Shown one piece after another: positions 1 to 64,000 of a stretch of DNA of 64,000 nt; the first letter of the stretch is position 1, and each line of letters starts with the position of its first letter. Origin of the DNA: Verrucomicrobiota bacterium (GTDB lineage Bacteria > Verrucomicrobiota > Verrucomicrobiia > Opitutales > UBA953); the NCBI GenBank assembly GCA_016871415.1, contig VHDL01000011.1, positions 1 through 64,000 on the forward strand, in the 5' to 3' direction. A program made the position numbers and the translations under genes. Below the pieces are notes generated by a model. That model saw nothing but the letters and a program-made list of their open reading frames with translations. It was not told the origin of the DNA and searched no databases.

Positions 1-57
1 GGCGGCTAGGAGGTTGGCGCACACGGTGAGGAGTGCGGTGAGGCGAAGGGCGTTCAT
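1..57 (-). CDS. Secreted protein, N-terminal fragment (cut by window edge)
   Basis: Reading the minus strand from an ATG at 57-55 gives 19 codons with no stop before the window edge. The peptide starts MNALRLTALLTVCANLLAA: a basic n-region, a hydrophobic core and a small-residue end, which is a typical Sec signal peptide. Only the export signal is visible, so no function can be given. It is divergent from the DUF1080 gene starting at 166, and the 108 bases between them would hold both promoters. Confidence 0.55.
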   Translation of the reverse strand, partial: MNALRLTALLTVCANLLAA

Positions 58-165
58 GGGGCGGATTTTTTCGAAATTAGGGTTCGCTCCGCCGAGATGC
101 AAGGTCGGGTTCGGGGCTTTCGGCTTCACACCCACCTCCGGTGCGGCAATCTATTCGGCACCCCC

Positions 166-795
166 ATGAGACTCCACCGCCTCCTCTCCGTCCTCGTCGC
201 CTGCGCCGCGTCCACGCTCTCGGCCGAATCTCTATTCAACGGCAAGGACCTCTCCGGCTGGCGCAAGCCCGCCGCCGAGGGCTTCTGGAAGGTCGAGGAC
301 GGCGCGCTGGTCGGGCTCAACGACCCCGCCCTCGCCGACTACAAGAAGGGCTCGATGCTCTACACCGAGAAGGAGTACAAGGACGTCGTCGTCGAGTGCG
401 AGGTGCGCTTCGAAGGCGAGATCGACAGCGGCATCATGGTGCGTCGAGACGAGTCCGGAAAGCGCGACATCCAGATGCAGATCGGCGTCTCCCGTTCGCT
501 CAAGAAGGACATGACCTGCGCCTTCTACTGCGTCATCCCCGACAGCAAGCCCGTCAAGGCCGGCTACCCCGAGTCCGGCTGGGCTTCCAAGGTCGCCTCG
601 CTCTGGAAGAAGGGTGAGTGGAACAAGATCCGCTTCCAGGCCAAGGGCGACACCTACACCGTGTGGCTCAACGGCGAGCAGGTCTCAAACTACGTCGACG
701 CGGGCTATCCCAAGGCCGCGCCCGTCGGCCTGCAGGTCCATGGCGGCGTGAAGATGCGTGTCGAGTACCGCAACGTCACGGCGCAGGCGCTCTGA
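166..795 (+). CDS. Secreted DUF1080 (3-keto-disaccharide hydrolase-like) protein
   Basis: This 209-residue protein begins with a signal peptide (about residues 1-20, ending near LSAES) followed by a DUF1080 concanavalin-like domain. Family marks visible are LFNGKDLSGW at about 22-31, a central IDSGIMVRRD stretch, and a C-terminal VGLQVHGG..VEYRNV strand. The family binds or cleaves carbohydrates, and some members act as 3-keto-disaccharide hydrolases; the substrate here is unknown. The reading frame stays open from 97, but the ATG at 166 is chosen because it places the signal peptide at the very N-terminus. A second DUF1080 gene lies at 41547. The remains of a metallophosphoesterase follow directly downstream. 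Confidence 0.85.
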   Translation: MRLHRLLSVLVACAASTLSAESLFNGKDLSGWRKPAAEGFWKVEDGALVGLNDPALADYKKGSMLYTEKEYKDVVVECEVRFEGEIDSGIMVRRDESGKRDIQMQIGVSRSLKKDMTCAFYCVIPDSKPVKAGYPESGWASKVASLWKKGEWNKIRFQAKGDTYTVWLNGEQVSNYVDAGYPKAAPVGLQVHGGVKMRVEYRNVTAQAL

Positions 796-802
796 GCGGG
801 GC

Positions 803-1179
803 GTGCGACCCGACCGTCGCAAGTTCCTGACGACCGCGGCGCTCGCGGCCGGGCAGGTGCCCTTCGTCGGCTGCGTACGCACTCTGACAGGCCCCCTTTC
901 GGCGTGGTGGCCGACCCGCAGTACGCCGACATCCCTGATCGCGGCCGGCGGTGCTATCGCGCCTCGGTGGGCAGGCTGACCGAGGCGGTCGCCGAATTCA
1001 ACCGGCGCGATCTCGACTTCTGCGTCAACCTCGGCGATGCGATCGACCGCGACTGGACGAGCTTCGACGCAATATTGGCGCCCGACGCCTACGCCTTCGT
1101 GAGCCTCACCGGCGACCGCATGCTCATCGAGGGGCGGGGCAGGGAGCCTTCGCGCGAGCTCGTCCTTCGTCCCGTCTGA
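803..1179 (+). pseudogene. Collapsed Tat-exported metallophosphoesterase pseudogene
   Basis: A GTG at 803 opens a twin-arginine-like signal (DRRKFLTTAALAAG) in one frame that runs into GCVRTLTG. The conserved phosphoesterase start FGVVADPQYAD then appears in another frame from about 898, so a frameshift lies between roughly 860 and 897. The second frame carries FCVNLGDAIDRDWTSFD, the metal-binding GD motif of calcineurin-like phosphoesterases. It then jumps directly to DRMLIEGRGREPSR, which resembles the normal C-terminus of this family. The middle of the enzyme (around 200 residues, with the GNHD and GH.H motifs) is absent. A frameshift plus an internal deletion indicates a dead gene. It sits 7 bases after the DUF1080 stop, so the two were probably once co-transcribed. 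Confidence 0.72.
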
Positions 1180-1188
1180 GACGCCGTT

Positions 1189-2232
1189 TCACTTCTCCTG
1201 CGCGGCGTCGGACCTGTCCGCCGTCTTCGCATCCCCGGAAAACAAGTCGGTCAGCCGGAAGGGCGTCGGCAGGCGTCGTCCGGCACGCGGATCCTTGCCC
1301 GACACGCCGTCGGGAAGCCGCCGCGTCTCGCCGGATGCGGCCGCCTGCTTCGGGTCACCGGGTCCTTCCATGCGGTTGACCTTGGGCGCCGTCCTGTCCG
1401 CGGCTTCCGTGCCAGTCCCGACCGCGATGGGCTTCGTCACTCCCTCAGTCCTGGGCTTCGCATCGGAACCGGCTCCGATGCCGAGGGGCGTGCCGGCGGT
1501 CCGTCGCCGTTCGGCTTCCGACAGTCCGGGCATGCCGATCTTGGCGGCCGCACCCTTGGCTTTCATGTCGGCGGAATCCAGACCGGGAAGTCCCTGGCTG
1601 GCGGGGCCGCCCTTTCCGACGCCGGCGCCGACTTCTTTGCCTGAGAGCGGGATGACCGCGACGGTCCGTGCGGGGTTCTTCGGATTCGGTACGCCCAGCG
1701 GGAGCTTGCCCGCAGGCCTTTCGGGTGTGGCGGAGACTTCGCCCGGCGAAGGCAGGCCCGTGCGCGACCCTTGCGGTCCGGAGCGGACGGAATCATCCGG
1801 ATTCGGAAGCCTTGCCCGGGCGTCGGCCTTCATCGCCGCTGACGGAACTTCCGCTGTGGGCAGGCCCAGGGCCGCCCGCCGAAGTCTGCCGTCTGCATCC
1901 GGACGCATCGGAACGGCCGTTATTTTTCCTGGCGCAACAGCGGGCGGTTCGGAGCGCATCTCACCTCTGCCGGCCAGCCGGGCTTCGGCAGGCTTCGCAT
2001 AACCGGGCGCGGCTGTGGTCGCGGACGCAGGCGGGGCCGGCGAAGCGACGGCTTGCGGCCGTGCCTGCGTTTCAGGACGGGTCTTACCGCTTCCTCCCGA
2101 CGCAGTGTTTCGGCCCCCTCCGCCTATGAGCTCGATGATTTCGACCGAGCCCGCGCCCTGTTCCGTGCGGCAGCCAACCAGCGGCAGGCATGCCGTGGCG
2201 GTGAAGAGCAGCATGCCGGTCGGGGCGCGCAT
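1189..2232 (-). CDS. Low-complexity Gly/Pro/Ala-rich lipoprotein, unknown function
   Basis: This 347-residue protein starts with a lipoprotein signal: a hydrophobic run to LVGC, with the lipobox Cys at residue 21. The rest is low complexity, rich in Gly, Pro, Ala, Arg and Lys, with loosely repeated short motifs of the type LGLPT, TGLPSPGE, LGVPNPKN, QGLPGLDS and IGMPGLSE. No catalytic motif or folded family is recognised; it may be an unstructured surface spacer. Its start lies 9 bases beyond the stop of the large membrane protein (2242-4782) on the same strand, so the two very likely form an operon and may act together at the envelope. The opposite strand also has long open frames because of the GC bias, but the signal peptide supports this strand. 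Confidence 0.7.
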   Translation of the reverse strand: MRAPTGMLLFTATACLPLVGCRTEQGAGSVEIIELIGGGGRNTASGGSGKTRPETQARPQAVASPAPPASATTAAPGYAKPAEARLAGRGEMRSEPPAVAPGKITAVPMRPDADGRLRRAALGLPTAEVPSAAMKADARARLPNPDDSVRSGPQGSRTGLPSPGEVSATPERPAGKLPLGVPNPKNPARTVAVIPLSGKEVGAGVGKGGPASQGLPGLDSADMKAKGAAAKIGMPGLSEAERRRTAGTPLGIGAGSDAKPRTEGVTKPIAVGTGTEAADRTAPKVNRMEGPGDPKQAAASGETRRLPDGVSGKDPRAGRRLPTPFRLTDLFSGDAKTADRSDAAQEK

Positions 2233-2241
2233 CCTTTCAGT

Positions 2242-4782
2242 TCACTGGGCCATCAGCCGCATCGCCGTGACCAACGGAGGGCCGGCCTTCGCGTCGAACT
2301 TGGCGGACATGCTGAACTTGGCCGTCCTGGCCGAGGTGACGGATTTCTCCACCCGCACCAGCTTGGGACCTGCACGGGGGTCGTCGCCCAGCGCTGAGCG
2401 CAGACGTTCGATGAGCGGATCGAAGTCGAGCGTGTCGGCGCAGCGATTGAGAAGCTTCCAGCCCAGGTCGGCGTCGCCGGGCGTATCCTTGCGAGCGAGT
2501 CCTGCCATCGGGTCTCCGGTGACGTTGAAGCGGTCGAACCGATAGGCGTGGGAGCCTTTCACCGAGAGGGAGTCACGACCCGTCGCGCTCACGGCCACCG
2601 ACAGCTCGAAGTCCGTGGCCGCGCGCGCCGCTTCATAGCGCGCCTTCGTACGCGCGTCCATCGGCATGCGGCTGAAGAGGCGGGCGGCGTCGATCCAGAG
2701 GCCGAGCGCTCCGTCGGCGGCGACGGCCTGCGTCGGAACGCGAGCGGCGGCGGGCGGCGCTAAGGCGAGCCGCATCTCATGCTCCACGCACGGCGCGGCG
2801 GGGTTTCCTTCGAATTCGATCAGGATGACTGCGGCGCCCGGCACGAGGCCGAAGGTTAGGAAGCCGCCTTCTGGGTCCATGTAACGTCCCTGCCCGTGAC
2901 GAATCATGGAGCGGCTGCGGGAGGAGGCCGTGCGTTCGCCCCCTTCGCGGAGGGAGGCCCCGATTTCGTCAGTCAGCCGCGAGAGAGACGATTCGGCGAG
3001 ATTGGCGTCGGCGACCTTGAGCACGAGCCCGCAAATCACCACCGGGCGCTGTCCGTCGCCGGAGGCCCCGGAGGGGAATTTGGCGAAAGCATGCACGTCC
3101 GCACGCGGATCCAGACCGTTCTTCGCGAGGTCGGCGACGGCTGCGGTGAGGCCCCTGCCTCCGCCGCGCTCGAGCCAGTCCGGCAGGCCGGTCGCTCCGC
3201 TGCTCAGCAGGCTGGGGCTGAGCGTCATGACCGCAAAGCTGTCGCTGGGGATCAGTGCGGTTGCGCCATGCCCGCGGTCGTGGGCCGGTTCCTCAGGAGA
3301 GGTGATCCAGACGATGAGCCAGATGAGCGCGATGCCGACCCCGATGGCGACAATCGTCTCGAGGGAGAGTCCGCGGCGTCCCGAGGCGGCCGCCGGAGCG
3401 GTCGCCGCGGCGGGCTGCGGTCCGGCCCCGACGGCCGCGGGGCGCGGCCCCAGCAGCGTCATGTTGAAGGCCACCACCAGCGTGACCGCCAGCGGGTCGA
3501 ACACCGTCACCAGCGTGAGCATCAGCCATTTGACCACGTCGGTCGCCTCGGTGTCGAACGCGCGGGCGACGAACCGGTATGAGCCGATGTCCGTGGCCGC
3601 GATTCCATCGCGGAGCTTCTGGATCTCCGCGGCGCGGTCGCGGTTCGACCGGTAGAGCCCCTCGACTTCCGCGTCGGTCAGGCCCGTGCGCGTCTGGCCT
3701 TGCTCCTGGAGTCCGGCGAGCTGCTTCTCGAGCGCCGCCACCGCGGCTTCGCCCGAGCGGCGCAGGGACTTCTCCTCGTCGTCGAGCCGGGTCAGCTCGC
3801 GCGTGAACTGGTCGCGCAGCGAGGCGACGTCCTTGGCCGATTCCGAACTGACCTTGGACTGGTCGGCGCGGAGCCGTTCCACGCGGGCGACCCCCTCGGC
3901 GCGTAGCCTCGTGATTGCGGCCGTGGATTCCGCCAGCTTCGCGAGGATCGCGTCCCGCTCGGGCTTCTGCTGCTCGCGCAGCTCCTGGCCTTTGCGCACG
4001 TTGTCCTGTTCGAAGATGAGGAAGGTCGTCGTGCCGCGCGCCGTGTAGGCCGCCACGGCCTGGTCGAGCACCTTGATGCGTTCGTTGAGCGCGGCGATGG
4101 CGGACTCCTCGGCGACGATCGCCTTGGCCACCGAGGCCTCCTCGGCCGCGATGCTCTTGGCGAGCGTGGAGCCGAGGCCGTCGGCACGGCCGGAGGCCGA
4201 GGAGAGTTCCTGCGCACGTCGGGACTCCAGGGCCTTGCGTTGTTCCTGGATGCGGGCGAGCGACTGCGCAAGCGACTCCTCGGCCTGCGAGAGACGGCCC
4301 TGGAGCTTAGCGATGTCCTCGCGGCTGGCCGTGCTGACGCGCACCGTGCGCCCCTTGGCGTCCTCGATGCGCCGTTGCGTCTCCGCCATCGCCCGCTCGA
4401 GGTCGGCGATCTCGGCCTCGCTCCGGGAGATGCGCGTGGCCGTCTCCTCGAAGGCGCGGGCCAGGTAGCCGTAGTTGCCCAGCGAGGTGATGCCGATGAG
4501 CGCGACCACTGCGAGCGTGAGGTAGAAGCGAAGCGCGCCTGCGATCTGGTGCCAGTAGCGGTAGAGGAACGACGCGGCGACCAGCTTCCCGATCTCCAGC
4601 GAGGAGGCCATGATTATCACCGCGACCTCGGCCCCCGTGAACAGCTTGCCCAGTCCGAGCACTGAAAAGTAGGCCGAGCACCCGGCGATGAACAGGGCGG
4701 AGGCGAGCAGGACGGCGCGGAAGCCGAGCGTAAGCGTCCGGGAATCCTTGGGGGTGGTCGGGGATTCGGAGACGGAGCTCAT
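2242..4782 (-). CDS. Large membrane protein with central coiled coil and C-terminal extracytoplasmic domain
   Basis: The ATG at 4782 gives 846 residues; the frame is open to 4902, but that extension is basic and not hydrophobic. Three membrane helices lie at about 21-44, 51-74 and 86-107. A long charged Ala/Glu/Arg-rich coiled coil covers about 115-400. Two more helices follow at about 418-444 (with VFDPLAVTLVVAFN) and 474-493. The last 350 residues look soluble and extracytoplasmic and match no family I can name. The arrangement of three helices, coiled coil and a helix with VFDPLA resembles large membrane proteins encoded by marine phages, as I remember them; this is a resemblance, not a search result. 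The gene is followed by the lipoprotein at 1189-2232 and is divergent from the DUF1501 operon. Confidence 0.75.
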   Translation of the reverse strand: MSSVSESPTTPKDSRTLTLGFRAVLLASALFIAGCSAYFSVLGLGKLFTGAEVAVIIMASSLEIGKLVAASFLYRYWHQIAGALRFYLTLAVVALIGITSLGNYGYLARAFEETATRISRSEAEIADLERAMAETQRRIEDAKGRTVRVSTASREDIAKLQGRLSQAEESLAQSLARIQEQRKALESRRAQELSSASGRADGLGSTLAKSIAAEEASVAKAIVAEESAIAALNERIKVLDQAVAAYTARGTTTFLIFEQDNVRKGQELREQQKPERDAILAKLAESTAAITRLRAEGVARVERLRADQSKVSSESAKDVASLRDQFTRELTRLDDEEKSLRRSGEAAVAALEKQLAGLQEQGQTRTGLTDAEVEGLYRSNRDRAAEIQKLRDGIAATDIGSYRFVARAFDTEATDVVKWLMLTLVTVFDPLAVTLVVAFNMTLLGPRPAAVGAGPQPAAATAPAAASGRRGLSLETIVAIGVGIALIWLIVWITSPEEPAHDRGHGATALIPSDSFAVMTLSPSLLSSGATGLPDWLERGGGRGLTAAVADLAKNGLDPRADVHAFAKFPSGASGDGQRPVVICGLVLKVADANLAESSLSRLTDEIGASLREGGERTASSRSRSMIRHGQGRYMDPEGGFLTFGLVPGAAVILIEFEGNPAAPCVEHEMRLALAPPAAARVPTQAVAADGALGLWIDAARLFSRMPMDARTKARYEAARAATDFELSVAVSATGRDSLSVKGSHAYRFDRFNVTGDPMAGLARKDTPGDADLGWKLLNRCADTLDFDPLIERLRSALGDDPRAGPKLVRVEKSVTSARTAKFSMSAKFDAKAGPPLVTAMRLMAQ

Positions 4783-5221
4783 CGGTGAAATATGTGAAAC
4801 CGAACCTTTTGCGGTGGGCCGCGGGGCGTCTCTCTTTCTTGTCCAAGTGCCGATGGTTGCAACACAAGCCCTGTTTGCCGCCACCCTGCATTTCAAAGAC
4901 ACTGCCTTTTGGATGTTTTCCTTAAATCAGTTCAGTACTCTTTTTCTTAAACCATTGATAATTATCAATTTGTGAATAAAATCAGCGGGTTTTACCATAA
5001 GGTCGATTTGTAGGGGCATTTCCCTATGTTTTTTACACTCGCTTCTGCCCATTTTACGGCAAAAAACGACACTTTCTGGATGCCCCCACCCCAGTCTCGG
5101 ACTTACGCCCTAAACATCTGCTGATTAACACTTTCACCCGACGATTGAAAAACAGGAAAACGTGCGCCGCGTTGCAACCTAAAGGCCTTTCGATTGACGT
5201 AATCTTTTAAATAGCCCCACC
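4783..5221. other. AT-rich divergent promoter region (439 bases, no gene)
   Basis: This is the longest gap without a gene in the window, and much of it (about 4900-5060) is visibly AT-rich against GC-rich surroundings. It lies between two divergent transcription units, the membrane coiled-coil gene and the DUF1501 operon. It holds a perfect FNR-like palindrome at 4955-4968, two copies of the palindrome GTTGCAAC (4856-4863 and 5171-5178) and the palindrome AAAGGCCTTT (5181-5190). No clear -35/-10 pair or Shine-Dalgarno site can be assigned, and no convincing small gene is seen. Confidence 0.7.
4955..4968. promoter_or_regulatory. Candidate FNR/CRP-family operator
   Basis: The sequence TTGATAATTATCAA is a perfect match to the FNR consensus TTGAT-N4-ATCAA, and it lies within a 16-base perfect palindrome at 4954-4969. 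It is 173 bases upstream of the membrane coiled-coil start and 253 bases upstream of the DUF1501 start. FNR-type regulators respond to oxygen or redox state in many bacteria, which would suit control of a cytochrome operon. A Fur-type site was considered, but the half-site spacing fits FNR better. No regulator gene is in the window, so the assignment is inferred. Confidence 0.5.
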
Positions 5222-6553
5222 ATGAAACTCCATAAGAACTGCCAAGGCGACCACCCCGACTTCCTGTCCGCTCTCAGCCGACGTGACTTCCTTCAGGTCG
5301 GGGTGTTCGGAACCATTGGTCTCAGTCTGCCCGAGATGCTCAGGTTGCAGGCCCTTGAGATTTCTAAGGTGGAGTCATTCCCGGCGCTCGCCGACGCGGT
5401 AATCCACATCTACCTGCCAGGCGGCATCGCGCAGCACGAGTCCTGGGACCCGAAGCCCTTCGCCTCGCCCGACTACCGCGGCCCCTTCACGCCGATTAAG
5501 ACCTCCGTCCCCGGCGAGTACGTCGGCGAGAAGTTCGTCAACATTGCAAAGATCATGAACAAGCTCACCGTCGTCCGTTCGATGACGCACGGCGAGGCCG
5601 CCCACGAACGTGGCACCCACAACATGTTCACCGGTTACCGTCCGAGCCCCGCGATCAAGTTCCCCAGCTTCGGTTCCGTCATTTCGCATGAGCAGGGCAC
5701 CCGCAACAACCTGCCGCCCTACGTCGTCGTCCCCAGCCAGTCCATTCCCGAGCAGGGCACCGGCTACATGAGCAGTGCCTTCGGCCCCTTCGCGCTGGGC
5801 AGCGACCCCGCCTCCAAGGACTTCACCGTCCGCGACCTCCTGGCTCCCAAGGAAGTCACCACCAGCCGCTTCGACCGCCGCCGCGGCATGCTCGCCGCCG
5901 TCGACGAGCACTTCCGCACCGTCGAGAAGTCCGACGCGATCAGCGCGATGGACAGCTTCTACCAGGCCGCCTACGGTCTCGTCAGCAGCAGCAAGGCCCG
6001 CGAGGCCTTCGACCTCTCCAAGGAGCCTGACAAGCTGCGTGACGAATACGGCCGCAACACCGCCGGCCAGCGCCTCATCCTCGCCCGCCGCCTCGTCGAG
6101 GCCGGCGTGCGCATGGTCTCCGTCACCTACGGAAGCTGGGACCACCACTCCAACGTCCGCGGCGGATTCGATTCCAACGCGCCCGCCTTCGACCAGGCCT
6201 TCGCCCGCCTCATCACCGACCTCCACGACCGCGGCATGCTCAAGCGCACGCTGGTCATGGTCAGCTCCGAGTTCGGACGCACGCCCAAGATCAACGGCAC
6301 CAACGGCCGCGACCACTGGCCGCGCGTCTTCTCCGTGGCCATGGCCGGAGGCGGCATGAAGGAAGGCTACGTCCACGGCGCCTCCGACGCCCTCGGCGGC
6401 GAGCCTGACCGCGACGCGGTCGGCCCCGAGGACCTCGCCAAGACCATGTACCGCTGCCTCGGCATCAACGCCGAGAAGCGCATCATGGCCGACGGCGGAC
6501 GTCCGATTGACATCGTCAACGGCGGTCGCGTGATGAATGACTGGCTTGCCTGA
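5222..6553 (+). CDS. DUF1501 family secreted protein
   Basis: This 443-residue protein carries the twin-arginine-type signal SRRDFLQVG (about residues 19-27) followed by FGTIGLSLPEML, typical of DUF1501 proteins exported by Tat. Family marks include GGIAQHESWDPKP near residue 67, LPPYVVVP, a central EAGVRMVSVTYGSWDHHSN block, SSEFGRTPKING and GRDHWPRVFSVAMAGGG. The fold is related to the alkaline phosphatase/sulfatase superfamily, but the activity of DUF1501 proteins is not established. It is the first gene of a four-gene plus-strand operon and is normally found beside DUF1549/DUF1553 cytochromes, as here. Confidence 0.9.
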   Translation: MKLHKNCQGDHPDFLSALSRRDFLQVGVFGTIGLSLPEMLRLQALEISKVESFPALADAVIHIYLPGGIAQHESWDPKPFASPDYRGPFTPIKTSVPGEYVGEKFVNIAKIMNKLTVVRSMTHGEAAHERGTHNMFTGYRPSPAIKFPSFGSVISHEQGTRNNLPPYVVVPSQSIPEQGTGYMSSAFGPFALGSDPASKDFTVRDLLAPKEVTTSRFDRRRGMLAAVDEHFRTVEKSDAISAMDSFYQAAYGLVSSSKAREAFDLSKEPDKLRDEYGRNTAGQRLILARRLVEAGVRMVSVTYGSWDHHSNVRGGFDSNAPAFDQAFARLITDLHDRGMLKRTLVMVSSEFGRTPKINGTNGRDHWPRVFSVAMAGGGMKEGYVHGASDALGGEPDRDAVGPEDLAKTMYRCLGINAEKRIMADGGRPIDIVNGGRVMNDWLA

Positions 6554-6616
6554 CCCGCGCGCCCCGCGTCGTCCGCCCGCGGCGGGCGTCCTCGGGGCGA
6601 CCCGCCTGACCCGCCC

Positions 6617-9049
6617 ATGCTGCTCCGTCTCCTCGCCCTCCTCCTGCTGACGGCCTCCGTCGCCCGCGCAGCCTACCCCGGCTTCAGTTCCACGAAGCCC
6701 TTCGGCGGCCAGATCGGCTCCGAGTTCCAGCTCACCGTCGGCGGGACCAACCTCGATGACTTCGAGGACCTCATGTTCTACACGCCCGGCTTCAAGGTCA
6801 CCAAGGTAATCAGCCGTTCGGCGAACAAGGTCGAGATGATGGTCTCGATCGACAAGTCCGTCCGCCCCGGCAACCACGTCGTCCGCGTGCGCACGCGTAC
6901 CGGCGTGTCGCACATGCGGCAGTTCTTCGCCAGCCCCTTCCCCAACGTCGAGGAGGCGGAGCCCAACAACGAGTTCACTCAGGCGCACACCGTCGCGCTC
7001 GGCTCCACCGTCGAGGGCGTGGTGCTCTCCGAGGACGTCGACTACTACAAGGTGGCCGTGAAGAAAGGGCAGCGCATCAGCGTGCAGGTCGACGGCCTGC
7101 GTCTCGGCGCCATCCCCCAGGGCGCGATGGATCCCTACGTGGCGATCCTGGACAAGGGACGCTTCGAGAAGGCGTTCTCCGACGACACCATCCTGCACCG
7201 TCAGGACGGCTACTGCTCCTTCATCTCGGAATACGACGGCGAATACTACGTGATGGTGCGCGAGTCCTCCTACCGCGGGTCGGGGAACTCCTTCTACCGC
7301 CTGCACGTCGGCGACTTCCCGAGGCCGGACGCCATCTATCCCGCCGGCGGCAAGGTCGGCGCCAAGCTGCAGGTCCGCTTCGTCGAGGGCCGTGAATCCT
7401 TCACCGAGGAGGTCCAGTTGCCCGCCGAGGAGGACGCCGACTTCATGCTTCTTCCGCGCACCCGCGCCAACACCCCCTCGGGCAACGTCTTCCGTCTCTC
7501 GTCCTTCGACAACACCCTGGAGGCCGAGCCCAACGAAACGGCGGAGCAGGGCACCCTCGCCGCCGAGGCTCCCGCCTACGCGCTCAACGGCATCATCGAG
7601 AAGCCCGGCGACGTGGACTTCTTCCGCATCCCGCTCAAGAAGGGACAGACCATCGAAGGGCGCGCCTTCGCCCAGACCTTCGGTTCCCCCCTCGATCCGA
7701 CCGTGTCCGTGCTCAATTCGGCCGGCCGTCCCCTGACCTCCAATGACGACGGTGGCGGCATGCGCCGTCTCGACTCGCGTTTCCGCCTGACCGTGCCCGC
7801 CGACGGCGTCTACATCGTGCGCGTCTCCGACCACCTCGAGCGCGGAGGCCCCAACTTCGTCTACCGCATCGAGGTCGTCGCCTCGCAGCCCAGCCTGACC
7901 TTCGCGTCCCCCGACTACGTCGTCAACGACACCAGCTACCGTCAGTTCATGGCCGTGCCGCGCGGAGGCCGCATGGCCCTCCTCTTCAACTTCACCCGCA
8001 ACGGCGTCGGCGGCGACTTCAAGTTCGAGGTGCCCGGCCTGCCCGTCGGCGTGAAGGCGCTGACCTCCGACGCTCCCGGCTCGCTGCCCAACGTGCCTTT
8101 CCTGCTCGAGGCCGCGCCCGACGCGCCGCTCGGGCACGGCCTTTCCTCCGTCCGTCTCGTGTCCGCCGATCCCGCCGTGAAAATCGTCGGACAGATGCGG
8201 CGCACCTACGACATCGTGCGCATCGGCAACGTCATCTACTACCAGGGCGTCGAGGACACGCTCCCGGTCGCGGTGATCGAGGAGGCCCCTTACTCCCTCG
8301 AGATCGAGAAGCCCGCCGTGCCGCTCGTGTGCAACGGCATCCTTCCTCTCAAGGTCGTCGCCAAGCGCAAGGAGGGGTTCAAGGGCCCCATCCGCGTCTT
8401 CATGACCTGGACTCCGCCCGGCATCTCCTCCCTCGGTGAGCAGACGATTCCCGAAGGTGGCGATTCCTGCGTCTTCCAGCTCAGCGCCAACGCGGGCGTG
8501 GCCACCCAGGCTTGGAACTTCACCGTGATGGGCGAGGCCGACGCCGGCAAAGGCCGCGTCTTCAACGCCGCCCCCTTCTGCGAAATCCGCACCGAGGACG
8601 CCTTTGTCGCCGCCAACGCCGTGCCCCTCACCGCCGTCGAGCGCGGCAAGGAGGCCGTGATGGCCACCAACTTCGAGGCCCCGCGCGCCTTCGAGGGAGA
8701 AGCCGTCGCCACGCTGGTCGGCGTGCCTGACACCATCCAGATCGCTCCCATCAAGGTCACCAAGGACACCAAGGAGATGCGGTTCAACGTCGTGACCACC
8801 GAGGCCTCCCCCGTGGGCAAGAAGGAGAACCTCTTCGTCCAGGTCGAGATCCCCGTCGGCAAGGGCACTTCCATCCATCGCATCGCCCTCGGTTCCTCCC
8901 TCCGCATCGACGCCCCCCGCAAGGCCACTCCCGTAGCCAAGGCCGCGCCTGCCGCCGCCCCCAAGGCCGCGGCGCCCGCCGCGCCCGCGCCCGTCGTGCT
9001 CTCCCGCCTCGAGCAGCTCCGTCAGGAGAAGGCCGCGGCCAAGAACTGA
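6617..9049 (+). CDS. Secreted protein with two pre-peptidase C-terminal (PPC) domains
   Basis: This 810-residue protein starts with a signal peptide (about 1-18, ending ASVARA). An IPT/TIG-like beta domain follows (about 20-110). PPC-type beta domains then start at EEAEPNNEF (about residue 113) and EAEPNE (about 302), each with the VDYY/VDFF....KKGQ pattern. The C-terminal third is of unknown fold and ends in an Ala/Pro/Lys-rich tail. PPC domains usually assist secretion or binding of extracellular enzymes; no catalytic domain is seen. The gene lies 63 bases after the DUF1501 gene and 7 bases before the DUF1549/DUF1553 gene, so it is probably an extracytoplasmic partner of both. Confidence 0.85.
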   Translation: MLLRLLALLLLTASVARAAYPGFSSTKPFGGQIGSEFQLTVGGTNLDDFEDLMFYTPGFKVTKVISRSANKVEMMVSIDKSVRPGNHVVRVRTRTGVSHMRQFFASPFPNVEEAEPNNEFTQAHTVALGSTVEGVVLSEDVDYYKVAVKKGQRISVQVDGLRLGAIPQGAMDPYVAILDKGRFEKAFSDDTILHRQDGYCSFISEYDGEYYVMVRESSYRGSGNSFYRLHVGDFPRPDAIYPAGGKVGAKLQVRFVEGRESFTEEVQLPAEEDADFMLLPRTRANTPSGNVFRLSSFDNTLEAEPNETAEQGTLAAEAPAYALNGIIEKPGDVDFFRIPLKKGQTIEGRAFAQTFGSPLDPTVSVLNSAGRPLTSNDDGGGMRRLDSRFRLTVPADGVYIVRVSDHLERGGPNFVYRIEVVASQPSLTFASPDYVVNDTSYRQFMAVPRGGRMALLFNFTRNGVGGDFKFEVPGLPVGVKALTSDAPGSLPNVPFLLEAAPDAPLGHGLSSVRLVSADPAVKIVGQMRRTYDIVRIGNVIYYQGVEDTLPVAVIEEAPYSLEIEKPAVPLVCNGILPLKVVAKRKEGFKGPIRVFMTWTPPGISSLGEQTIPEGGDSCVFQLSANAGVATQAWNFTVMGEADAGKGRVFNAAPFCEIRTEDAFVAANAVPLTAVERGKEAVMATNFEAPRAFEGEAVATLVGVPDTIQIAPIKVTKDTKEMRFNVVTTEASPVGKKENLFVQVEIPVGKGTSIHRIALGSSLRIDAPRKATPVAKAAPAAAPKAAAPAAPAPVVLSRLEQLRQEKAAAKN

Positions 9050-9056
9050 TCCCTTC

Positions 9057-11846
9057 ATGAGACTCTCAGCCCTCCTTCCGCTGCTGCTGGTCTCCCTGGC
9101 CGGAGCCGCTCCCGTGTCCTTTGACGAGGTGCGTCCCGTCCTCGAAGGGCGCTGCGTCGAGTGCCACAATCCGGCGAAGGTGAAGGGCAAGCTACTCATG
9201 ACCACCCGTGAGGAGATGGCCAAGGGCGGCGAGAGCGGCGCGTCGCTGCTGAGTCCCAAGGACGGGGAGATCGTGAAGCGCATCACCCTGCCCAAGGGTC
9301 ATGACGACATCATGCCCCCGAAGGACGGCCCTTTGGCGGCCGCTGAGATCGACCTTTTGCGCCGCTGGGTCGCCGAGGGCGCCGTCTGGACCTCCGGCGT
9401 CGTGCTCAAGGCCCGGGACAAGGCCGAGGAGACCGCGCGCGCCGAGCTGACCGCCAAGCTGGCCACCATCCAGAAGCTCGAGATTCTCCCTCCCTCCTTC
9501 TCGCTCGAGACCCGTCGCGACCTGCACCGTGTCGTCGTCTTCGCCACCTTCTCCGACGCCACCACGCGTGACGTGACCGCGTTCGCCAAGCTCAACGTCG
9601 CCGACGGCAAGATCGCCCGGCTCGACGGTTTCAGCCTCGCTGCCGCCGGCGACGCCGGCGCCACCGAGCTCGTCGCCCAGATCGGCGGCCTCACCGCCAA
9701 GGCGCCCGTCGCGGTCAAGGACGGCCTCAAGGATCGTGCCGTCTCGTTCCGTCTGGACGTGATGCCCGTGTTCCTCCGCGCCAACTGCAACAGCGGCGGC
9801 TGCCACGGCGCCGCCCGCGGCAAGGACGGTTTCCGCCTCTCCCTCTTCGGCATGGATCCCGCCGGCGACTACGTGCGTCTCACCCGTGAGATGGTCGGCC
9901 GTCGCATCAACCTGGCCATCCCCGAGGAAAGCACCGTCATCGAGAAGGCCGTGGGCGCCGTCCCGCATTCCGGCAACAAGCTCTACGACGCCGATTCGGC
10001 CTACAACAAGGCCGTCCTCGAGTGGATCACCAACGGGGCCAAGGACGATCCGGCCGACGTGGCCAAGGTCACCGGCATCGAGATCTTCCCCTCCCAGATC
10101 GTCCTGGAAGGGCCCGGCGCCACCCAGCAGATCACCGTCCGGGCCAAGTATTCCGACGGCACCGATCGCGACGTCACCGAGCTCGCCGTCTTCACGTCCA
10201 ACAACGACCCCGTGGCCGCCATCACCAAGGGCGGTCTCGTGAAGTCGGGCGACCGCGGCGCGGCCTTCATGCTGGCCCGCTTCAACGTCTACAGCATCAC
10301 CTCCCAGGTCATCGTCATCCCCCAGGGCCTGAAGTATGAGCGCCCCAAGGCCGAGGAGTTCAACTACGTGGACAAGGCCGTCAACGAGCGCCTGCACCGC
10401 CTGCGCATCCTGCCTTCCGAACTCTGCGACGACGAGACCTTCGTGCGCCGCGTGCACATCGACGTCGTGGGACTCTACCCCAAGCCCGACGAGATCCGCG
10501 CCTTCGTGGCCGACAAGTCCCCGGACAAGCGCGCCAAGCTCGTCGACGCCCTGCTCCAGCGCAAGGAGTTCACCGAGCTCTGGGTGATGAAGTGGTCCGA
10601 GCTCCTGCAGATCCGTTCCGGCATCAATCAGGGCAACAACGCGCCCCCCTTCTATAAGAACGCGCTGCTCTACTACAACTGGCTGGCCGACCGCATCGGC
10701 AAGAACGTGCCCATCGACAAGGTCGTGGTCGAGCTCCTCTCCTCCAGCGGCGGCACGGTCTCCGTCCCGTCGGTCAACTACTACCAAAACGAGCTCGATC
10801 GCCTGAAGCTCTCCGAGAACGTCGCGCAGGTGTTCATGGGCATGCGCCTGCAGTGCGCCCAGTGTCACAACCATCCTTTCGACCGCTGGACGATGGACGA
10901 CTACTACGGTTTCAACGCCTTCTTCGCCCAGATCGGACGCAAGACGACCGACGACCCCCAGGAGGTCGTCGTCTTCAACAGCCACAACGGAGAGTCGCAG
11001 CACTTCCTCACCAAGCAGAACGTCAAGCCCAAGTTCCTCGGCGCCGAGGAGCCTGACCTCAAGCCGGGCGATGACCGCCGACGCGTGCTGGCCGAATGGC
11101 TGGCCTCGCCGCGCAACCCGTACTTCGCCCGTAACCTGGCCAACATCGTCTGGGCCCACTTCTTCGGAGTCGGCGTCGTAGATCCGGTCGACGACGTGCG
11201 CATCTCCAACCCGCCCTCCAATCCCGAGCTGCTCGACGAGCTCGCGAAGCGCCTGACCGATTACAACTACGACTTCCGTCGCATCGTGCGCGACATCGTG
11301 CTCTCGGCCGCCTACCAGCGCAGCTCGAAGCCCAACGAGACCAACGCCGGCGACCGCCTGAACTTCGCCCGCTCCCAAGTGCGCCGCGTCCGCGCCGAGG
11401 TCCTGCTCGACGCCATCTCGCAGATCACCGAGACCCCGAACAAGTTCCAGGGCCTGCCCCTCGGGGCCCGTGCGGTGCAAATCGCTGACGGCGCGGTGTC
11501 CAACTACTTCCTGACGACCTTCGGCCGCGCCAAGCGCGAGTCGGTCGCCTCCAGCGAGGTGAAGACCGACCCCTCGCTGTCGCAGGCGCTTCACTTGATG
11601 AATGGCGACGCCCTCAACGAACGCATCCGCCGCGGCAAAGTCGTCGAGACTCTGGTCGCCGCCGGCAAGAAGGACCCCGAAATCGTGGACGAGCTCTTCA
11701 TGCGCGTCTTCGGACGCCGTCCGCTGCCCGCCGAGACCGCGGCCGTCGTGAAGTCGGTCGCCGCCGAGCCGGAGAGCCGGCTGGCGGTCCTAGAGGACGC
11801 CTTTTGGGCGCTGATGAACTCCAAGGAATTCTACTTCAATCACTGA
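9057..11846 (+). CDS. Planctomycete-type cytochrome, DUF1549/DUF1553 protein
   Basis: This 929-residue secreted protein has, in order, a signal peptide (1-18) and a PSD1-type cytochrome c domain with CVECH (Cys33, Cys36, His37) and the later MPPKDGPL ligand loop. A second cysteine motif, CNSGGCHG, follows at about residue 243, then a Big2-like Ig domain (about 340-425). DUF1549 starts at FNYVDKAVNERL (about 435) and contains CAQCHNHPFDRWT near 600. DUF1553 ends the protein with HLMNGDALNERI and NSKEFYFNH. These proteins are abundant in Planctomycetes and Verrucomicrobiota and are thought to bind haem, but their electron partner is unknown. The gene is the third of the operon, 13 bases before the next. 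Confidence 0.92.
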   Translation: MRLSALLPLLLVSLAGAAPVSFDEVRPVLEGRCVECHNPAKVKGKLLMTTREEMAKGGESGASLLSPKDGEIVKRITLPKGHDDIMPPKDGPLAAAEIDLLRRWVAEGAVWTSGVVLKARDKAEETARAELTAKLATIQKLEILPPSFSLETRRDLHRVVVFATFSDATTRDVTAFAKLNVADGKIARLDGFSLAAAGDAGATELVAQIGGLTAKAPVAVKDGLKDRAVSFRLDVMPVFLRANCNSGGCHGAARGKDGFRLSLFGMDPAGDYVRLTREMVGRRINLAIPEESTVIEKAVGAVPHSGNKLYDADSAYNKAVLEWITNGAKDDPADVAKVTGIEIFPSQIVLEGPGATQQITVRAKYSDGTDRDVTELAVFTSNNDPVAAITKGGLVKSGDRGAAFMLARFNVYSITSQVIVIPQGLKYERPKAEEFNYVDKAVNERLHRLRILPSELCDDETFVRRVHIDVVGLYPKPDEIRAFVADKSPDKRAKLVDALLQRKEFTELWVMKWSELLQIRSGINQGNNAPPFYKNALLYYNWLADRIGKNVPIDKVVVELLSSSGGTVSVPSVNYYQNELDRLKLSENVAQVFMGMRLQCAQCHNHPFDRWTMDDYYGFNAFFAQIGRKTTDDPQEVVVFNSHNGESQHFLTKQNVKPKFLGAEEPDLKPGDDRRRVLAEWLASPRNPYFARNLANIVWAHFFGVGVVDPVDDVRISNPPSNPELLDELAKRLTDYNYDFRRIVRDIVLSAAYQRSSKPNETNAGDRLNFARSQVRRVRAEVLLDAISQITETPNKFQGLPLGARAVQIADGAVSNYFLTTFGRAKRESVASSEVKTDPSLSQALHLMNGDALNERIRRGKVVETLVAAGKKDPEIVDELFMRVFGRRPLPAETAAVVKSVAAEPESRLAVLEDAFWALMNSKEFYFNH

Positions 11847-11859
11847 TCGCCCCGCATCG

Positions 11860-14760
11860 ATGCGCGTCCGCCTGCTCATTCGCCAGTCCCTCGTCTGCGC
11901 CGCCTTGCTCAGCGTCTGCGCCCAGGCGCAGGACAAGCTGACGTACGATGACCACATCCGGCCCCTCCTTGAGAACAAGTGCTTCTCGTGCCACAACCCG
12001 GACAAGAAGAAGGGCGGCCTCGAACTGACGAGCTATGCCGGCCTCGTGGACGGCGGTTCCGGCGGTGCGGTCATCGACCCGGGCAATCCTTTGGCCAGCC
12101 GTCTCTGGACCTACAGCGCCAAGAAGGAGGAGCCCTTCATGCCGCCCGAAGGGGCGCCGCTTGACGCAAAGGACCTCGTGACGCTCGCCAAATGGATCGA
12201 GGGCGGAGCCCTCCAGTCCAAGAACAGCGTCGCGCGCAAGTCGAACCGTCCCAAGGTCGAACTGGCCGTCACCGGTTCCGCAGGCAAGCCCGACGGGCCC
12301 GCCGCGCGCCCCGAGCACGTGCTGCTCGAGCCCGTGGTCGTCACCCCGCGCACCACCGCGGTCGTCGCCATGGCCGCGAGTCCTTGGACCTCGCTGCTCG
12401 CCGTCGCAGGTCAGAAGCAGGTTCTTCTTTACGACACTGACACCCGGGAGCTCGCCGGCATCCTGCCTTACCCCGAGGGCTACGCCCGTTCGCTGAAATT
12501 CAGCGCCAACGGCTCGCTGCTCATCCTCGGAGGAGGCCGCGGCGGGAAGTTCGGACACGCCGTGGTCTGGGATGTGCGCACCGGACGGCGCATTGCCGAG
12601 GCGGGCAAGGAGTTCGATCAGCTGATGTCCGCCGACATCTCCCCAGATTACCGCCGGATTGTCATCGGCACCAACACCAAGAAGGTGAAGTGCTACGACG
12701 TGACCAACGGCGAGGAGCTCTACCTTATCTCGAAGCACACCGAGTGGGTCACGGGTGCCGACTTCAGCCCCGACGGCATCCTCCTCGCCACCTCCGACCG
12801 TAACGGAAATGTCATGGTCTGGGAGGCCGACAACGGCGGTGAGTTCTTCAACCTCGGGCAGCATCAGAAGTCGGTCACGGGTCTCGCTTGGCGCGCCGAC
12901 TCCAACGTGCTCGCGAGCTGCTCCGCCGACGGCACGGTTTCGACCTGGGAGATGAAGACCGGTAAGCGCGTCGCCAACTGGACTGCGCACGGCGGCGGCG
13001 TCGAGGCCGCCTCCTTCACCCCGGACGGCCGACTGGTGACCTGCGGACAGGACGGCAAGGTCGCCCTGTGGTCCGTCGAGGGCAAGAAGCTCGGCGAGTC
13101 CCAGTCGCAAGGCGACGTGGTCTCTTCGGTGGTGGCCCTGCACGACGGCAAGTCCGCGGTTTCGGGTAACTGGCTGGGCGAGATCAAGTTCATCGACCTC
13201 ACCAACGGGCAGGCCGCCGCCCAGATTTCATCTAATCCGCCCAAGATTGCCGACCGTATCGCGGAGACCGAGCGGCGCATCGCCGAGCTCGAGGCTTCGC
13301 TCGCGGCCAATCCCGTGACCGAGCCCACGCCCGTCGAGGCCGCCGATGCCACGCTTTCCAAGGCGCGTACCGCGCGGGCCGAGCTTCCCTCCCTGCGGGA
13401 GCGCCTCGTCACGCTGAAGGCCGCCCAGTTCAACGTCGGCCTGCTCTCCGAGCAGGACCGTCTCTCCAAGATCGAAGTCGACATCGCCGACCTCGTCGCA
13501 GCACGCACGGAGAACGAGGCCGCCGTCAAGCAGGCCGAGGCCAGGCTGCCGGTCGCCCGGCAGGCTCGCGATGACGCCGCCGCTAGGATTGCTCCGCTGG
13601 AGCAGGCCGTGGCCCTCATCAAGGGCGCGCTGCCCGCCATGGAGAAGAATCTCTCCGCGCCGCGTCAGGCCGAGGCCGAGGCAGCCGGACGTCTTGAGTC
13701 GCGCACCAGGACCGTCGCCGAGGCGCAGGCCGCCCTCGAGAAGGCCGTGAACACCAATCAGATGAACGTCAACGCCGCCAAGGCGGCCGTCGAGCAGTTC
13801 AACGCGTCCATCGAGCCCGTCCGTCTGCAGCGCAACGCTGCCCGCACTGCCGCCGAGGTCGCCGCCAATAACCTGGAGACCGCCCAAAAGATCCAGGCCT
13901 CGGCGGAGGGCGTCGCCACCGCAGCAGCCGGTTTCCGCGCGAAGGCCGAGGCTACGGTCAAGGCGCAGGGCAAGGAGCTGACGGCGGCACAGTCCACCCT
14001 TAAGGCCGCCGAAGATTCCGCCGCCGCCGCGCAGTCCGAATTCGATGCGGCGCGCAGCTTCAAGGCCGTCTTCTACGTCACCTATTTTGAAAGGAAGCGG
14101 ACCTCCGCGCAGTCCTTGGAGAACGCGAAGTCCAAGGTGCTTTCCGCCCAGGCCGCGGTCGCCTCCGCGCGCGCGGTCCTCGCCGAGCGTGAGAAGGCGC
14201 TGGCCGCGGCCGACGTCGCTCACAAGGCCGAGCAGGCCAAGGTCGATGCCCTCGCCGCCGAAACCGCCAAGGTTCAGAAGGGTCATGCGGCCGCCAAGGC
14301 CGAGCTCGACCGCCTGATGGCCATCCGCGAAGGCCAGATTAAGGAGAGGCAGGCCAAGGAAGCCGCCGTCGCCAAGCTCGAGAAGGACCAGCAGGCCGGG
14401 CTCGCACCCCTGCAGGCCGCCGTCAAGGCGGCACAGGAGGGTGTGCCTCCGCTGGAGAAGGCCCTGGCCGAAGCCCGTGTGCGGCTCGCCGAAGCCTCCA
14501 AGTCCCTCATGGCCAGGCAGGCCGAGCTCGCTCAGGCCGAGAAGGCCCTCGCTGAAGGCCGTCAGGCGCTCGAAGTCGCCGCTAAGGCGCTCGTCTCCGC
14601 CGAGAAGGAAGGTCCGCAGCGTCTGAAAAATCTCGAGGAGATTGCTAAGTCCCTCGAATCCCTTCACCCGCAGGTGGAGCCGCTCAAGGCCAAGGTCGCC
14701 CAGGACCGTGAGCGATACCTCGCCCTGCTGCCGAGGAAGGAAGCCCCCAAGGCCAATTGA
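11860..14760 (+). CDS. Secreted cytochrome c-WD40 protein with long C-terminal coiled coil
   Basis: This 966-residue protein has a signal peptide (1-24), a PSD1-type cytochrome domain with CFSCH (Cys41, Cys44, His45) and the MPPEGAPL loop, and a WD40 beta-propeller (about 120-435). Propeller repeats carry ADFSPDGILLATSDRNGNV and LAWRADSNVLASCSADGTV. About 500 residues of Ala/Glu/Lys-rich heptad sequence follow, with no other domain. The cytochrome-WD40 head is a known Verrucomicrobia/Planctomycete combination. The very long coiled coil is the unusual part and could span the periplasm or mediate assembly. It is the last gene of the DUF1501 operon; the next gene starts 46 bases later. Confidence 0.88.
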   Translation: MRVRLLIRQSLVCAALLSVCAQAQDKLTYDDHIRPLLENKCFSCHNPDKKKGGLELTSYAGLVDGGSGGAVIDPGNPLASRLWTYSAKKEEPFMPPEGAPLDAKDLVTLAKWIEGGALQSKNSVARKSNRPKVELAVTGSAGKPDGPAARPEHVLLEPVVVTPRTTAVVAMAASPWTSLLAVAGQKQVLLYDTDTRELAGILPYPEGYARSLKFSANGSLLILGGGRGGKFGHAVVWDVRTGRRIAEAGKEFDQLMSADISPDYRRIVIGTNTKKVKCYDVTNGEELYLISKHTEWVTGADFSPDGILLATSDRNGNVMVWEADNGGEFFNLGQHQKSVTGLAWRADSNVLASCSADGTVSTWEMKTGKRVANWTAHGGGVEAASFTPDGRLVTCGQDGKVALWSVEGKKLGESQSQGDVVSSVVALHDGKSAVSGNWLGEIKFIDLTNGQAAAQISSNPPKIADRIAETERRIAELEASLAANPVTEPTPVEAADATLSKARTARAELPSLRERLVTLKAAQFNVGLLSEQDRLSKIEVDIADLVAARTENEAAVKQAEARLPVARQARDDAAARIAPLEQAVALIKGALPAMEKNLSAPRQAEAEAAGRLESRTRTVAEAQAALEKAVNTNQMNVNAAKAAVEQFNASIEPVRLQRNAARTAAEVAANNLETAQKIQASAEGVATAAAGFRAKAEATVKAQGKELTAAQSTLKAAEDSAAAAQSEFDAARSFKAVFYVTYFERKRTSAQSLENAKSKVLSAQAAVASARAVLAEREKALAAADVAHKAEQAKVDALAAETAKVQKGHAAAKAELDRLMAIREGQIKERQAKEAAVAKLEKDQQAGLAPLQAAVKAAQEGVPPLEKALAEARVRLAEASKSLMARQAELAQAEKALAEGRQALEVAAKALVSAEKEGPQRLKNLEEIAKSLESLHPQVEPLKAKVAQDRERYLALLPRKEAPKAN

Positions 14761-14806
14761 GCCGTTGCGTCTCGCCCGGCGCCTGCGGACGTGAAAGACC
14801 TCCGTC

Positions 14807-16039
14807 ATGCGATTGCGCCGTGAATTCATCGCCGCCACCCTGACGGCGGGCCTAGGGTCCGCCCTGGCCGCCTGCGTGCCGAAGGGGAGGTCGCCGCGCA
14901 TCGTCCTGCGTTCTTCCTGGCAGACCGTGAACATCGGGGACATCGCCCATACGCCGGGCGTGCTCGCGTTGCTGGAGAGACACCTGCCCGAGGCCGAGAT
15001 TACCCTCTGGCCCAGCAACGTCGAAAACGGCGTCGCGGACCTGCTCAGGCGGCGATTCCCGCGTCTGCGGATTGTCGGCCCCAAGCCCGACGTCGCCAAG
15101 CTCTACGCCGAGAACGATTTCCTGCTGCACGGCTCCGGCCCCTCGCTGGTGGGCGAGAAGCAGGTGGCGATGTGGCGCCAGCAGGGTCAGAAGCCCTATG
15201 GCGTGCTGGGCATCACCCAGGGCAAGCCGACGCCAGAGACCGTCGAGATCCTCAGCGGCGCCCAGTTCGTCTACTTCCGCGACTCGGTCTCGCTCGAGAC
15301 CGCCAAGGCCGGCGGCGTGAAGTGCCCGGTGATGGAGTTCGGCCCGGACGGTGCCTTCGCGACCGACCTGCGCGACGAAGGCCGTGCCGAGGAATTCCTG
15401 GAGGCCAACGGCCTCGAACCCGGGCGGTTCCTGTGCTGCATCCCACGCTACCGCCTGACCCCCTACTGGCGCGTAAAGCCCGGCGTGAAGTTTGATCCGG
15501 TCCGACAGGTTCGGAACGACGAGAAGAAGGAGTCGGACCATGCGCAGTTGCGCGAGGCGATCGTGCAGGTCGTGAACAGGACCGGCCACAAGGTCCTCAT
15601 TTGTCCGGAGGACCGCACGCAGATGCTGCTCGGCAAGGAGATTCTCTTCGACCGTCTGCCCTATGAAGTCCGCGCGCGTGTCGTGTGGCGGCCCGACTAC
15701 TGGCTGACCGATGAGGCCCTGAGCGTCTACGTCCGCAGCGCCGGCCTGTTCGGTAACGAGATGCACTCGCCCATCATGGCCGTCGGCAACGGGGTGCCGG
15801 CCATCGTCTGCCGCTGGGCCGAGCAGACTTCAAAGGGCGTCATGTGGAAGGACATTGGACTTTCCGAGTGGCTGTTCGACATGGACGATCCCGCCCAGCA
15901 TGCGGGCATCGTTCCCGCCGTGCTGACGATGGTCGCCGACCCTGCGGCCGCGCGTGCCAAGGTGCGTCGGGCCCAGATCGTGCTTCAGGAACGTCAGGCC
16001 GCGTCCTTGGGGCGCGTCCGGACCGCCGTCGGGGCTTAG
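14807..16039 (+). CDS. Exported polysaccharide pyruvyl transferase-like protein
   Basis: This 410-residue protein shows the pyruvyl transferase fold: an N-terminal NIGDIAHTPGVLALLERHLP block (residues 44-63), a central HGSGPSLVGEKQVAMW segment, YFRDSVSLE, and a late FGNEMHSPIMAVGNGVPAIV motif typical of the family. Family members transfer pyruvate from phosphoenolpyruvate to sugars of exopolysaccharides and normally act in the cytoplasm. Here the N-terminus (MRLRREFIAATLTAGLGSALAAC) looks like a Tat or lipoprotein signal with Cys at 23, which would put the protein outside the cytoplasm. Such proteins have also been annotated in secreted form in PVC bacteria; the role is uncertain. It follows the cytochrome operon. 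Confidence 0.75.
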   Translation: MRLRREFIAATLTAGLGSALAACVPKGRSPRIVLRSSWQTVNIGDIAHTPGVLALLERHLPEAEITLWPSNVENGVADLLRRRFPRLRIVGPKPDVAKLYAENDFLLHGSGPSLVGEKQVAMWRQQGQKPYGVLGITQGKPTPETVEILSGAQFVYFRDSVSLETAKAGGVKCPVMEFGPDGAFATDLRDEGRAEEFLEANGLEPGRFLCCIPRYRLTPYWRVKPGVKFDPVRQVRNDEKKESDHAQLREAIVQVVNRTGHKVLICPEDRTQMLLGKEILFDRLPYEVRARVVWRPDYWLTDEALSVYVRSAGLFGNEMHSPIMAVGNGVPAIVCRWAEQTSKGVMWKDIGLSEWLFDMDDPAQHAGIVPAVLTMVADPAAARAKVRRAQIVLQERQAASLGRVRTAVGA

Positions 16040-16095
16040 TACGGGGTTGACCCATCAGGGTGGCCACCTTTGATGGACTTTCAGTCTGGTTCAAA

Positions 16096-16183
<88 letters not shown>

Positions 16184-16207
16184 GACTGGATCGCGGGCCT
16201 TCTTTGA

Positions 16208-17887
16208 TCAGGTCTTTGCGGCCTGCTTCGCCCAGGAGTCCTTGAGCGTCACCGTGCGGTTGAAGACCGGACGGCCGGCGAGGGAGTCCCTGGAGTCGGC
16301 GCAGAAGTAGCCGTTGCGCTCGAACTGCACCCGCGTCCCGGCCGCCACTGCGAGCAGGGCCGGTTCGACGCGGGCCTTGACCGTACGGAGCGACTCCGGG
16401 TTGAGAAGGTCCCGCCAGTCCTTGCCTTCGGGGATGTCGTTGAGGTCCTCGTGGGCGAAGAGCCGGTCGTAGAGGCGCGTCTCGGCCTCGCCGGCGTGGG
16501 CTTCTGAAACCCAGTGGATGGTGCCCTTGACCTTGCGGCCGTCCGGGGCGTCGCCGCCGCGCGTGGACGGGTCGTAGGTGCAGGTCACTTCGATGACGTT
16601 GCCGGCGGCGTCCTTGCGGCAGCCCGTGCACTTCACGAAGTAACCCCAGCGGAGGCGGACCTCCTGGCCCGGCGTGAGGCGGAAATACTTCTTCTCCGGG
16701 ATCTCCATGAAATCAGCGCGCTCGATGAGCAGCGTCTTGGAGAAGGGCACCTTACGGGTGCCGGCGGAGGGGTCCTCGGGGTTGTTGATGGCCTCGAGTT
16801 CCTCGACCTGGCCTTCGGGGTAGTTCTCGATGACGAGGCGGACCGGATCGAGCACCGCCATGAAGCGGGAGGACGTCCGGTTGAGGTCGTCGCGCACGGC
16901 GTGCTCGAGCAGGGCGACGTCGGAGAGCGAATTGTGCTTCGTCACCCCGATGGTCTCGCAGAACTTGCGCACGGCGGCCGGCGTGTAGCCGCGCCGGCGC
17001 ATGCCGGAGATGGTGGGCATGCGGGGGTCGTCCCAGCCGGACACGCGCTTCTCCTGCACGAGCTCGAGCAGGCGGCGCTTGGACATGACGGTGTAGGTCA
17101 GGTTGAGGCGCGCGAATTCGATCTGCTGCGGCTTGGCGGGCGTGTCGAGCGCGCGGAGGAGCCAGTCGTAGAAGGGGCGGTGCACCTCGAACTCGAGCGT
17201 GCAGATCGAGTGGGTGATGCCTTCATACGCGTCCTCCAGCGGGTGGGCGTAGTCGTACATCGGGTAGACGCACCACTTGTCGCCGGTGTTGTGGTGATGG
17301 GCCTTGCGGATGCGGTAGATGACCGGGTCGCGCATGTGCATGTTTGGCGACGCCATGTCAATCTTGGCGCGCAGCACCGCCTTACCTTCGTCGAACTCGC
17401 CGCGGGTCATCCTTTCGAAGGCCGCGAGATTTTCCTCGACGGAGGCGTCCCGGGTGGGACTGGCTTTGCCCGGGCGCTTCTCATCGCCATGGAACTCGCG
17501 AATCTGGTCCTGCGTCAGGAAGCAGACGTAGGCCTTGCCCAGCTTGATGAGCCGGATTGCGTCGGCGTACATCCGGTCAAAGTAGTCCGACGCCTGGTAG
17601 TAGTGCTCGTTCCAGTCGAAGCCCAGCCAGCGCACGTCCTCCTTAATCGAATCGACGTATTCGACCTCCTCCTTGGTCGGATTGGTGTCATCCATGCGCA
17701 GGTGGCAGCGGCCCTTGAATTCGAGGGCGAGGCCGAAGTTCAGGCAGATGGACTTCGCGTGGCCGACGTGCAGGTAGCCGTTGGGCTCCGGCGGGAAGCG
17801 CGTGGCCACGGACGCGTGCTTCCCGGCGGCCAGGTCGGCGTCGATGATCTGCTGGATGAAGTGCCGGTGGACAGGGCTTTCGGACAT
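16208..17887 (-). CDS. glnS: Glutaminyl-tRNA synthetase
   Basis: This 559-residue class I synthetase attaches glutamine to tRNA-Gln. The HIGH-type signature is [14 protein letters not shown] (about residues 33-46) and the KMSKS-type loop appears as [11 protein letters not shown]. The GlnRS-specific segments [14 protein letters not shown] and [16 protein letters not shown] are present, and the C-terminal anticodon-binding beta barrels are complete. Length is close to the E. coli enzyme. It is transcribed behind gltX with a 4-base gap. A separate GlnRS suggests that Gln-tRNA is made directly rather than only by transamidation. Confidence 0.97.
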
Positions 17888-17891
17888 GGAT

Positions 17892-19256
<1,365 letters not shown>

Positions 19257-19322
19257 GCGTCGGGGGAATGGGTAGGGGGCGGGGGAGGGGGAGGTAAAGC
19301 AGGAAGGGCTGGAAAAGACGAA

Positions 19323-19350
19323 CCCCTCCGGGGCGGGGCCTCCGGAGGGG
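19323..19350 (-). terminator. Hairpin terminator after the PpiD-like gene
   Basis: CCCCTCCGG at 19323-19331 pairs perfectly with CCGGAGGGG at 19342-19350 across a 10-base loop. On the minus strand it follows the stop at 19371 and is trailed by a moderately T-rich stretch (TTCGTCTTTTCC). That fits a factor-independent terminator between the chaperone gene and gltX. Confidence 0.55.
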
Positions 19351-19370
19351 TCCGAGAGGGCCGCTTCGGC

Positions 19371-20975
19371 TCAGCGAGGCTGCTGGTCGACCTGAGGCTG
19401 AGGCGTAAGGTCGCGGAGCAGGCCCATGCCGGTCATGAAAGCGTTGTTTTCGGCGATGCGGAGCAGGATGGGCGCAGGGTCGTCCTTCTTGGGGTCGGCC
19501 GGAGGCACGTCGCGCTTGGCGGCGCGCAGGAAGACGTAGTCTCCCGAGCGCGTGCGCACCGGACCGGCCACCTTGCCGATGCCGGCGGCTTCAACGACCT
19601 GGGCGGTGTCCTCCGAAGCGCCGGCGATGGGCTCGGGTGCGGCGAAGGCGGAGAAAGGAGCGGGCGTCGAGGTCTTGAGACCGAGGGCGCGGGCGCTGTC
19701 GGCGAAGGGCTTGCCGGCGGTCTGGTCCGCGAGCAGGGCCTTGGAGAGCCGGGAGATTTCCACGGCGATTAGCCGCTGCCGCTCGGACTCACGCCAGGAG
19801 GCCAGGGCCTTGTCCTTCACTTCCTCGAAGGCGGGTAGGCGCGACTCGGTGCGGGCTTCCACGAACAGGAAGGCGGCGCCTTCTTCGGTGCGGTAGACGT
19901 CGGTGCGCCATTCCTGCGCGGGCATCACGGAAAGGGTGCGGAGCGCCTCCATCGGCACCTGGGGCGCGACCGGGGTCGTGCCGGCTTCGAATTCCGTCAT
20001 GGGGGTGAGCACGGCGTTGCGGGACTTGAGCCAGGCGAGGAAGGCGGGATCCTTGGCCTTGCTGGATTCGCTCGTGAACCTTTCGGCGAGCTCGTCAGAG
20101 ACGAGGCCGGCCGCAGCCAGGGCGGCCCGCCCCTGACGCACGACCTTCTCCAGTTCGGCGCGGCGCTTCAGGGCCTCCTCCTTGATCTTGCCGGGCTCGA
20201 GCTTGAGCTTTTCCGCGAGATTGTAGCCCGCCGTGACAATCTCCTCATCGGAGACCGGCGCGGCATCGGTGCTGGTCGCCTGGATGAGCACGGCCGTTGC
20301 CTTAATGCGCGCGGGGATGCGGAAGGACTCCTTGCCGGCCTCGAAGGCCGCCTTGGCCTTCGCCTCATCGTCCTTGATTTCGGTCTTGAAGGCGGAGGGG
20401 GAGAAGGAGGCGGCGTCGACCGTCCAGAGGGCGCGCTCGCGTTCCAGGAGCCGCTTGAGTTGGGCCGAGGTCGCATGGCCGGGCCCGGCGAGGGCCGCCC
20501 GTGCGCGGGAGATGCGCCAGGTGTCGACGATGTAGGTCTCGAAGCGGGCCCTGGTTTCCTCTTCGGAGGCGTCGATCTGCTTGCCAGCGAGCTGGATGAA
20601 GTTGTTGAGCGCCTCCCCCACGTTCTTGGGGTCGGGTCCGAGCGCGAGGTCGCGGGCGATGCGGCGGATCTCGGCGGGAGAGGGGGAGGGGACGTTGAGG
20701 GTGTCGGCCAGGGACAGTTCGGCCACCCGGCGCTCGAGGCCGTTCTGCTCCGGCCGGCGGGAGGTGAGCATCGAGAAGATCATCGTGTCCCGGTGACGCT
20801 CCCGTACGCGGGGGTCGTTGAGGTCCACGCCCATGTAGAGGTAGGAGCCGCCCTGGCTGAGCCCGTTCTGGCCGACGAACCCGTAGAATACGAAGGATGC
20901 CACGATGATCACCAGCAGGAAGCTGAAGATTATGCGGTGGTGCTTGGAGGTGGCGCCCTGCAGCCAGGTAATCAT
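19371..20975 (-). CDS. PpiD/SurA-like membrane-anchored peptidyl-prolyl isomerase
   Basis: This 534-residue protein has an N-terminal membrane anchor at about 14-35 (IIFSFLLVIIVASFVFYGFVG) after a short basic cytoplasmic tail, then a long SurA_N/PpiD-like helical region. Sections such as EEALKRRAELEKVVRQGRAA and TRSGDYVFLRAAKRDVPPAD are seen in this class of periplasmic folding factors. The rotamase domain (around 300-480) is weakly conserved, so isomerase activity is not assured. The role inferred is chaperoning of exported proteins, which suits the many secreted products nearby. It is divergent from folA. Confidence 0.75.
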   Translation of the reverse strand: MITWLQGATSKHHRIIFSFLLVIIVASFVFYGFVGQNGLSQGGSYLYMGVDLNDPRVRERHRDTMIFSMLTSRRPEQNGLERRVAELSLADTLNVPSPSPAEIRRIARDLALGPDPKNVGEALNNFIQLAGKQIDASEEETRARFETYIVDTWRISRARAALAGPGHATSAQLKRLLERERALWTVDAASFSPSAFKTEIKDDEAKAKAAFEAGKESFRIPARIKATAVLIQATSTDAAPVSDEEIVTAGYNLAEKLKLEPGKIKEEALKRRAELEKVVRQGRAALAAAGLVSDELAERFTSESSKAKDPAFLAWLKSRNAVLTPMTEFEAGTTPVAPQVPMEALRTLSVMPAQEWRTDVYRTEEGAAFLFVEARTESRLPAFEEVKDKALASWRESERQRLIAVEISRLSKALLADQTAGKPFADSARALGLKTSTPAPFSAFAAPEPIAGASEDTAQVVEAAGIGKVAGPVRTRSGDYVFLRAAKRDVPPADPKKDDPAPILLRIAENNAFMTGMGLLRDLTPQPQVDQQPR

Positions 20976-21061
20976 CCGTCGACCTTGGCGGGGGGCTCGG
21001 CGGGTGTCAACCAGCGGGGGCGCCGCTTGCGCCCGGCCGACTTGTTCACATCCCTGTCCTC

Positions 21062-21559
21062 ATGGCGTCAACCAAGCCCGTCCAGTGCATCGTGGCGGTA
21101 GCCCGTAACGGGGTCATCGGCTCAGGCGGCCGCCTGCCCTGGCACATCCCCGAAGACCTCGACTGGTTCATGAAGCAGACCGAGGGCGGGGTGATGATCG
21201 AGGGCCCGTCCTGCTACGCCGAGCTGGGCAAGGCCCTACCTGGACGCGGCACGGTGGTGGTCTCGCGCGACCCTGCCAAGAGGTTCCCCGGCGCGGAGCG
21301 CGTCGCGACGCTCGACGAGGCGGTGCGCGTCGCTCAAGGCATGCCCTGGCCCGGTCCGGTCTGGATCACCGGGGGCGAGCGCATCTACGCCGTCGGACTT
21401 CCGCTCTGCTCCCGTTTGATTATCACCCGCATCCACCGCGACTTTGCCGGTGACCGTTCTTTCCCCGCCGACTGGCCCGCGCTCTTCACCCGTCTCGTCT
21501 CCAGAAAGCACGGGATGCATGAGGGGCTTGAATACGACTTCGAGGTCTGGGACCGCTAG
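21062..21559 (+). CDS. folA: Dihydrofolate reductase
   Basis: This 165-residue enzyme reduces dihydrofolate to tetrahydrofolate with NADPH. Visible family marks are IVAVARNGVIGSGGRLPWHI (about 9-28), PEDLDWF with the conserved acidic residue in the folate pocket, MIEGPSCYAELGKALPGR in place of the usual GRKTF-type loop, VVVSRDP, and WITGGERIY for the NADPH pyrophosphate loop. Length is normal for bacterial DHFR. No thyA is adjacent. It is divergent from the PpiD-like gene, with 86 bases between. Confidence 0.93.
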   Translation: MASTKPVQCIVAVARNGVIGSGGRLPWHIPEDLDWFMKQTEGGVMIEGPSCYAELGKALPGRGTVVVSRDPAKRFPGAERVATLDEAVRVAQGMPWPGPVWITGGERIYAVGLPLCSRLIITRIHRDFAGDRSFPADWPALFTRLVSRKHGMHEGLEYDFEVWDR

Positions 21560-21604
21560 CATTGGCCGCTTGCCCGCGATGGGCCGGGAAGGCATCGTGC
21601 GGCC

Positions 21605-22876
21605 ATGCTGCTGTCCCTGATGCTCTTCGCCGCGATCCCCGTCACCATTTTGGAGGAATCAAAAGTCCCTGCTTACACGCTGCCCGATCCGCTCGTCGCC
21701 TCCGACGGCAGGAAGGTCGACGCGGAAGGATGGAAGTCGCGTCGTCGTGGCGAGGTGATGCGTGCGCTCGAGACGCACGTCTACGGCCGCACGCCCGACA
21801 CCTCCGCCCGGCAGGCCGAGGCCGTGCAGGAGGTGCGTGAGCACGACGCCGCCGCGTTGGGCGGCAAGGCGACGCGCACCCAGCTCCGCGTCTGGCCCGT
21901 CGGCCGCAAGGGCCCCTTCATCGACCTCCTCGTCTACCTGCCCAACGGCAAGGGCGGCCAATCGCCGGTCTTCCTCGGCGCGAACTTCGGCGGCAACCAC
22001 ACCGCGGTGGATGACCCGAAGGTGTTCCTGCCCGAGACCTGGGTCTCCAAGCAGTGGTCCGATCCCGCCCGGTCGGACCGCGCTTCGGAGAAGCAGCGCG
22101 GCTCGCAGTCCTCCCGCTGGCAGCTCGAGATGCTCATCGCCCGCGGCTACGGCCTCGCGACCTTCTACTACGGCGACGTCGAGCCCGATCACCCGGAGGG
22201 GTGGAAGGAGGGGTTCCGCGCGGCGCTCTCGCCCGCCGGCAGGGACACCGTCTGGAAGGATGGCGAGTGGGCCGGCGTCGGAGCCTGGGCCTGGGGTCTG
22301 TCGCGCAGCCTCGACGTCCTGTCACGCATGCCCGCGGTGGACGCCTCGCGCGTCGCCGTCATCGGACATTCCCGGCTGGGCAAGGCCTCGCTCTGGGCCG
22401 GCGCGCAGGACGGACGTTTCGCGCTCGTCATCTCGAATGAGTCGGGCTGCGGCGGCGCCGCGCTCAGCAAGCGTATCTTCGGCGAGACTGTCGGCGTGAT
22501 CTCCGGCTTCTACAAGGGCCGCGGCTTCCCGCACTGGTTCACCGCGCGTTTCGCGACCTATTCCGAAAACGAGGCGGCTATGCCCCTCGATCAGCACTGG
22601 CTGCTCGCGACCGTCGCGCCGCGGCCGCTCTACGTCGCCAGCGCCGCCGAGGACCTCTGGGCCGATCCCCGGGGCGAGTTCCTCGGGGCCGTGCACGCCG
22701 ACCCCGTGTTCCGTCTGCTCGGAGCGTCCGGGCTGGGCACCGAAGTCTTTCCCGAGGTGGGGCGCGCCGTGGGCGGTTCCGTCGGCTATCACAACCGGGC
22801 GGGCAAGCACGACGTCACCGCCGAGGACTGGGCCAACTACCTGGACTTCGCCGACCGCAACATGAAGGCCCGCTGA
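21605..22876 (+). CDS. CE15 glucuronoyl esterase-like protein
   Basis: This 423-residue alpha/beta hydrolase begins with a short hydrophobic leader and belongs to the glucuronoyl/acetylxylan esterase group (CE15). The nucleophile motif is GHSRLGKASLW, the conserved acidic motif is NESGCGG, and the catalytic His is probably in YHNRAGKHDVT near the C-terminus. LGANFGGNHT marks the oxyanion region. CE15 enzymes cut ester bonds between lignin and glucuronoxylan, so plant-polymer degradation is implied. It follows folA by 45 bases on the same strand but is functionally unrelated. Confidence 0.88.
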   Translation: MLLSLMLFAAIPVTILEESKVPAYTLPDPLVASDGRKVDAEGWKSRRRGEVMRALETHVYGRTPDTSARQAEAVQEVREHDAAALGGKATRTQLRVWPVGRKGPFIDLLVYLPNGKGGQSPVFLGANFGGNHTAVDDPKVFLPETWVSKQWSDPARSDRASEKQRGSQSSRWQLEMLIARGYGLATFYYGDVEPDHPEGWKEGFRAALSPAGRDTVWKDGEWAGVGAWAWGLSRSLDVLSRMPAVDASRVAVIGHSRLGKASLWAGAQDGRFALVISNESGCGGAALSKRIFGETVGVISGFYKGRGFPHWFTARFATYSENEAAMPLDQHWLLATVAPRPLYVASAAEDLWADPRGEFLGAVHADPVFRLLGASGLGTEVFPEVGRAVGGSVGYHNRAGKHDVTAEDWANYLDFADRNMKAR

Positions 22877-22926
22877 GCGGGGGAAGGGTTGACTTGTCCG
22901 CGGCCGACGGGTTTGCTGTCGGTTCG

Positions 22927-23001
22927 GTTCCCGTAGTTCAATGGATAGAATTCTGGCCTCCGAAGCCGGCGATTTGGGTTCGAATCCCAACGGGAGCACC
23001 A
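22927..23001 (+). tRNA. tRNA-Arg (CCG anticodon)
   Basis: The acceptor stem GTTCCCG pairs with CGGGAGC, followed by discriminator A and an encoded CCA. The anticodon stem CTGGC...GCCGG encloses loop CTCCGAA, giving anticodon CCG. The T-arm TTGGG/CCCAA with loop TTCGAAT is intact. An open frame runs through the gene but is accidental. Confidence 0.95.
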
Positions 23002-23021
23002 GCTTTCGCCGAGCGCTGCCG

Positions 23022-24308
23022 ATGACCGCGCCCTGTAAGTTTGTCCTCCCCTCTGCGGCGGTTCCTCGGCATTCTGAAATCTCCTTGTCGGACGCCACCG
23101 GACAGCCGTCCCGTTTTCCCAACGGACCCTTCCTTCGATACATCGTGGGCGAGGGCGTCTCCATGACCGGCACCTGGATGCAGGCGATGGCGCAGGGGTG
23201 GGTGATGGCCGGCCTGACCTCCAGCGGTCAGGCGATGGCCTGGGTGCATTTCGCCGGAGGCATCCCCATGATTGCGCTCACCCTGGTGGGCGGGCTTTGC
23301 GCCGACCGCTTCGACAAGCGGCGGATCCTCCAGGTCTGCCAGGCCGTGCAGATCCTGCTGGCGCTGTGGATCGGTTCGTTGGTGGGCTCAGAACAGGTGG
23401 CCATCTGGCATGTCGTCGTCGCGGCGGCGCTCCTCGGCGTCGCCGCCGCCTTCGAGATGCCGGCGGCCGCGGCCATCGTGCCCGAGCTCTCCGGACGTGA
23501 GCACGTCGCCCGGGCCATCGCGATCGACCGTGCGGTGTTCCACGGCACCCGTCTCATCGGTCCGGCGCTCGCCGGCACTCTCGTCGGCCGGTTTGGCGCC
23601 GAGTCGGCCTTCTATCTCAACGCCCTCAGCTTCGTCGTGCTGATGCTTGTCCTAGCGACCCTGCCGCCGCGCGTGAAGGGCGACGCCGAGCATGAGCGCC
23701 GTCGCATGGCCGGGATGGCCGAGGGCATCCGTCACCTGCGCTCCGACCGGCCCAGCCTGGCCATGGTCGCCATGCTTTCCGCGAACACGCTCTGCGTCTT
23801 CCCGGTCATGATTGTGCTGCTCCCGCTTTACGGAAAGCACACCCTCGAGGTCTCCGCCGCCGCCATGGGCTGGCTCATGTTCGCCTCGGGCGTGGGATCC
23901 CTCCTCGGGTCGCTGCTCATCATGGCCCTGCCCGTCGCCCGTCGCGGCCCGGTCATCGTCGGCTCCCTGGCGCTGATCTGCGCCGGGCTCGTCAGCCTTT
24001 CCCTGGCTGGCGGCTTCTGGTGGCCCGCGGTCACCTTACTGCTGCTCTCGCTCGGCGTCTCCACCCTGGTCGGCCTGGCCAACACCATCGTGCAGGAGCG
24101 TTCTCCGGAGGAGATCCGCGGCCGCGTCTCGGCCATCAGCGGCCTCAGCTTCTTCGGTCTGCTGCCGTTCGCGGCGGTCGCCATGGGCACGGTGGCTGAT
24201 TTCGCAGGCATCCGCGGCACCCTGCTGGGCGCCGCCTGCGTCTACGCCGTCGTGGGCGTGGCCTTACTGCTCTGGGGCCGTCCCGGCTCGGAGCCCGCCG
24301 CTCAGTAG
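23022..24308 (+). CDS. MFS transporter, EntS-like (MFS_3 type)
   Basis: This 428-residue integral membrane protein shows about 12 hydrophobic segments and the major facilitator loop GGLCADRFDKRRILQ between helices 2 and 3. GTWMQAMAQGWVM near the N-terminus is typical of EntS/MFS_3 exporters. The substrate is unknown; relatives export siderophores or drugs. The frame is open further upstream through tRNA-Arg, so the ATG at 23022 after the tRNA is chosen. The 3' end overlaps the convergent GDSL gene by 7 bases. Confidence 0.88.
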   Translation: MTAPCKFVLPSAAVPRHSEISLSDATGQPSRFPNGPFLRYIVGEGVSMTGTWMQAMAQGWVMAGLTSSGQAMAWVHFAGGIPMIALTLVGGLCADRFDKRRILQVCQAVQILLALWIGSLVGSEQVAIWHVVVAAALLGVAAAFEMPAAAAIVPELSGREHVARAIAIDRAVFHGTRLIGPALAGTLVGRFGAESAFYLNALSFVVLMLVLATLPPRVKGDAEHERRRMAGMAEGIRHLRSDRPSLAMVAMLSANTLCVFPVMIVLLPLYGKHTLEVSAAAMGWLMFASGVGSLLGSLLIMALPVARRGPVIVGSLALICAGLVSLSLAGGFWWPAVTLLLLSLGVSTLVGLANTIVQERSPEEIRGRVSAISGLSFFGLLPFAAVAMGTVADFAGIRGTLLGAACVYAVVGVALLLWGRPGSEPAAQ

Positions 24309-24994
24309 GCCTTGGCGTTCTCCCGCCAGGCGGCTTCAACCGCCGGTTTCACCAGCCGCAGCATCGCCTCATAGCCTGCCTGCGTGGGATGGAGGTCGTC
24401 CTTGAGATAGCTGTCCGGCCGCGGTTCATCGCCGGGGAAATTGAGCGCCTCGTTGATGTCGACGAAGCGTACGCCCCTGTGTGTCGCCGCGATTGCGCGG
24501 AATCCGTCGTCCGCCTTGCGCATCTCGTCCCACTTGGAGCGGCGCAAGGGCGCGTGGATCGTCGAAAGGATGACGAGGGCGGCGTCCGGGTGGACGCGCC
24601 GCAGGCTCAGGAAATAGCTCTCGGTGCGGGCCACGACGCGATCGGCCGAGTCGCCGGCGTTGATGTCGTTGCTGCCGCAATGGAGCACTACCACGCGGGG
24701 ACGGTAGGGCAGGGTGATCCGCTCCATGTAGCCCGCTACCTCCGTCGTGTAGGAACCTCCGAACCCGCGGTTGATCACCGGCATCGGCGCGAAGTCTGCC
24801 TGGGCGGATTTCCAGAGCCGCATGGTGCTGGCGCCCGAGAGGAGAAGCGCGCCCGAGGGTGGCGGCGTGACGCGGTCCGACTCCTCGAAGGCGGCGATGT
24901 CCTGGCTCATGCGCAGGGGCTCGGAGGCCAGGTCTCGGTTAGTGGCGCAACCGGCCAGGAGGCCGGCCAGGACCAGGGGAAGCAGGGGCTTCAT
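24302..24994 (-). CDS. GDSL/SGNH hydrolase lipoprotein
   Basis: This 230-residue protein carries a lipoprotein signal (MKPLLPLVLAGLLAGC, Cys16). SGNH blocks are LLSGASTMRLW (Ser nucleophile), RGFGGSYTTEV (Gly), VLHCGSNDIN (Asn) and DDLHPTQAGY (Asp and His). It should be an esterase or acetylhydrolase anchored in the envelope; the substrate is unknown. The frame is open to 25078, but the ATG at 24994 places the signal peptide at the start. It is convergent with the MFS gene. Confidence 0.88.
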   Translation of the reverse strand: MKPLLPLVLAGLLAGCATNRDLASEPLRMSQDIAAFEESDRVTPPPSGALLLSGASTMRLWKSAQADFAPMPVINRGFGGSYTTEVAGYMERITLPYRPRVVVLHCGSNDINAGDSADRVVARTESYFLSLRRVHPDAALVILSTIHAPLRRSKWDEMRKADDGFRAIAATHRGVRFVDINEALNFPGDEPRPDSYLKDDLHPTQAGYEAMLRLVKPAVEAAWRENAKAY

Positions 24995-25072
24995 GGGGTG
25001 GTCTTTCAATAGAGGCCGAAGGCTCCGGGGCAAGAGGGGATGGCTGAACCGCTCGCGCCCGGGCGGTTTTAC

Positions 25073-25109
25073 CTTCATCCTTCATCCTCTCATCCTCATC
25101 CTCCCTCCC
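25073..25109 (+). repeat. Pyrimidine-rich CATCCT-type tract
   Basis: A run built from repeats of TTCATCCT/CTCATCCT immediately precedes the ATG at 25110. A similar tract (CATTCATCCTCC...CATCCTC) lies at 45287-45316 near mnmA. It is simple-sequence DNA of unknown significance. Confidence 0.55.
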
Positions 25110-25556
25110 ATGCCCGTCGTACCCGGACTTCTCTCCCCATACGATGCCGTCAGCGGCTTCGTCTACTTCCCGAGGCTCGTCTCCAAGGTGCGCCTACACG
25201 CGGCGGGCCGTCTTCACGCCGACTTCGTGAGTAATCTCGGCAAGGCCTTCGATGACCGCTGCTGCCAGTATCTCGGCGTAGGTTACGCCGAGCTACGCGA
25301 CTGGCTCCTGGCCCATCCCGACGCCTCCGACGCCGAGGCCTTTGCGTGGGCGCAGTCGCACGGGCGTCGCCTGAGCGTCAACGACGTGGAGGTCTGGAAC
25401 GGCTTCATGACCAAGCGCGGCTGGCGCGACGAGGCCAACGAAGTGCTGCTGCGTCGGCTGAAGGAGAACGGCCTCGGTTTCGAAGCCGGCGTGGACACGA
25501 TGTTCGATTACATCGAGGTCGACGAGGGGCGTCAGCCCCGCAGACAGGCCCTTTGA
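25110..25556 (+). CDS. DUF5069 family protein
   Basis: This 148-residue soluble protein begins MPVVPGLLSPYDAVSGFVYF and contains PRLVSKVRLHAAGRLHADFV, a pattern I associate with DUF5069, a small uncharacterised family common in Verrucomicrobia and related phyla. There is no signal peptide, membrane segment or catalytic motif. The ATG at 25110 is chosen because the longer frame reads through a simple-sequence tract. It is divergent from the GDSL gene. Confidence 0.8.
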   Translation: MPVVPGLLSPYDAVSGFVYFPRLVSKVRLHAAGRLHADFVSNLGKAFDDRCCQYLGVGYAELRDWLLAHPDASDAEAFAWAQSHGRRLSVNDVEVWNGFMTKRGWRDEANEVLLRRLKENGLGFEAGVDTMFDYIEVDEGRQPRRQAL

Positions 25557-25672
25557 AGGGAGTCGGGGGTTGAGTCCGGGTCCAGCCCCCTCATATTCCG
25601 GGCCAGCGTGCGAGCCCGTACACGAACCTGCGCAGCCCAGGCCCGCCCGCGCCGTCCGGACGGAGGTGACCC

Positions 25673-26098
25673 GTGCTGATCGACTTGCTCGGGGCCGGCT
25701 TCGACGTCGCCGGAGGCTTCCAGACCGCCATCGCCGAGTTCAAGCGCGGAGGCTGGATCGTGGCGCTCATTGGTGCGGCCGCCATGGTGGGACGCCTGCT
25801 CATCGATGACGCCGCCCACGCCAGCCTCTGGCGCTCGTTCCGCCACGTGGCGGCGGCGGCCATCTTCGCCATCATCGCCTTCTTCGTCACTTTCCAGTGG
25901 CAGCTTTCGGCCATCAACAAGGCCATTGTCCAGGGCCTCGCCGGCGCCCTCGCCCCCGAGCTGGTCGACTGGATCACGGGCCTAATCCGCAAGAAACTCG
26001 GCATGGCCGAGCGCCCCCGCCAGCGCAAGGGCCGCAAGAAGTCCTCCGGGCGCAAGCGCGCCAAGCCCAAGGCCGCCCCGCGCGCTCGGCGCCGCTGA
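25673..26098 (+). CDS. Small basic-tailed membrane protein, holin-like topology
   Basis: This 141-residue protein of unknown family starts at GTG 25673, supported by a strong Shine-Dalgarno GGAGG at 25662-25666, rare in this window. It has an amphipathic N-terminus, hydrophobic segments at about 27-42 (GGWIVALIGAAAMVG) and 60-78 (AAAAIFAIIAFFVTF), and a very basic C-terminal tail of Arg/Lys/Pro. Two short membrane helices and a charged tail resemble phage holins in topology only. The gene is followed 32 bases later by another small membrane protein, so the two probably form a pair. Confidence 0.65.
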   Translation: MLIDLLGAGFDVAGGFQTAIAEFKRGGWIVALIGAAAMVGRLLIDDAAHASLWRSFRHVAAAAIFAIIAFFVTFQWQLSAINKAIVQGLAGALAPELVDWITGLIRKKLGMAERPRQRKGRKKSSGRKRAKPKAAPRARRR

Positions 26099-26130
26099 AC
26101 CCCTTCCAACCAACTTACAGACCAAGAAAC

Positions 26131-26586
26131 ATGAGCTCAAAACGTTCCAACCGCCGCTCCGCCCGGGGCGGACTCGTCCAGGCCGAGGTGGGCATCGTCG
26201 GCATGGCCGTCGTGACCCTCCTCGTCTCCCTCGCCGGCCTCTGGTTCAGTCACGAGCTCAGGGACACCACCAACAAGGTCCGCACGGCGACCGTGGGCAT
26301 CCAGGGCTCCGTCGACGCGTTCCGCAAGGCGATGCGCTCCAAGGACACCATCGCGGTGCTCATCGGGCCCAGCGACACGCTCAGCTCGGACAACAAGAAA
26401 GTGGAGGAGGCCGACCGCAACGCGGTCGAGGCTCTGGCGCGCGCCGAGTCCGACACCCGCGATTCGCTTTCGCTCCTCGACGCGGTGCTGAAGCTGCTGG
26501 CGACCTATGAGACGACCACCGTGACGTTCGCCGGCTGCTCGCTCATCTTCGCGCTCTTCGTGGTGATCCGACAGTTCAAGCTCTAG
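26131..26586 (+). CDS. Small bitopic membrane protein with coiled-coil middle
   Basis: This 151-residue protein has a basic N-terminus (SKRSNRRSARGG), a membrane helix at about 17-40 (VGIVGMAVVTLLVSLAGLWF), a heptad-rich middle (about 40-120, with ADRNAVEALARAESDTRDSL) and a second helix near the end (FAGCSLIFALFVVIRQFKL). No family is recognised. It forms a tandem pair with the gene at 25673 and is convergent with thiL, leaving only 3 bases between the stops. The pair looks like a self-contained module, possibly phage-derived, but no other phage gene is present. Confidence 0.62.
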   Translation: MSSKRSNRRSARGGLVQAEVGIVGMAVVTLLVSLAGLWFSHELRDTTNKVRTATVGIQGSVDAFRKAMRSKDTIAVLIGPSDTLSSDNKKVEEADRNAVEALARAESDTRDSLSLLDAVLKLLATYETTTVTFAGCSLIFALFVVIRQFKL

Positions 26587-26589
26587 TGC

Positions 26590-27549
26590 TCAGGCGAAGT
26601 GGTCGAAGCCGCGACCGGCCACCGGACGTCCCTCGGCGTCCAGCAAGCGGCCCTCGCCGCGCACGGCGGACCCAAGGCGTGAAAGCGGAGTGGCCGGGAA
26701 GGCCTTGCGGAAATCAGCCGCAAGGGCACCCGCGGCCGACGGAGATACGGCGAAGGCCAGCTCATGGTCCTCGCCGTCCTGCAGGGCGTGCTCCAAGGCG
26801 GGCTTGCCGTCGCCGCGCGAGAGCAGGCCCGCGGCTTCGGAGACCGGGATCCGGGCGAGGTCGACCTTAGCGTCGAGGCGCGTGCCGAGCATCCCGGGAA
26901 GGTCCTTGACCAGCCCGTCGGAGACGTCGGTGCAGGCGGTCACCTCCGCCCTGCCGCACAGCCATTCGCCTTCGGCCAGGCGGGGTGCGAAATCCAGATG
27001 CCTTCCGTAGGCCGTTCCGCCGAGCGCGCCGGTCACGAAGAGCACATCACCTTCCCTGGCGCCTCCGCGGGCGAGCACGCGATGGGCGTACCCCTGTGCG
27101 GAAAGCGTCGCTACGAAGACCCCCGCGGGTCCGCGGGAGAAGTCGCCTCCGACGATGCGGAGCCTCGCCCGCACCGCCGCACGGCCGGCGCCGAAGGCGA
27201 AGTCGCGCAGCCATTCCGCGTCGACGTCCGGACCGAGCGTTAGCGCCAGCAGGGCGTCGGAGGGCCGAGCGCCGGCCGCGGCGAGGTCCGAGAGGTTGCG
27301 ATTGACCAGCTTGGCGCCGGCCCGGCGGCCCGTGCACGCGAGGTCGAAATGCCGTCCGAGGGTCACGCCGTCGACAGTGCAGACGCGGAACGCGCGGCCG
27401 CCGCACTCGGGTAGGTGGGCGCAGTCGCTTCCCGGGCCTTCCGGTGCGGGCGGGCAGGCGTCGGACATGGCCGCGACAACGTCCTCGATGAGGCGCGCCT
27501 CGGTCAGGACCGAGACGGACTTTTCCTTGATGGCGGTGAGGGCTCCCAT
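26590..27549 (-). CDS. thiL: Thiamine-monophosphate kinase
   Basis: This 319-residue enzyme phosphorylates thiamine monophosphate to thiamine pyrophosphate. Conserved segments are NRNLSDLAAAGARPSDALL (about 95-113), RIVGGDFSRGP, VLFVTGALGGTAYG and TDVSDGLVKDLPGML. The N-terminal metal loop reads PGSDCAH rather than the common GDDAA, and the TVDGVTLGRHF segment replaces the usual TTDMLVEGVHF form, so this is a divergent member. It is downstream of the CPBP protease, with 2 bases between, in a minus-strand run that starts with pyrB. Confidence 0.85.
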   Translation of the reverse strand: MGALTAIKEKSVSVLTEARLIEDVVAAMSDACPPAPEGPGSDCAHLPECGGRAFRVCTVDGVTLGRHFDLACTGRRAGAKLVNRNLSDLAAAGARPSDALLALTLGPDVDAEWLRDFAFGAGRAAVRARLRIVGGDFSRGPAGVFVATLSAQGYAHRVLARGGAREGDVLFVTGALGGTAYGRHLDFAPRLAEGEWLCGRAEVTACTDVSDGLVKDLPGMLGTRLDAKVDLARIPVSEAAGLLSRGDGKPALEHALQDGEDHELAFAVSPSAAGALAADFRKAFPATPLSRLGSAVRGEGRLLDAEGRPVAGRGFDHFA

Positions 27550-27551
27550 GG

Positions 27552-28493
27552 TCAGAGATTGGCGACATCGGGCGCGACCTTTAGCCAGAGCAGGTTCATC
27601 GCGTTGAACGCGGCGTGCACCGCGATGGTGGCGGCGAGTCCGTGGCGGTCGCGTACGAGGCAGAGGAAGGCGCCGAAGAGCGTCAGCGGGATGAAGGCCG
27701 AGGGCGTCAGGTGCGCCGCGCTGAAGATCAGGCCGGTGATGAGGGCGGACAGGGCGACGTTCGCCCTGGGCGTCAGCGCGCCCAGCAGGGACTTGAGCGC
27801 AGGATAGAGGGCGCCGCGGAAGACGAGCTCCTCCATGAGCGGGGCGCCGATCACGACCGCCAGCGTGAGCAGTCCGAACTTCGGGGTCAGCGGATCGGTG
27901 CGCAGGACGATGTCCACGATGTCCTGCAGGAGGTCCTCCGGCGGCGTACCCATCCAGCCCTGCGCGTGCGCGGCCGACCACATCCAGTGCAGTCCTTTCC
28001 AAGCCAGCGAGCCGACCGTGGCCAGCGCGCAGACGGCGAGGTAGGCGCGCAGCGCGTCGCGCCAGTGCAACAGGCGCAGCGCCTGCCGGGGCGAGTCCGG
28101 AGAGGTCGTCACGCCTTCCGGCGCGGCGGTGGGCGTCCATTGGACCGAGCCCGGCAGGAAGGCCCCGAATCCGATGATCGCCCCGGCGGCCGTCGCTTGG
28201 GCGACGAAGGTGGCGAAGAAGACCTCCGCCTGGGTGACGCCGAACTCCGTACGGAAGAAACCTGCGATGAACTGGGAGAGCAGCGGCAGGATGAGACCGA
28301 AGGCCAGCAGCGCGGTCATCAGTCCGGCCGAGGCCGTGACGGGGTCGGCCCGGCGTTCGAGCCGGGGGCCTCCGCCGGAGGGCCAGTGGCGCAGCGTCCG
28401 GAGGCCGACCAGCGCCAGCCCGACGTTGAAGGCGATGCACGTCCAGTCGGCCGCCGACAGTTCCGAGAAGGTCTCGACGACCGGTTCCTGCAT
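27552..28493 (-). CDS. CPBP family intramembrane glutamic protease
   Basis: This 313-residue multi-pass membrane protein has the CPBP/Abi motif 1 EELVFRG (the EExxxR core), motif 2 as SAAHLTPSA, and a third motif near HAAFNAMN. The family includes CAAX prenyl proteases and bacteriocin-immunity proteins; the bacterial target is unknown. It lies between dihydroorotase-like pyrC and thiL with 1- and 2-base gaps, so it is co-transcribed with them. Confidence 0.85.
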   Translation of the reverse strand: MQEPVVETFSELSAADWTCIAFNVGLALVGLRTLRHWPSGGGPRLERRADPVTASAGLMTALLAFGLILPLLSQFIAGFFRTEFGVTQAEVFFATFVAQATAAGAIIGFGAFLPGSVQWTPTAAPEGVTTSPDSPRQALRLLHWRDALRAYLAVCALATVGSLAWKGLHWMWSAAHAQGWMGTPPEDLLQDIVDIVLRTDPLTPKFGLLTLAVVIGAPLMEELVFRGALYPALKSLLGALTPRANVALSALITGLIFSAAHLTPSAFIPLTLFGAFLCLVRDRHGLAATIAVHAAFNAMNLLWLKVAPDVANL

Positions 28494-28494
28494 C

Positions 28495-29790
28495 TCAGTC
28501 GCCGAACACCTTGCGTCCGTCCACGTAGGTCGCCCGGACGCGCCCGTGCAGCGTGCGTCCGACCAGCGGGTCGTTGCCTGACTTGGAGAGAAGTCCGCCC
28601 GCCGCGGGCTTCCACTTCGCGGCCGGGTCGAGTAGCGTGAAGTCGGCGGCGGCGCCCGCGGCGAGCGTGCCGGCCTCGAGTCCCAGCACGCGGGCCGGAC
28701 CGCAGGTCAGGCGTTTGATCAGCACGGGGAGCGGGGCGTGTCCGTCGACCACCACCGCCTCATGGGCTGCCGCGAACGCCGTCTCCAGCGAGGCGGCGCC
28801 GAAGGGCGCCTGGTCGAACTCGCAGTCCTTCTCGGTCGCGGTGCAGGGCGAGTGGTCGGAGCTCACCGCGTCCAGCGTGCCGTCGACGAGGGCGGCGATC
28901 AGCGCCAGCCGGTCGCGCTCCTCGCGCAGCGGCGGATTGAGTTTGAGGCGCGTGTCGTAGCCGGCCAGCGAGGCGTCCGTCAGGAGCAGGTGCAGGGCCG
29001 AGACTTCGGCGGTCACCGGCAGGCCGCGCGCCTTCGCCTGACGGACGATTTCGGCGGAGCCGCCGGAGGAGAGGTGCTGCAGGTGGATGCGCGCCCGGGT
29101 GAGGGCGGCGAGGGCGCAGTCGCTCGAGACTACAATCTCCTCGGCGGCGCGCGGCCAGCCGCGCAGGCCGAGCCGCAGCGACCAGGCGCCCTCGTGCATC
29201 TGGGCCCCTTCGGTCATGCTGCTGTCCTGGCAGTGGTCGAGCACCACCAGCCCGAACATCGCCGCGTATTCCAGGGCGCGGCGCATGATTTCGTTGTTCT
29301 GCACCCCGGAGACCGTGTCGGTCACCGCGGCCACGCCCGCCTTGCGGAGCGAGCCGAGGGGAGCGAGGGCCTCGCCTTCATGGCCCTTCGTGAGCGTGCC
29401 CGCGGGCAGCACGCGGACCGCAGCCTCGCGGGCGCAGATCTCGCGCAGCAGCTGGACCGTGCCAACGTTGTCGGCCGCGGGTAGCGAGTCGGGCATGGCG
29501 ACCATCGTGGTGAAGCCGCCCGCCGCGGCGGCGAGCGTGCCGGTGCGCACCGTCTCGCGCGCGGAGCGTCCCGGTTCGCCCAGGCGGCAGCACAGGTCGA
29601 CGAAGCCGGGCGCGACCACGAGGCCGTCGGCCTTGACGGTGACCGCCTCGCGCGCCTGCGCGGGAGAGAGCCTTTCGGCGAACCTGCCGTCGACGATGCA
29701 CAGCTCGCCCTTACGCTCATCCCTCCCCGAGGCGGGGTCGATCACCCGGGCGCCCAAGATCCTCAGCGGCTTGGAGTTGGATGCTTTCAT
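28495..29790 (-). CDS. pyrC': Dihydroorotase-like protein, probably non-catalytic (PyrC')
   Basis: This 431-residue amidohydrolase-fold protein overlaps pyrB by 4 bases (ATGA). In active dihydroorotases the metal site reads PGFxDLHxHLREPG. Here it is PGFVDLCCRLGEPG, so both metal-binding His (positions 67 and 69) are Cys and Arg, and the substrate-binding Arg at 71 is Gly. Other ligands look partly kept (HLQHLSS, SSDHSP). Pseudomonas has a known inactive PyrC' that forms a structural complex with aspartate carbamoyltransferase, encoded just downstream of pyrB, and this gene fits that model. A catalytic pyrC would then be expected elsewhere. The alternative is an enzyme with an altered metal site. 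Confidence 0.85.
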   Translation of the reverse strand: MKASNSKPLRILGARVIDPASGRDERKGELCIVDGRFAERLSPAQAREAVTVKADGLVVAPGFVDLCCRLGEPGRSARETVRTGTLAAAAGGFTTMVAMPDSLPAADNVGTVQLLREICAREAAVRVLPAGTLTKGHEGEALAPLGSLRKAGVAAVTDTVSGVQNNEIMRRALEYAAMFGLVVLDHCQDSSMTEGAQMHEGAWSLRLGLRGWPRAAEEIVVSSDCALAALTRARIHLQHLSSGGSAEIVRQAKARGLPVTAEVSALHLLLTDASLAGYDTRLKLNPPLREERDRLALIAALVDGTLDAVSSDHSPCTATEKDCEFDQAPFGAASLETAFAAAHEAVVVDGHAPLPVLIKRLTCGPARVLGLEAGTLAAGAAADFTLLDPAAKWKPAAGGLLSKSGNDPLVGRTLHGRVRATYVDGRKVFGD

Positions 29791-30728
29791 CGGCGAAGGG
29801 CTCCCGTGCAGAGGTGGAGGACGGCCATGCGTACCGCGACCCCGTTGGTGACCTGTTCCAGGATGACCGAGCGGGGACCGTCGGCCACCTCGCTCTCGAC
29901 CTCGACGCCTCGGTTGATGGGGCCGGGGTGCATGACAATGGCGTCCGGCTTGAGCCAGGCGGCGCGTTCGGCGTTGAGTCCGAACTGCGACGTGTATTCG
30001 CCCAGTGACGGGAAGTGCGTGGTCGTCTGGCGCTCGTGCTGGATGCGTAGCAGCATCACCGCGTCCGCGCCTGTTAGCGCAGTCCGCAGGTCGTGGGCGA
30101 GGCGCACCTGGGGGTAGGCCTCCTTGAGCGAAGCTGGCACCAGGGTGGCCGGCCCCGCCAGGGTCACCTGGGCGCCCAGCTTGGACAGGCAGAGGATGTT
30201 CGAACGGGCCACGCGGCTGAAGAGGATGTCCCCGAGGATGGTGACCTTGAGTCCTTTCACGTCGCCGAACTTCCGGCGCAGCGTGTAGGCGTCGAGCAGG
30301 GCCTGCGTCGGATGCTCATGCGCGCCGTCGCCGGCGTTCACCACCGAGATGTCGAGGACGCCTCCGAGGTAGCGGGCTGAGCCCGCGGAGGAGTGGCGCA
30401 TCACGATGGCGTCCACGCCCATGGCGCAGATGTTCATCGCGGTGTCGCGGAGGGTCTCGCCCTTGACCAGCGAGGAGGCCGTCGTGTTGATCGAGACCAC
30501 CTCGGCGCCCAGTTTCTTGGCCGAGATCTCGAAGGCCGTGCGGGTGCGCGTGCTGGGCTCCAGGAAGAGGTTCACGACCGTCCGCCCCTTCATGAGGTCC
30601 AGCCCCTTGCCGGGCGCGAGAGCCGGAAGGAATTTGTCTGCCTGCCGGAAGATGGCGCCGATTTCGGCGGGCGAAAGCTCCTCGATGCCCGTCAGGTCTT
30701 TCTTGGTCCAGGTGTCGCGTGAGGCCAT
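29787..30728 (-). CDS. pyrB: Aspartate carbamoyltransferase catalytic subunit
   Basis: This 313-residue enzyme condenses carbamoyl phosphate and aspartate, the first committed step of pyrimidine synthesis. The carbamoyl-phosphate motif FLEPSTRTRTAFE is present, followed by SLVKGETLRDT, MRHSSAGSA, and HEHPTQALLDAYTLR. The frame is open to 30767, but the ATG at 30728 gives the usual N-terminus. No pyrI is present. The 4-base overlap with the downstream PyrC'-like gene supports a physical complex. Confidence 0.95.
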   Translation of the reverse strand: MASRDTWTKKDLTGIEELSPAEIGAIFRQADKFLPALAPGKGLDLMKGRTVVNLFLEPSTRTRTAFEISAKKLGAEVVSINTTASSLVKGETLRDTAMNICAMGVDAIVMRHSSAGSARYLGGVLDISVVNAGDGAHEHPTQALLDAYTLRRKFGDVKGLKVTILGDILFSRVARSNILCLSKLGAQVTLAGPATLVPASLKEAYPQVRLAHDLRTALTGADAVMLLRIQHERQTTTHFPSLGEYTSQFGLNAERAAWLKPDAIVMHPGPINRGVEVESEVADGPRSVILEQVTNGVAVRMAVLHLCTGALRR

Positions 30729-30810
30729 GCGGGGAGGTTCCGGTGGCCCCGACGTGGTCGGGACCATGGGGAAAGTGGGGAGGGGATGCCTTTGGTCAAG
30801 GGTGGAGATA

Positions 30811-30950
30811 GGGCTGGGGCTAGGGCTAGGGATAGGGATAGGGATAGGGACAGGGCCAGGGACAGGCGAATGCTCATCACGCTAACACCAAGATTTGCAT
30901 CCGGTTTGTATCACCAGCCCTGGCTCCGGCCCTAGCCCTAGCCCCAGCCC
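30811..30950. repeat. G-rich/C-rich inverted intergenic element (copy A)
   Basis: The G-rich arm (30811-30866) is a tandem of hexamers such as GGGCTA and GGGATA. The C-rich arm (30915-30950) is its inverted counterpart. A 21-base perfect inverted repeat pairs 30811-30831 with 30930-30950, across a spacer of about 98 bases that includes AT-richer sequence. The G arm could form a G-quadruplex. It lies between pyrB and trpA; similar elements are at 41356-41483, 48251-48321 and 58587-58685. Confidence 0.75.
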
Positions 30951-30960
30951 TCCTACCTCT

Positions 30961-31752
30961 TTACTTAGCCAACAGTTCGCGGACTTTGGCGCCGACTGCT
31001 TCGGCGGCTTCGCCCTTCCTGTCCTTATGGGCGGCGACAACGTTCACGAGGGCGCTCCCCACGACCACGCCGTCGGCGACTTTGGCGATGGCCTGGACGT
31101 GGGCGGCGGTGGAGACGCCGAAGCCGACGCAGACGGGCAGGGCGGTGTGCTTACGGATTTCGGCCACTGCGGCGCCGAGGTTGGCGGCCAGTTCGGATCG
31201 TTCTCCGGTCACGCCTTCGCGGGACACGTAGTAGATGAAGCCTGAGGCGTGCTTGGCGATGAGGGCGACGCGCGCCGGCGGGGTCGTCGGGGCCACGATG
31301 AAGATGTTGGAGAGGCCGTGCTTCTGCGAGGCGGCGATGAGCTCTCCCGCTTCCTCCGGCGGGCAGTCGAGCACCAGCAGCCCGTCGGCGCCGGCCTCGC
31401 GCACCTTGTGGCAGTAGTTTTCCACCCCGGCCGAGAACAGCAGGTTGTAGTAGCAGTAGAGGACGATGGGTAGTTCGGTGCCGGTACGTAATGCGCGGAG
31501 CAGCTCGAGCAGCCGCGCGCCGCCCATGCCGCCTTCGAGCGCGCGCTGGGAGGCCAGTTGATTCGTCAGGCCGTCCGCCAGCGGATCGGAGAAGGGCACG
31601 CCGACTTCGAGCACGTCCGCGCCGTTACGCGCGAGCGAGAGCAGGACCGCCTTAGACGTCTCTAGGTCCGGGTCGCCCGCGCAGACATAGCTGACGAAGG
31701 CCGGGCGTCCCTCGGCCTTGCAGCGCGCGAAAGTGCTGGCGATGCGGTCCAC
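30961..31752 (-). CDS. trpA: Tryptophan synthase alpha subunit
   Basis: This 263-residue TIM-barrel enzyme cleaves indole-3-glycerol phosphate to indole. The catalytic Glu lies in VLEVGVPFSDPLADG (about 47-61) together with the catalytic Asp of FSDPLADG. The phosphate-binding end appears as VCVGFGVSTAAHVQ and DGVVVGSALVN. The segment after the Asp reads LTNQLASQRAL, where most relatives have PTIQ. No trpB or other trp gene is adjacent, so trp genes are dispersed here. Confidence 0.95.
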   Translation of the reverse strand: MDRIASTFARCKAEGRPAFVSYVCAGDPDLETSKAVLLSLARNGADVLEVGVPFSDPLADGLTNQLASQRALEGGMGGARLLELLRALRTGTELPIVLYCYYNLLFSAGVENYCHKVREAGADGLLVLDCPPEEAGELIAASQKHGLSNIFIVAPTTPPARVALIAKHASGFIYYVSREGVTGERSELAANLGAAVAEIRKHTALPVCVGFGVSTAAHVQAIAKVADGVVVGSALVNVVAAHKDRKGEAAEAVGAKVRELLAK

Positions 31753-31850
31753 GGGCCGAAGGAAGACCGCTTTCCCTCCGGGCGCAAGGCCAAGGCGGAC
31801 GCTTTACCGGGTTGCCAGCCGGTAGCCCCCGGGCAGTCTGGTTTTCGCCG

Positions 31851-31931
31851 GCTCCGGTGGTGGAATGGCAGACACACGGGACTTAAAATCCCTCGCCGCA
31901 AGGTGTGCAGGTTCGAGTCCTGCCCGGGGCA
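31851..31931 (+). tRNA. tRNA-Leu (TAA anticodon)
   Basis: The acceptor stem GCTCCGG pairs with CCGGGGC (one G-T wobble), with discriminator A at 31931. The anticodon stem GGGA/TCCC encloses CTTAAAA, giving anticodon TAA (UAA). A long variable arm (GCCGCAAGGTG region) marks class II. Unlike the other tRNAs here, no CCA follows (the next bases are CGG), so CCA must be added after transcription. Confidence 0.93.
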
Positions 31932-31940
31932 CGGCGTCCT

Positions 31941-32645
31941 TCAGCTCTTCAGCGAGAACGGATTGAAGTCCGTGCCCTCATCGTAGGCGTCGACGCCTTC
32001 CGACCGCTTGAGCCGTTCGCAGATCACGTAGGTGAGGGGAGTCATCACCACCTCGACCAGCACCTTGAAGGCCCAGTTCGCGGCCATCACCGCCAGGAGG
32101 GTCGGGAGCGACCAGATGCCGAGGAACGCCAGCGGGTAGAAGATGAGGCTGTCGACGCCCTGTCCCACGACGGTCGAGCCGATGAAGCGCATCCAGGCGT
32201 GCCGTCCCTGCGTCATCACCTTGAGCCTAGCCAGCACGTAGGAGTTCACGAAGTCGCCCACGCAGAACGCGAGGATGGAGCCGAGCGCGATGCGCCAGCC
32301 GCCGCCAAAGCAGAGCACGAGCGCCGGCTGCAGCTGCGCGCTGAAAGGTTCGTCGGGACTTGCCGGCATCGCCAGCACCACCCAGGTCATCACGGTCGCG
32401 AAGGCCATCGCGGCGAAGCCCGACCAGATGACACGGCGCGCGAGCGCGTAGCCGTAGACTTCGGTGAGGATGTCGCCGAAGATGTAGGAGAGCGGGAAGA
32501 AGATATTGCCGGCGCCGAAGTCGGTCGGGCCGAGCAGCGGTAGGTCGAACTGCACCACCTTAGCCGGCCCGATCAGGTTCGAGCAGAGCAGCACGGCGAC
32601 GAACGCGCCGAGGATCAGGTCATAGTAGCGGTAGCTGCGGTTCAT
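31941..32645 (-). CDS. yhhQ: Queuosine precursor transporter (VUT family)
   Basis: This 234-residue integral membrane protein shows the VUT/YhhQ pattern: AFVAVLLCSNLIGPAKVVQF at the N-terminus, NIFFPLSYIFGDILTEVYGY, and the later FCVGDFVNSYVLARLKVMTQ and GQGVDSLIFYP. The family imports queuosine precursors (preQ0/preQ1) used in tRNA modification. About six membrane segments are visible. It is convergent with tRNA-Leu, with 9 bases between the ends. Confidence 0.88.
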   Translation of the reverse strand: MNRSYRYYDLILGAFVAVLLCSNLIGPAKVVQFDLPLLGPTDFGAGNIFFPLSYIFGDILTEVYGYALARRVIWSGFAAMAFATVMTWVVLAMPASPDEPFSAQLQPALVLCFGGGWRIALGSILAFCVGDFVNSYVLARLKVMTQGRHAWMRFIGSTVVGQGVDSLIFYPLAFLGIWSLPTLLAVMAANWAFKVLVEVVMTPLTYVICERLKRSEGVDAYDEGTDFNPFSLKS

Positions 32646-32698
32646 CGGCGGTCAGGTTGGCGGGAAGGGGTCAGGAAGCCGGCGGACCGGCGGGAAAA

Positions 32699-33853
32699 TC
32701 AGCGGCCGAGGGCGGCCTTGAGGAAGGGCTCGAAGACGTCGGCCTGCCGATGGAAGCCCAGGTCGCTCGCGTGCGAGCCGTCCGTGGCGCCGTCGGCGTC
32801 GTCGCCGTAGAGGTGGTCGCCGGGCACGTAGGAGAGGCCCGTGACGCCCTCTTTCACCAGCTGCTCATAGGCGGCCTTGAGCGCCGCATGGTTGTCGTCG
32901 TGATGCTTGCGGCGGCCGGCGATGACCCAGGAGTCCGTGTTGCGACGGTCCTCGACGAGCAGGATCGGGGTCTCCGGGCGGGCGGCGCGGAGCTGCTTCA
33001 CGAGCGGGACGCACTTCTGGCTGACTTCCTTCGCGTTCATGTTTGGGAGACAGTCGATGACGTAGGCGGCGGCGTCGATGCGCACGAGGAAGTCGCCCAC
33101 GGCCTTGTCCATGCGGCCGTTGCCCGAGAAGCCGAGGTTCACCACCGGCATGTCCAGACGCCGGCCGAGGATGCTGGTGTGCACCATGCCTGGACGGCTC
33201 GCGCAGGCGCCGTGGGTGATCGAGGTGCCGTAGAAGACCACCGGCTTCGCGCGCGGCCTGAGGCCGGCGAACCGCTTGCCCTCGGGCACGCCGACGTGGA
33301 GGAATTCCACGCCGTTGAAAAGCGGCAAGTAGACGGCGTATTCGCGTTCGCCCGCGTCGAGGTTCTCCGCCAGGCGGATCTTCATCTCCTGCGCGCCGGG
33401 GCGCGCGACCTGCACCCAGCGCCATTTGCCCTCCTTGTCGCGGGCGTAGAGGTCGAGGCCGCTGACGCCGGTGGCAGGCATGTGCGGCATCGCGAGCTGC
33501 GGCTTGGTGACCTCATAATGGGCGTAGATGGTCGTGGCGTCGGTGCGGAAGCGGAACATCAGCCCGGCGCTGTCGCGGCTCAGGCTCCAGACGGCGGGCG
33601 TCACCTTGCCATCGGCCTCGGCGGGCAGCCGGTCGAAGTAGCTCTTCCGTTCGGCCTCGGGGAAGGCGCGGCCTTCGAGGTCGGTCGCGCGGACGTCATG
33701 CCACGTCACTTTCTCGTCGGCCCGCACGGCGTAGCGGTCGGCCGACTTGGGCGCGGCCTTGGCGGCCGCCTTGGCCGGCGCGGAGGGCTGCTGGGCGAGG
33801 GCGGCGCACGTCGTGAGGAGCGCAGCGAGGAAGGGCGTGGCGCGGGCGTTCAT
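32699..33853 (-). CDS. Secreted SGNH/GDSL hydrolase with N-terminal jelly-roll domain
   Basis: This 384-residue protein has a signal peptide (about 1-20, ending ALAQQ), an Ala/Lys linker, a beta-rich N-terminal domain (about 40-175), and a C-terminal SGNH hydrolase. Catalytic blocks are YGTSITHG (Ser), NLGFSGNGRM (Gly), DCLPNMN (Asn) and DGSHASDLG (Asp and His). The two-domain layout matches exported carbohydrate esterases of this family. It lies behind the secreted coiled-coil gene on the same strand. Confidence 0.88.
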   Translation of the reverse strand: MNARATPFLAALLTTCAALAQQPSAPAKAAAKAAPKSADRYAVRADEKVTWHDVRATDLEGRAFPEAERKSYFDRLPAEADGKVTPAVWSLSRDSAGLMFRFRTDATTIYAHYEVTKPQLAMPHMPATGVSGLDLYARDKEGKWRWVQVARPGAQEMKIRLAENLDAGEREYAVYLPLFNGVEFLHVGVPEGKRFAGLRPRAKPVVFYGTSITHGACASRPGMVHTSILGRRLDMPVVNLGFSGNGRMDKAVGDFLVRIDAAAYVIDCLPNMNAKEVSQKCVPLVKQLRAARPETPILLVEDRRNTDSWVIAGRRKHHDDNHAALKAAYEQLVKEGVTGLSYVPGDHLYGDDADGATDGSHASDLGFHRQADVFEPFLKAALGR

Positions 33854-33904
33854 GGGGCGCCCTTAAACCTGTCCCGTCCCCCCGTCGGGGCGAGCCGAAA
33901 CGCC

Positions 33905-34525
33905 TCAGAGCGGGCTGCCGTCGGACATCGCAATCGCCCGAATGCGCGCGAGCGGACGCTCGTAGTCCTGCAGCGCCTTGGCGTAGGCTGAGCGCGCTTG
34001 GTCCGCCCGCTGCCGGGCCGGATCGGCAGCGCGGTCGGCCGCGTCGGCCCGTGCCCAGGAGCGGTCCTCCTGTTCCTGGGCCCGGCGCAGCGAGTCGGAT
34101 TCCGCGGCGATCTGGTTGAGCAGGGCGGAGATCGCGGTGAGGTCGAGCGGCTGCTGGCTCCGCAGCAGCGCGAGTTGACGGCCCAGCGCATCGACCGAGT
34201 CGGCGAACCTGCGGCTGCGGGCCGCGTCGCGTTCGGCCGCGACGCGCGCGGTCGCGGCCCGTTCCAGCGCCTTCTCGAGCTCGGTCAGCGCCGACACGAG
34301 CTCCTCGTGGGCGAGCTTCGTCCGCGGGTAGTTCGCGGTCGACATCAGGTCCGCGACCAGCGGACGGATGTCCTTTCGCAGCAGGTACCGTCGGCTGTCG
34401 ACGCGCAGGATGAACCGCTCGCCTGGCTGGTCGTAGAGGATTGGCATGCTGGCCGGCTCCGAGGGCGGCTTCTCCGCCGACGCCGAGACGGCGAGGAGCG
34501 CCGAGGCGATGAGCCGGAGGATCAT
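33905..34525 (-). CDS. Secreted coiled-coil protein, unknown function
   Basis: The ATG at 34525 gives 206 residues with a signal peptide (MILRLIASALLAVSASA). A small beta-like region (RFILRVDSRRYLLRKDIRPL) precedes an Ala/Arg/Glu-rich coiled coil from about 80 to 195. No family is recognised. A longer frame to 34588 would add a basic leader that hides the signal, so it is rejected. It is upstream of the SGNH hydrolase on the same strand and divergent from the broken membrane-fusion gene. Confidence 0.65.
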   Translation of the reverse strand: MILRLIASALLAVSASAEKPPSEPASMPILYDQPGERFILRVDSRRYLLRKDIRPLVADLMSTANYPRTKLAHEELVSALTELEKALERAATARVAAERDAARSRRFADSVDALGRQLALLRSQQPLDLTAISALLNQIAAESDSLRRAQEQEDRSWARADAADRAADPARQRADQARSAYAKALQDYERPLARIRAIAMSDGSPL

Positions 34526-34589
34526 GGCTTCATCCTGCCTTTGGCGCGGCGGCTTGCAACCCCGCTCCTGCGCCTTTCGGCCACGCATG

Positions 34590-35045
34590 TAAGGTAAGCG
34601 CCGCCTTCGCCTCCCTGGCCCTGGCTGGCCTCACGCTCGTGGGCTGCGGTCCGGTACCGGCGCCGCCCGCGCCCTCGCCCCCAAGGTCACCTGCCTCACG
34701 GTCAAGGAGTCCTCGGTGCCCGCGAGCGTGCTGGCTCCGGGCCAGGTGGAGGGCGTGCGCGAGGTCGAGGTCCGCACCCGCGTCACCGGCATCCTTCAGA
34801 CCGTCGACTTCTGTGAGGGTGCCCGCGTCGGGGCCGGCGACCTCCTTTTCCGCATCGACCCTGCTCCCTATCAGGCGGCGGCGGCTCTCGCCAGGGCCCA
34901 GCTCGCCCAGGAGACGGCCCGTCTCGCCCAGGCCAGGTCCGAAGCCGGACAGTTGGGCCCCGCCGAACCGCTTGAGGCCGGTCGCCGTCTCGCCGAATCC
35001 CGTCTCGTGGTCGCACGGCTCGGGTTGAAGCGTGCGGCGGCCCAC
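34590..35045 (+). pseudogene. Truncated, frameshifted RND membrane fusion protein (HlyD/AcrA-like)
   Basis: One frame encodes a lipoprotein-like leader LALAGLTLVGCGPVPAPPAP without a usable start codon. A second frame carries the periplasmic adaptor signature: KVTCLTVKESSVPASVLAPG, then VRTRVTGILQTVDFCEGARV and LLFRIDPAPYQAA, followed by an Ala/Gln coiled coil. The frame switch lies in a C-rich run near 34680. The normal barrel and membrane-proximal domains are absent after about 35040. This matches the N-terminal third of an AcrA-type adaptor. The efflux pump and outer-membrane partner genes are missing, so it is a remnant of a lost efflux operon. Confidence 0.7.
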
Positions 35046-35136
35046 GCCGACCTGTGCGCTCGAGGGCGCGGACCCCGTCGCCGGTCCCTGATCGGGTTGG
35101 GGTTGTCAACGCGTCACCCCGGGCTTTGCTGGGTGC

Positions 35137-36615
35137 ATGTCGTCGAGGCCCGCATTGACGGACGAACTCATGGCGGCCGCCGCCGCGGATCCGTTCCTGC
35201 CCGTCGCGTCGCTGATATTCCTCCTGGCAATCATCCACACCTTCCTCACCCCATGGTTCACCTCCTGGGCCCACCGCCTCGAGGAGGCCCATCTTGAGCG
35301 GGTCCGCCGGGGCGAGGTCCCCGTCAACGAAGAGGGCCGTTCAGCCGACTTCCGGGCCTCAGCGCTGCACTTCCTCGGCGAGGTGGAAGCCGTCTTTGGC
35401 ATCTGGGCCTTCGTCCTTTTCTGCGCCTTCGTGCTTTCGCCCGGCAAAGGCTGGGCTTTCGCCACCGCCTACATGGAAACCGCGGATTACGTCGCCGCGT
35501 CACGTTTGGCCGCGGAGCCCGCTGGGCCGGCCTCCCGCATCTTGGCCTCCCCCAAGTACCTCGAGCCGCTCTTCGTGTTCGTCATCATGGCAATCGCCTC
35601 GTCGCGCCCGGTCTTCGCTACCGCGTCCTCGCTCCTGACCCGGCTCGCCGGCGTCCTCGGCGGATCGCCTTTCGCGCGCTGGGCCGTCGTGCTGACCGTC
35701 GCGCCCCTCCTGGGCTCCTTCATCACCGAGCCTGCGGCGATGACGATCGCGGCCCTCATGCTGGCCGATTTCTTTCTCGAGTTCAGGCCGTCCGCCCGGC
35801 TCCGTTACGCCACGCTGGGCCTGCTCTTCGTCAATGTCTCGATCGGCGGGACCCTTACGCATTTCGCGGCGCCCCCCGTCGTCATGGTGGCGGGAATCTG
35901 GGGATGGACCACGCCGCATATGCTGCTCCATTTCGGGCTCAAGGCGGCGCTTTCGATCCTGATCTCCACCGCCGCCTACGGACTGCTCTTCCGCCGCGAA
36001 TTCAAGGAGCTGGCCGGACGGACCGATCCCGCGCTCCGTCCCGAATCGCGGACCTCCGTCCCGCTCTGGGTCGTCCTCGCACATCTCGCCATGATGGCCT
36101 GGACCGTGCTGATGCTCGTGGGCCACCACGGGGTGCTGCTCATGGCCGGCCTACTCGTCTTCCTGACCTTCACGGTGGCCACCCCGCAGTGGCAGTCGCC
36201 GGTGCGCCTCAGGGGGCCCTTGCTCGTCGCCTTCTTCCTCGCGTCGCTCGTCATCCACGGCGGCCTCCAGTCCTGGTGGATCTCGCCGGTCCTCGCCCGT
36301 CTCGGCGAGCTGGAGCTTTTCCTGGGCGCAACCGTCCTCACCGCATTCAACGACAACGCGGCCATCACGTATCTGGCCTCCCAGGTGCCGGCGATGTCCG
36401 AAGGTTCGTCCGCCGCAAGGGCGTTGCAGTACGTCGTCCTGGCCGGGGCCGTCACGGGAGGCGGGCTCACCGTCATCGCCAACGCGCCCAACCCCGCCGG
36501 CCAGTCCATCCTCGCTCGGCATTTCGAGGGCGGGATTTCGCCTGTGCGTTTGTTCATCTGGGCGGCGTTGCCCACCGCCCTCGCCGCCGCCTGTTTCCTG
36601 CTTCTTCCCCGCTGA
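35137..36615 (+). CDS. Putative Na+/H+ antiporter (Na_H_antiport_2 type)
   Basis: This 492-residue protein has about 11-12 hydrophobic segments and matches the putative Na+/H+ antiporter family: FITEPAAMTIAALMLADFFL, NVSIGGTLTHFAAPPVVMVA, TVLTAFNDNAAITYLASQVP and GGLTVIANAPNPAGQSIL. Two inverted discontinuous-helix halves are typical of the ion transporter superfamily. It should exchange sodium for protons, but this was not shown for close relatives. It is monocistronic; a weak hairpin with T-run follows at 36621-36640. Confidence 0.85.
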   Translation: MSSRPALTDELMAAAAADPFLPVASLIFLLAIIHTFLTPWFTSWAHRLEEAHLERVRRGEVPVNEEGRSADFRASALHFLGEVEAVFGIWAFVLFCAFVLSPGKGWAFATAYMETADYVAASRLAAEPAGPASRILASPKYLEPLFVFVIMAIASSRPVFATASSLLTRLAGVLGGSPFARWAVVLTVAPLLGSFITEPAAMTIAALMLADFFLEFRPSARLRYATLGLLFVNVSIGGTLTHFAAPPVVMVAGIWGWTTPHMLLHFGLKAALSILISTAAYGLLFRREFKELAGRTDPALRPESRTSVPLWVVLAHLAMMAWTVLMLVGHHGVLLMAGLLVFLTFTVATPQWQSPVRLRGPLLVAFFLASLVIHGGLQSWWISPVLARLGELELFLGATVLTAFNDNAAITYLASQVPAMSEGSSAARALQYVVLAGAVTGGGLTVIANAPNPAGQSILARHFEGGISPVRLFIWAALPTALAAACFLLLPR

Positions 36616-36620
36616 ACGCG

Positions 36621-36640
36621 GCCCCGTGGGGTGTCTTTTT
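36621..36640 (+). terminator. Weak factor-independent terminator candidate
   Basis: A short stem (GCCCC...GGGGT, with a tight loop) is followed by GTCTTTTT just after the antiporter stop at 36615 and before the pseudopilin cassette. The stem is only about four pairs, so confidence is low. Confidence 0.35.
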
Positions 36641-36696
36641 GCTGGTCTAGCCGGGCCGGGCGGGGATAAACTACGTTTCCCCCTTTGACCTGCACC

Positions 36697-37350
36697 ATGA
36701 GACATCGCCGCCCCGGTTTCACCCTTGTCGAACTGCTGACCGTGATCGCCATCATCGGCATCCTGGCGGGGGTGCTTTTCCCGGCCATCGGCGGCATCCG
36801 CATGCGGGCCACCCGGGCCACCTCGCAGGCCGCCTTCTCCCAGCTGGCCAACGGCATCCTGAAGTACAAGCAGACCTACGGCTTCTACCCTGACATCAAC
36901 ACCAGCACGGGGCAGTACACGACGGCCAACGACTCGCGCCACCTCCTGAACGGCAACGCCCAGTACTGCCACAACTTCATCAAGGCCATGTCCGGCAAGC
37001 AGGTGAACGGCTCCGCCCTAATTCAGACTGAGCGAAACCGTTTCAACCGCAACGCCGAGGAGTTCTACGCCTTCGCCAAGGAGGACTATTTCGACCTGAC
37101 CGCGGCCATGGCCGGTAATCCCGTCCTGATCGACCGGTTCGGCAACCACAACATCCGCCTGATCTTCGACACCGACAACAACGGCAGAATCAAAGACCAG
37201 TCCGGCATAACGCTTCCCGAAGACCTTCTTCCCATCGGCACCAACACCGGCCTCCCCGCCCGGGTCATTATCTTCACCACCGAGCTCGATGTCGGCTCCA
37301 CCGAGGGCCTCGGACGCAGCGATTGCATGGACGTGATCGCGATCCAGTGA
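36697..37350 (+). CDS. Type IV pseudopilin-like protein 1
   Basis: This 217-residue protein has a prepilin signal: basic leader MRHRRPG, cleavage before F with E at +5 (GFTLVEL), and a hydrophobic helix LLTVIAIIGILAGVLFPAI. The globular part includes YKQTYGFYPDIN, as in GspG-like pseudopilins, and DRFGNHNIRLIFDTDNNG. It would be processed by a prepilin peptidase that is not in this window. It is the first of four consecutive pseudopilin genes, joined to the next by an ATGA-type overlap at 37350. Confidence 0.9.
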   Translation: MRHRRPGFTLVELLTVIAIIGILAGVLFPAIGGIRMRATRATSQAAFSQLANGILKYKQTYGFYPDINTSTGQYTTANDSRHLLNGNAQYCHNFIKAMSGKQVNGSALIQTERNRFNRNAEEFYAFAKEDYFDLTAAMAGNPVLIDRFGNHNIRLIFDTDNNGRIKDQSGITLPEDLLPIGTNTGLPARVIIFTTELDVGSTEGLGRSDCMDVIAIQ

Positions 37351-38195
37351 TGAGGGGAGACCCCTCCAAACCAGGCTCACGCCCCGGCTTCACGCTGGTG
37401 GAGCTGCTGGTGGTCATCACCATCATCCTGCTCATCTCCAGCATGTTCCTGAGCCTTTCGCCTGGCGACGGCGGAGGACTTCCCGCCGGACAGAGGGTAA
37501 TCGGCACGACCCTCAGGACTGTGCGCGCCATGGCCCTGATGAACCGCGGGACGCTCGGGTCGGGCGTGCCTTACAACGCTCGTTACCGCCTGCTCATCCT
37601 CAACGACCCCGAGAATTCCGAGGAGCATCTCCGCACCGTCTGCGTGGCCGTGGGCGCCGTGACCTCCGCGGACGCGGCGGGCGACGATCCCGCCACGGTC
37701 CGCACCGACGACCTCCGCTACAAGTGGTTCGCTCCGGAGGCGCCCGTGCGTCTGCCCAAGGGCGTCTACTTCGTGCCGCCCCAAGGCAACACCCAGACGA
37801 CCGTCAATTTCCCCGCCGGTTGGACCGCGGGTGCCAACACGCGACGCAGCATCATCGGCGACCTCAGCGACATCCCTGCCACCGGCGCGTTGGATGTGTC
37901 GGCCGGAACGCCCCGCATGACCTTCGCTCCGGTCAACCAGCCCACCGCGCTCTCCCAGATGGCGTCGCTGGGCGCCAAGCAGTGGTTCTACGTGGAGATC
38001 CAGCCCACCGGGCAGTCCAATCACCTCGGTCGCGTGATGCTCGTGCTCGCCCTCGGGGCCGTCAGGCCGGGCACGCCCGCCAATCTCGACGTCTCCAACG
38101 AGTCCCAGTTCGCCGCGGTCGCGGTGCGCCCCAGCGGCGAGGTCTCCATGACCACCGACCCGAACGAGATGAACGCCCTTCTTCTCACCAAGTGA
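37350..38195 (+). CDS. Type IV pseudopilin-like protein 2
   Basis: This 281-residue protein starts at the overlapping ATG at 37350. The prepilin motif RPGFTLVELLVVITIILLIS is clear. The C-terminal domain is long for a minor pilin and contains KWFAPEAPVRLPKGVYFVPP and AVAVRPSGEVSM. It resembles members of the Verru_Chthon cassette, a set of pilin-like genes described in Verrucomicrobia, but this is a resemblance only. It is two bases from the next pilin gene. Confidence 0.85.
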   Translation: MRGDPSKPGSRPGFTLVELLVVITIILLISSMFLSLSPGDGGGLPAGQRVIGTTLRTVRAMALMNRGTLGSGVPYNARYRLLILNDPENSEEHLRTVCVAVGAVTSADAAGDDPATVRTDDLRYKWFAPEAPVRLPKGVYFVPPQGNTQTTVNFPAGWTAGANTRRSIIGDLSDIPATGALDVSAGTPRMTFAPVNQPTALSQMASLGAKQWFYVEIQPTGQSNHLGRVMLVLALGAVRPGTPANLDVSNESQFAAVAVRPSGEVSMTTDPNEMNALLLTK

Positions 38196-38197
38196 CC

Positions 38198-38992
38198 ATG
38201 CCCACCGCTCACCCAGCCCGCCGGCGCGGAGGATTCTCGCTCATCGAGGTCACCCTCGCCATCGGTATCGTCGGCATCGCCATCCTCTCCCTGGTCGGCA
38301 TCCTCGGTTCCACCTTCCAGCAGGTCGATGACATCATCCAGACCAACCGCGCCCTCTCCGGCGTGACCCGTCTGGTCTCGGCGTTGGACAATCCGCGCGG
38401 CATCATCTGGCTCAACGCGGCGTCCCCCGCCACCAACCTGTACGTGCACCAGGGCAACACGGCGCTCGATCCGGTGCCCACCGCTCCCGCCTCCAATTTC
38501 GACATCGCCTACCGCATGCTCGCCGGCGCCAGCGACACCACCCAGGCCCGGGCCGTCTGGCTCTACGTCTATGAGCGCAAGCTCGTCACCGCGATCGCCG
38601 ACGCCCAGCCCGTCGCCGGGGTACTGACCTATAACCTCAATTCGAACCCCGCTATCATGGAGACGGTCAGCACGGCGGGCTCGACCAACCCCAACGAATT
38701 CACGATCGAGATGGCCAACGCCCGCAACGTCATCGGCACCCCGATGCGCGTGCGCCTAACCCTTTCCAAGCTGCTCATCGGCCAGCGTTTCGAGCTCGAC
38801 GCCACCACCAGTGAGCCCACCACGACGCGCTGGACCGTCGGCACCCCGCTGCCCGCCGACCCCAACCGCTACGCGCTCGCCTACCTGCCCGTCGTCGCTG
38901 AGTTCTTCCCTCATGACTTCGCGGCTCCCGCCGTGTTCACCGCCCGCGAGGAGACGCCCCTCCTCGTCCAGAACATCGTCATCAGCCGATGA
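38198..38992 (+). CDS. Type IV pseudopilin-like protein 3
   Basis: This 264-residue protein has the prepilin segment GGFSLIEVTLAIGIVGIAIL after a basic leader. The soluble part includes DNPRGIIWLN and a long beta-rich domain. It lies in the middle of the pilin cassette and its stop overlaps the next start by 4 bases. The role is inferred as a minor pilin or secretion pseudopilin. Confidence 0.85.
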   Translation: MPTAHPARRRGGFSLIEVTLAIGIVGIAILSLVGILGSTFQQVDDIIQTNRALSGVTRLVSALDNPRGIIWLNAASPATNLYVHQGNTALDPVPTAPASNFDIAYRMLAGASDTTQARAVWLYVYERKLVTAIADAQPVAGVLTYNLNSNPAIMETVSTAGSTNPNEFTIEMANARNVIGTPMRVRLTLSKLLIGQRFELDATTSEPTTTRWTVGTPLPADPNRYALAYLPVVAEFFPHDFAAPAVFTAREETPLLVQNIVISR

Positions 38993-40314
38993 AAGCCGCC
39001 TTCCGAGCCGTCCGCAGGGGGTTCACCCTCATCGAGGTCCTGGTCGCCACGGTCATCATGGTCGTGATCATCCTGGCGGTCGTCACGATTGCCACTGACA
39101 CGTTCAAGGCCTATGACCGCGCCGTTTCCGACCTGTCCACGCAGTCGGAGGCGCGCGGCGTCCTGGACGCCATGGAGAACGACTTCCAGACGGCCGTCAT
39201 CCGTCCCGACGGGCGTTGCTGGATGGAGATCGTCGTTCCCGGCGCCGCCGCGGTGCCCGGCCTGACGGGCGTTCCGCCGGCGGTCGGCAACCTGCGCCCC
39301 TCGGACCACCCGATCGTGATGCTCTTCTCCTCGCCCTCGGACCGGCCCCGGTGGTCGCCCGAGAGGGCCGGGGGCGCCCGTGTGCCGCTCCGGGGCGACG
39401 TCTGCGCCGTGACCTACCGCATCGGGCAGCGTTCGCCCTTCGACATGCCCGGGGAGCTGATTCAGCAGATCTACGGAGTCTACCGTACGATGATCGACCC
39501 GGAGAGCACGTTCCGCGAGGCCATCCCGGTCATCATGTCGCATCACCCCGTCGACAACCCGAGGCAGCCTTGGGACTACTGGACCGGTGCCGTGCGTCGC
39601 GTCCCCAACTACTCCGCCACTGACACCGGTGGCGCCTTCGAGACCAAGGTGCTGCTCAACGCCAGCGTCACCGCCACCCCTCCTTGCTGGACCTTGGACG
39701 ACCAGAATTTCATCGGCTCCAACGTCGTGGCCATGAACCTCATCCTCTGGTGCACCTCCTCGCTGCCTGCGACGGGACCCGCCGGCTCGATGACCGACCC
39801 GGCCGCACGTCACCCCCAGATGCTCCGTCCGGTCATCATGGCCGGCAGCGCCACCGAGGACGCCGGCGGCATGAAGTTCGGCACGCCGACCGTCGTGGGA
39901 GGCTACATGGGGGCTTTCCGGACCAACACCACCGGCGTATCGGTCGCCTCGGCACCCCTGCGCTACGCCCCCAACACCGGCGCTCCCGCGGTGCCCGTGC
40001 CCACGACGCCCGCGGGTCGCCACCCTTACGACCACTTCGGCTCACGTCTGCGGGTCTTCTCCGACCGCATGTATCCCGACGCCCTCGGCACCAATTCCCT
40101 GCCGCAGACCGGCAAGCTGACCTACCTTCCTTATTCGCTCCGCGGCGTGGAGATCTCCCTGACCGTGCTGACGCCCGAGGGCTCCAAGGAGCTGCGCGCC
40201 CTGCAGCATGTCCGCAACACCGCCCGAACGGACAACGCGGAGTTCCGTCGCATCGTCTATCAGTACGGGCGCTCCTACACCCGTTACGTCAGGCTGCTGG
40301 GCAACGGTGGCTGA
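38989..40314 (+). CDS. Type IV pseudopilin-like protein 4 (large)
   Basis: This 441-residue protein is the largest of the set. It has the prepilin motif RRGFTLIEVLVATVIMVVII and a long, proline- and glycine-rich C-terminal domain with the segment YRIGQRSPFDMPGELIQQIY. Its size suggests a tip or adhesin-like minor pilin. It is the last gene of the cassette; accA follows convergently 18 bases later. No secretion ATPase, PilC or secretin is in the window, so this cassette must use machinery encoded elsewhere. Confidence 0.85.
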   Translation: MKAAFRAVRRGFTLIEVLVATVIMVVIILAVVTIATDTFKAYDRAVSDLSTQSEARGVLDAMENDFQTAVIRPDGRCWMEIVVPGAAAVPGLTGVPPAVGNLRPSDHPIVMLFSSPSDRPRWSPERAGGARVPLRGDVCAVTYRIGQRSPFDMPGELIQQIYGVYRTMIDPESTFREAIPVIMSHHPVDNPRQPWDYWTGAVRRVPNYSATDTGGAFETKVLLNASVTATPPCWTLDDQNFIGSNVVAMNLILWCTSSLPATGPAGSMTDPAARHPQMLRPVIMAGSATEDAGGMKFGTPTVVGGYMGAFRTNTTGVSVASAPLRYAPNTGAPAVPVPTTPAGRHPYDHFGSRLRVFSDRMYPDALGTNSLPQTGKLTYLPYSLRGVEISLTVLTPEGSKELRALQHVRNTARTDNAEFRRIVYQYGRSYTRYVRLLGNGG

Positions 40315-40332
40315 TCAAGCCGGCCGTCGGGT

Positions 40333-41301
40333 TCACTCGGCGTACACGCCCATCTTACGGAACTTCGCGTAGCGTCCGGAGGTGAGCTTGGTCGGCGTGA
40401 GCCGTCCCAGCTCATCCAGGGCGCCGCGCAAGGTCTTGCGGATGGCTGAGCCCGCCGAGGCGGGATCTTCCTGGGCGCCGCCGAGCGGTTCCTTGACGAC
40501 GCCGTCTACCACGCCGAGGCGCAGCAGGTTCGATGAGTCGAGGCGGAGGGCCTCCGCGGCCTTGGGCGCATGGGCGCGGTCCTTGAAGAGGATGGCGGCG
40601 CAACCCTCGGGCGAGATGACGGAGTAGTAGGCGTTCTCCAGAATGTAGACCCGGTCAGAGACCGCGATGCCGAGGGCGCCGCCCGATCCGCCTTCGCCGA
40701 TGACGAAGGTCACAATCGGGACCCGCAGGCGGCTCATCTCACGGAGGTTCACGGCGATGGCCTCAGCCACATGGCGTTCTTCCGAACCGATGCCCGGGAA
40801 CGCCCCCGGGGTGTCGACCAGCGTGACGATCGGTAGGCCGAAATTGTCGGCCAGGCGCATCAGGCGCAGGGCCTTGCGGTAGCCCTCGGGGTTGGGGCAG
40901 CCGAAGTTGCGACGGAGGTTCTCCTTGGTGTCACGTCCCTTCTGCTGGCCGATGACCATCACGGGGCGGCCCTCGAAGAAGGCGGTACCGCCGACGGTCG
41001 ACTCGTCGTCCATGAACAGCCGGTCCCCATGCAGCTCCTGAAAGTCATCGAAGAGCATCCCGATGTAGTCCAAGGAGTAGGGGCGCCGGGGGTGACGGGC
41101 CAGCTGGACGCGCTGCCAGGGGCTGAGGTTGCCGTAGACCTCCCGGCGGGTCAGCTCGAGTTTGGTTTCCAAGGAGCGGATTTCCTTGGTGACATTCATG
41201 CCCGCCGATTCCGAGGAGGCCCGGAGGGAGGCGATCTTGTCTTCCAGTTCCCGGATCGGCTTTTCGAACTCCAGGGTGAAGCGGGGTTTCGGCGCGGACA
41301 T
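40333..41301 (-). CDS. accA: Acetyl-CoA carboxylase carboxyltransferase alpha subunit
   Basis: This 322-residue protein starts FEKPIRELEDKIASLR after a short leader and includes QLARHPRRPYSLDYI, GDRLFMDDESTVGGTAFFEG, VTLVDTPGAFPGIGSEERHV, FVIGEGGSGGALGIAVSD and PEGCAAILFKDRAHAPKAAE, all hallmarks of AccA. With AccD it transfers carboxyl from biotin to acetyl-CoA, giving malonyl-CoA. The frame is open to 41337, but the ATG at 41301 gives the usual N-terminus. Confidence 0.96.
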   Translation of the reverse strand: MSAPKPRFTLEFEKPIRELEDKIASLRASSESAGMNVTKEIRSLETKLELTRREVYGNLSPWQRVQLARHPRRPYSLDYIGMLFDDFQELHGDRLFMDDESTVGGTAFFEGRPVMVIGQQKGRDTKENLRRNFGCPNPEGYRKALRLMRLADNFGLPIVTLVDTPGAFPGIGSEERHVAEAIAVNLREMSRLRVPIVTFVIGEGGSGGALGIAVSDRVYILENAYYSVISPEGCAAILFKDRAHAPKAAEALRLDSSNLLRLGVVDGVVKEPLGGAQEDPASAGSAIRKTLRGALDELGRLTPTKLTSGRYAKFRKMGVYAE

Positions 41302-41355
41302 GGGGGCGAAGTTGGGGGATTGGCAGGAGCAGGGCAAGGGAAGAGGGCCGAAGCG

Positions 41356-41483
41356 GGGGCAGGGACAGGGCTAGGGACAGGGCTAGAATGAAAGAAAGTG
41401 TGCGGAAATTGGGGCAGGGGTGTCGTTTCGGGTGGCTGGTGCGGCCCCAGGTGGCGGGCGGCTGGATCGACTGTCCCTGCCCC
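41356..41483. repeat. G-rich/C-rich inverted intergenic element (copy B)
   Basis: The G arm (41355-41386) contains GGGGCAGGGACAG followed by GGGCTAGGGACAGGGCTAG. The C arm at 41471-41483 is CTGTCCCTGCCCC, the exact 13-base complement of 41356-41368. The spacer is about 100 bases. It lies between accA and the DUF1080 gene. It shares hexamer units and layout with copies A, C and D. Confidence 0.7.
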
Positions 41484-41546
41484 TATCCTGATTACCCTTT
41501 TCCCCGAACCTCCGCCCGTTCAGGCTGTCCTCACCCAGTCCTCACC

Positions 41547-42341
41547 ATGCGCCTTGCCACCACGCTTCCTCTCCTAGCCGCCGTCGGTCTCTTCGCCGCC
41601 GAAGGCTACAGCGACACTCCCGTCATCCCCGGGCAGAAATGGAAGGTGCATGACATTGAGCGCCCGCAACCGCCCCGTGCGCCCCGCGAGCAGCTGAAGT
41701 GCGTCACGACCCCCGCCCCCGCCGGCGCGACCGTCCTCTTCGACGGCAAGGACGCCGCCGCCGAATGGGAGCCCGACGCCGCCCCCACCAAGAAGATGCC
41801 CAATCCCGTGGTCTGGGACGTGCAGGACGGCGCCATGGTCGCCCGCAGCAATTCCATCCGCACCAAGCGTTCGTTCGGCTCCGTCCATCTGCACGCCGAG
41901 TGGCGCTCCGCCAAGGGCTACGACCAGGATCCCAAGAAGAAGAGCCAGGGCAATTCCAACAGCGGCATCTTCTTCCAGAAGACCTATGAGCTGCAGGTAC
42001 TCGACTGCTGGAAGACCGAGACCTACGCGGACGGCATGACCGCCGCGGTCTACGGCCAGCACACGCCCCTCTTCAACGCCTGCCTGCCCTCGCGTGAGTG
42101 GAACAGCTACGACATCGACTTCACCGCGCCGCGCTTCAAGGCCGACGGCTCGCTGGAATCTCCGGCCCGCATCACGGTCGTGATGAACGGGGTCAAGGTG
42201 CAGGACGGCACCGAATACATCGGGCCGAGTACCCACCGCAAGGTCCTGCCCTACAAGGCCCACGCCGACCGCCTGCCGATCGGCCTGCAGTGGCACGGCG
42301 ACCCCGTGGAGTTCCGTAACGTCTGGGTCGTCGAGAAGTGA
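41547..42341 (+). CDS. Secreted DUF1080 protein
   Basis: This 264-residue protein has a signal peptide (about 1-18) and a DUF1080 domain with LFDGKDAAAEWE (about 67-78), NSNSGIFFQKTYELQVLDCW and GLQWHGDPVEFRNVWV at the end. It is the longer of two DUF1080 proteins in the window (other at 166) and carries a 45-residue N-terminal extension. It probably binds or cleaves sugar; substrate unknown. Its stop overlaps the start of the next gene. Confidence 0.88.
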   Translation: MRLATTLPLLAAVGLFAAEGYSDTPVIPGQKWKVHDIERPQPPRAPREQLKCVTTPAPAGATVLFDGKDAAAEWEPDAAPTKKMPNPVVWDVQDGAMVARSNSIRTKRSFGSVHLHAEWRSAKGYDQDPKKKSQGNSNSGIFFQKTYELQVLDCWKTETYADGMTAAVYGQHTPLFNACLPSREWNSYDIDFTAPRFKADGSLESPARITVVMNGVKVQDGTEYIGPSTHRKVLPYKAHADRLPIGLQWHGDPVEFRNVWVVEK

Positions 42342-43153
42342 ACCCCGCTATGCCCCTCATCGTCCTGCTGGTGCTCGGGTCGCTCTTCTTCCTGCTCGAG
42401 AAGATCGCGGGGGCCGCCCGTCCGCAGCCTTTCTTCCGCGGGGGGTTCGGCACGGACGTCCTGTACCTCTTCCTGGCCTCCGGGATGAAGCTCGTCACGC
42501 GCCTGTTCGTCATCATCCCCGCCGTGCTGCTGGTCGCGCTGGGGCTGGCCGAGAAGTCCGCCTTCACGCCCGGGCCCTACCTCGGTCACGGCCCGCTGGC
42601 CGCGCAGCCGCTCTGGTTGCAGACGGTCGAGCTCTACCTGCTGGCCGACTTCATCGGCTACTGGATGCACCGCGCCTTCCATTCGGGTCGGCTCTGGCCC
42701 TTCCATGCGGTGCACCACAGTTCCGAGGACCTCGACTGGCTGGGCAGCGTGCGCGTGCATCCGGTCAATGAGCTCGTTAACAACCTCGTCCAGGTCGTCC
42801 CGCTCATCCTGCTGGGCTTCAATCCGGCGGTGGCCGTCTCGGTGGCGCCGTTCCTCACGCTCTACGCGATCTTCCTGCACGCGAACCTGAACTGGGACTT
42901 CGGTCCGCTGCGCGCGGTCATCGCCACGCCGGTCTTCCACCGCTGGCACCACTCCAAGGATCCGCAGGCCGTCGACAAGAACTTCGCCGGCCTGCTCCCG
43001 ATCTGGGACATGCTGTTCGGCACGTATTACATGCCGCGCGACCGGATGCCCGATGACTTCGGCATTCATGAGCCGATGCCCACGGGCTTCCTCGGACAGC
43101 TCAAGGCGCCGTTCGTCTGGGGCCGCGCCCCGCGCGACGGCGAAAAGGGCTGA
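42338..43153 (+). CDS. Sterol desaturase / fatty acid hydroxylase family membrane protein
   Basis: This 271-residue membrane protein carries the histidine clusters of the family: HRAFHSGRLWPFHAVHHSSE (about 109-128) and FHRWHHSK (about 202-209), which bind a di-iron centre. Four hydrophobic stretches are visible. Members introduce hydroxyl or double bonds into lipids; the lipid here is unknown. The start is GTG at 42338, overlapping the DUF1080 stop; ATG at 42350 is the alternative. Confidence 0.88.
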   Translation: MNPAMPLIVLLVLGSLFFLLEKIAGAARPQPFFRGGFGTDVLYLFLASGMKLVTRLFVIIPAVLLVALGLAEKSAFTPGPYLGHGPLAAQPLWLQTVELYLLADFIGYWMHRAFHSGRLWPFHAVHHSSEDLDWLGSVRVHPVNELVNNLVQVVPLILLGFNPAVAVSVAPFLTLYAIFLHANLNWDFGPLRAVIATPVFHRWHHSKDPQAVDKNFAGLLPIWDMLFGTYYMPRDRMPDDFGIHEPMPTGFLGQLKAPFVWGRAPRDGEKG

Positions 43154-43197
43154 AGGTTTGCCCTCCCGCGGCTTTCCTAAACACTCCTTTATTAGGG

Positions 43198-44364
43198 ATG
43201 TTTCCTGAAGACCGACGTGACCGCTGGCACTCCGGGCAGGGCCGCTGGGCCCATGTCCCTGCCGCCGACTGGAATGACTGGCACTGGCAGCTGCGCAATC
43301 GGATCACTTCGCTCGGGCAGCTCGAGCCGATGCTGCGGCTCTCCAAGGAGGAGCGCGCGGGCGTCCTCTTCGCCCCCGGCAAGCTGTCGCTGGCCATCAC
43401 GCCCCATTTCTTCAATCTCATCGACCCCGACGATCCCGCCTGCCCCGTGCGCCGTCAGGTCATCCCCCGCATCGAGGAGTCCGAGGTGGCGCACGGTGAA
43501 TCCCCCGATCCGGTCGGCGAGGAGTCCACGATGCCCGTGCCCGGTATCGTCCACCGCTATCCGGACCGGGTGCTCTTCCTGGTCACAGACCGCTGCGCGG
43601 CCTACTGTCGCTACTGCACCCGCAGCCGGCTGGTCTCCAACGCGCAGGCCTATGACTTCCATCCCGAGCTGGAGCAAGGGCTCGCTTACATCGCCGCGCA
43701 TCCGGAGATCCGCGACGTCCTGCTCTCGGGCGGAGATCCGCTGCTGCTCTCCGACGCCAAGCTCGACGCGCTGCTCGGCCGTCTCCGCGCCATCCCGCAC
43801 GTCGAGTTCATCCGCATCGGCTCCCGCATCCCGGTCTTCCTGCCGCAGCGGGTCACGCCGGAGCTCTGCGACGCGCTCCGGCGTCACGGGCCGGTCTGGC
43901 TCAGCATCCATGTCAACCACCCGAAGGAGGTGACGTCCGAGCTCGCCGCGGCGTGCGACCGGCTCTCCTTCGCCGGCGTGCCGCTGGGCAACCAGTCGGT
44001 GCTGCTCCGCGGGGTCAACGATGACGAGGAGGTGATGCGGTCGCTGGTCCACCGGCTGCTCATGATCCGCGTGCGTCCCTACTACCTCTACGCCTGCGAC
44101 CTCATCGAAGGATCCTCGCATCTGCGCGTGCCGGTGGAGCGGGGCATTGAGATTGTCCGGTCCCTGCGCGGCCACACGACTGGCTACGCGGTGCCCCAGT
44201 TCGTCATCGACGCGCCCGGCGGCGGCGGCAAGGTGCCCGTCAATCCGGCCTACGTGCAGGCCATCCAGGACGGCATCGTGGAGCTCAGGAACTTCGAGGG
44301 GAGGATCTTCAGTTACCCTTCCGGAGTGCGCATGCCCGAGCCCCGTCCCGGCACGGTCAGCTGA
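43198..44364 (+). CDS. kamA: Lysine 2,3-aminomutase family radical SAM enzyme
   Basis: This 388-residue protein has the radical SAM cluster motif CAAYCRYC (about 139-146), the N-terminal WNDWHWQLRNRI seen in KamA, LSGGDPLLLSD, YACDLIEGSSHLRVP and VIDAPGGGGKVPVNP, the last containing the PLP Lys. Lysine 2,3-aminomutase converts lysine to beta-lysine. A homologue, EpmB, modifies elongation factor P; the length and PLP loop favour KamA. No EpmA or efp is adjacent. Confidence 0.85.
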   Translation: MFPEDRRDRWHSGQGRWAHVPAADWNDWHWQLRNRITSLGQLEPMLRLSKEERAGVLFAPGKLSLAITPHFFNLIDPDDPACPVRRQVIPRIEESEVAHGESPDPVGEESTMPVPGIVHRYPDRVLFLVTDRCAAYCRYCTRSRLVSNAQAYDFHPELEQGLAYIAAHPEIRDVLLSGGDPLLLSDAKLDALLGRLRAIPHVEFIRIGSRIPVFLPQRVTPELCDALRRHGPVWLSIHVNHPKEVTSELAAACDRLSFAGVPLGNQSVLLRGVNDDEEVMRSLVHRLLMIRVRPYYLYACDLIEGSSHLRVPVERGIEIVRSLRGHTTGYAVPQFVIDAPGGGGKVPVNPAYVQAIQDGIVELRNFEGRIFSYPSGVRMPEPRPGTVS

Positions 44365-44382
44365 CGTCCGCGACCGAGGAGA

Positions 44383-44406
44383 CGAACCGGTTTTTACGCC
44401 GGTTCG
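44383..44406 (+). terminator. Hairpin after kamA
   Basis: CGAACCGG (44383-44390) pairs perfectly with CCGGTTCG (44399-44406) across an 8-base loop containing TTTTT. There is no T-run after it, so it may end transcription weakly in both directions, between kamA and the convergent tRNA-Arg. Confidence 0.4.
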
Positions 44407-44415
44407 CCCTCAAGG

Positions 44416-44490
44416 TGGCGGGCCCGTAGGGATTCGAACCCCAAACAACTGATCCGTAGTCAGTTATGATATCCATTTCACCACGGGCCC
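44416..44490 (-). tRNA. tRNA-Arg (ACG anticodon)
   Basis: Read on the minus strand, the acceptor stem GGGCCCG pairs with CGGGCCC, with discriminator G and an encoded CCA (plus-strand TGG at 44416-44418). The anticodon stem ACTGA/TCAGT encloses CTACGGA, giving anticodon ACG, which would be read as ICG after deamination. The T-loop is TTCGAAT. Confidence 0.94.
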
Positions 44491-44545
44491 GTGATGAGGT
44501 CGTTGAGCAAAGACGTTGAGACTTTTGAGGCAAGGACTTTTTGAT

Positions 44546-45235
44546 TCAGACGACCGACCGGTGCAGCGCCACGGTGCCGAAAAGCATGCGTTCGCAGGAC
44601 ACTTGGCTGAATCCGGCCGCCTTGAGTTCAGCCGAGAGCCCTTCGGCGTCGGGGAATCCCGCGATGCTGGTACCGAGGTAGCGGTAGGCTCCTAGATCTC
44701 CGGTGAGCAGGGCGGCCGCCAGCGGCAGGACGCAGCGTACGTGGATGAAGTGCAGCGGGGCGAACCAGGCGTCGGGCTGAGAAAATTCCAGGATGAAGAC
44801 CGATCCGCCGGGCTTCGTGATGCGGCGCAGTTCCCGGAGGCCCTTATCGCGGTCCTCGAAGTTGCGCACGCCATAGGCGACGGTCACGGCGTCACACGAG
44901 GCGTCGGGGACGGGCAGGCGCATGCAGTCGCCGGTCCGGAATTCAAGACGGACGCCTTCGGCCTTGGCTCTGCGTCGGCCGAGCGCGAGCATCGGTTCGC
45001 AGAAGTCGTAGCCGGTCACTTCGGCCTTGGCGGGCAGCGCCGCGCGCAGGGCGAACGCCACGTCGCCGCTGCCCGTGGCAAGGTCGGCCACGACGTCCGG
45101 CGCGCACGCCTTCACGGTGTCCACCAGGCGATTGCGCCAGCCGACGCAGAGGCCGAGGCTCAGGACGCGGTTCGCAAGGTCATACCTCGAGGCGATGCCG
45201 GAGAACATCGAGCGGACGGCGGAGCCTTCGGGCAT
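44546..45235 (-). CDS. menG: Ubiquinone/menaquinone biosynthesis methyltransferase
   Basis: This 229-residue SAM-dependent methyltransferase has MFSGIASRYDLANRVLSLGL at the N-terminus, ADLATGSGDVAF as the SAM-binding loop, AYGVRNFEDRDKGLRE and GGSVFILEFSQP, matching UbiE/MenG. With menD at 54372 in the same window, methylation of demethylmenaquinone is the likely role. It is slightly shorter than E. coli UbiE. It is followed downstream by convergent tRNA-Arg. Confidence 0.92.
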   Translation of the reverse strand: MPEGSAVRSMFSGIASRYDLANRVLSLGLCVGWRNRLVDTVKACAPDVVADLATGSGDVAFALRAALPAKAEVTGYDFCEPMLALGRRRAKAEGVRLEFRTGDCMRLPVPDASCDAVTVAYGVRNFEDRDKGLRELRRITKPGGSVFILEFSQPDAWFAPLHFIHVRCVLPLAAALLTGDLGAYRYLGTSIAGFPDAEGLSAELKAAGFSQVSCERMLFGTVALHRSVV

Positions 45236-45337
45236 GCGTCCAAATTCCGCGGAAGCGCCCTGAGGTCAAGGGCGGCGTCTGCACCGCCATCATTCATCCT
45301 CCACCCTCCATCCTCGACCGCCTTCCACGCCCCACAC

Positions 45338-46414
45338 TTAGACAAAAACTCCCCCGCCGCGCAGCACCTGGCCCTGATAGGTCGCCAGCACTTGTCCCGG
45401 CGCAATGCCACGCTGGGCCTGCTCAAAGCGGGCCTCCGCGGAGCCGTCCGGCCTGAAGCGGAGGACGGCCGGGGTCGACGGATCCCGGTGGCGGATGCGC
45501 GTGAGCACAGACGCCTCGCCAGCCAAGGCGCCGTTGATCCAGCTGAAGTTCCGGGCCTCCGCGCGGTCGGCGTACAATCCGGGCAGCCCCGGGCGGTCGA
45601 ACGCCACGTGCAGGGTGGACGTCGTAAAGTCCTTCCGCACGACCACGTAATGCTCGTGGTCGGTGTTGGAGGGCAGTCCGATGCCTTTGCGCTGCCCGAG
45701 GGTGTAGCGGTGCAGCCCGCGATGCGTTCCGATGGTGCGGCCCTCGTGGTTGACCACCGGGCCAGGGGCGTCGGGGATGTGACGTTCGAGGAAATCCTGC
45801 ACCGGCACCTGACCGAGGAAGCAGATGCCCTGGCTGTCCTTGCGGGTCGCGTTGGGCAGCCCCGCCTCCGCGGCCATCTGCCTCACGTCAGGCTTGAGCA
45901 GCTCGCCCACGGGGAAGAGGGCGCGTGCCAGCTGGTCCTGCCGGATCATGGCGAGGAAGTAGGACTGGTCCTTGTTCGGGTCTGCGCCCTCGAGCAGGTC
46001 GAAGGTGCCGTCGTCATTGACGCGTCGACGCGCATAGTGTCCCGTCGCGATTGCGTCATAGCCTTCGTCGACCGCCCTGCGCAGGAAGACCCCGAACTTC
46101 ATCTCACGGTTGCATACGATGTCGGGATTGGGGGTCAGTCCGCGCCGGTAGCCTTCGACGAGGTATTCCACGACCGTGCGGCGGTAGTCGGCCACGAGGT
46201 CCAGCACCCGGAAGGGCAGGGCGAGACTCTCCGCCACGGCCCTGGCGTTGCGCACGTCCTCCTCCCAGGGGCATTCGCCGGGGAAGGGCAGACCTTCCTC
46301 GTTCATCCAGGTGCGGAAATAGGCGGCATGCACCTCATGCCCCTGCCGTTTGAGCAGCAGGGCGGCCACGGCGCTGTCTACGCCGCCGGAGAGGGCCACG
46401 AGGATCCTGGACAT
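45338..46414 (-). CDS. mnmA: tRNA-specific 2-thiouridylase MnmA
   Basis: This 358-residue enzyme thiolates U34 of tRNA. The PP-loop LSGGVDSAVAALLL (about 8-21), the catalytic cysteine motifs NPDIVCNREMKFG and DSQGICFLGQ, and LEGADPNKDQSYFLAMI are all present. The frame is open to 46516, but the ATG at 46414 gives the usual start MSRILVALSGG. It is divergent from the LysM gene, with 100 bases between. Confidence 0.95.
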   Translation of the reverse strand: MSRILVALSGGVDSAVAALLLKRQGHEVHAAYFRTWMNEEGLPFPGECPWEEDVRNARAVAESLALPFRVLDLVADYRRTVVEYLVEGYRRGLTPNPDIVCNREMKFGVFLRRAVDEGYDAIATGHYARRRVNDDGTFDLLEGADPNKDQSYFLAMIRQDQLARALFPVGELLKPDVRQMAAEAGLPNATRKDSQGICFLGQVPVQDFLERHIPDAPGPVVNHEGRTIGTHRGLHRYTLGQRKGIGLPSNTDHEHYVVVRKDFTTSTLHVAFDRPGLPGLYADRAEARNFSWINGALAGEASVLTRIRHRDPSTPAVLRFRPDGSAEARFEQAQRGIAPGQVLATYQGQVLRGGGVFV

Positions 46415-46514
46415 CGGGGGCAATGTGGCCTGCGTCCGTCCCGGGGGCGAGAAAGGAACGGCGCCGAGGACAAGACCCCCTTGCCCTCGGCGTCCAGTCG
46501 GGTAATGCTGGGGC

Positions 46515-47108
46515 ATGCGTCCGGCTCTCCTGCTGCTCCTCCTGGCCTCGGTCCTTCCTTCTCACGCCCAGAACTCTGCTCAGATTGTGGGCATCCAGCA
46601 GGACCTCACCGAACTCAAGGCCGAGGTCGAGAAGCTGCGTCTGGAGAATGCGGACCTGCGCGCCGAGGTCTCCCGGCTGCGTGCGGTCCCGCCGCCCGCC
46701 GCTCCGGCCCCGAAGGGCGCCGACGCGGAATCGCTCGCGCGTCTCAAGGCCGAGGTGTTCGCCGAACTCGACCGGCGCCTCAAGCTCCAGACCGGCGACG
46801 TCAACGCGGCACTCGCCGACCTGACCAAGCAGGTGAACGCAGCGCTGGGTCGCCCTGCGGCGGCCGCCCCCGCCGCCCCCGCTCCTTCCGGCCCCGCTCC
46901 AGCCGCCCCGGTCGAGGGCTTCCCCGCCGACATGCCTCAGACCGGCGTTAAATATACCGTCAAGTCGGGAGATTCCGTCACCAAGATCGCCCGCAACAAT
47001 AAATCCAAGGTTGAGTGGATTCTCAAGGCGAACAGTCTCGTCAATCCCAACGACCTCAAGGCCGGGGCCGTGATTTTCATACCCCAGCTCGAAGAACCCG
47101 CCCGCTGA
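46515..47108 (+). CDS. Secreted LysM protein with coiled-coil N-terminus
   Basis: This 197-residue protein has a signal peptide (1-18, ending SHAQ), a heptad-rich coiled coil (about 20-115), an Ala/Pro linker, and a C-terminal LysM domain (about 150-190) with YTVKSGDSVTKIARNNKSKV and VNPNDLKAGAVIFIP. LysM binds peptidoglycan, so it probably anchors something to the wall. Its stop is 2 bases before parB, so the two are co-transcribed. Confidence 0.85.
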   Translation: MRPALLLLLLASVLPSHAQNSAQIVGIQQDLTELKAEVEKLRLENADLRAEVSRLRAVPPPAAPAPKGADAESLARLKAEVFAELDRRLKLQTGDVNAALADLTKQVNAALGRPAAAAPAAPAPSGPAPAAPVEGFPADMPQTGVKYTVKSGDSVTKIARNNKSKVEWILKANSLVNPNDLKAGAVIFIPQLEEPAR

Positions 47109-47110
47109 AC

Positions 47111-48007
47111 ATGGCCCAGCCTCCTAAGAAGAACCTCGGCCGCGGCCTCGGCGCAATCATCGGCGCCGGCGTCTCCCGTCCCGCTCAGACCGCGCCCGCG
47201 GCGCAGCCCGCCGCGCCTTCCAATCCCTCGCTCCAGCTCGTCGAAATCGCGGTCACTCAGATCGGGCCGAATCCACGCCAGCCGCGCCGGGAGTTCGACG
47301 AGGCCTCAATCCGCGAGCTCGCGGAGTCCATCCGCTCCGAGGGCCTCCTGCAGCCCGTCGTCGTCCGCAAGGTCGCCGGGGGTTATGAGCTCATCGCCGG
47401 CGAGCGACGCCTGCGCGCCTTCCGTCATCTCGGTCAGAGGACCGTCCCCGCCCGCGTCGTCGAGGCGAGCGACGCGACCAGCGCCTTCATGGCGCTCCTC
47501 GAGAACCTGCAGCGTGACGACCTCAATCCGGTCGACGAGGCCGTCGCGGTCGCGTCCCTGATGCGTGACTTCAACCTCACCCAGGAGGCCGTGGCCGACC
47601 GTCTCGGTCGCCCCCGCGCCTCCGTCGCCAACACCGTGCGCCTGCTCTCTCTGGAGCGCGAGGTGCAGAGCTACCTGGCCAAGGGGCAGATCTCCGCTGG
47701 ACACGCCAAGGTGCTCCTCGGCGTCGAGAACAAGGCCCATCAGGTCCAGGTCGCCCGTCTCATCGTGGAGAAGGGCCTGTCCGTCCGCGCCCTCGAGGCC
47801 GAGGTGCGCAAGCTCGGCGGCGGCCGCAAGGGCGAGCGCAAGCGTGCCGCCCAGACCGTGGTCGAGGACGTCCAGAAGCGTCTCACCTCCCATTTCTCTT
47901 CCGACGTCTCCGTCGTCCGCAAGGGCGCCAAGGGCGCGATTACGATTCCCTTCACCAGCGACGACGACCTCGCCCGCCTCCTCGAGAAGATCGGCATCAG
48001 GATCTGA
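47111..48007 (+). CDS. parB: ParB chromosome-partitioning protein
   Basis: This 298-residue DNA-binding CTPase has the ParB start KNLGRGLGAIIG (about 7-18), then IGPNPRQPRREFDEASIREL, GLLQPVVVRKVAGGYELIAGERRLRAF with the GERRxRA CTP motif, and the helix-turn-helix LTQEAVADRLGRPRASVANT. It is expected to load at parS and spread. No parA is adjacent, which differs from the usual parAB operon. The preceding LysM gene is 2 bases away. Confidence 0.95.
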   Translation: MAQPPKKNLGRGLGAIIGAGVSRPAQTAPAAQPAAPSNPSLQLVEIAVTQIGPNPRQPRREFDEASIRELAESIRSEGLLQPVVVRKVAGGYELIAGERRLRAFRHLGQRTVPARVVEASDATSAFMALLENLQRDDLNPVDEAVAVASLMRDFNLTQEAVADRLGRPRASVANTVRLLSLEREVQSYLAKGQISAGHAKVLLGVENKAHQVQVARLIVEKGLSVRALEAEVRKLGGGRKGERKRAAQTVVEDVQKRLTSHFSSDVSVVRKGAKGAITIPFTSDDDLARLLEKIGIRI

Positions 48008-48015
48008 GGGGGCAA

Positions 48016-48202
48016 GTGGGCAAGTTGACACGGTGACACGGGGAACTGCATAGGGGCAGCCTCGGGTAGGGCGGCCATTGCCATGGCCGCCGTTCGCAGA
48101 GGCACGTGCGTTGCGCCGGGCCAGATCACCAACCCTACGACGTCCGTCCGCCCACGGACGTGATGGCAATCACGTCCCTACCGGCGCGGCGTGGCCGCGA
48201 GG
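48016..48202. repeat. 187-base intergenic repeat containing a BIME-like element (copy 1)
   Basis: The core 48066-48181 holds two hairpins in inverted order. The left reads GTAG then GGCGGCCAT-TGCC-ATGGCCGCC (48070-48091, perfect). The right, read on the minus strand, is GTAG then GGACGTGAT-TGCC-ATCACGTCC (48156-48177, perfect), with CTAC at 48178-48181 as the outer foot. Both have the same GTAG foot and TGCC loop but different stems. Nearly the same unit occurs at 54172-54360. Together with copy C of the G/C element it fills the 335-base gap between parB and purH; no gene is seen there. Confidence 0.85.
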
Positions 48203-48250
48203 GAGAGTACGCTTCTACGGCGATACGTGGGCAAGGGGTTCTGCGACAGT

Positions 48251-48321
48251 CAGGGGCAGGCCTAAGGCATGGAGACAAAAACAGGTGTTGAAATCTTCTG
48301 CCCCTGTCCCTGCCCCTGTCC
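48251..48321. repeat. G-rich/C-rich inverted intergenic element (copy C)
   Basis: CAGGGGCAG at 48251-48259 pairs with CTGCCCCTG at 48298-48306. The C arm is two tandem copies of CTGCCCCTGTCC (48298-48309, 48310-48321), so it is longer than the G arm. The loop is A-rich. It lies just after the BIME copy, downstream of purH on the minus strand. Confidence 0.65.
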
Positions 48322-48342
48322 CTTTGTTTCCCTCAGTTTTCC

Positions 48343-49884
48343 TCAGTGCTTAAAGTGCCTCATTCCCGTGAACACCATCGCCATGCCGCGCGCGTCGGCG
48401 GCGGCGATCACATCGGCGTCCTTGACCGAGCCTCCGGGCTGGATGGCGCAGGTCGCGCCGGCGTCGGCGGCGGCCAGGAGGCCGTCCGGGAAGGGGAAGA
48501 AGGCGTCGGAGCAGACGGCTGAGCCCGCCAGGGGCAGCTTGGCCTCACCGGCCTTCCAGACCGCGATGCGGGAGGAGTCGACGCGGGACATCTGTCCGGC
48601 GCCCACGCCGAGCGTGCGCTCCTTGCCGGCGTAGACGATGGCGTTGGACTTCACGTGGCGCACCACGCGCCAGCCGAAGAGCATCGAGGCCAGCTCGTCC
48701 GGCGTGGGCTGGCGCTTCGTGACCACCTTGAAGTCGCGCGGGTTGACCGGCTTCTGGTCGCGGTCTTGCACGAGCACGCCGCCGATCACCGCGCGCACCT
48801 CGCGCAGCGTGTCGGCGCGCAGGCCCACCTTCGCGCGCATGAGGCGCAGGTTCTTCTTCTTACCGAAGATCGCCAGCGCGTCGGCGTCGAACTCCGGCGC
48901 GATGATGACCTCGGAGAAGGTCTCGGCGATGGCCTCGGCGAGGCCGCGGTCGACCGTGCGGTTGGCCACGATGATGCCGCCGAAGGGCGCTTGGCGGTCC
49001 GTCTCGAAGGCCTTGTGCCAGGCCTCGAGCAGCGTGTCTCCCGAAGCGGCCCCGCAGGGGTTGGTGTGCTTGAGGATGCAGACCGTGGGTCGCTCGAACT
49101 CGCCGATCAGGTAGGTCGCCGCCGTGATGTCCAGGATGTTGTTGTAGCTGAGCTCCTTGCCCTGGAGTTGGTCGAAGGTCTCGTGGAACGAGCCGTAGAG
49201 CGCGGCCTGTTGGTGGGGATTCTCCCCGTATCGCAGGCGCTGCGCGAGGGGCAGGGTGGAGGTGAAGCGGGAGGGCAGGCCCAGCACGTTACCCTCGCCG
49301 GGCTGCGACTGCGACTCGAGGTAGTTGGCGATCGCGGCGTCGTAGGCCGAGGTGCGCTGGAAGACCTTGAGGGCGAGCTCACGGCGGAGTTCCGCAAGGG
49401 CGTCGGGGTCCTTTATCGCGGCGAGCACGCGCGGGTAGTCGGCCGGGTCGGTGACGACGGAGACCGCGGCGTGGTTCTTGGCCGCGCTGCGGAGCATGGA
49501 GGGGCCGCCGATGTCGATGTTCTCGATTGCGTCCTCGAAGGAGCAGCCGGGCTTGGCGACGGTGGCCTCAAAGGGGTAGAGGTTCACCACGACGAGGTCG
49601 ATGAGGTCGATGCCGTGGCGCTTGGCCTGCTCGAGGTGCTCGTGCGAATCGCGACGGCAGAGGAGTCCGCCGTGCACCTTCGGGTGCAGGGTCTTGACGC
49701 GTCCCTCCATGATCTCAGGGAAGCCCGTGTGCTCGCCGACGTCGGTGACCGGCAGTCCGGCGTCGCGCAGGGCCTTGGCGGTGCCGCCGGTCGAGAGCAG
49801 CCGGTAGCCGTGCTCCTTCACGAGGGCTTGGGCGAAGGGCAGGAGGCCGGTCTTGTCGCTGACGGAGAGGAGGGCGAGAGGCAT
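48343..49884 (-). CDS. purH: Bifunctional AICAR transformylase / IMP cyclohydrolase
   Basis: This 513-residue enzyme does the last two steps of purine synthesis. The IMP cyclohydrolase (MGS-like) domain has [28 protein letters not shown] and [16 protein letters not shown], and the AICAR transformylase domain has [41 protein letters not shown] and [11 protein letters not shown]. The ATG at 49884 starts the usual [13 protein letters not shown]; a longer frame to 49929 is ignored. It is divergent from fabD. Confidence 0.97.
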
Positions 49885-50006
49885 GGTCAAAGGTGTTGTG
49901 ATTGGGCAGGGTAAGGCCTGATGGGTCAAGAGAGAGACAAGGCCGGCCGGACATCCCCAACCCTTCCTTGACCCCCCGTCTCTTTTTCCCTCCTTCCAAG
50001 GTTCAA

Positions 50007-50915
50007 ATGTCGACCGCCCTCCTTTTTTCCGGCCAAGGCGCCCAAGCCGTCGGCATGGGCAAGTCGCTCTACGACGGCTCCCCGCCCGCCAAGTCGCTCT
50101 ACGACCGGGCTGCGGCCCTCCTGCCCCTCGACCTGCGCAAGGCCTCCTTCGAGGGGCCGGTGGAGCTCCTCACCGAGACCCGGGTCTGCCAGCCCGCTCT
50201 CTACGTCCAAGGCTACGCCATCGCCTCGATCCTCCGCGAGCGGGGCCAGCTCAAGGACCTATCCGCCTGCCTCGGCCTTTCCCTGGGCGAGCTCACCGCC
50301 TACGCCGTCGCCGGGGTCTGGGACTTCGAGACCGGTCTCAAGGTCGTGGCCGAGCGCGGCCGCCTGATGCAGGATGCCTGTGACCGCACCAAGGGCGGCA
50401 TGGCCGCGGTCATCGGCGGCTCCCGCGAGGACATTGCGAAGCTGTGCGCCGCGTTCGACATCGACGCGGCCAACTTCAACTGCCCCGGACAGGTCGTCAT
50501 CTCGGGCGATGCCGACCGCGTGACCCAGGCGGTCGCCCGCGCCAAGGAGTGCGGCCCCTTTAAGCTCGTGAAGCCGCTCGTGGTGGCCGGCGCCTACCAC
50601 AGCCGCCTGATGGAGCCCGCCCGCGCCGCCTTTGAGGCCTTCCTCGCCGGCGTCGAGTTCCGCCGTCCCCAGGTCACCGTCTATTCCAACGTCTCCGGCG
50701 GCACGCTCTCCGAGCCCGCCGACCTGCGCGCCGCCCTCGTGCGCCAGGTGATCTCCTCGGTGCTCTGGGAGGACGACTGCCGCGCGGCGGCTGCCTCCGG
50801 CGTCACGCGTTTCCTCGAGTGCGGTCCCGGCGGCGTGCTCGCTGGCATGATGAAGCGCACGGTTCCCGAGGCTACCGTCACCTCGCTCAGCGAGCTGGCC
50901 GACCTCCCCGCCTGA
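50007..50915 (+). CDS. fabD: Malonyl-CoA:ACP transacylase
   Basis: This 302-residue enzyme transfers malonyl to acyl carrier protein. It has FSGQGAQAVGMG at the N-terminus, the nucleophile Ser92 in GLSLGE (the usual motif is GHSLGE, so position 91 is Leu), and the catalytic His198 in GAYHSRLM. The GLSLGE form is also seen in plant-type enzymes. ECGPGGVLAGM is present near the C-terminus. It lies 19 bases before lepA. Confidence 0.94.
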   Translation: MSTALLFSGQGAQAVGMGKSLYDGSPPAKSLYDRAAALLPLDLRKASFEGPVELLTETRVCQPALYVQGYAIASILRERGQLKDLSACLGLSLGELTAYAVAGVWDFETGLKVVAERGRLMQDACDRTKGGMAAVIGGSREDIAKLCAAFDIDAANFNCPGQVVISGDADRVTQAVARAKECGPFKLVKPLVVAGAYHSRLMEPARAAFEAFLAGVEFRRPQVTVYSNVSGGTLSEPADLRAALVRQVISSVLWEDDCRAAAASGVTRFLECGPGGVLAGMMKRTVPEATVTSLSELADLPA

Positions 50916-50934
50916 AACGTTGAGACCGCCCACC

Positions 50935-52734
50935 GTGTCCCTGGATCACATACGCAATTTCTGCATCATCGCCCATGTCGACCATGGGAAGACGACGCTT
51001 TCCGACCGCCTGCTGGAGCACACCAAGACCATTGAGAAGCGCCAGATGAAGGAGCAGTTGCTCGACGCCATGGACCTCGAGCGCGAGAAGGGCATCACCA
51101 TCAAGTGCCACCCGGTTACCATGAACTATTTCGCGCCGGACGGCCAGGCCTACGTCCTCAACCTCATCGACACCCCGGGACACGTCGACTTCGCCTACGA
51201 GGTCTCCCGCTCGCTCGCCGCCTGCGAGGGCGCCGTGCTGCTCATCGATGCCTCCCAGGGAGTCGAGGCCCAGACGGTCGCCAACGCCACCCTGGCCATG
51301 AACCAGGGCCTCGAGATCGTGCCCGTCATCAACAAGGTCGACCTGCCCAGCGCGCGCCCCGAGGAGGCTCGGCGCCAGGTGGAGGACATCCTGACCATCC
51401 CCGCCCACGACGCCGTGCTTGCCTCCGGCAAGTCCGGCATCGGCATCGACGACATCATGCAGGCCATCGTGCGGCGCGTGCCCAAGCCCCGCTGGGCCGA
51501 CTACCCGCAGGCCCGCGCGCTGGTCTTCGATTCGCTGTTCGACGCCTACAAGGGCGTCATCAGCTACGTGCGCGTCTTCTCCGGTACCTTCCGCCCCGGC
51601 CAGGGCATCGAGCTCATGTACAACGGCGTGCGCTCGGTCATCAAGGAGGTCGGCACGTTCTCCCCGCGCATGACGCCCTGCGACGAGCTGGGGCCCGGCA
51701 GCGTGGGCTACATCGTCATCAACATCCGCGAGGTGGCCGACGTGAAGGTCGGCGACACCATCACCCTCGCCGCCGACCGCGCCAAGGACCCGGTGCCGGG
51801 CTTCAAGGAGGTCCGTCCCATGGTCTTCAGCGGTATCTACCCGCTCGACACGGCCGACTACGAGAAGCTCAAGACCTCCCTCGGCAAGCTCGCCATCAAC
51901 GACTCTGCGCTCTCCTACACGGCGGAGAGCTCCACTGCGCTGGGCTTCGGCTTCCGCTGCGGCTTCCTCGGCCTGCTCCACATGGAGATCATCCAGGAGC
52001 GGCTGCGGCGCGAGTACGATCTGGACATCATCTCGACCTACCCCTCGGTGGTCTACCGCGTCTTCACGACGGACGGTCAGCTGCACGTGCTCGAAAACCC
52101 GGTGATGATGCCCGACCCCTCCGCGATTGACCACATCGAGGAGCCCACCATCCGCGCCCACATCCACATTCCGGGCACCTCCATCGGCGACATGCTCGCC
52201 CTGATCCAGGAGAAGCGCGGGGTGCTCGAGCGCACCGAGACGATCGACGCCGAACGGGTGGTGCTGGTCTGCCAGCTGCCGCTCAACGAGATCCTGGTGG
52301 ACTTTAACGACCGCCTGAAGTCCATCACGCGCGGCTACGGCTCGATGGACTATGATTTCGGCGACTACGTCACCTCGGACCTGGTCAAGATGGACATCCG
52401 GGTGAACGAGGAGCCGGTCGACGCCTTCTCGACGATCGTCCACGCCTCCAAGGCCGAGGGGCGCGGCCGCGCGCTCTGCGAGAAGCTCAAGGAGCTCCTC
52501 CCGCGCCAGCTCTTTAAGATCGCCATCCAGGCCGCCATCGGGTCCAAGGTCATCGCCCGCGAGACGCTCGGTTCGATGGGCAAGGACGTGACGGCCAAGT
52601 GCTACGGCGGCGACATCACCCGCAAGCGCAAGCTCCTGGACAAGCAGAAGGAGGGCAAGAAGCGGATGAAGCAGATCGGCAGGGTCGACATCCCGCAGGA
52701 GGCCTTCATCAAGATCCTCAAGAACGAGGGCTGA
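50935..52734 (+). CDS. lepA: Elongation factor 4 (LepA)
   Basis: This 599-residue ribosomal GTPase shows G1 AHVDHGKTTLSDRLL, G2/G3 as KGITIK and DTPGHVDFAYEV, and G4 NKVDLPSA, followed by the LepA C-terminal domain with SMGKDVTAKCYGGDITRKRK. GTG at 50935 gives the usual start VSLDHIRNF; a TTG at 50920 would add five residues and is less likely. It promotes back-translocation or ribosome recovery under stress. lepB follows 54 bases later. Confidence 0.97.
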   Translation: MSLDHIRNFCIIAHVDHGKTTLSDRLLEHTKTIEKRQMKEQLLDAMDLEREKGITIKCHPVTMNYFAPDGQAYVLNLIDTPGHVDFAYEVSRSLAACEGAVLLIDASQGVEAQTVANATLAMNQGLEIVPVINKVDLPSARPEEARRQVEDILTIPAHDAVLASGKSGIGIDDIMQAIVRRVPKPRWADYPQARALVFDSLFDAYKGVISYVRVFSGTFRPGQGIELMYNGVRSVIKEVGTFSPRMTPCDELGPGSVGYIVINIREVADVKVGDTITLAADRAKDPVPGFKEVRPMVFSGIYPLDTADYEKLKTSLGKLAINDSALSYTAESSTALGFGFRCGFLGLLHMEIIQERLRREYDLDIISTYPSVVYRVFTTDGQLHVLENPVMMPDPSAIDHIEEPTIRAHIHIPGTSIGDMLALIQEKRGVLERTETIDAERVVLVCQLPLNEILVDFNDRLKSITRGYGSMDYDFGDYVTSDLVKMDIRVNEEPVDAFSTIVHASKAEGRGRALCEKLKELLPRQLFKIAIQAAIGSKVIARETLGSMGKDVTAKCYGGDITRKRKLLDKQKEGKKRMKQIGRVDIPQEAFIKILKNEG

Positions 52735-52788
52735 GGGCTCCCTTCTGGCTTTTCCTTCCGGTCCGGAGGGCTACTGTGCCTCATCCCC

Positions 52789-54144
52789 ATGGGCTTCTTC
52801 GAGGACTACCGCCGCCGGCGTCAGCAGCGCAAGATTGCGAGGGCGCTGTTCAAGATGGTCCGCGCCATCCGTCTCTACCGCGGCGACGTGCTCTCGGCGC
52901 AGGAACTTGGAGTCCTGCGGGCCGATGAGGAGCGTCTCGCCCGGGAGCTCCAGCTGAAGCCCCGGCCCGACATCGAATCGGTGGAGTCCGCCATCATGGA
53001 CCTGCACCGGACGATGGTGCGCATCGGGGGCAAGGTCTACCCCGTCAGCGCAACGTCCGACTTCGTGGACATGGTGGTCATGGCCGCGATTATCGCTGGC
53101 GGCATCCGCAGCTTCTTCTTCCAGCCGTTCAAGATTCCCACGAACTCGATGTGGCCGACCTACAACGGCATGACGGCCGAGGTGCGCGCCCCCGGAGAGG
53201 CCGTGCCCGGCCCCGCCATGCGCGCCTTCAACGTCCTGCAGTGGACCTGGACGCACGCGGTGCCCGCCCCGGCCGAGGGCGAGGTGCTTATCCCGCTGCA
53301 GAGGTCCGACTACGGAAGGACCGCTGAGTATTCCATGGCGCAGAAGGGGAGCGCCCGCAATTCGGGCCTTTTCGGCACGGGTCTCTTCGGCGGACGTGAT
53401 GACACCTACGTGCTGCTGGTCGGCGACACGCCGCAGTCCATCACGGTGCCGGGTGAATTCGGCTTCGAGGGCGTGCTACTCCGCACGTTCTTCCCGAAGG
53501 AGGCCGCGCTCACGCCGCGTCGGCAGGACGTGGACCGCTGGACGGCGGTCTTCGAGCGCGCCCGTAAGGAGAATCTGATCGTCAACGGCCCGAGGGGTGA
53601 GGCGCTGCGCACCGGGGTTTACCTGAAGAAGGGGCAGCCGTTGCTCAACTTCGACATCAAGACGGGCGACTTCCTGTTCGTGGACCGGGTGTCCTACCAT
53701 TTCCGCAACCCGGTCCGGGGCGACACGTTCGTGTTCCAGACGGGCAACATCCCCGGCCTGGCCGACGGCCTGGGGCGGCCTTCCCAGAGCTATTACGTGA
53801 AACGGGTCGGCGGCACGCCGGGCGACCGCATCCGCGTCGACGCCGAAGGGCGCCTGCACGTGAACGGGGTGGTGGCGACCACGCCCGAGCCGGTCGCGCT
53901 CAACAATCGTCCGGCCGTGGACAAGGGCTATTACGGATTCCTGCCCTCGGCCGGCGGCTATCAGTATGCAATCCCGCTGGATCGCGAGCACACGGTCTCG
54001 TCGGGCATGTATTACGCCTTGGGTGACAACTCCGCCAGCAGCTTCGACTCGCGCGGCTGGGGCGAGGTGCCCGCCCGTGACGTGGTTGGGCCGCCCTTCC
54101 TCATCCTGCATCCGCTCAGTCATCGCTGGGGTCTGGCGAAGTAG
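52789..54144 (+). CDS. lepB: Signal peptidase I
   Basis: This 451-residue membrane protease is longer than the E. coli enzyme. A cytoplasmic N-terminal part of about 90 residues precedes a membrane segment (DMVVMAAIIAGGIRSFFF) and the catalytic Ser120 in IPTNSMWPT. The Lys is in YYVKRVGGTPGD and the C-terminal block is ALGDNSASSFDSRGWG. A large insert (about 130-300) lies between the Ser and Lys boxes. It removes signal peptides from the many secreted proteins. It forms a cluster with lepA. Confidence 0.95.
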   Translation: MGFFEDYRRRRQQRKIARALFKMVRAIRLYRGDVLSAQELGVLRADEERLARELQLKPRPDIESVESAIMDLHRTMVRIGGKVYPVSATSDFVDMVVMAAIIAGGIRSFFFQPFKIPTNSMWPTYNGMTAEVRAPGEAVPGPAMRAFNVLQWTWTHAVPAPAEGEVLIPLQRSDYGRTAEYSMAQKGSARNSGLFGTGLFGGRDDTYVLLVGDTPQSITVPGEFGFEGVLLRTFFPKEAALTPRRQDVDRWTAVFERARKENLIVNGPRGEALRTGVYLKKGQPLLNFDIKTGDFLFVDRVSYHFRNPVRGDTFVFQTGNIPGLADGLGRPSQSYYVKRVGGTPGDRIRVDAEGRLHVNGVVATTPEPVALNNRPAVDKGYYGFLPSAGGYQYAIPLDREHTVSSGMYYALGDNSASSFDSRGWGEVPARDVVGPPFLILHPLSHRWGLAK

Positions 54145-54171
54145 TGGGCGGACGCTGTCCGCTCAGGGCAC

Positions 54172-54360
54172 GTGGGCAAGTTGACACGGGGACACGGGGA
54201 GAGGCGCAGAAGCTGTCCTGGGTAGGGCGGACATTGCCATGGCCGCCGTTCGCCGACGCACGTGCGTGGCGCCGGGCTAGGTCACCGACCATTCCAAGCT
54301 CGATCCGCCCACGGACGTGATGGCAATCACGTCCCTACCGGCGCGGCGTGGACGCGTGGG
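54172..54360. repeat. 189-base intergenic repeat containing a BIME-like element (copy 2)
   Basis: The core 54222-54338 repeats copy 1: GTAG at 54222-54225, stem GGCGGACAT/ATGGCCGCC with one mismatch, and a perfect right hairpin GGACGTGAT-GGCA-ATCACGTCC (54313-54334) with CTAC at 54335-54338. Flanks on both sides also match copy 1 (GGGCAAGTTGACACGG before, CCGGCGCGGCGTGG after). It lies between lepB and menD. Confidence 0.85.
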
Positions 54361-54371
54361 GGCGATGCGGC

Positions 54372-56090
54372 TCAAGCCGTACGCTTGCGGAAAGACCTGA
54401 GGCGCCAGGCGGCGTCGGCCTCGCGGTCGGTGCGCAGTTCGATCACGCGCACGCCCTTGCCGCGGACTTCGAGGAGCCGGCGGAAGGAGGCCCAGCCTTC
54501 GGCCAGGTCGTGACGCACGCGGTGCGCGGCGCACAGGCGTCCGAGGTCGGTGGCCTGCGGGGTGCCCCAGAGCTGCTCGAAGCGGGCGTGGCCGGCCACG
54601 GGCAGGTGGTTGAAGATGCCGCCGCCCTGGTTGTTGATCACGACGACGGTGAGGTCGCCCGGGTGACCGTAGGCCGAGAGCAGCGCGTTGGAGTCGTGCA
54701 GGAAGGCGAGGTCGCCGCAAAGCAGCACGGTGCGTCGGCCGTCGAGCGAGGCGCCCAGCGCGGTCGACACGGTGCCGTCGATGCCGTTGGCGCCGCGGTT
54801 GGAGAGAATCTCGGGGCCGGGACCGGAGGGATGGTAGAACCACTCGAGGTCGCGGATGGGCATGCTGCTGCCGACGAAAAGACGATCGTGCATCCCGAGC
54901 GCCTGGTCGAGCCGGCTGATGATGCCGCCCTCGAAGAGGCGTTCGCCGGCGACGAGCTTGTCGAGCCGGGTGCGCGCGGTGCGCTGGCGCTTCCTCCAGC
55001 TCGTGAGGTAGGCGCTCTTCTGCTCGGTCAGCTTGATGCCCGTGGAGGCGATGGCCCCGTCGATTCGGCTCCAGCGCGCATGCGTCGGGTCGGTGTTCTC
55101 GCCGGGACGGCCGATGAGCAGCGTCGGGGCGTCGGCTTTCTCCAGCCAGGTGCGCAGGGCCTTGCTCGTGGGCAGGGGGCCGATGACGACGACCGCCTCG
55201 GGGGCGAGCGCCCGGGCCTCGCCGGAGTCGCGCAGGATGAGGTCGTAGGCGGAGATCAGGCGTCCGCTCGAGGCGAGGTCGCCGCGGAGCGTGCTGGCGC
55301 CGTCGGCCAGGATCGGCCATCCGGTGAAGAGCGAGAGCTCGAGCAGGGCCTGGGCGGAATCATCGCGGTCCTCGAAATGCTGGGGGCCGGCCACGATGAC
55401 GCCGCGCGGTGTCTTGGGCAGCGCCTCGGCGACCGAGAAGGAGGTGACATAGGAATGGACGACGGGGCAGGCGGGCAGGTCGGTGAAACTTTCGAGATCA
55501 AAGCCGACGGGCAGCTTGAAGCCCGGCTCGGCCTCCGAGGGGGTCAGGGGGTCGCGGAAGGGGAGGTTGAGGTGCACGGGCCCGGCGAGCGGACCCTGCG
55601 AACGCTGCCAGGCGTCCACCAGTGTCTGCCGCCAGTGGCGCAGAAGTCTCGGGCTGGTGCTGGGCGCGGCGGCCTCGGTGGTCCAGACGGGATAGCTGCC
55701 GTAGAGGTCGTTCTGGCGGATGGTCTGCCCGGAGTGGCATTCCCGCAGCTCGGCCGGGCGGTCCGCTGAGAGAACGAGCAACGGCGTGGCCGACATGCGC
55801 GCCTCGATCACCGCCGGCAGGTAGTTGGCGACCGCCGTGCCGGAAGTGCAGAGCAGGGCGGCGGGGCGGTGGGTCGCCTTGGCGATGCCCAGCGCGATGA
55901 AGCCGGCCGAGCGTTCGTCCAGGGCCACGGTCACCTGGACACCCGCTTCTTCCGCGAACGCCGCGGCCATGGGGGTCGAGCGCGAGCCGGGTGAGATCAC
56001 CACGTGGGTGAGGCCCCGTCGACGCAGGGTGCGCACGCCAACGGCCGCCCAGAGGGTGTTGGTGTTGACCGGTCGGAAGGCTTTCGCCAT
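54372..56090 (-). CDS. menD: 2-succinyl-5-enolpyruvyl-6-hydroxy-3-cyclohexene-1-carboxylate synthase
   Basis: This 572-residue thiamine-diphosphate enzyme performs the first committed step of menaquinone synthesis. It has HVVISPGSRSTPM, LDERSAGFIALGIAKAT, CTSGTAVANYLPAVIEA, SADRPAELRECHSGQTIRQ, SNRGANGIDGTVSTALGA and the TPP motif region GDLAFLHDSNALL with VVINNQGGGIF. The ATG at 56090 is chosen; a longer frame to 56342 covers a divergent gene. It ends near BIME copy 2. Confidence 0.96.
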   Translation of the reverse strand: MAKAFRPVNTNTLWAAVGVRTLRRRGLTHVVISPGSRSTPMAAAFAEEAGVQVTVALDERSAGFIALGIAKATHRPAALLCTSGTAVANYLPAVIEARMSATPLLVLSADRPAELRECHSGQTIRQNDLYGSYPVWTTEAAAPSTSPRLLRHWRQTLVDAWQRSQGPLAGPVHLNLPFRDPLTPSEAEPGFKLPVGFDLESFTDLPACPVVHSYVTSFSVAEALPKTPRGVIVAGPQHFEDRDDSAQALLELSLFTGWPILADGASTLRGDLASSGRLISAYDLILRDSGEARALAPEAVVVIGPLPTSKALRTWLEKADAPTLLIGRPGENTDPTHARWSRIDGAIASTGIKLTEQKSAYLTSWRKRQRTARTRLDKLVAGERLFEGGIISRLDQALGMHDRLFVGSSMPIRDLEWFYHPSGPGPEILSNRGANGIDGTVSTALGASLDGRRTVLLCGDLAFLHDSNALLSAYGHPGDLTVVVINNQGGGIFNHLPVAGHARFEQLWGTPQATDLGRLCAAHRVRHDLAEGWASFRRLLEVRGKGVRVIELRTDREADAAWRLRSFRKRTA

Positions 56091-56172
56091 CCCCTCATCC
56101 AACCCCTCAAGCCCTTCGGGGCAAGGCGAGGATGGTCTTGGCGGTGTTGCCACCACAAATTGGCCGAGTTTG

Positions 56173-56523
56173 ATGCCTCCCGTGGAGCTCCTCGTCCATC
56201 TGGCGCCCCTTCTGGCGGCGATCACGTTCGCCGTCCTGCTCACCTGGGCGGTGTGCGCCGGGATGTCCTTCGCGGTCGACGACGCGCATGTGCGGGTGCT
56301 CATGTACGGTCGGTCGGTCCGCAAGGTCCCGCTGGCCGACATCGAATGGGCCGACCGCCGCTGGGATTTCTGGAACGAGCACTACGCGGTCTCGCTCCGG
56401 CCCTCCCGCGTGGTGCGTCTGCGCCGGCGGACGGGCCTCTTCCGCAGCTTCATCATCACCCCGCCGGATGCCGATGGTTTCATCGGCCGTCTGCGTGAGC
56501 GCGGCGTCACGATTCGACCATGA
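56173..56523 (+). CDS. Small membrane protein with PH-like C-terminal domain
   Basis: This 116-residue protein has one or two N-terminal membrane segments (VHLAPLLAAITFAVLLTWAV) and a short beta-rich part (VRVLMYGRSVRKVPLADIEW and RPSRVVRLRRRTGLFRSFII) resembling bacterial PH domains. The family is unknown. Its stop overlaps the next start by 4 bases (ATGA), so it is co-translated with the epimerase-like lipoprotein. It is divergent from menD, with 82 bases between. Confidence 0.65.
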   Translation: MPPVELLVHLAPLLAAITFAVLLTWAVCAGMSFAVDDAHVRVLMYGRSVRKVPLADIEWADRRWDFWNEHYAVSLRPSRVVRLRRRTGLFRSFIITPPDADGFIGRLRERGVTIRP

Positions 56524-57371
56524 GACTCCTCCTGCTTTCGCTGACCTGCGGCCTCTGCGGCTGCGCCTCTTCCGCACCGGAAGGGCCTGAGTTCTTCGCC
56601 ATGGACACCGCGGCGCGTCTGGCGCCGGCCGAGAACGCCGCGCTGCTCGCTGAGCTCGGCTACGCGGGCTTGGGCGGTCGGCCTTCCTCGGCCCGGGCCC
56701 ACGCCGAGGCCCTCCGTGCACGCGGGCTCAGGTTCTACAACGCCTACCACGTGGCCCGTTTCGATGCGCGGGATTCCGCGTTGCCCGCCGACCTCACCCG
56801 CGCGGTCGATGACCTCGCCGGACTCGACGCCGTGCTCTGGTTCGCGATCCAGAGGGTCGAACTCGGCGAGGGCTCCGCTTCGCGTCCCGTGGAGCGGGCG
56901 CGTGAGGCCGTCGTGGACGCCACGTTGCGCCGTCTGCTTGATTACGCCGGACCTCGGAAGGTCCGGATCTCGCTCTACCCGCATGCCGGTTTCTGGGGCG
57001 ACCGGTTTGAGACCTGCCTGCGCGCCGCTGAGCGCATCAACGACCCCCGTCTCACCGTCACCTTCAATCTCTGCCATTGGCTCAAGGTCGACGGAGGACA
57101 GGCCGATCCTCTGCCGCTCATCCGTCGGGCCCTGCCCAGGCTGGAGTTCATCACCATCAACGGCACCGACGCCGGCGACACCGCGAAGATGGGCTGGGAC
57201 CGGCTCATCCAGCCTATCGGACGAGGTTCCTATGACGTGAAGGCTTTCGTTTCGGGCGTGCGCGCGGCAGGCTATCGCGGCCCCTTCGGCTTCCAGGGCT
57301 TCGGCATCAAGATGGAGCCTGTGGCGCTGCTCAAGGAGGCGATGGTCGGGTGGAGAGAAATCGTGAAGTAG
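56520..57371 (+). CDS. Sugar phosphate isomerase/epimerase-like lipoprotein
   Basis: This 283-residue protein has a lipoprotein signal (MRLLLLSLTCGLCGC) and a xylose-isomerase-like TIM barrel with KVRISLYPHAGFWG, RLTVTFNLCHWLKVDGG and FITINGTDAG near the ends of the strands. Metal-binding His and Glu residues are partly recognisable; the activity is unknown. Its TAG stop is part of the GTAG foot of a degenerate REP hairpin at 57368. Confidence 0.72.
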   Translation: MRLLLLSLTCGLCGCASSAPEGPEFFAMDTAARLAPAENAALLAELGYAGLGGRPSSARAHAEALRARGLRFYNAYHVARFDARDSALPADLTRAVDDLAGLDAVLWFAIQRVELGEGSASRPVERAREAVVDATLRRLLDYAGPRKVRISLYPHAGFWGDRFETCLRAAERINDPRLTVTFNLCHWLKVDGGQADPLPLIRRALPRLEFITINGTDAGDTAKMGWDRLIQPIGRGSYDVKAFVSGVRAAGYRGPFGFQGFGIKMEPVALLKEAMVGWREIVK

Positions 57372-57392
57372 GGACGTGATTGCCATCACCTC
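57368..57392 (-). repeat. Degenerate REP hairpin (copy 3, half element)
   Basis: GTAG at 57368-57371 is followed by GGACGTGAT (57372-57380), TGCC and ATCACCTC, matching the right hairpin of the BIME copies apart from the last bases of the stem. Sequence beyond it (to about 57430) resembles the inner part of copy 1 in reverse. Only one hairpin is left. Confidence 0.7.
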
Positions 57393-57455
57393 TGCGGGTG
57401 GACGTCATCCGGCCGGTGACCTGACCTGGCGCAGCGAAGAGACCTTGTCGCACGC

Positions 57456-57484
57456 GAAAAACCCCGGTCGCCCAGGGTCTTTTC
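57456..57484. terminator. Bidirectional factor-independent terminator
   Basis: The stem ACCCCGG/CCAGGGT (57461-57478; one G-T pair on the minus strand) has the loop TCGC, read as the tetraloop GCGA on the minus strand. It is flanked by A-run and T-run on both sides (AAAAA at 57457-57461 and TCTTTT after 57478). It serves the converging lipoprotein and DUF3500 genes. Confidence 0.7.
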
Positions 57485-57490
57485 ATCGGC

Positions 57491-58522
57491 TCACTTGCCC
57501 GCCGCGTGCTCCTTGGCGTGCTCGCGGAGCGGGTCGTAGGCGAAGTCCTTCTTCAGGTCGCGCCAGGAGGCGTGGACGTGGTTCGCGCCGCCCTGGAAGT
57601 TCGCCAGTTCGAAGAGAAAGGTCGGACCTTGGATGCTGTAGTAGTGCGCTTCGCCGACTTCGAGGCCCCCGTTCCAGGCGAAGAGGATCTGGTCCTTCAC
57701 CGCGTCGATGGCCTGCAGCTCGCGCACCGCGAAGTCGGGGCGCGTGCGGCTGACGTATTCGTAGATGATCTTCGCGAGCGTCTGGCGCTGTTCGAGGGTG
57801 AGTTCGGAGGCCGGGATGCCGGCGTGCTTGATGAGGCCGTCGGCCTTCTGCTTGTTGCCGGTCACGATGTCCTTGAAGGGGTCCTTGTTGAGGAAGCCCT
57901 TCTTGCGCTGATCGGGGGTGAGGGACTTGGCGAGCTGACGGCCGAGGTCGTCCTCGAACTCCAGCAGCTCGAAGCCGACCGGTCCGGGCTGGCCTTCCTT
58001 GATCTTGCCAGGGTTGCTGGCGAAGAACGAGGGCGTGGAGCTCACGAGCTCGCCCTTCACGAGGGTGAAGTTGAGCGAGAGGTGATGGCCTTCCCAGCGG
58101 AAGCCCCAGGTGCCCTTGACGTCAGGGGTGCCGAAGATGGACACGAAGTAGTTCTCCGCGTCGCGCTTGGGGCCGGAACCGCCCTCGAGCTCGAAGAGCA
58201 CGTGCTCGAGCGCCATGATCGATTCGGCCTTCATATGTCCTCGGCCGCTGAGGGCGACGGAGAGGATGGCCTGAGCGAAATGACGCTGACCGGGATTCAT
58301 CTCCTTCAGCGGGAGTCCTTTGCGGGCCGACGGTACGAATATCCAGTTGGTGCGCTCGGCGTCATCGAACTGGAACGTCGCCTTGGTCTTCTGCTCGGCC
58401 TTGAGGGAACCGAGGAAGGCGTTGGCCGCCTTGGACATCTCTTCGCCGGCGGTGTGGGCTTGGGCGCCGGCGGCCACGAGCAGGGCGGCGAGGGCGCGGA
58501 GGGTGGGGGGCAGGGTGGCCAT
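57491..58522 (-). CDS. Secreted DUF3500 protein
   Basis: This 343-residue protein has a signal peptide (about 1-22, ending AGAQA) and a DUF3500 domain with KATFQFDDAERTNWIFVP, GPKRDAENYFVSIFG, WGFRWEGHHLSLNFTLVKGE and a C-terminal WNGGLEVGEAHYYSIQGPTF. Members are secreted, of unknown activity, and common in the PVC group. The frame is open to 58630, but the ATG at 58522 puts the signal at the start. Confidence 0.88.
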   Translation of the reverse strand: MATLPPTLRALAALLVAAGAQAHTAGEEMSKAANAFLGSLKAEQKTKATFQFDDAERTNWIFVPSARKGLPLKEMNPGQRHFAQAILSVALSGRGHMKAESIMALEHVLFELEGGSGPKRDAENYFVSIFGTPDVKGTWGFRWEGHHLSLNFTLVKGELVSSTPSFFASNPGKIKEGQPGPVGFELLEFEDDLGRQLAKSLTPDQRKKGFLNKDPFKDIVTGNKQKADGLIKHAGIPASELTLEQRQTLAKIIYEYVSRTRPDFAVRELQAIDAVKDQILFAWNGGLEVGEAHYYSIQGPTFLFELANFQGGANHVHASWRDLKKDFAYDPLREHAKEHAAGK

Positions 58523-58586
58523 GGGGTCAGGTGAGGACAGGTATGTAGGGTATGGGTTCCCGGAGAGCCAGAAGGAAGCGAAAGCT

Positions 58587-58685
58587 CGGGCTAGAGCCAG
58601 GGCTTGGGCTAGGGCTGCCATGGCAGGCAAATCAGTAAGTTCAGAAGCCTGTTCGGGTCATCTGCTAGCCCCGGCCCCTGTTCCT
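58587..58685. repeat. G-rich/C-rich inverted intergenic element (copy D)
   Basis: The G arm (58586-58617, with GGGCTAG at 58588-58594 and 58606-58612) and the C arm (58664-58685, CTAGCCCCGGCCCCTG) are inverted with respect to each other. The palindrome CTGCCATGGCAG lies at 58615-58626. The loop is AT-rich. It is the most degenerate copy and lies between DUF3500 and nadK. Confidence 0.6.
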
Positions 58686-58712
58686 GTTGAGCTGGGTCGG
58701 GCTGCGCCCACC

Positions 58713-59525
58713 TCAGCTCCACTTCAGCTTGCTGCGCAGGACGTCGAAATGGGAGAGGTTCGTGGGGCGGAGCAGGCCGAGGCGCACCTTGGCGGTGCGC
58801 ACGATGAGCGGAAGGCGTCCGGCGGCCTCGAGGGTGGGACGTCCGTCGACGGACACGCCGAGCAGGGCGCCGTCCTCGCTGCGCACCTCGAGCTCCGCCT
58901 CGCCGTCGAAGACCACGGAGCGGTTCGACACCGTGTGCGGGCAGATGGGCGTGAGGGCGATCACGGAAGCCGCTGGGTCGACCAGCGGTCCGCCCGCGGC
59001 TAGGCTGTAGGCGGAGGTGCCCGTCGGGGTGGCGAGGATCAGTCCGTCGGCTCGGTATTCGTTCACCGGGGCACCATCGGCACGCACGGAGAAGCGTCCC
59101 ATCCGGAAGGCCTCGCGGGTCTTGAGGACCACGTCGTTGAGGGCGAGGGCGAAGGTGCCGTCGGCGAAGCGCACCTCGAGCAGCGCGCGTTCCTCCCGGC
59201 GGCAGTCGCCGGCCAGCACGGAGCGCACGGTGGCCGCGACGTCCTCGCCGGGGTAGGCGGCGAGGAAGCCGAGCTTGCCGCGGTTGATGCCGAACAGGGG
59301 GACGCCTTCCAGCGCGGCGGCCTCGGCCACGCCGAGGAACGTGCCGTCGCCGCCCACGACCACGCAGGCGTCAGCCCCGCGGAGCACCGCCCGGTCGACC
59401 GGCCAGCCCGAGGCCACCTCTAGGGTCACGCCCGCCGCCTGGGCGGCCGAGCGCACGGCCTGCACGATGTCCTCCGCTCCGGTCTTGGAGCGGTTCACGA
59501 CGAGTGCCAGACGGCGGATGGCCAT
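58713..59525 (-). CDS. nadK: NAD kinase
   Basis: This 270-residue enzyme makes NADP from NAD. It has the GGDGT motif (residues 58-62), GINRGKLGFLA, NDVVLKTRE, and YRADGLILATPTGTSAYSLAAGGPLV followed by TPICPHTVSNR, all standard for NadK. Length is normal. It follows DUF3500 upstream on the same strand after an element D copy and precedes alaS. Confidence 0.96.
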   Translation of the reverse strand: MAIRRLALVVNRSKTGAEDIVQAVRSAAQAAGVTLEVASGWPVDRAVLRGADACVVVGGDGTFLGVAEAAALEGVPLFGINRGKLGFLAAYPGEDVAATVRSVLAGDCRREERALLEVRFADGTFALALNDVVLKTREAFRMGRFSVRADGAPVNEYRADGLILATPTGTSAYSLAAGGPLVDPAASVIALTPICPHTVSNRSVVFDGEAELEVRSEDGALLGVSVDGRPTLEAAGRLPLIVRTAKVRLGLLRPTNLSHFDVLRSKLKWS

Positions 59526-59588
59526 TGGGTCAGTCTTGTGGGCCCGGCCCGGGAGGGCAAGGCCAAGGCGGGCGGCCGAAGCCCCCGC

Positions 59589-62285
<2,697 letters not shown>

Positions 62286-62360
62286 GGACGGGCCGAGAAG
62301 GAGCGATTTAAAGCCCCTCCCGCCCTAGAAGGGAAGGATTAACCCCGCCCCGGCGGCCCT

Positions 62361-62810
62361 TCAGCCGGCCTTGCGGGTCAGTTCGGAATGCAGGCTCAAG
62401 AGGGCGTCCGCCCCTTCGGCGTAATAGCCCGCGAAACGGGCGACCAGCTCGTCGCCATGCCAAGACACCACGCCGGTCTGGAAGCCCAACGTCGCCTCGA
62501 CCAGACCGTCGGGCCGGTCCTTCTCGATGCGCTGGCTGAAGTGCAGCGGATGCGGCGCGGTTTTGGCCAGGCGGTCCTGCGAATCGACGAACTGCATCAC
62601 GGCCCCTAGCTCACGCGCGCCCTCGAAGGTCAGCCAGACGCGCGCCTCGCCGGGCACCTCGCCTTCGCGGGGCTGGTAGAACATGCGCAGGCGCGCGTTG
62701 GAACCCGGCAGGGTCACGCGGACGTTGAAATGGTCGGACGCGACGAGGCGCGCGGTGGGACGCAGGACCTTGAGCCTTTCGGCGACAGCCTGCCAGAGTG
62801 CGGGTCTCAT
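62361..62810 (-). CDS. Hypothetical protein
   Basis: This 149-residue soluble protein has no signal or recognised family. It is rich in Arg and has a basic N-terminus and the segment HFNVRVTLPGSNARLRMFYQ. It lies upstream of alaS on the same strand, possibly co-transcribed. Codon use and the absence of a better frame support it as real. Confidence 0.6.
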   Translation of the reverse strand: MRPALWQAVAERLKVLRPTARLVASDHFNVRVTLPGSNARLRMFYQPREGEVPGEARVWLTFEGARELGAVMQFVDSQDRLAKTAPHPLHFSQRIEKDRPDGLVEATLGFQTGVVSWHGDELVARFAGYYAEGADALLSLHSELTRKAG

Positions 62811-62875
62811 CTTCGGTCATCGTGCCCGCCGTCGGTCCTCATGCAAGCGGTCGTCGTGTCATGCGCCGCGATGTG

Positions 62876-62909
62876 AATAAAAAAGAAGGGTGCGCCTCGC
62901 GGCGCGCCT
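62876..62909 (-). terminator. Factor-independent terminator
   Basis: On the minus strand GCGCC-GCGA-GGCGC (plus 62892-62905) forms a 5-pair stem with a GNRA loop, and TTCTTTTTTATT follows it. It lies 20 bases after the stop of the HEAT-cytochrome gene. The same GCGA loop occurs in the terminator at 57456. Confidence 0.68.
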
Positions 62910-62928
62910 CGCGGGCCGGACGGTCCGT

Positions 62929-64000
62929 TCACTTCTTCTTGCCCTTGGCGGCAGGCTCAGGCAGCGGGTGCGCCTTGAGCACCTCCTCCGCGACGTACAT
63001 GTCGGTCTTGGACTTGGTCGCCTCGCGCACGCGCTTGACGTCGGCTGCCTTCACGGGCGGCAGGTTGTTGCCCCACGACTGGCGCACGTAGGTGATGACG
63101 GCGGCCACTTCTTCGTCCTTTAGCAGCTGGCCGAGGCCGGTCATGGCGGGCTGACCCGAGGCCATGTCGCCATAGATGCGGCCGGCATGCTTCATGGGGC
63201 CGTAGAGGCCGTTGAGCACGATCTTGATGACTCGGTCCGGATCGCCTTCGAGCCAGTCGCTCTTCACGAGCGAGGGATAGGCGCCCACGCCGGGCTTGCC
63301 GGGCGTATCGGCACCCTTGCCGTCGGGCTGGTGGCAGGTCATGCAGTGCGCCTCGCGGAAGTAGACTTCCTTGCCGAGGTCGTAGAGCTTCTTGTCGGCC
63401 TGGGACAGCTTGCGGTCCGAGGGCCCGTAGGAGACCTCCTTCGGCGGCACGAGGACCTTGGGGTCGACGAGTCCCTGGCCCTCGGGCAGGGAGGTGAGCT
63501 GCTTCACGGTCTGGCGCAAGCAGTAGTTGATGAAGCGGTCCTTGTCGTCCTTGAGCTTCATGGCCGCGGCGACCGCTGGCTTCACGTCGGTTCCCTTGAA
63601 GAAGCTGAGGGTGCGCACGGCCTCGAGGCGCACGCGGGGGTGCGGGTCCTCGACGGCGGCGGTGGCGAAGGCCAGGGCGTCGGGGATACGTTCGCGCTGG
63701 TAGCAGACGACGCGCAGGGCCTGGGCGCGGGCCTGGTGGGCGGGCGACTTGAGCAGGGCGCGGATGAGGTCGAGGTTCACGACGTCGTGCCACTGGTGGA
63801 CCCAGAGCGCCTCGAGGACGTGGTGGGCGTCCTCGGCCTTGGCCGGGTCGAACTGCTTCACCCACTTCTGGACGGCGGCGATGACCTTGTCCGAGTCATG
63901 CTTGTGCAACTCGACCTTGGCGCGCTGACGCACGTTGTCCTCGTGCTCCCTGAGCAGTTCGAGCAGGGCCTCGACCGGCTCGCCGTCGATTTTCTTGGGC
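62929..64000 (-). CDS. HEAT-repeat cytochrome c protein, C-terminal part (partial at window end)
   Basis: The frame is open to the window edge at 64000, so the N-terminus is missing. About 357 residues are visible. HEAT-like helical repeats (for instance EPVEALLELLREHEDN and VRLEAVRTLSFFKG) are followed by a cytochrome c domain with CMTCHQPDGKGAD and MTGLGQLLKDEEVAAVITYVR, and a basic tail ending KGKKK. This is the C-terminal end of the large PVC-type haem proteins (PVC-type heme-binding domain followed by HEAT repeats). It probably acts in the periplasm. Confidence 0.88.
   Translation of the reverse strand, partial: PKKIDGEPVEALLELLREHEDNVRQRAKVELHKHDSDKVIAAVQKWVKQFDPAKAEDAHHVLEALWVHQWHDVVNLDLIRALLKSPAHQARAQALRVVCYQRERIPDALAFATAAVEDPHPRVRLEAVRTLSFFKGTDVKPAVAAAMKLKDDKDRFINYCLRQTVKQLTSLPEGQGLVDPKVLVPPKEVSYGPSDRKLSQADKKLYDLGKEVYFREAHCMTCHQPDGKGADTPGKPGVGAYPSLVKSDWLEGDPDRVIKIVLNGLYGPMKHAGRIYGDMASGQPAMTGLGQLLKDEEVAAVITYVRQSWGNNLPPVKAADVKRVREATKSKTDMYVAEEVLKAHPLPEPAAKGKKK

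Follow-up and report, generated by a model that had tools for sequence, protein, structure and literature searches.

A dispersed pair of GTAG hairpins, very probably a REPIN, in lake Verrucomicrobiota and its putative RAYT in sister species

The element and its copies

The window (the whole 64,000-nucleotide stretch analysed here) belongs to a Verrucomicrobiota genome of 2.21 Mb in 60 contigs, with an assembly that is 99.5% complete (G000). Between its convergent parB-like (end 48007) and purH-like (end 48343, minus strand) genes lie two hairpins, each with a perfect 9-bp stem and a TGCC loop; their GTAG feet face outwards and their stem sequences are unlike (Table 1). Each is a short palindrome with an unpaired GTAG at one end, which is the anatomy of a GTAG REP. 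The initial annotation had described the two hairpins, their shared foot and loop and their different stems correctly to the base, in agreement with both the sequence and ssDNA folding, which returned only these two structures (-30.6 kcal/mol, z -2.97).

Table 1 Features of the element at 48065-48182 and related hairpins in the window
Feature	Position	Strand	Basis
Whole REPIN, GGTAG...CTACC, ~118 bp: two inward-reading REPs, 64-bp spacer	48065..48182	+	Shared ends of aligned copies; absent from syntenic relative
Left REP: GTAG foot (48066-48069), 9-bp stem GGCGGCCAT (48070-48078)/ATGGCCGCC (48083-48091), TGCC loop (48079-48082)	48066..48091	+	Sequence, ssDNA fold
Spacer: variable middle, conserved first ~6 and last ~15 bases (GTTCGC ... 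GTCCGTCCGCCCAC)	48092..48155	+	Conservation profile of full-length copies
Right REP: GTAG foot (48181-48178), then GGACGTGAT-TGCC-ATCACGTCC (48177-48156), 9-bp stem, TGCC loop	48156..48181	-	Sequence, ssDNA fold, genome pattern counts
Second full-length copy, between convergent lepB-like and menD-like genes; one left-stem mismatch	54222..54338	+	89% identity over 137 bases
Half copy: right REP and partial spacer; TAG is the stop codon of upstream gene 56520-57371	57368..57436	-	Similarity, pattern; no REP there in syntenic relative
GTAG hairpin of other stem class (TGGGCGGAC-GCT-GTCCGCTCA), 3' end of lepB-like gene; TAG is the stop; possibly other-class REP	54141..54167	+	Hairpin scan

The left and right hairpins are the two ends of a single dispersed 118-bp element. 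Aligned copies from the same genome share the ends GGTAGGG...CCCTACC and are mostly 118-121 bp long. Copy numbers in this genome rest on genome searches by DNA similarity and by exact-hairpin patterns: the nucleotide search gave ~15 near-full-length and ~10 partial copies, eleven copies are in essence complete, and the right hairpin with its foot had 20 matches (<=2 mismatches; 17 exact) vs 0 for a reversed control pattern. The initial annotation had suggested such a search for GTAG-hairpin units, and the dispersed copies bear out its REP/BIME reading. The copies are many and mainly extragenic, with all three in the window intergenic; those at 54222-54338 and 57368-57436 had escaped the initial annotation. 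A degenerate pattern, GTAGGGN7TTGCCATN7CC (2 mismatches, same genome), was dropped, as its 5 matches were no better than its reversed control; these matches miss the REPIN, despite two copies inside the window.

The genome also holds a second REP class with a CTGACC stem and a CCCT loop (18 matches vs 0 for the control). At C19:20010-29278 (L087) of this genome, five REPIN copies or parts lie within 9 kb, with a CCCT-class REP before three of them, in what looks like a tandem duplication of a REP-containing unit.

Across the genus, the right hairpin with its foot is present in 30 of 55 genomes, with a maximum of 61 copies in one of them (G050) and no control match anywhere. Among exact matches in public records, those with names were Opitutia/Opitutales MAGs, mostly from lakes as judged by isolate names, and 'Opitutae bacterium BS6'; one matching record is a Verrucomicrobiota placed in class Opitutia by NCBI.

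Hairpin covariation and site occupancy

We compared 43 distinct hairpins of the TGCC class with 500 shuffles. Standard pairs filled 95.6% of pair cells (77.6% shuffled), both-side changes in stem pairs numbered 67 (24.6 shuffled) and the covariation score was 0.428 (0.124 shuffled); in each case, 0/500 shuffles reached the observed value. The signal was lost when the partner strand was slid as a control. Stem pairs 3, 4, 6 and 7 vary on both sides, and the basal GG-CC pairs are invariant. The earlier statement that the stems fully covary is upheld in both senses, since the differences between the two ends and the changes within an end both keep pairing. Within genomes, copies share 92-98% identity in the hairpins vs 66-70% in the spacers, although the spacer bases adjoining each hairpin are also conserved. 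Two inverted REPs forming a conserved unit, with hairpins kept over spacer, is the pattern of a REPIN.

The nearest relative that has the region (G005) matches the final 20 kb of the window co-linearly, with 82-91% identity. The two gaps that hold the full REPINs interrupt this alignment (48008-48341 and 54143-54396); in their place G005 has ~50 bp and no REP, and it also lacks a REP at the site of the half copy. These empty sites give no clean base-exact junctions because the spacers are short and the neighbouring repeat arrays are missing too. Elsewhere among the relatives that were compared, the gap between parB and purH is free of REPs or carries REPINs whose stems and loops differ (e.g., L188, L201, L199/L211), so this site has been filled independently.

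RAYT genes across the genus

The initial annotation had supposed that a transposase would act on the element from elsewhere. This was not borne out in the 99.5%-complete assembly, where Pfam Y1_Tnp, a close RAYT protein and a 12-sequence RAYT profile (E up to 10) all failed to reveal a RAYT; its CCCT-loop class is likewise without its RAYT. The search for a REP-associated tyrosine transposase did succeed beyond this genome, with weak Pfam Y1_Tnp matches in sister species and RAYT-like genes detected by the 12-sequence profile in 35 of the 55 genus genomes. The RAYTs of the sister species are ~147 aa long, with an invariant HxH and a C-terminal Y..NPxR motif, and carry both the Y1/HUH motifs and the family profile. 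They match NCBIfam REP_Tyr_transpos at E 3e-15 to 2e-24, scores that for all three RAYTs scanned from the sub-clade lie below the NCBIfam cut-off (and for L122 and L255 also below the Pfam cut-off). Their nearest solved structure is E. coli TnpAREP 4er8 (E 4.6e-18).

Two of these genes connect the transposase with the element. One (L122, in G050, JAPLTV010000114.1) has the exact hairpin pair of the window on either flank. The other (L255, in G061) is flanked in the same way, with a right stem of GGATGTGAT/ATCACATCC that represents a compensated change. The RAYT gene with the same REP on its flanks was found in these sister species and not in the window's own genome, and the genes are, judged from sequence, the cognate RAYT of the window element. 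The GTAG foot as a mark and the link to a RAYT, both put forward in the initial annotation, hold here. Copy number above the control and RAYT-like genes at the genus level are also the reverse of what it had named as evidence against its reading, namely a chance-level copy number and no RAYT-like gene.

A further RAYT in the first of these genomes (L129, G050:C107, ~12145-12560) is broken by a stop or frameshift; upstream of it lies the window REPIN, and downstream of it one of the TGC class. This gene is a decaying RAYT in a genome that also has an open-frame RAYT of the TGCC class.

Among 54 RAYT stretches from this genus, a number in which a single broken gene is entered twice, 52 have GTAG hairpins at <=260 bp from the RAYT, usually on both sides. 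The sole same-genus RAYTs with no GTAG hairpins in the flanking 260 bp on either side (L105 in G007 and L253 in G056) form a clade of their own and may use another end type, e.g., long TIRs. When mapped on the RAYT tree, the loop class of the flanking REPs required 17 changes (minimum 13) vs 40.1 in shuffled data, with 0/200 shuffles reaching the observed value; class labels were assigned from the nearest hairpins, and those of L244, L102 and L109 are artefacts of this rule that only weaken the fit. REP stem and loop class follows the RAYT tree, on which the TGCC RAYT pair is a fully supported clade adjoining the TGC and TACC classes. Several genomes (G012, G042 and G008) are rich in the TGCC class, yet no RAYT of that class was found in these fragmented MAGs.

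REPIN reading, alternatives and neighbouring repeats

We consider that the element is very probably a REPIN, that is, a non-autonomous unit mobilised as a single strand and made of two head-to-head GTAG REP hairpins. This is directly supported by its anatomy, dispersal, covariation and empty sites, by the element-bracketed RAYT in a sister species and by the agreement of REP class with RAYT phylogeny. REPINs of this kind were described in 2010-2013, Opitutus terrae included (PMC3733652, PMC3116915, PMC2817692), and the 2013 survey (PMC3733652) was the only relevant item that we found on REPINs in Opitutus or Verrucomicrobia. The element is a new sub-family, from uncultured lake Verrucomicrobiota, of this long-known kind. 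Like the GTAG heterodimers of Di Nocera 2013 (PMC3733652), it has a GTAG foot, a stem of 6-9 bp and a loop of 2-4 nt; its REPs pair head to head at a distance of 20-100 bp, with unlike stems and with spacer ends that are conserved; and it occupies intergenic positions 3' of genes, where the TAG of the foot can serve as stop codon of the upstream gene. Its TGCC loop and both stems are apparent differences from those heterodimers. As in other REPIN/RAYT systems (PMC3116915, PMC2817692), the inverted REP pair is the replicative or mobile unit (PMC3116915), the RAYT lies between the same REPs and there is one RAYT per REP class; unlike in those systems, searches of the window's own genome gave no RAYT, and a single genus has about a dozen RAYT classes. 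The perfect stem, short loop and GTAG also resemble group 3 TnpAREP systems (Stenotrophomonas, Marinomonas; PMC8266576), and the RAYTs of the genus have the same HUH fold family and the same Tyr motif as E. coli TnpAREP 4er8.

By analogy with these systems, a mechanism can be proposed. In the single-stranded state (lagging-strand template or transcription), each end would fold into its 9-bp hairpin. The cognate RAYT, which is an HUH-type endonuclease of the Y1 kind, would bind the hairpins as a dimer through stem and loop, read the unpaired GTAG as a guide, cut beside the element and join the strand elsewhere. Copies would build up in this way, mostly directly downstream of genes or between convergent genes, and selection for recognition by the RAYT would maintain the foot, the loop and the pairing, leaving the stem sequence to drift along with the RAYT. 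TnpAREP enzymes bind and cleave REPs in single-stranded form, loop and stem both contribute to specificity, and GTAG guides the choice of the CT cleavage site, as shown in one system and proposed in others (PMC8266576); for the RAYTs of this genus, unlike for those enzymes, binding and cleavage are proposed by analogy.

Since the searches gave no RAYT for the genome of the window, its REPIN family has probably stopped moving or moves only rarely. Its elements are either orphans whose RAYT was lost, or that gene may sit in a gap between the 60 contigs. A hidden RAYT is realistic, since REPs occupy contig ends (e.g., C39 ends 14 bases past a right REP, and C29 starts ~40 bases before a REP). Loss of the RAYT is known in E. 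coli strains (PMC3733652), and a RAYT in the same genome is usual for REPINs and not strictly defining, as REPtron loss has been reported. It is unlikely that the REPINs, here and elsewhere in the genus, instead persist without their own RAYT as resident structural elements independent of a transposase, whose hairpins some host function, or a RAYT from a different class working in trans, maintains.

A role at the RNA level is very unlikely. It would make the element a pair of 3'-end hairpins, acting as a bidirectional terminator or mRNA 3'-end stabiliser, that spread somehow and was retained for this role. The three window copies all lie between convergent genes (parB/purH, lepB/menD and after 57371), it is known that REPs are transcribed and occur downstream of genes (PMC3733652), and hairpins are more conserved than spacers, also in genomes where no RAYT was detected. 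However, a terminator/promoter scan came up empty, with neither a T-run nor a terminator-like site, so the hairpin-then-T-run order of an intrinsic terminator is not seen, and Rfam gave no family above threshold and one sub-threshold chance match only. Every REP class also tracks a RAYT, and a conserved role at the site is opposed by the orthologous gaps of relatives, which hold other REPs or none.

Being short and dispersed with inverted ends (GGTAGGG...CCCTACC), the element could also be taken for a MITE, one derived from a classical DDE transposon and marked by terminal inverted repeats (TIRs) and target-site duplications. Such an origin appears extremely improbable, as the common inverted-terminal sequence is just 7 bp, conserved subterminal hairpins with unlike stems are not TIRs, visual inspection of the regions flanking the aligned copies showed no target duplication, and it is a RAYT that the element brackets. 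Chance hairpins or an assembly artefact can hardly be entertained at all. The genome is GC-rich, and the 10 GTAG hairpins within the window, only ~3x the mean of all tetramers, are weak evidence by themselves; against this stand the 20 copies in the genome vs none for the control, and 29 independent genomes that carry this element too.

As a single element, the REPIN is ordinary, and the genus-level set is the useful by-product. Within a single genus of uncultured freshwater Opitutia, it brings together about a dozen RAYT clades, and every clade is paired with a REP stem and loop of its own. These matched RAYT-REP pairs bear on how a Y1 transposase recognises a folded single strand by its stem and loop, and the set also bears on REPIN survival after transposase loss. 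For annotators, we note that REPINs break MAG contigs and can conceal a RAYT.

The parB-purH gap itself (window 48005-48345; L186-L211 in the comparison) contains, in most relatives, a long imperfect inverted repeat, with a terminator or a REPIN occupying its loop. The arms are degenerate short-period arrays of 6-8 bp words, and the word varies by species (GCGGTTG/GCGGTTA, GGGGATT/GGGGATA, GAGTATC/GAGTATT, GTGGGCA/AGTTGACA). These arrays resemble the heptamer arrays (STRRs) of cyanobacteria. A similar array hairpin lies at window 30795-30960, between same-strand trpA-like and pyrB-like genes, where GGGCTAGGGATAGGGATAGGGACAGGG faces GGCCCTAGCCCTAGCCCCAGCCCT (RNA fold -84 kcal/mol, z -4.05). Between two relatives (L199 in G017 and L211 in G019), the segment enclosed by inverted GGGGATGG-type arms in the parB-purH gap is in opposite orientation; the REPIN and its non-REP flanks are inverted together, as if the arms had mediated the inversion.
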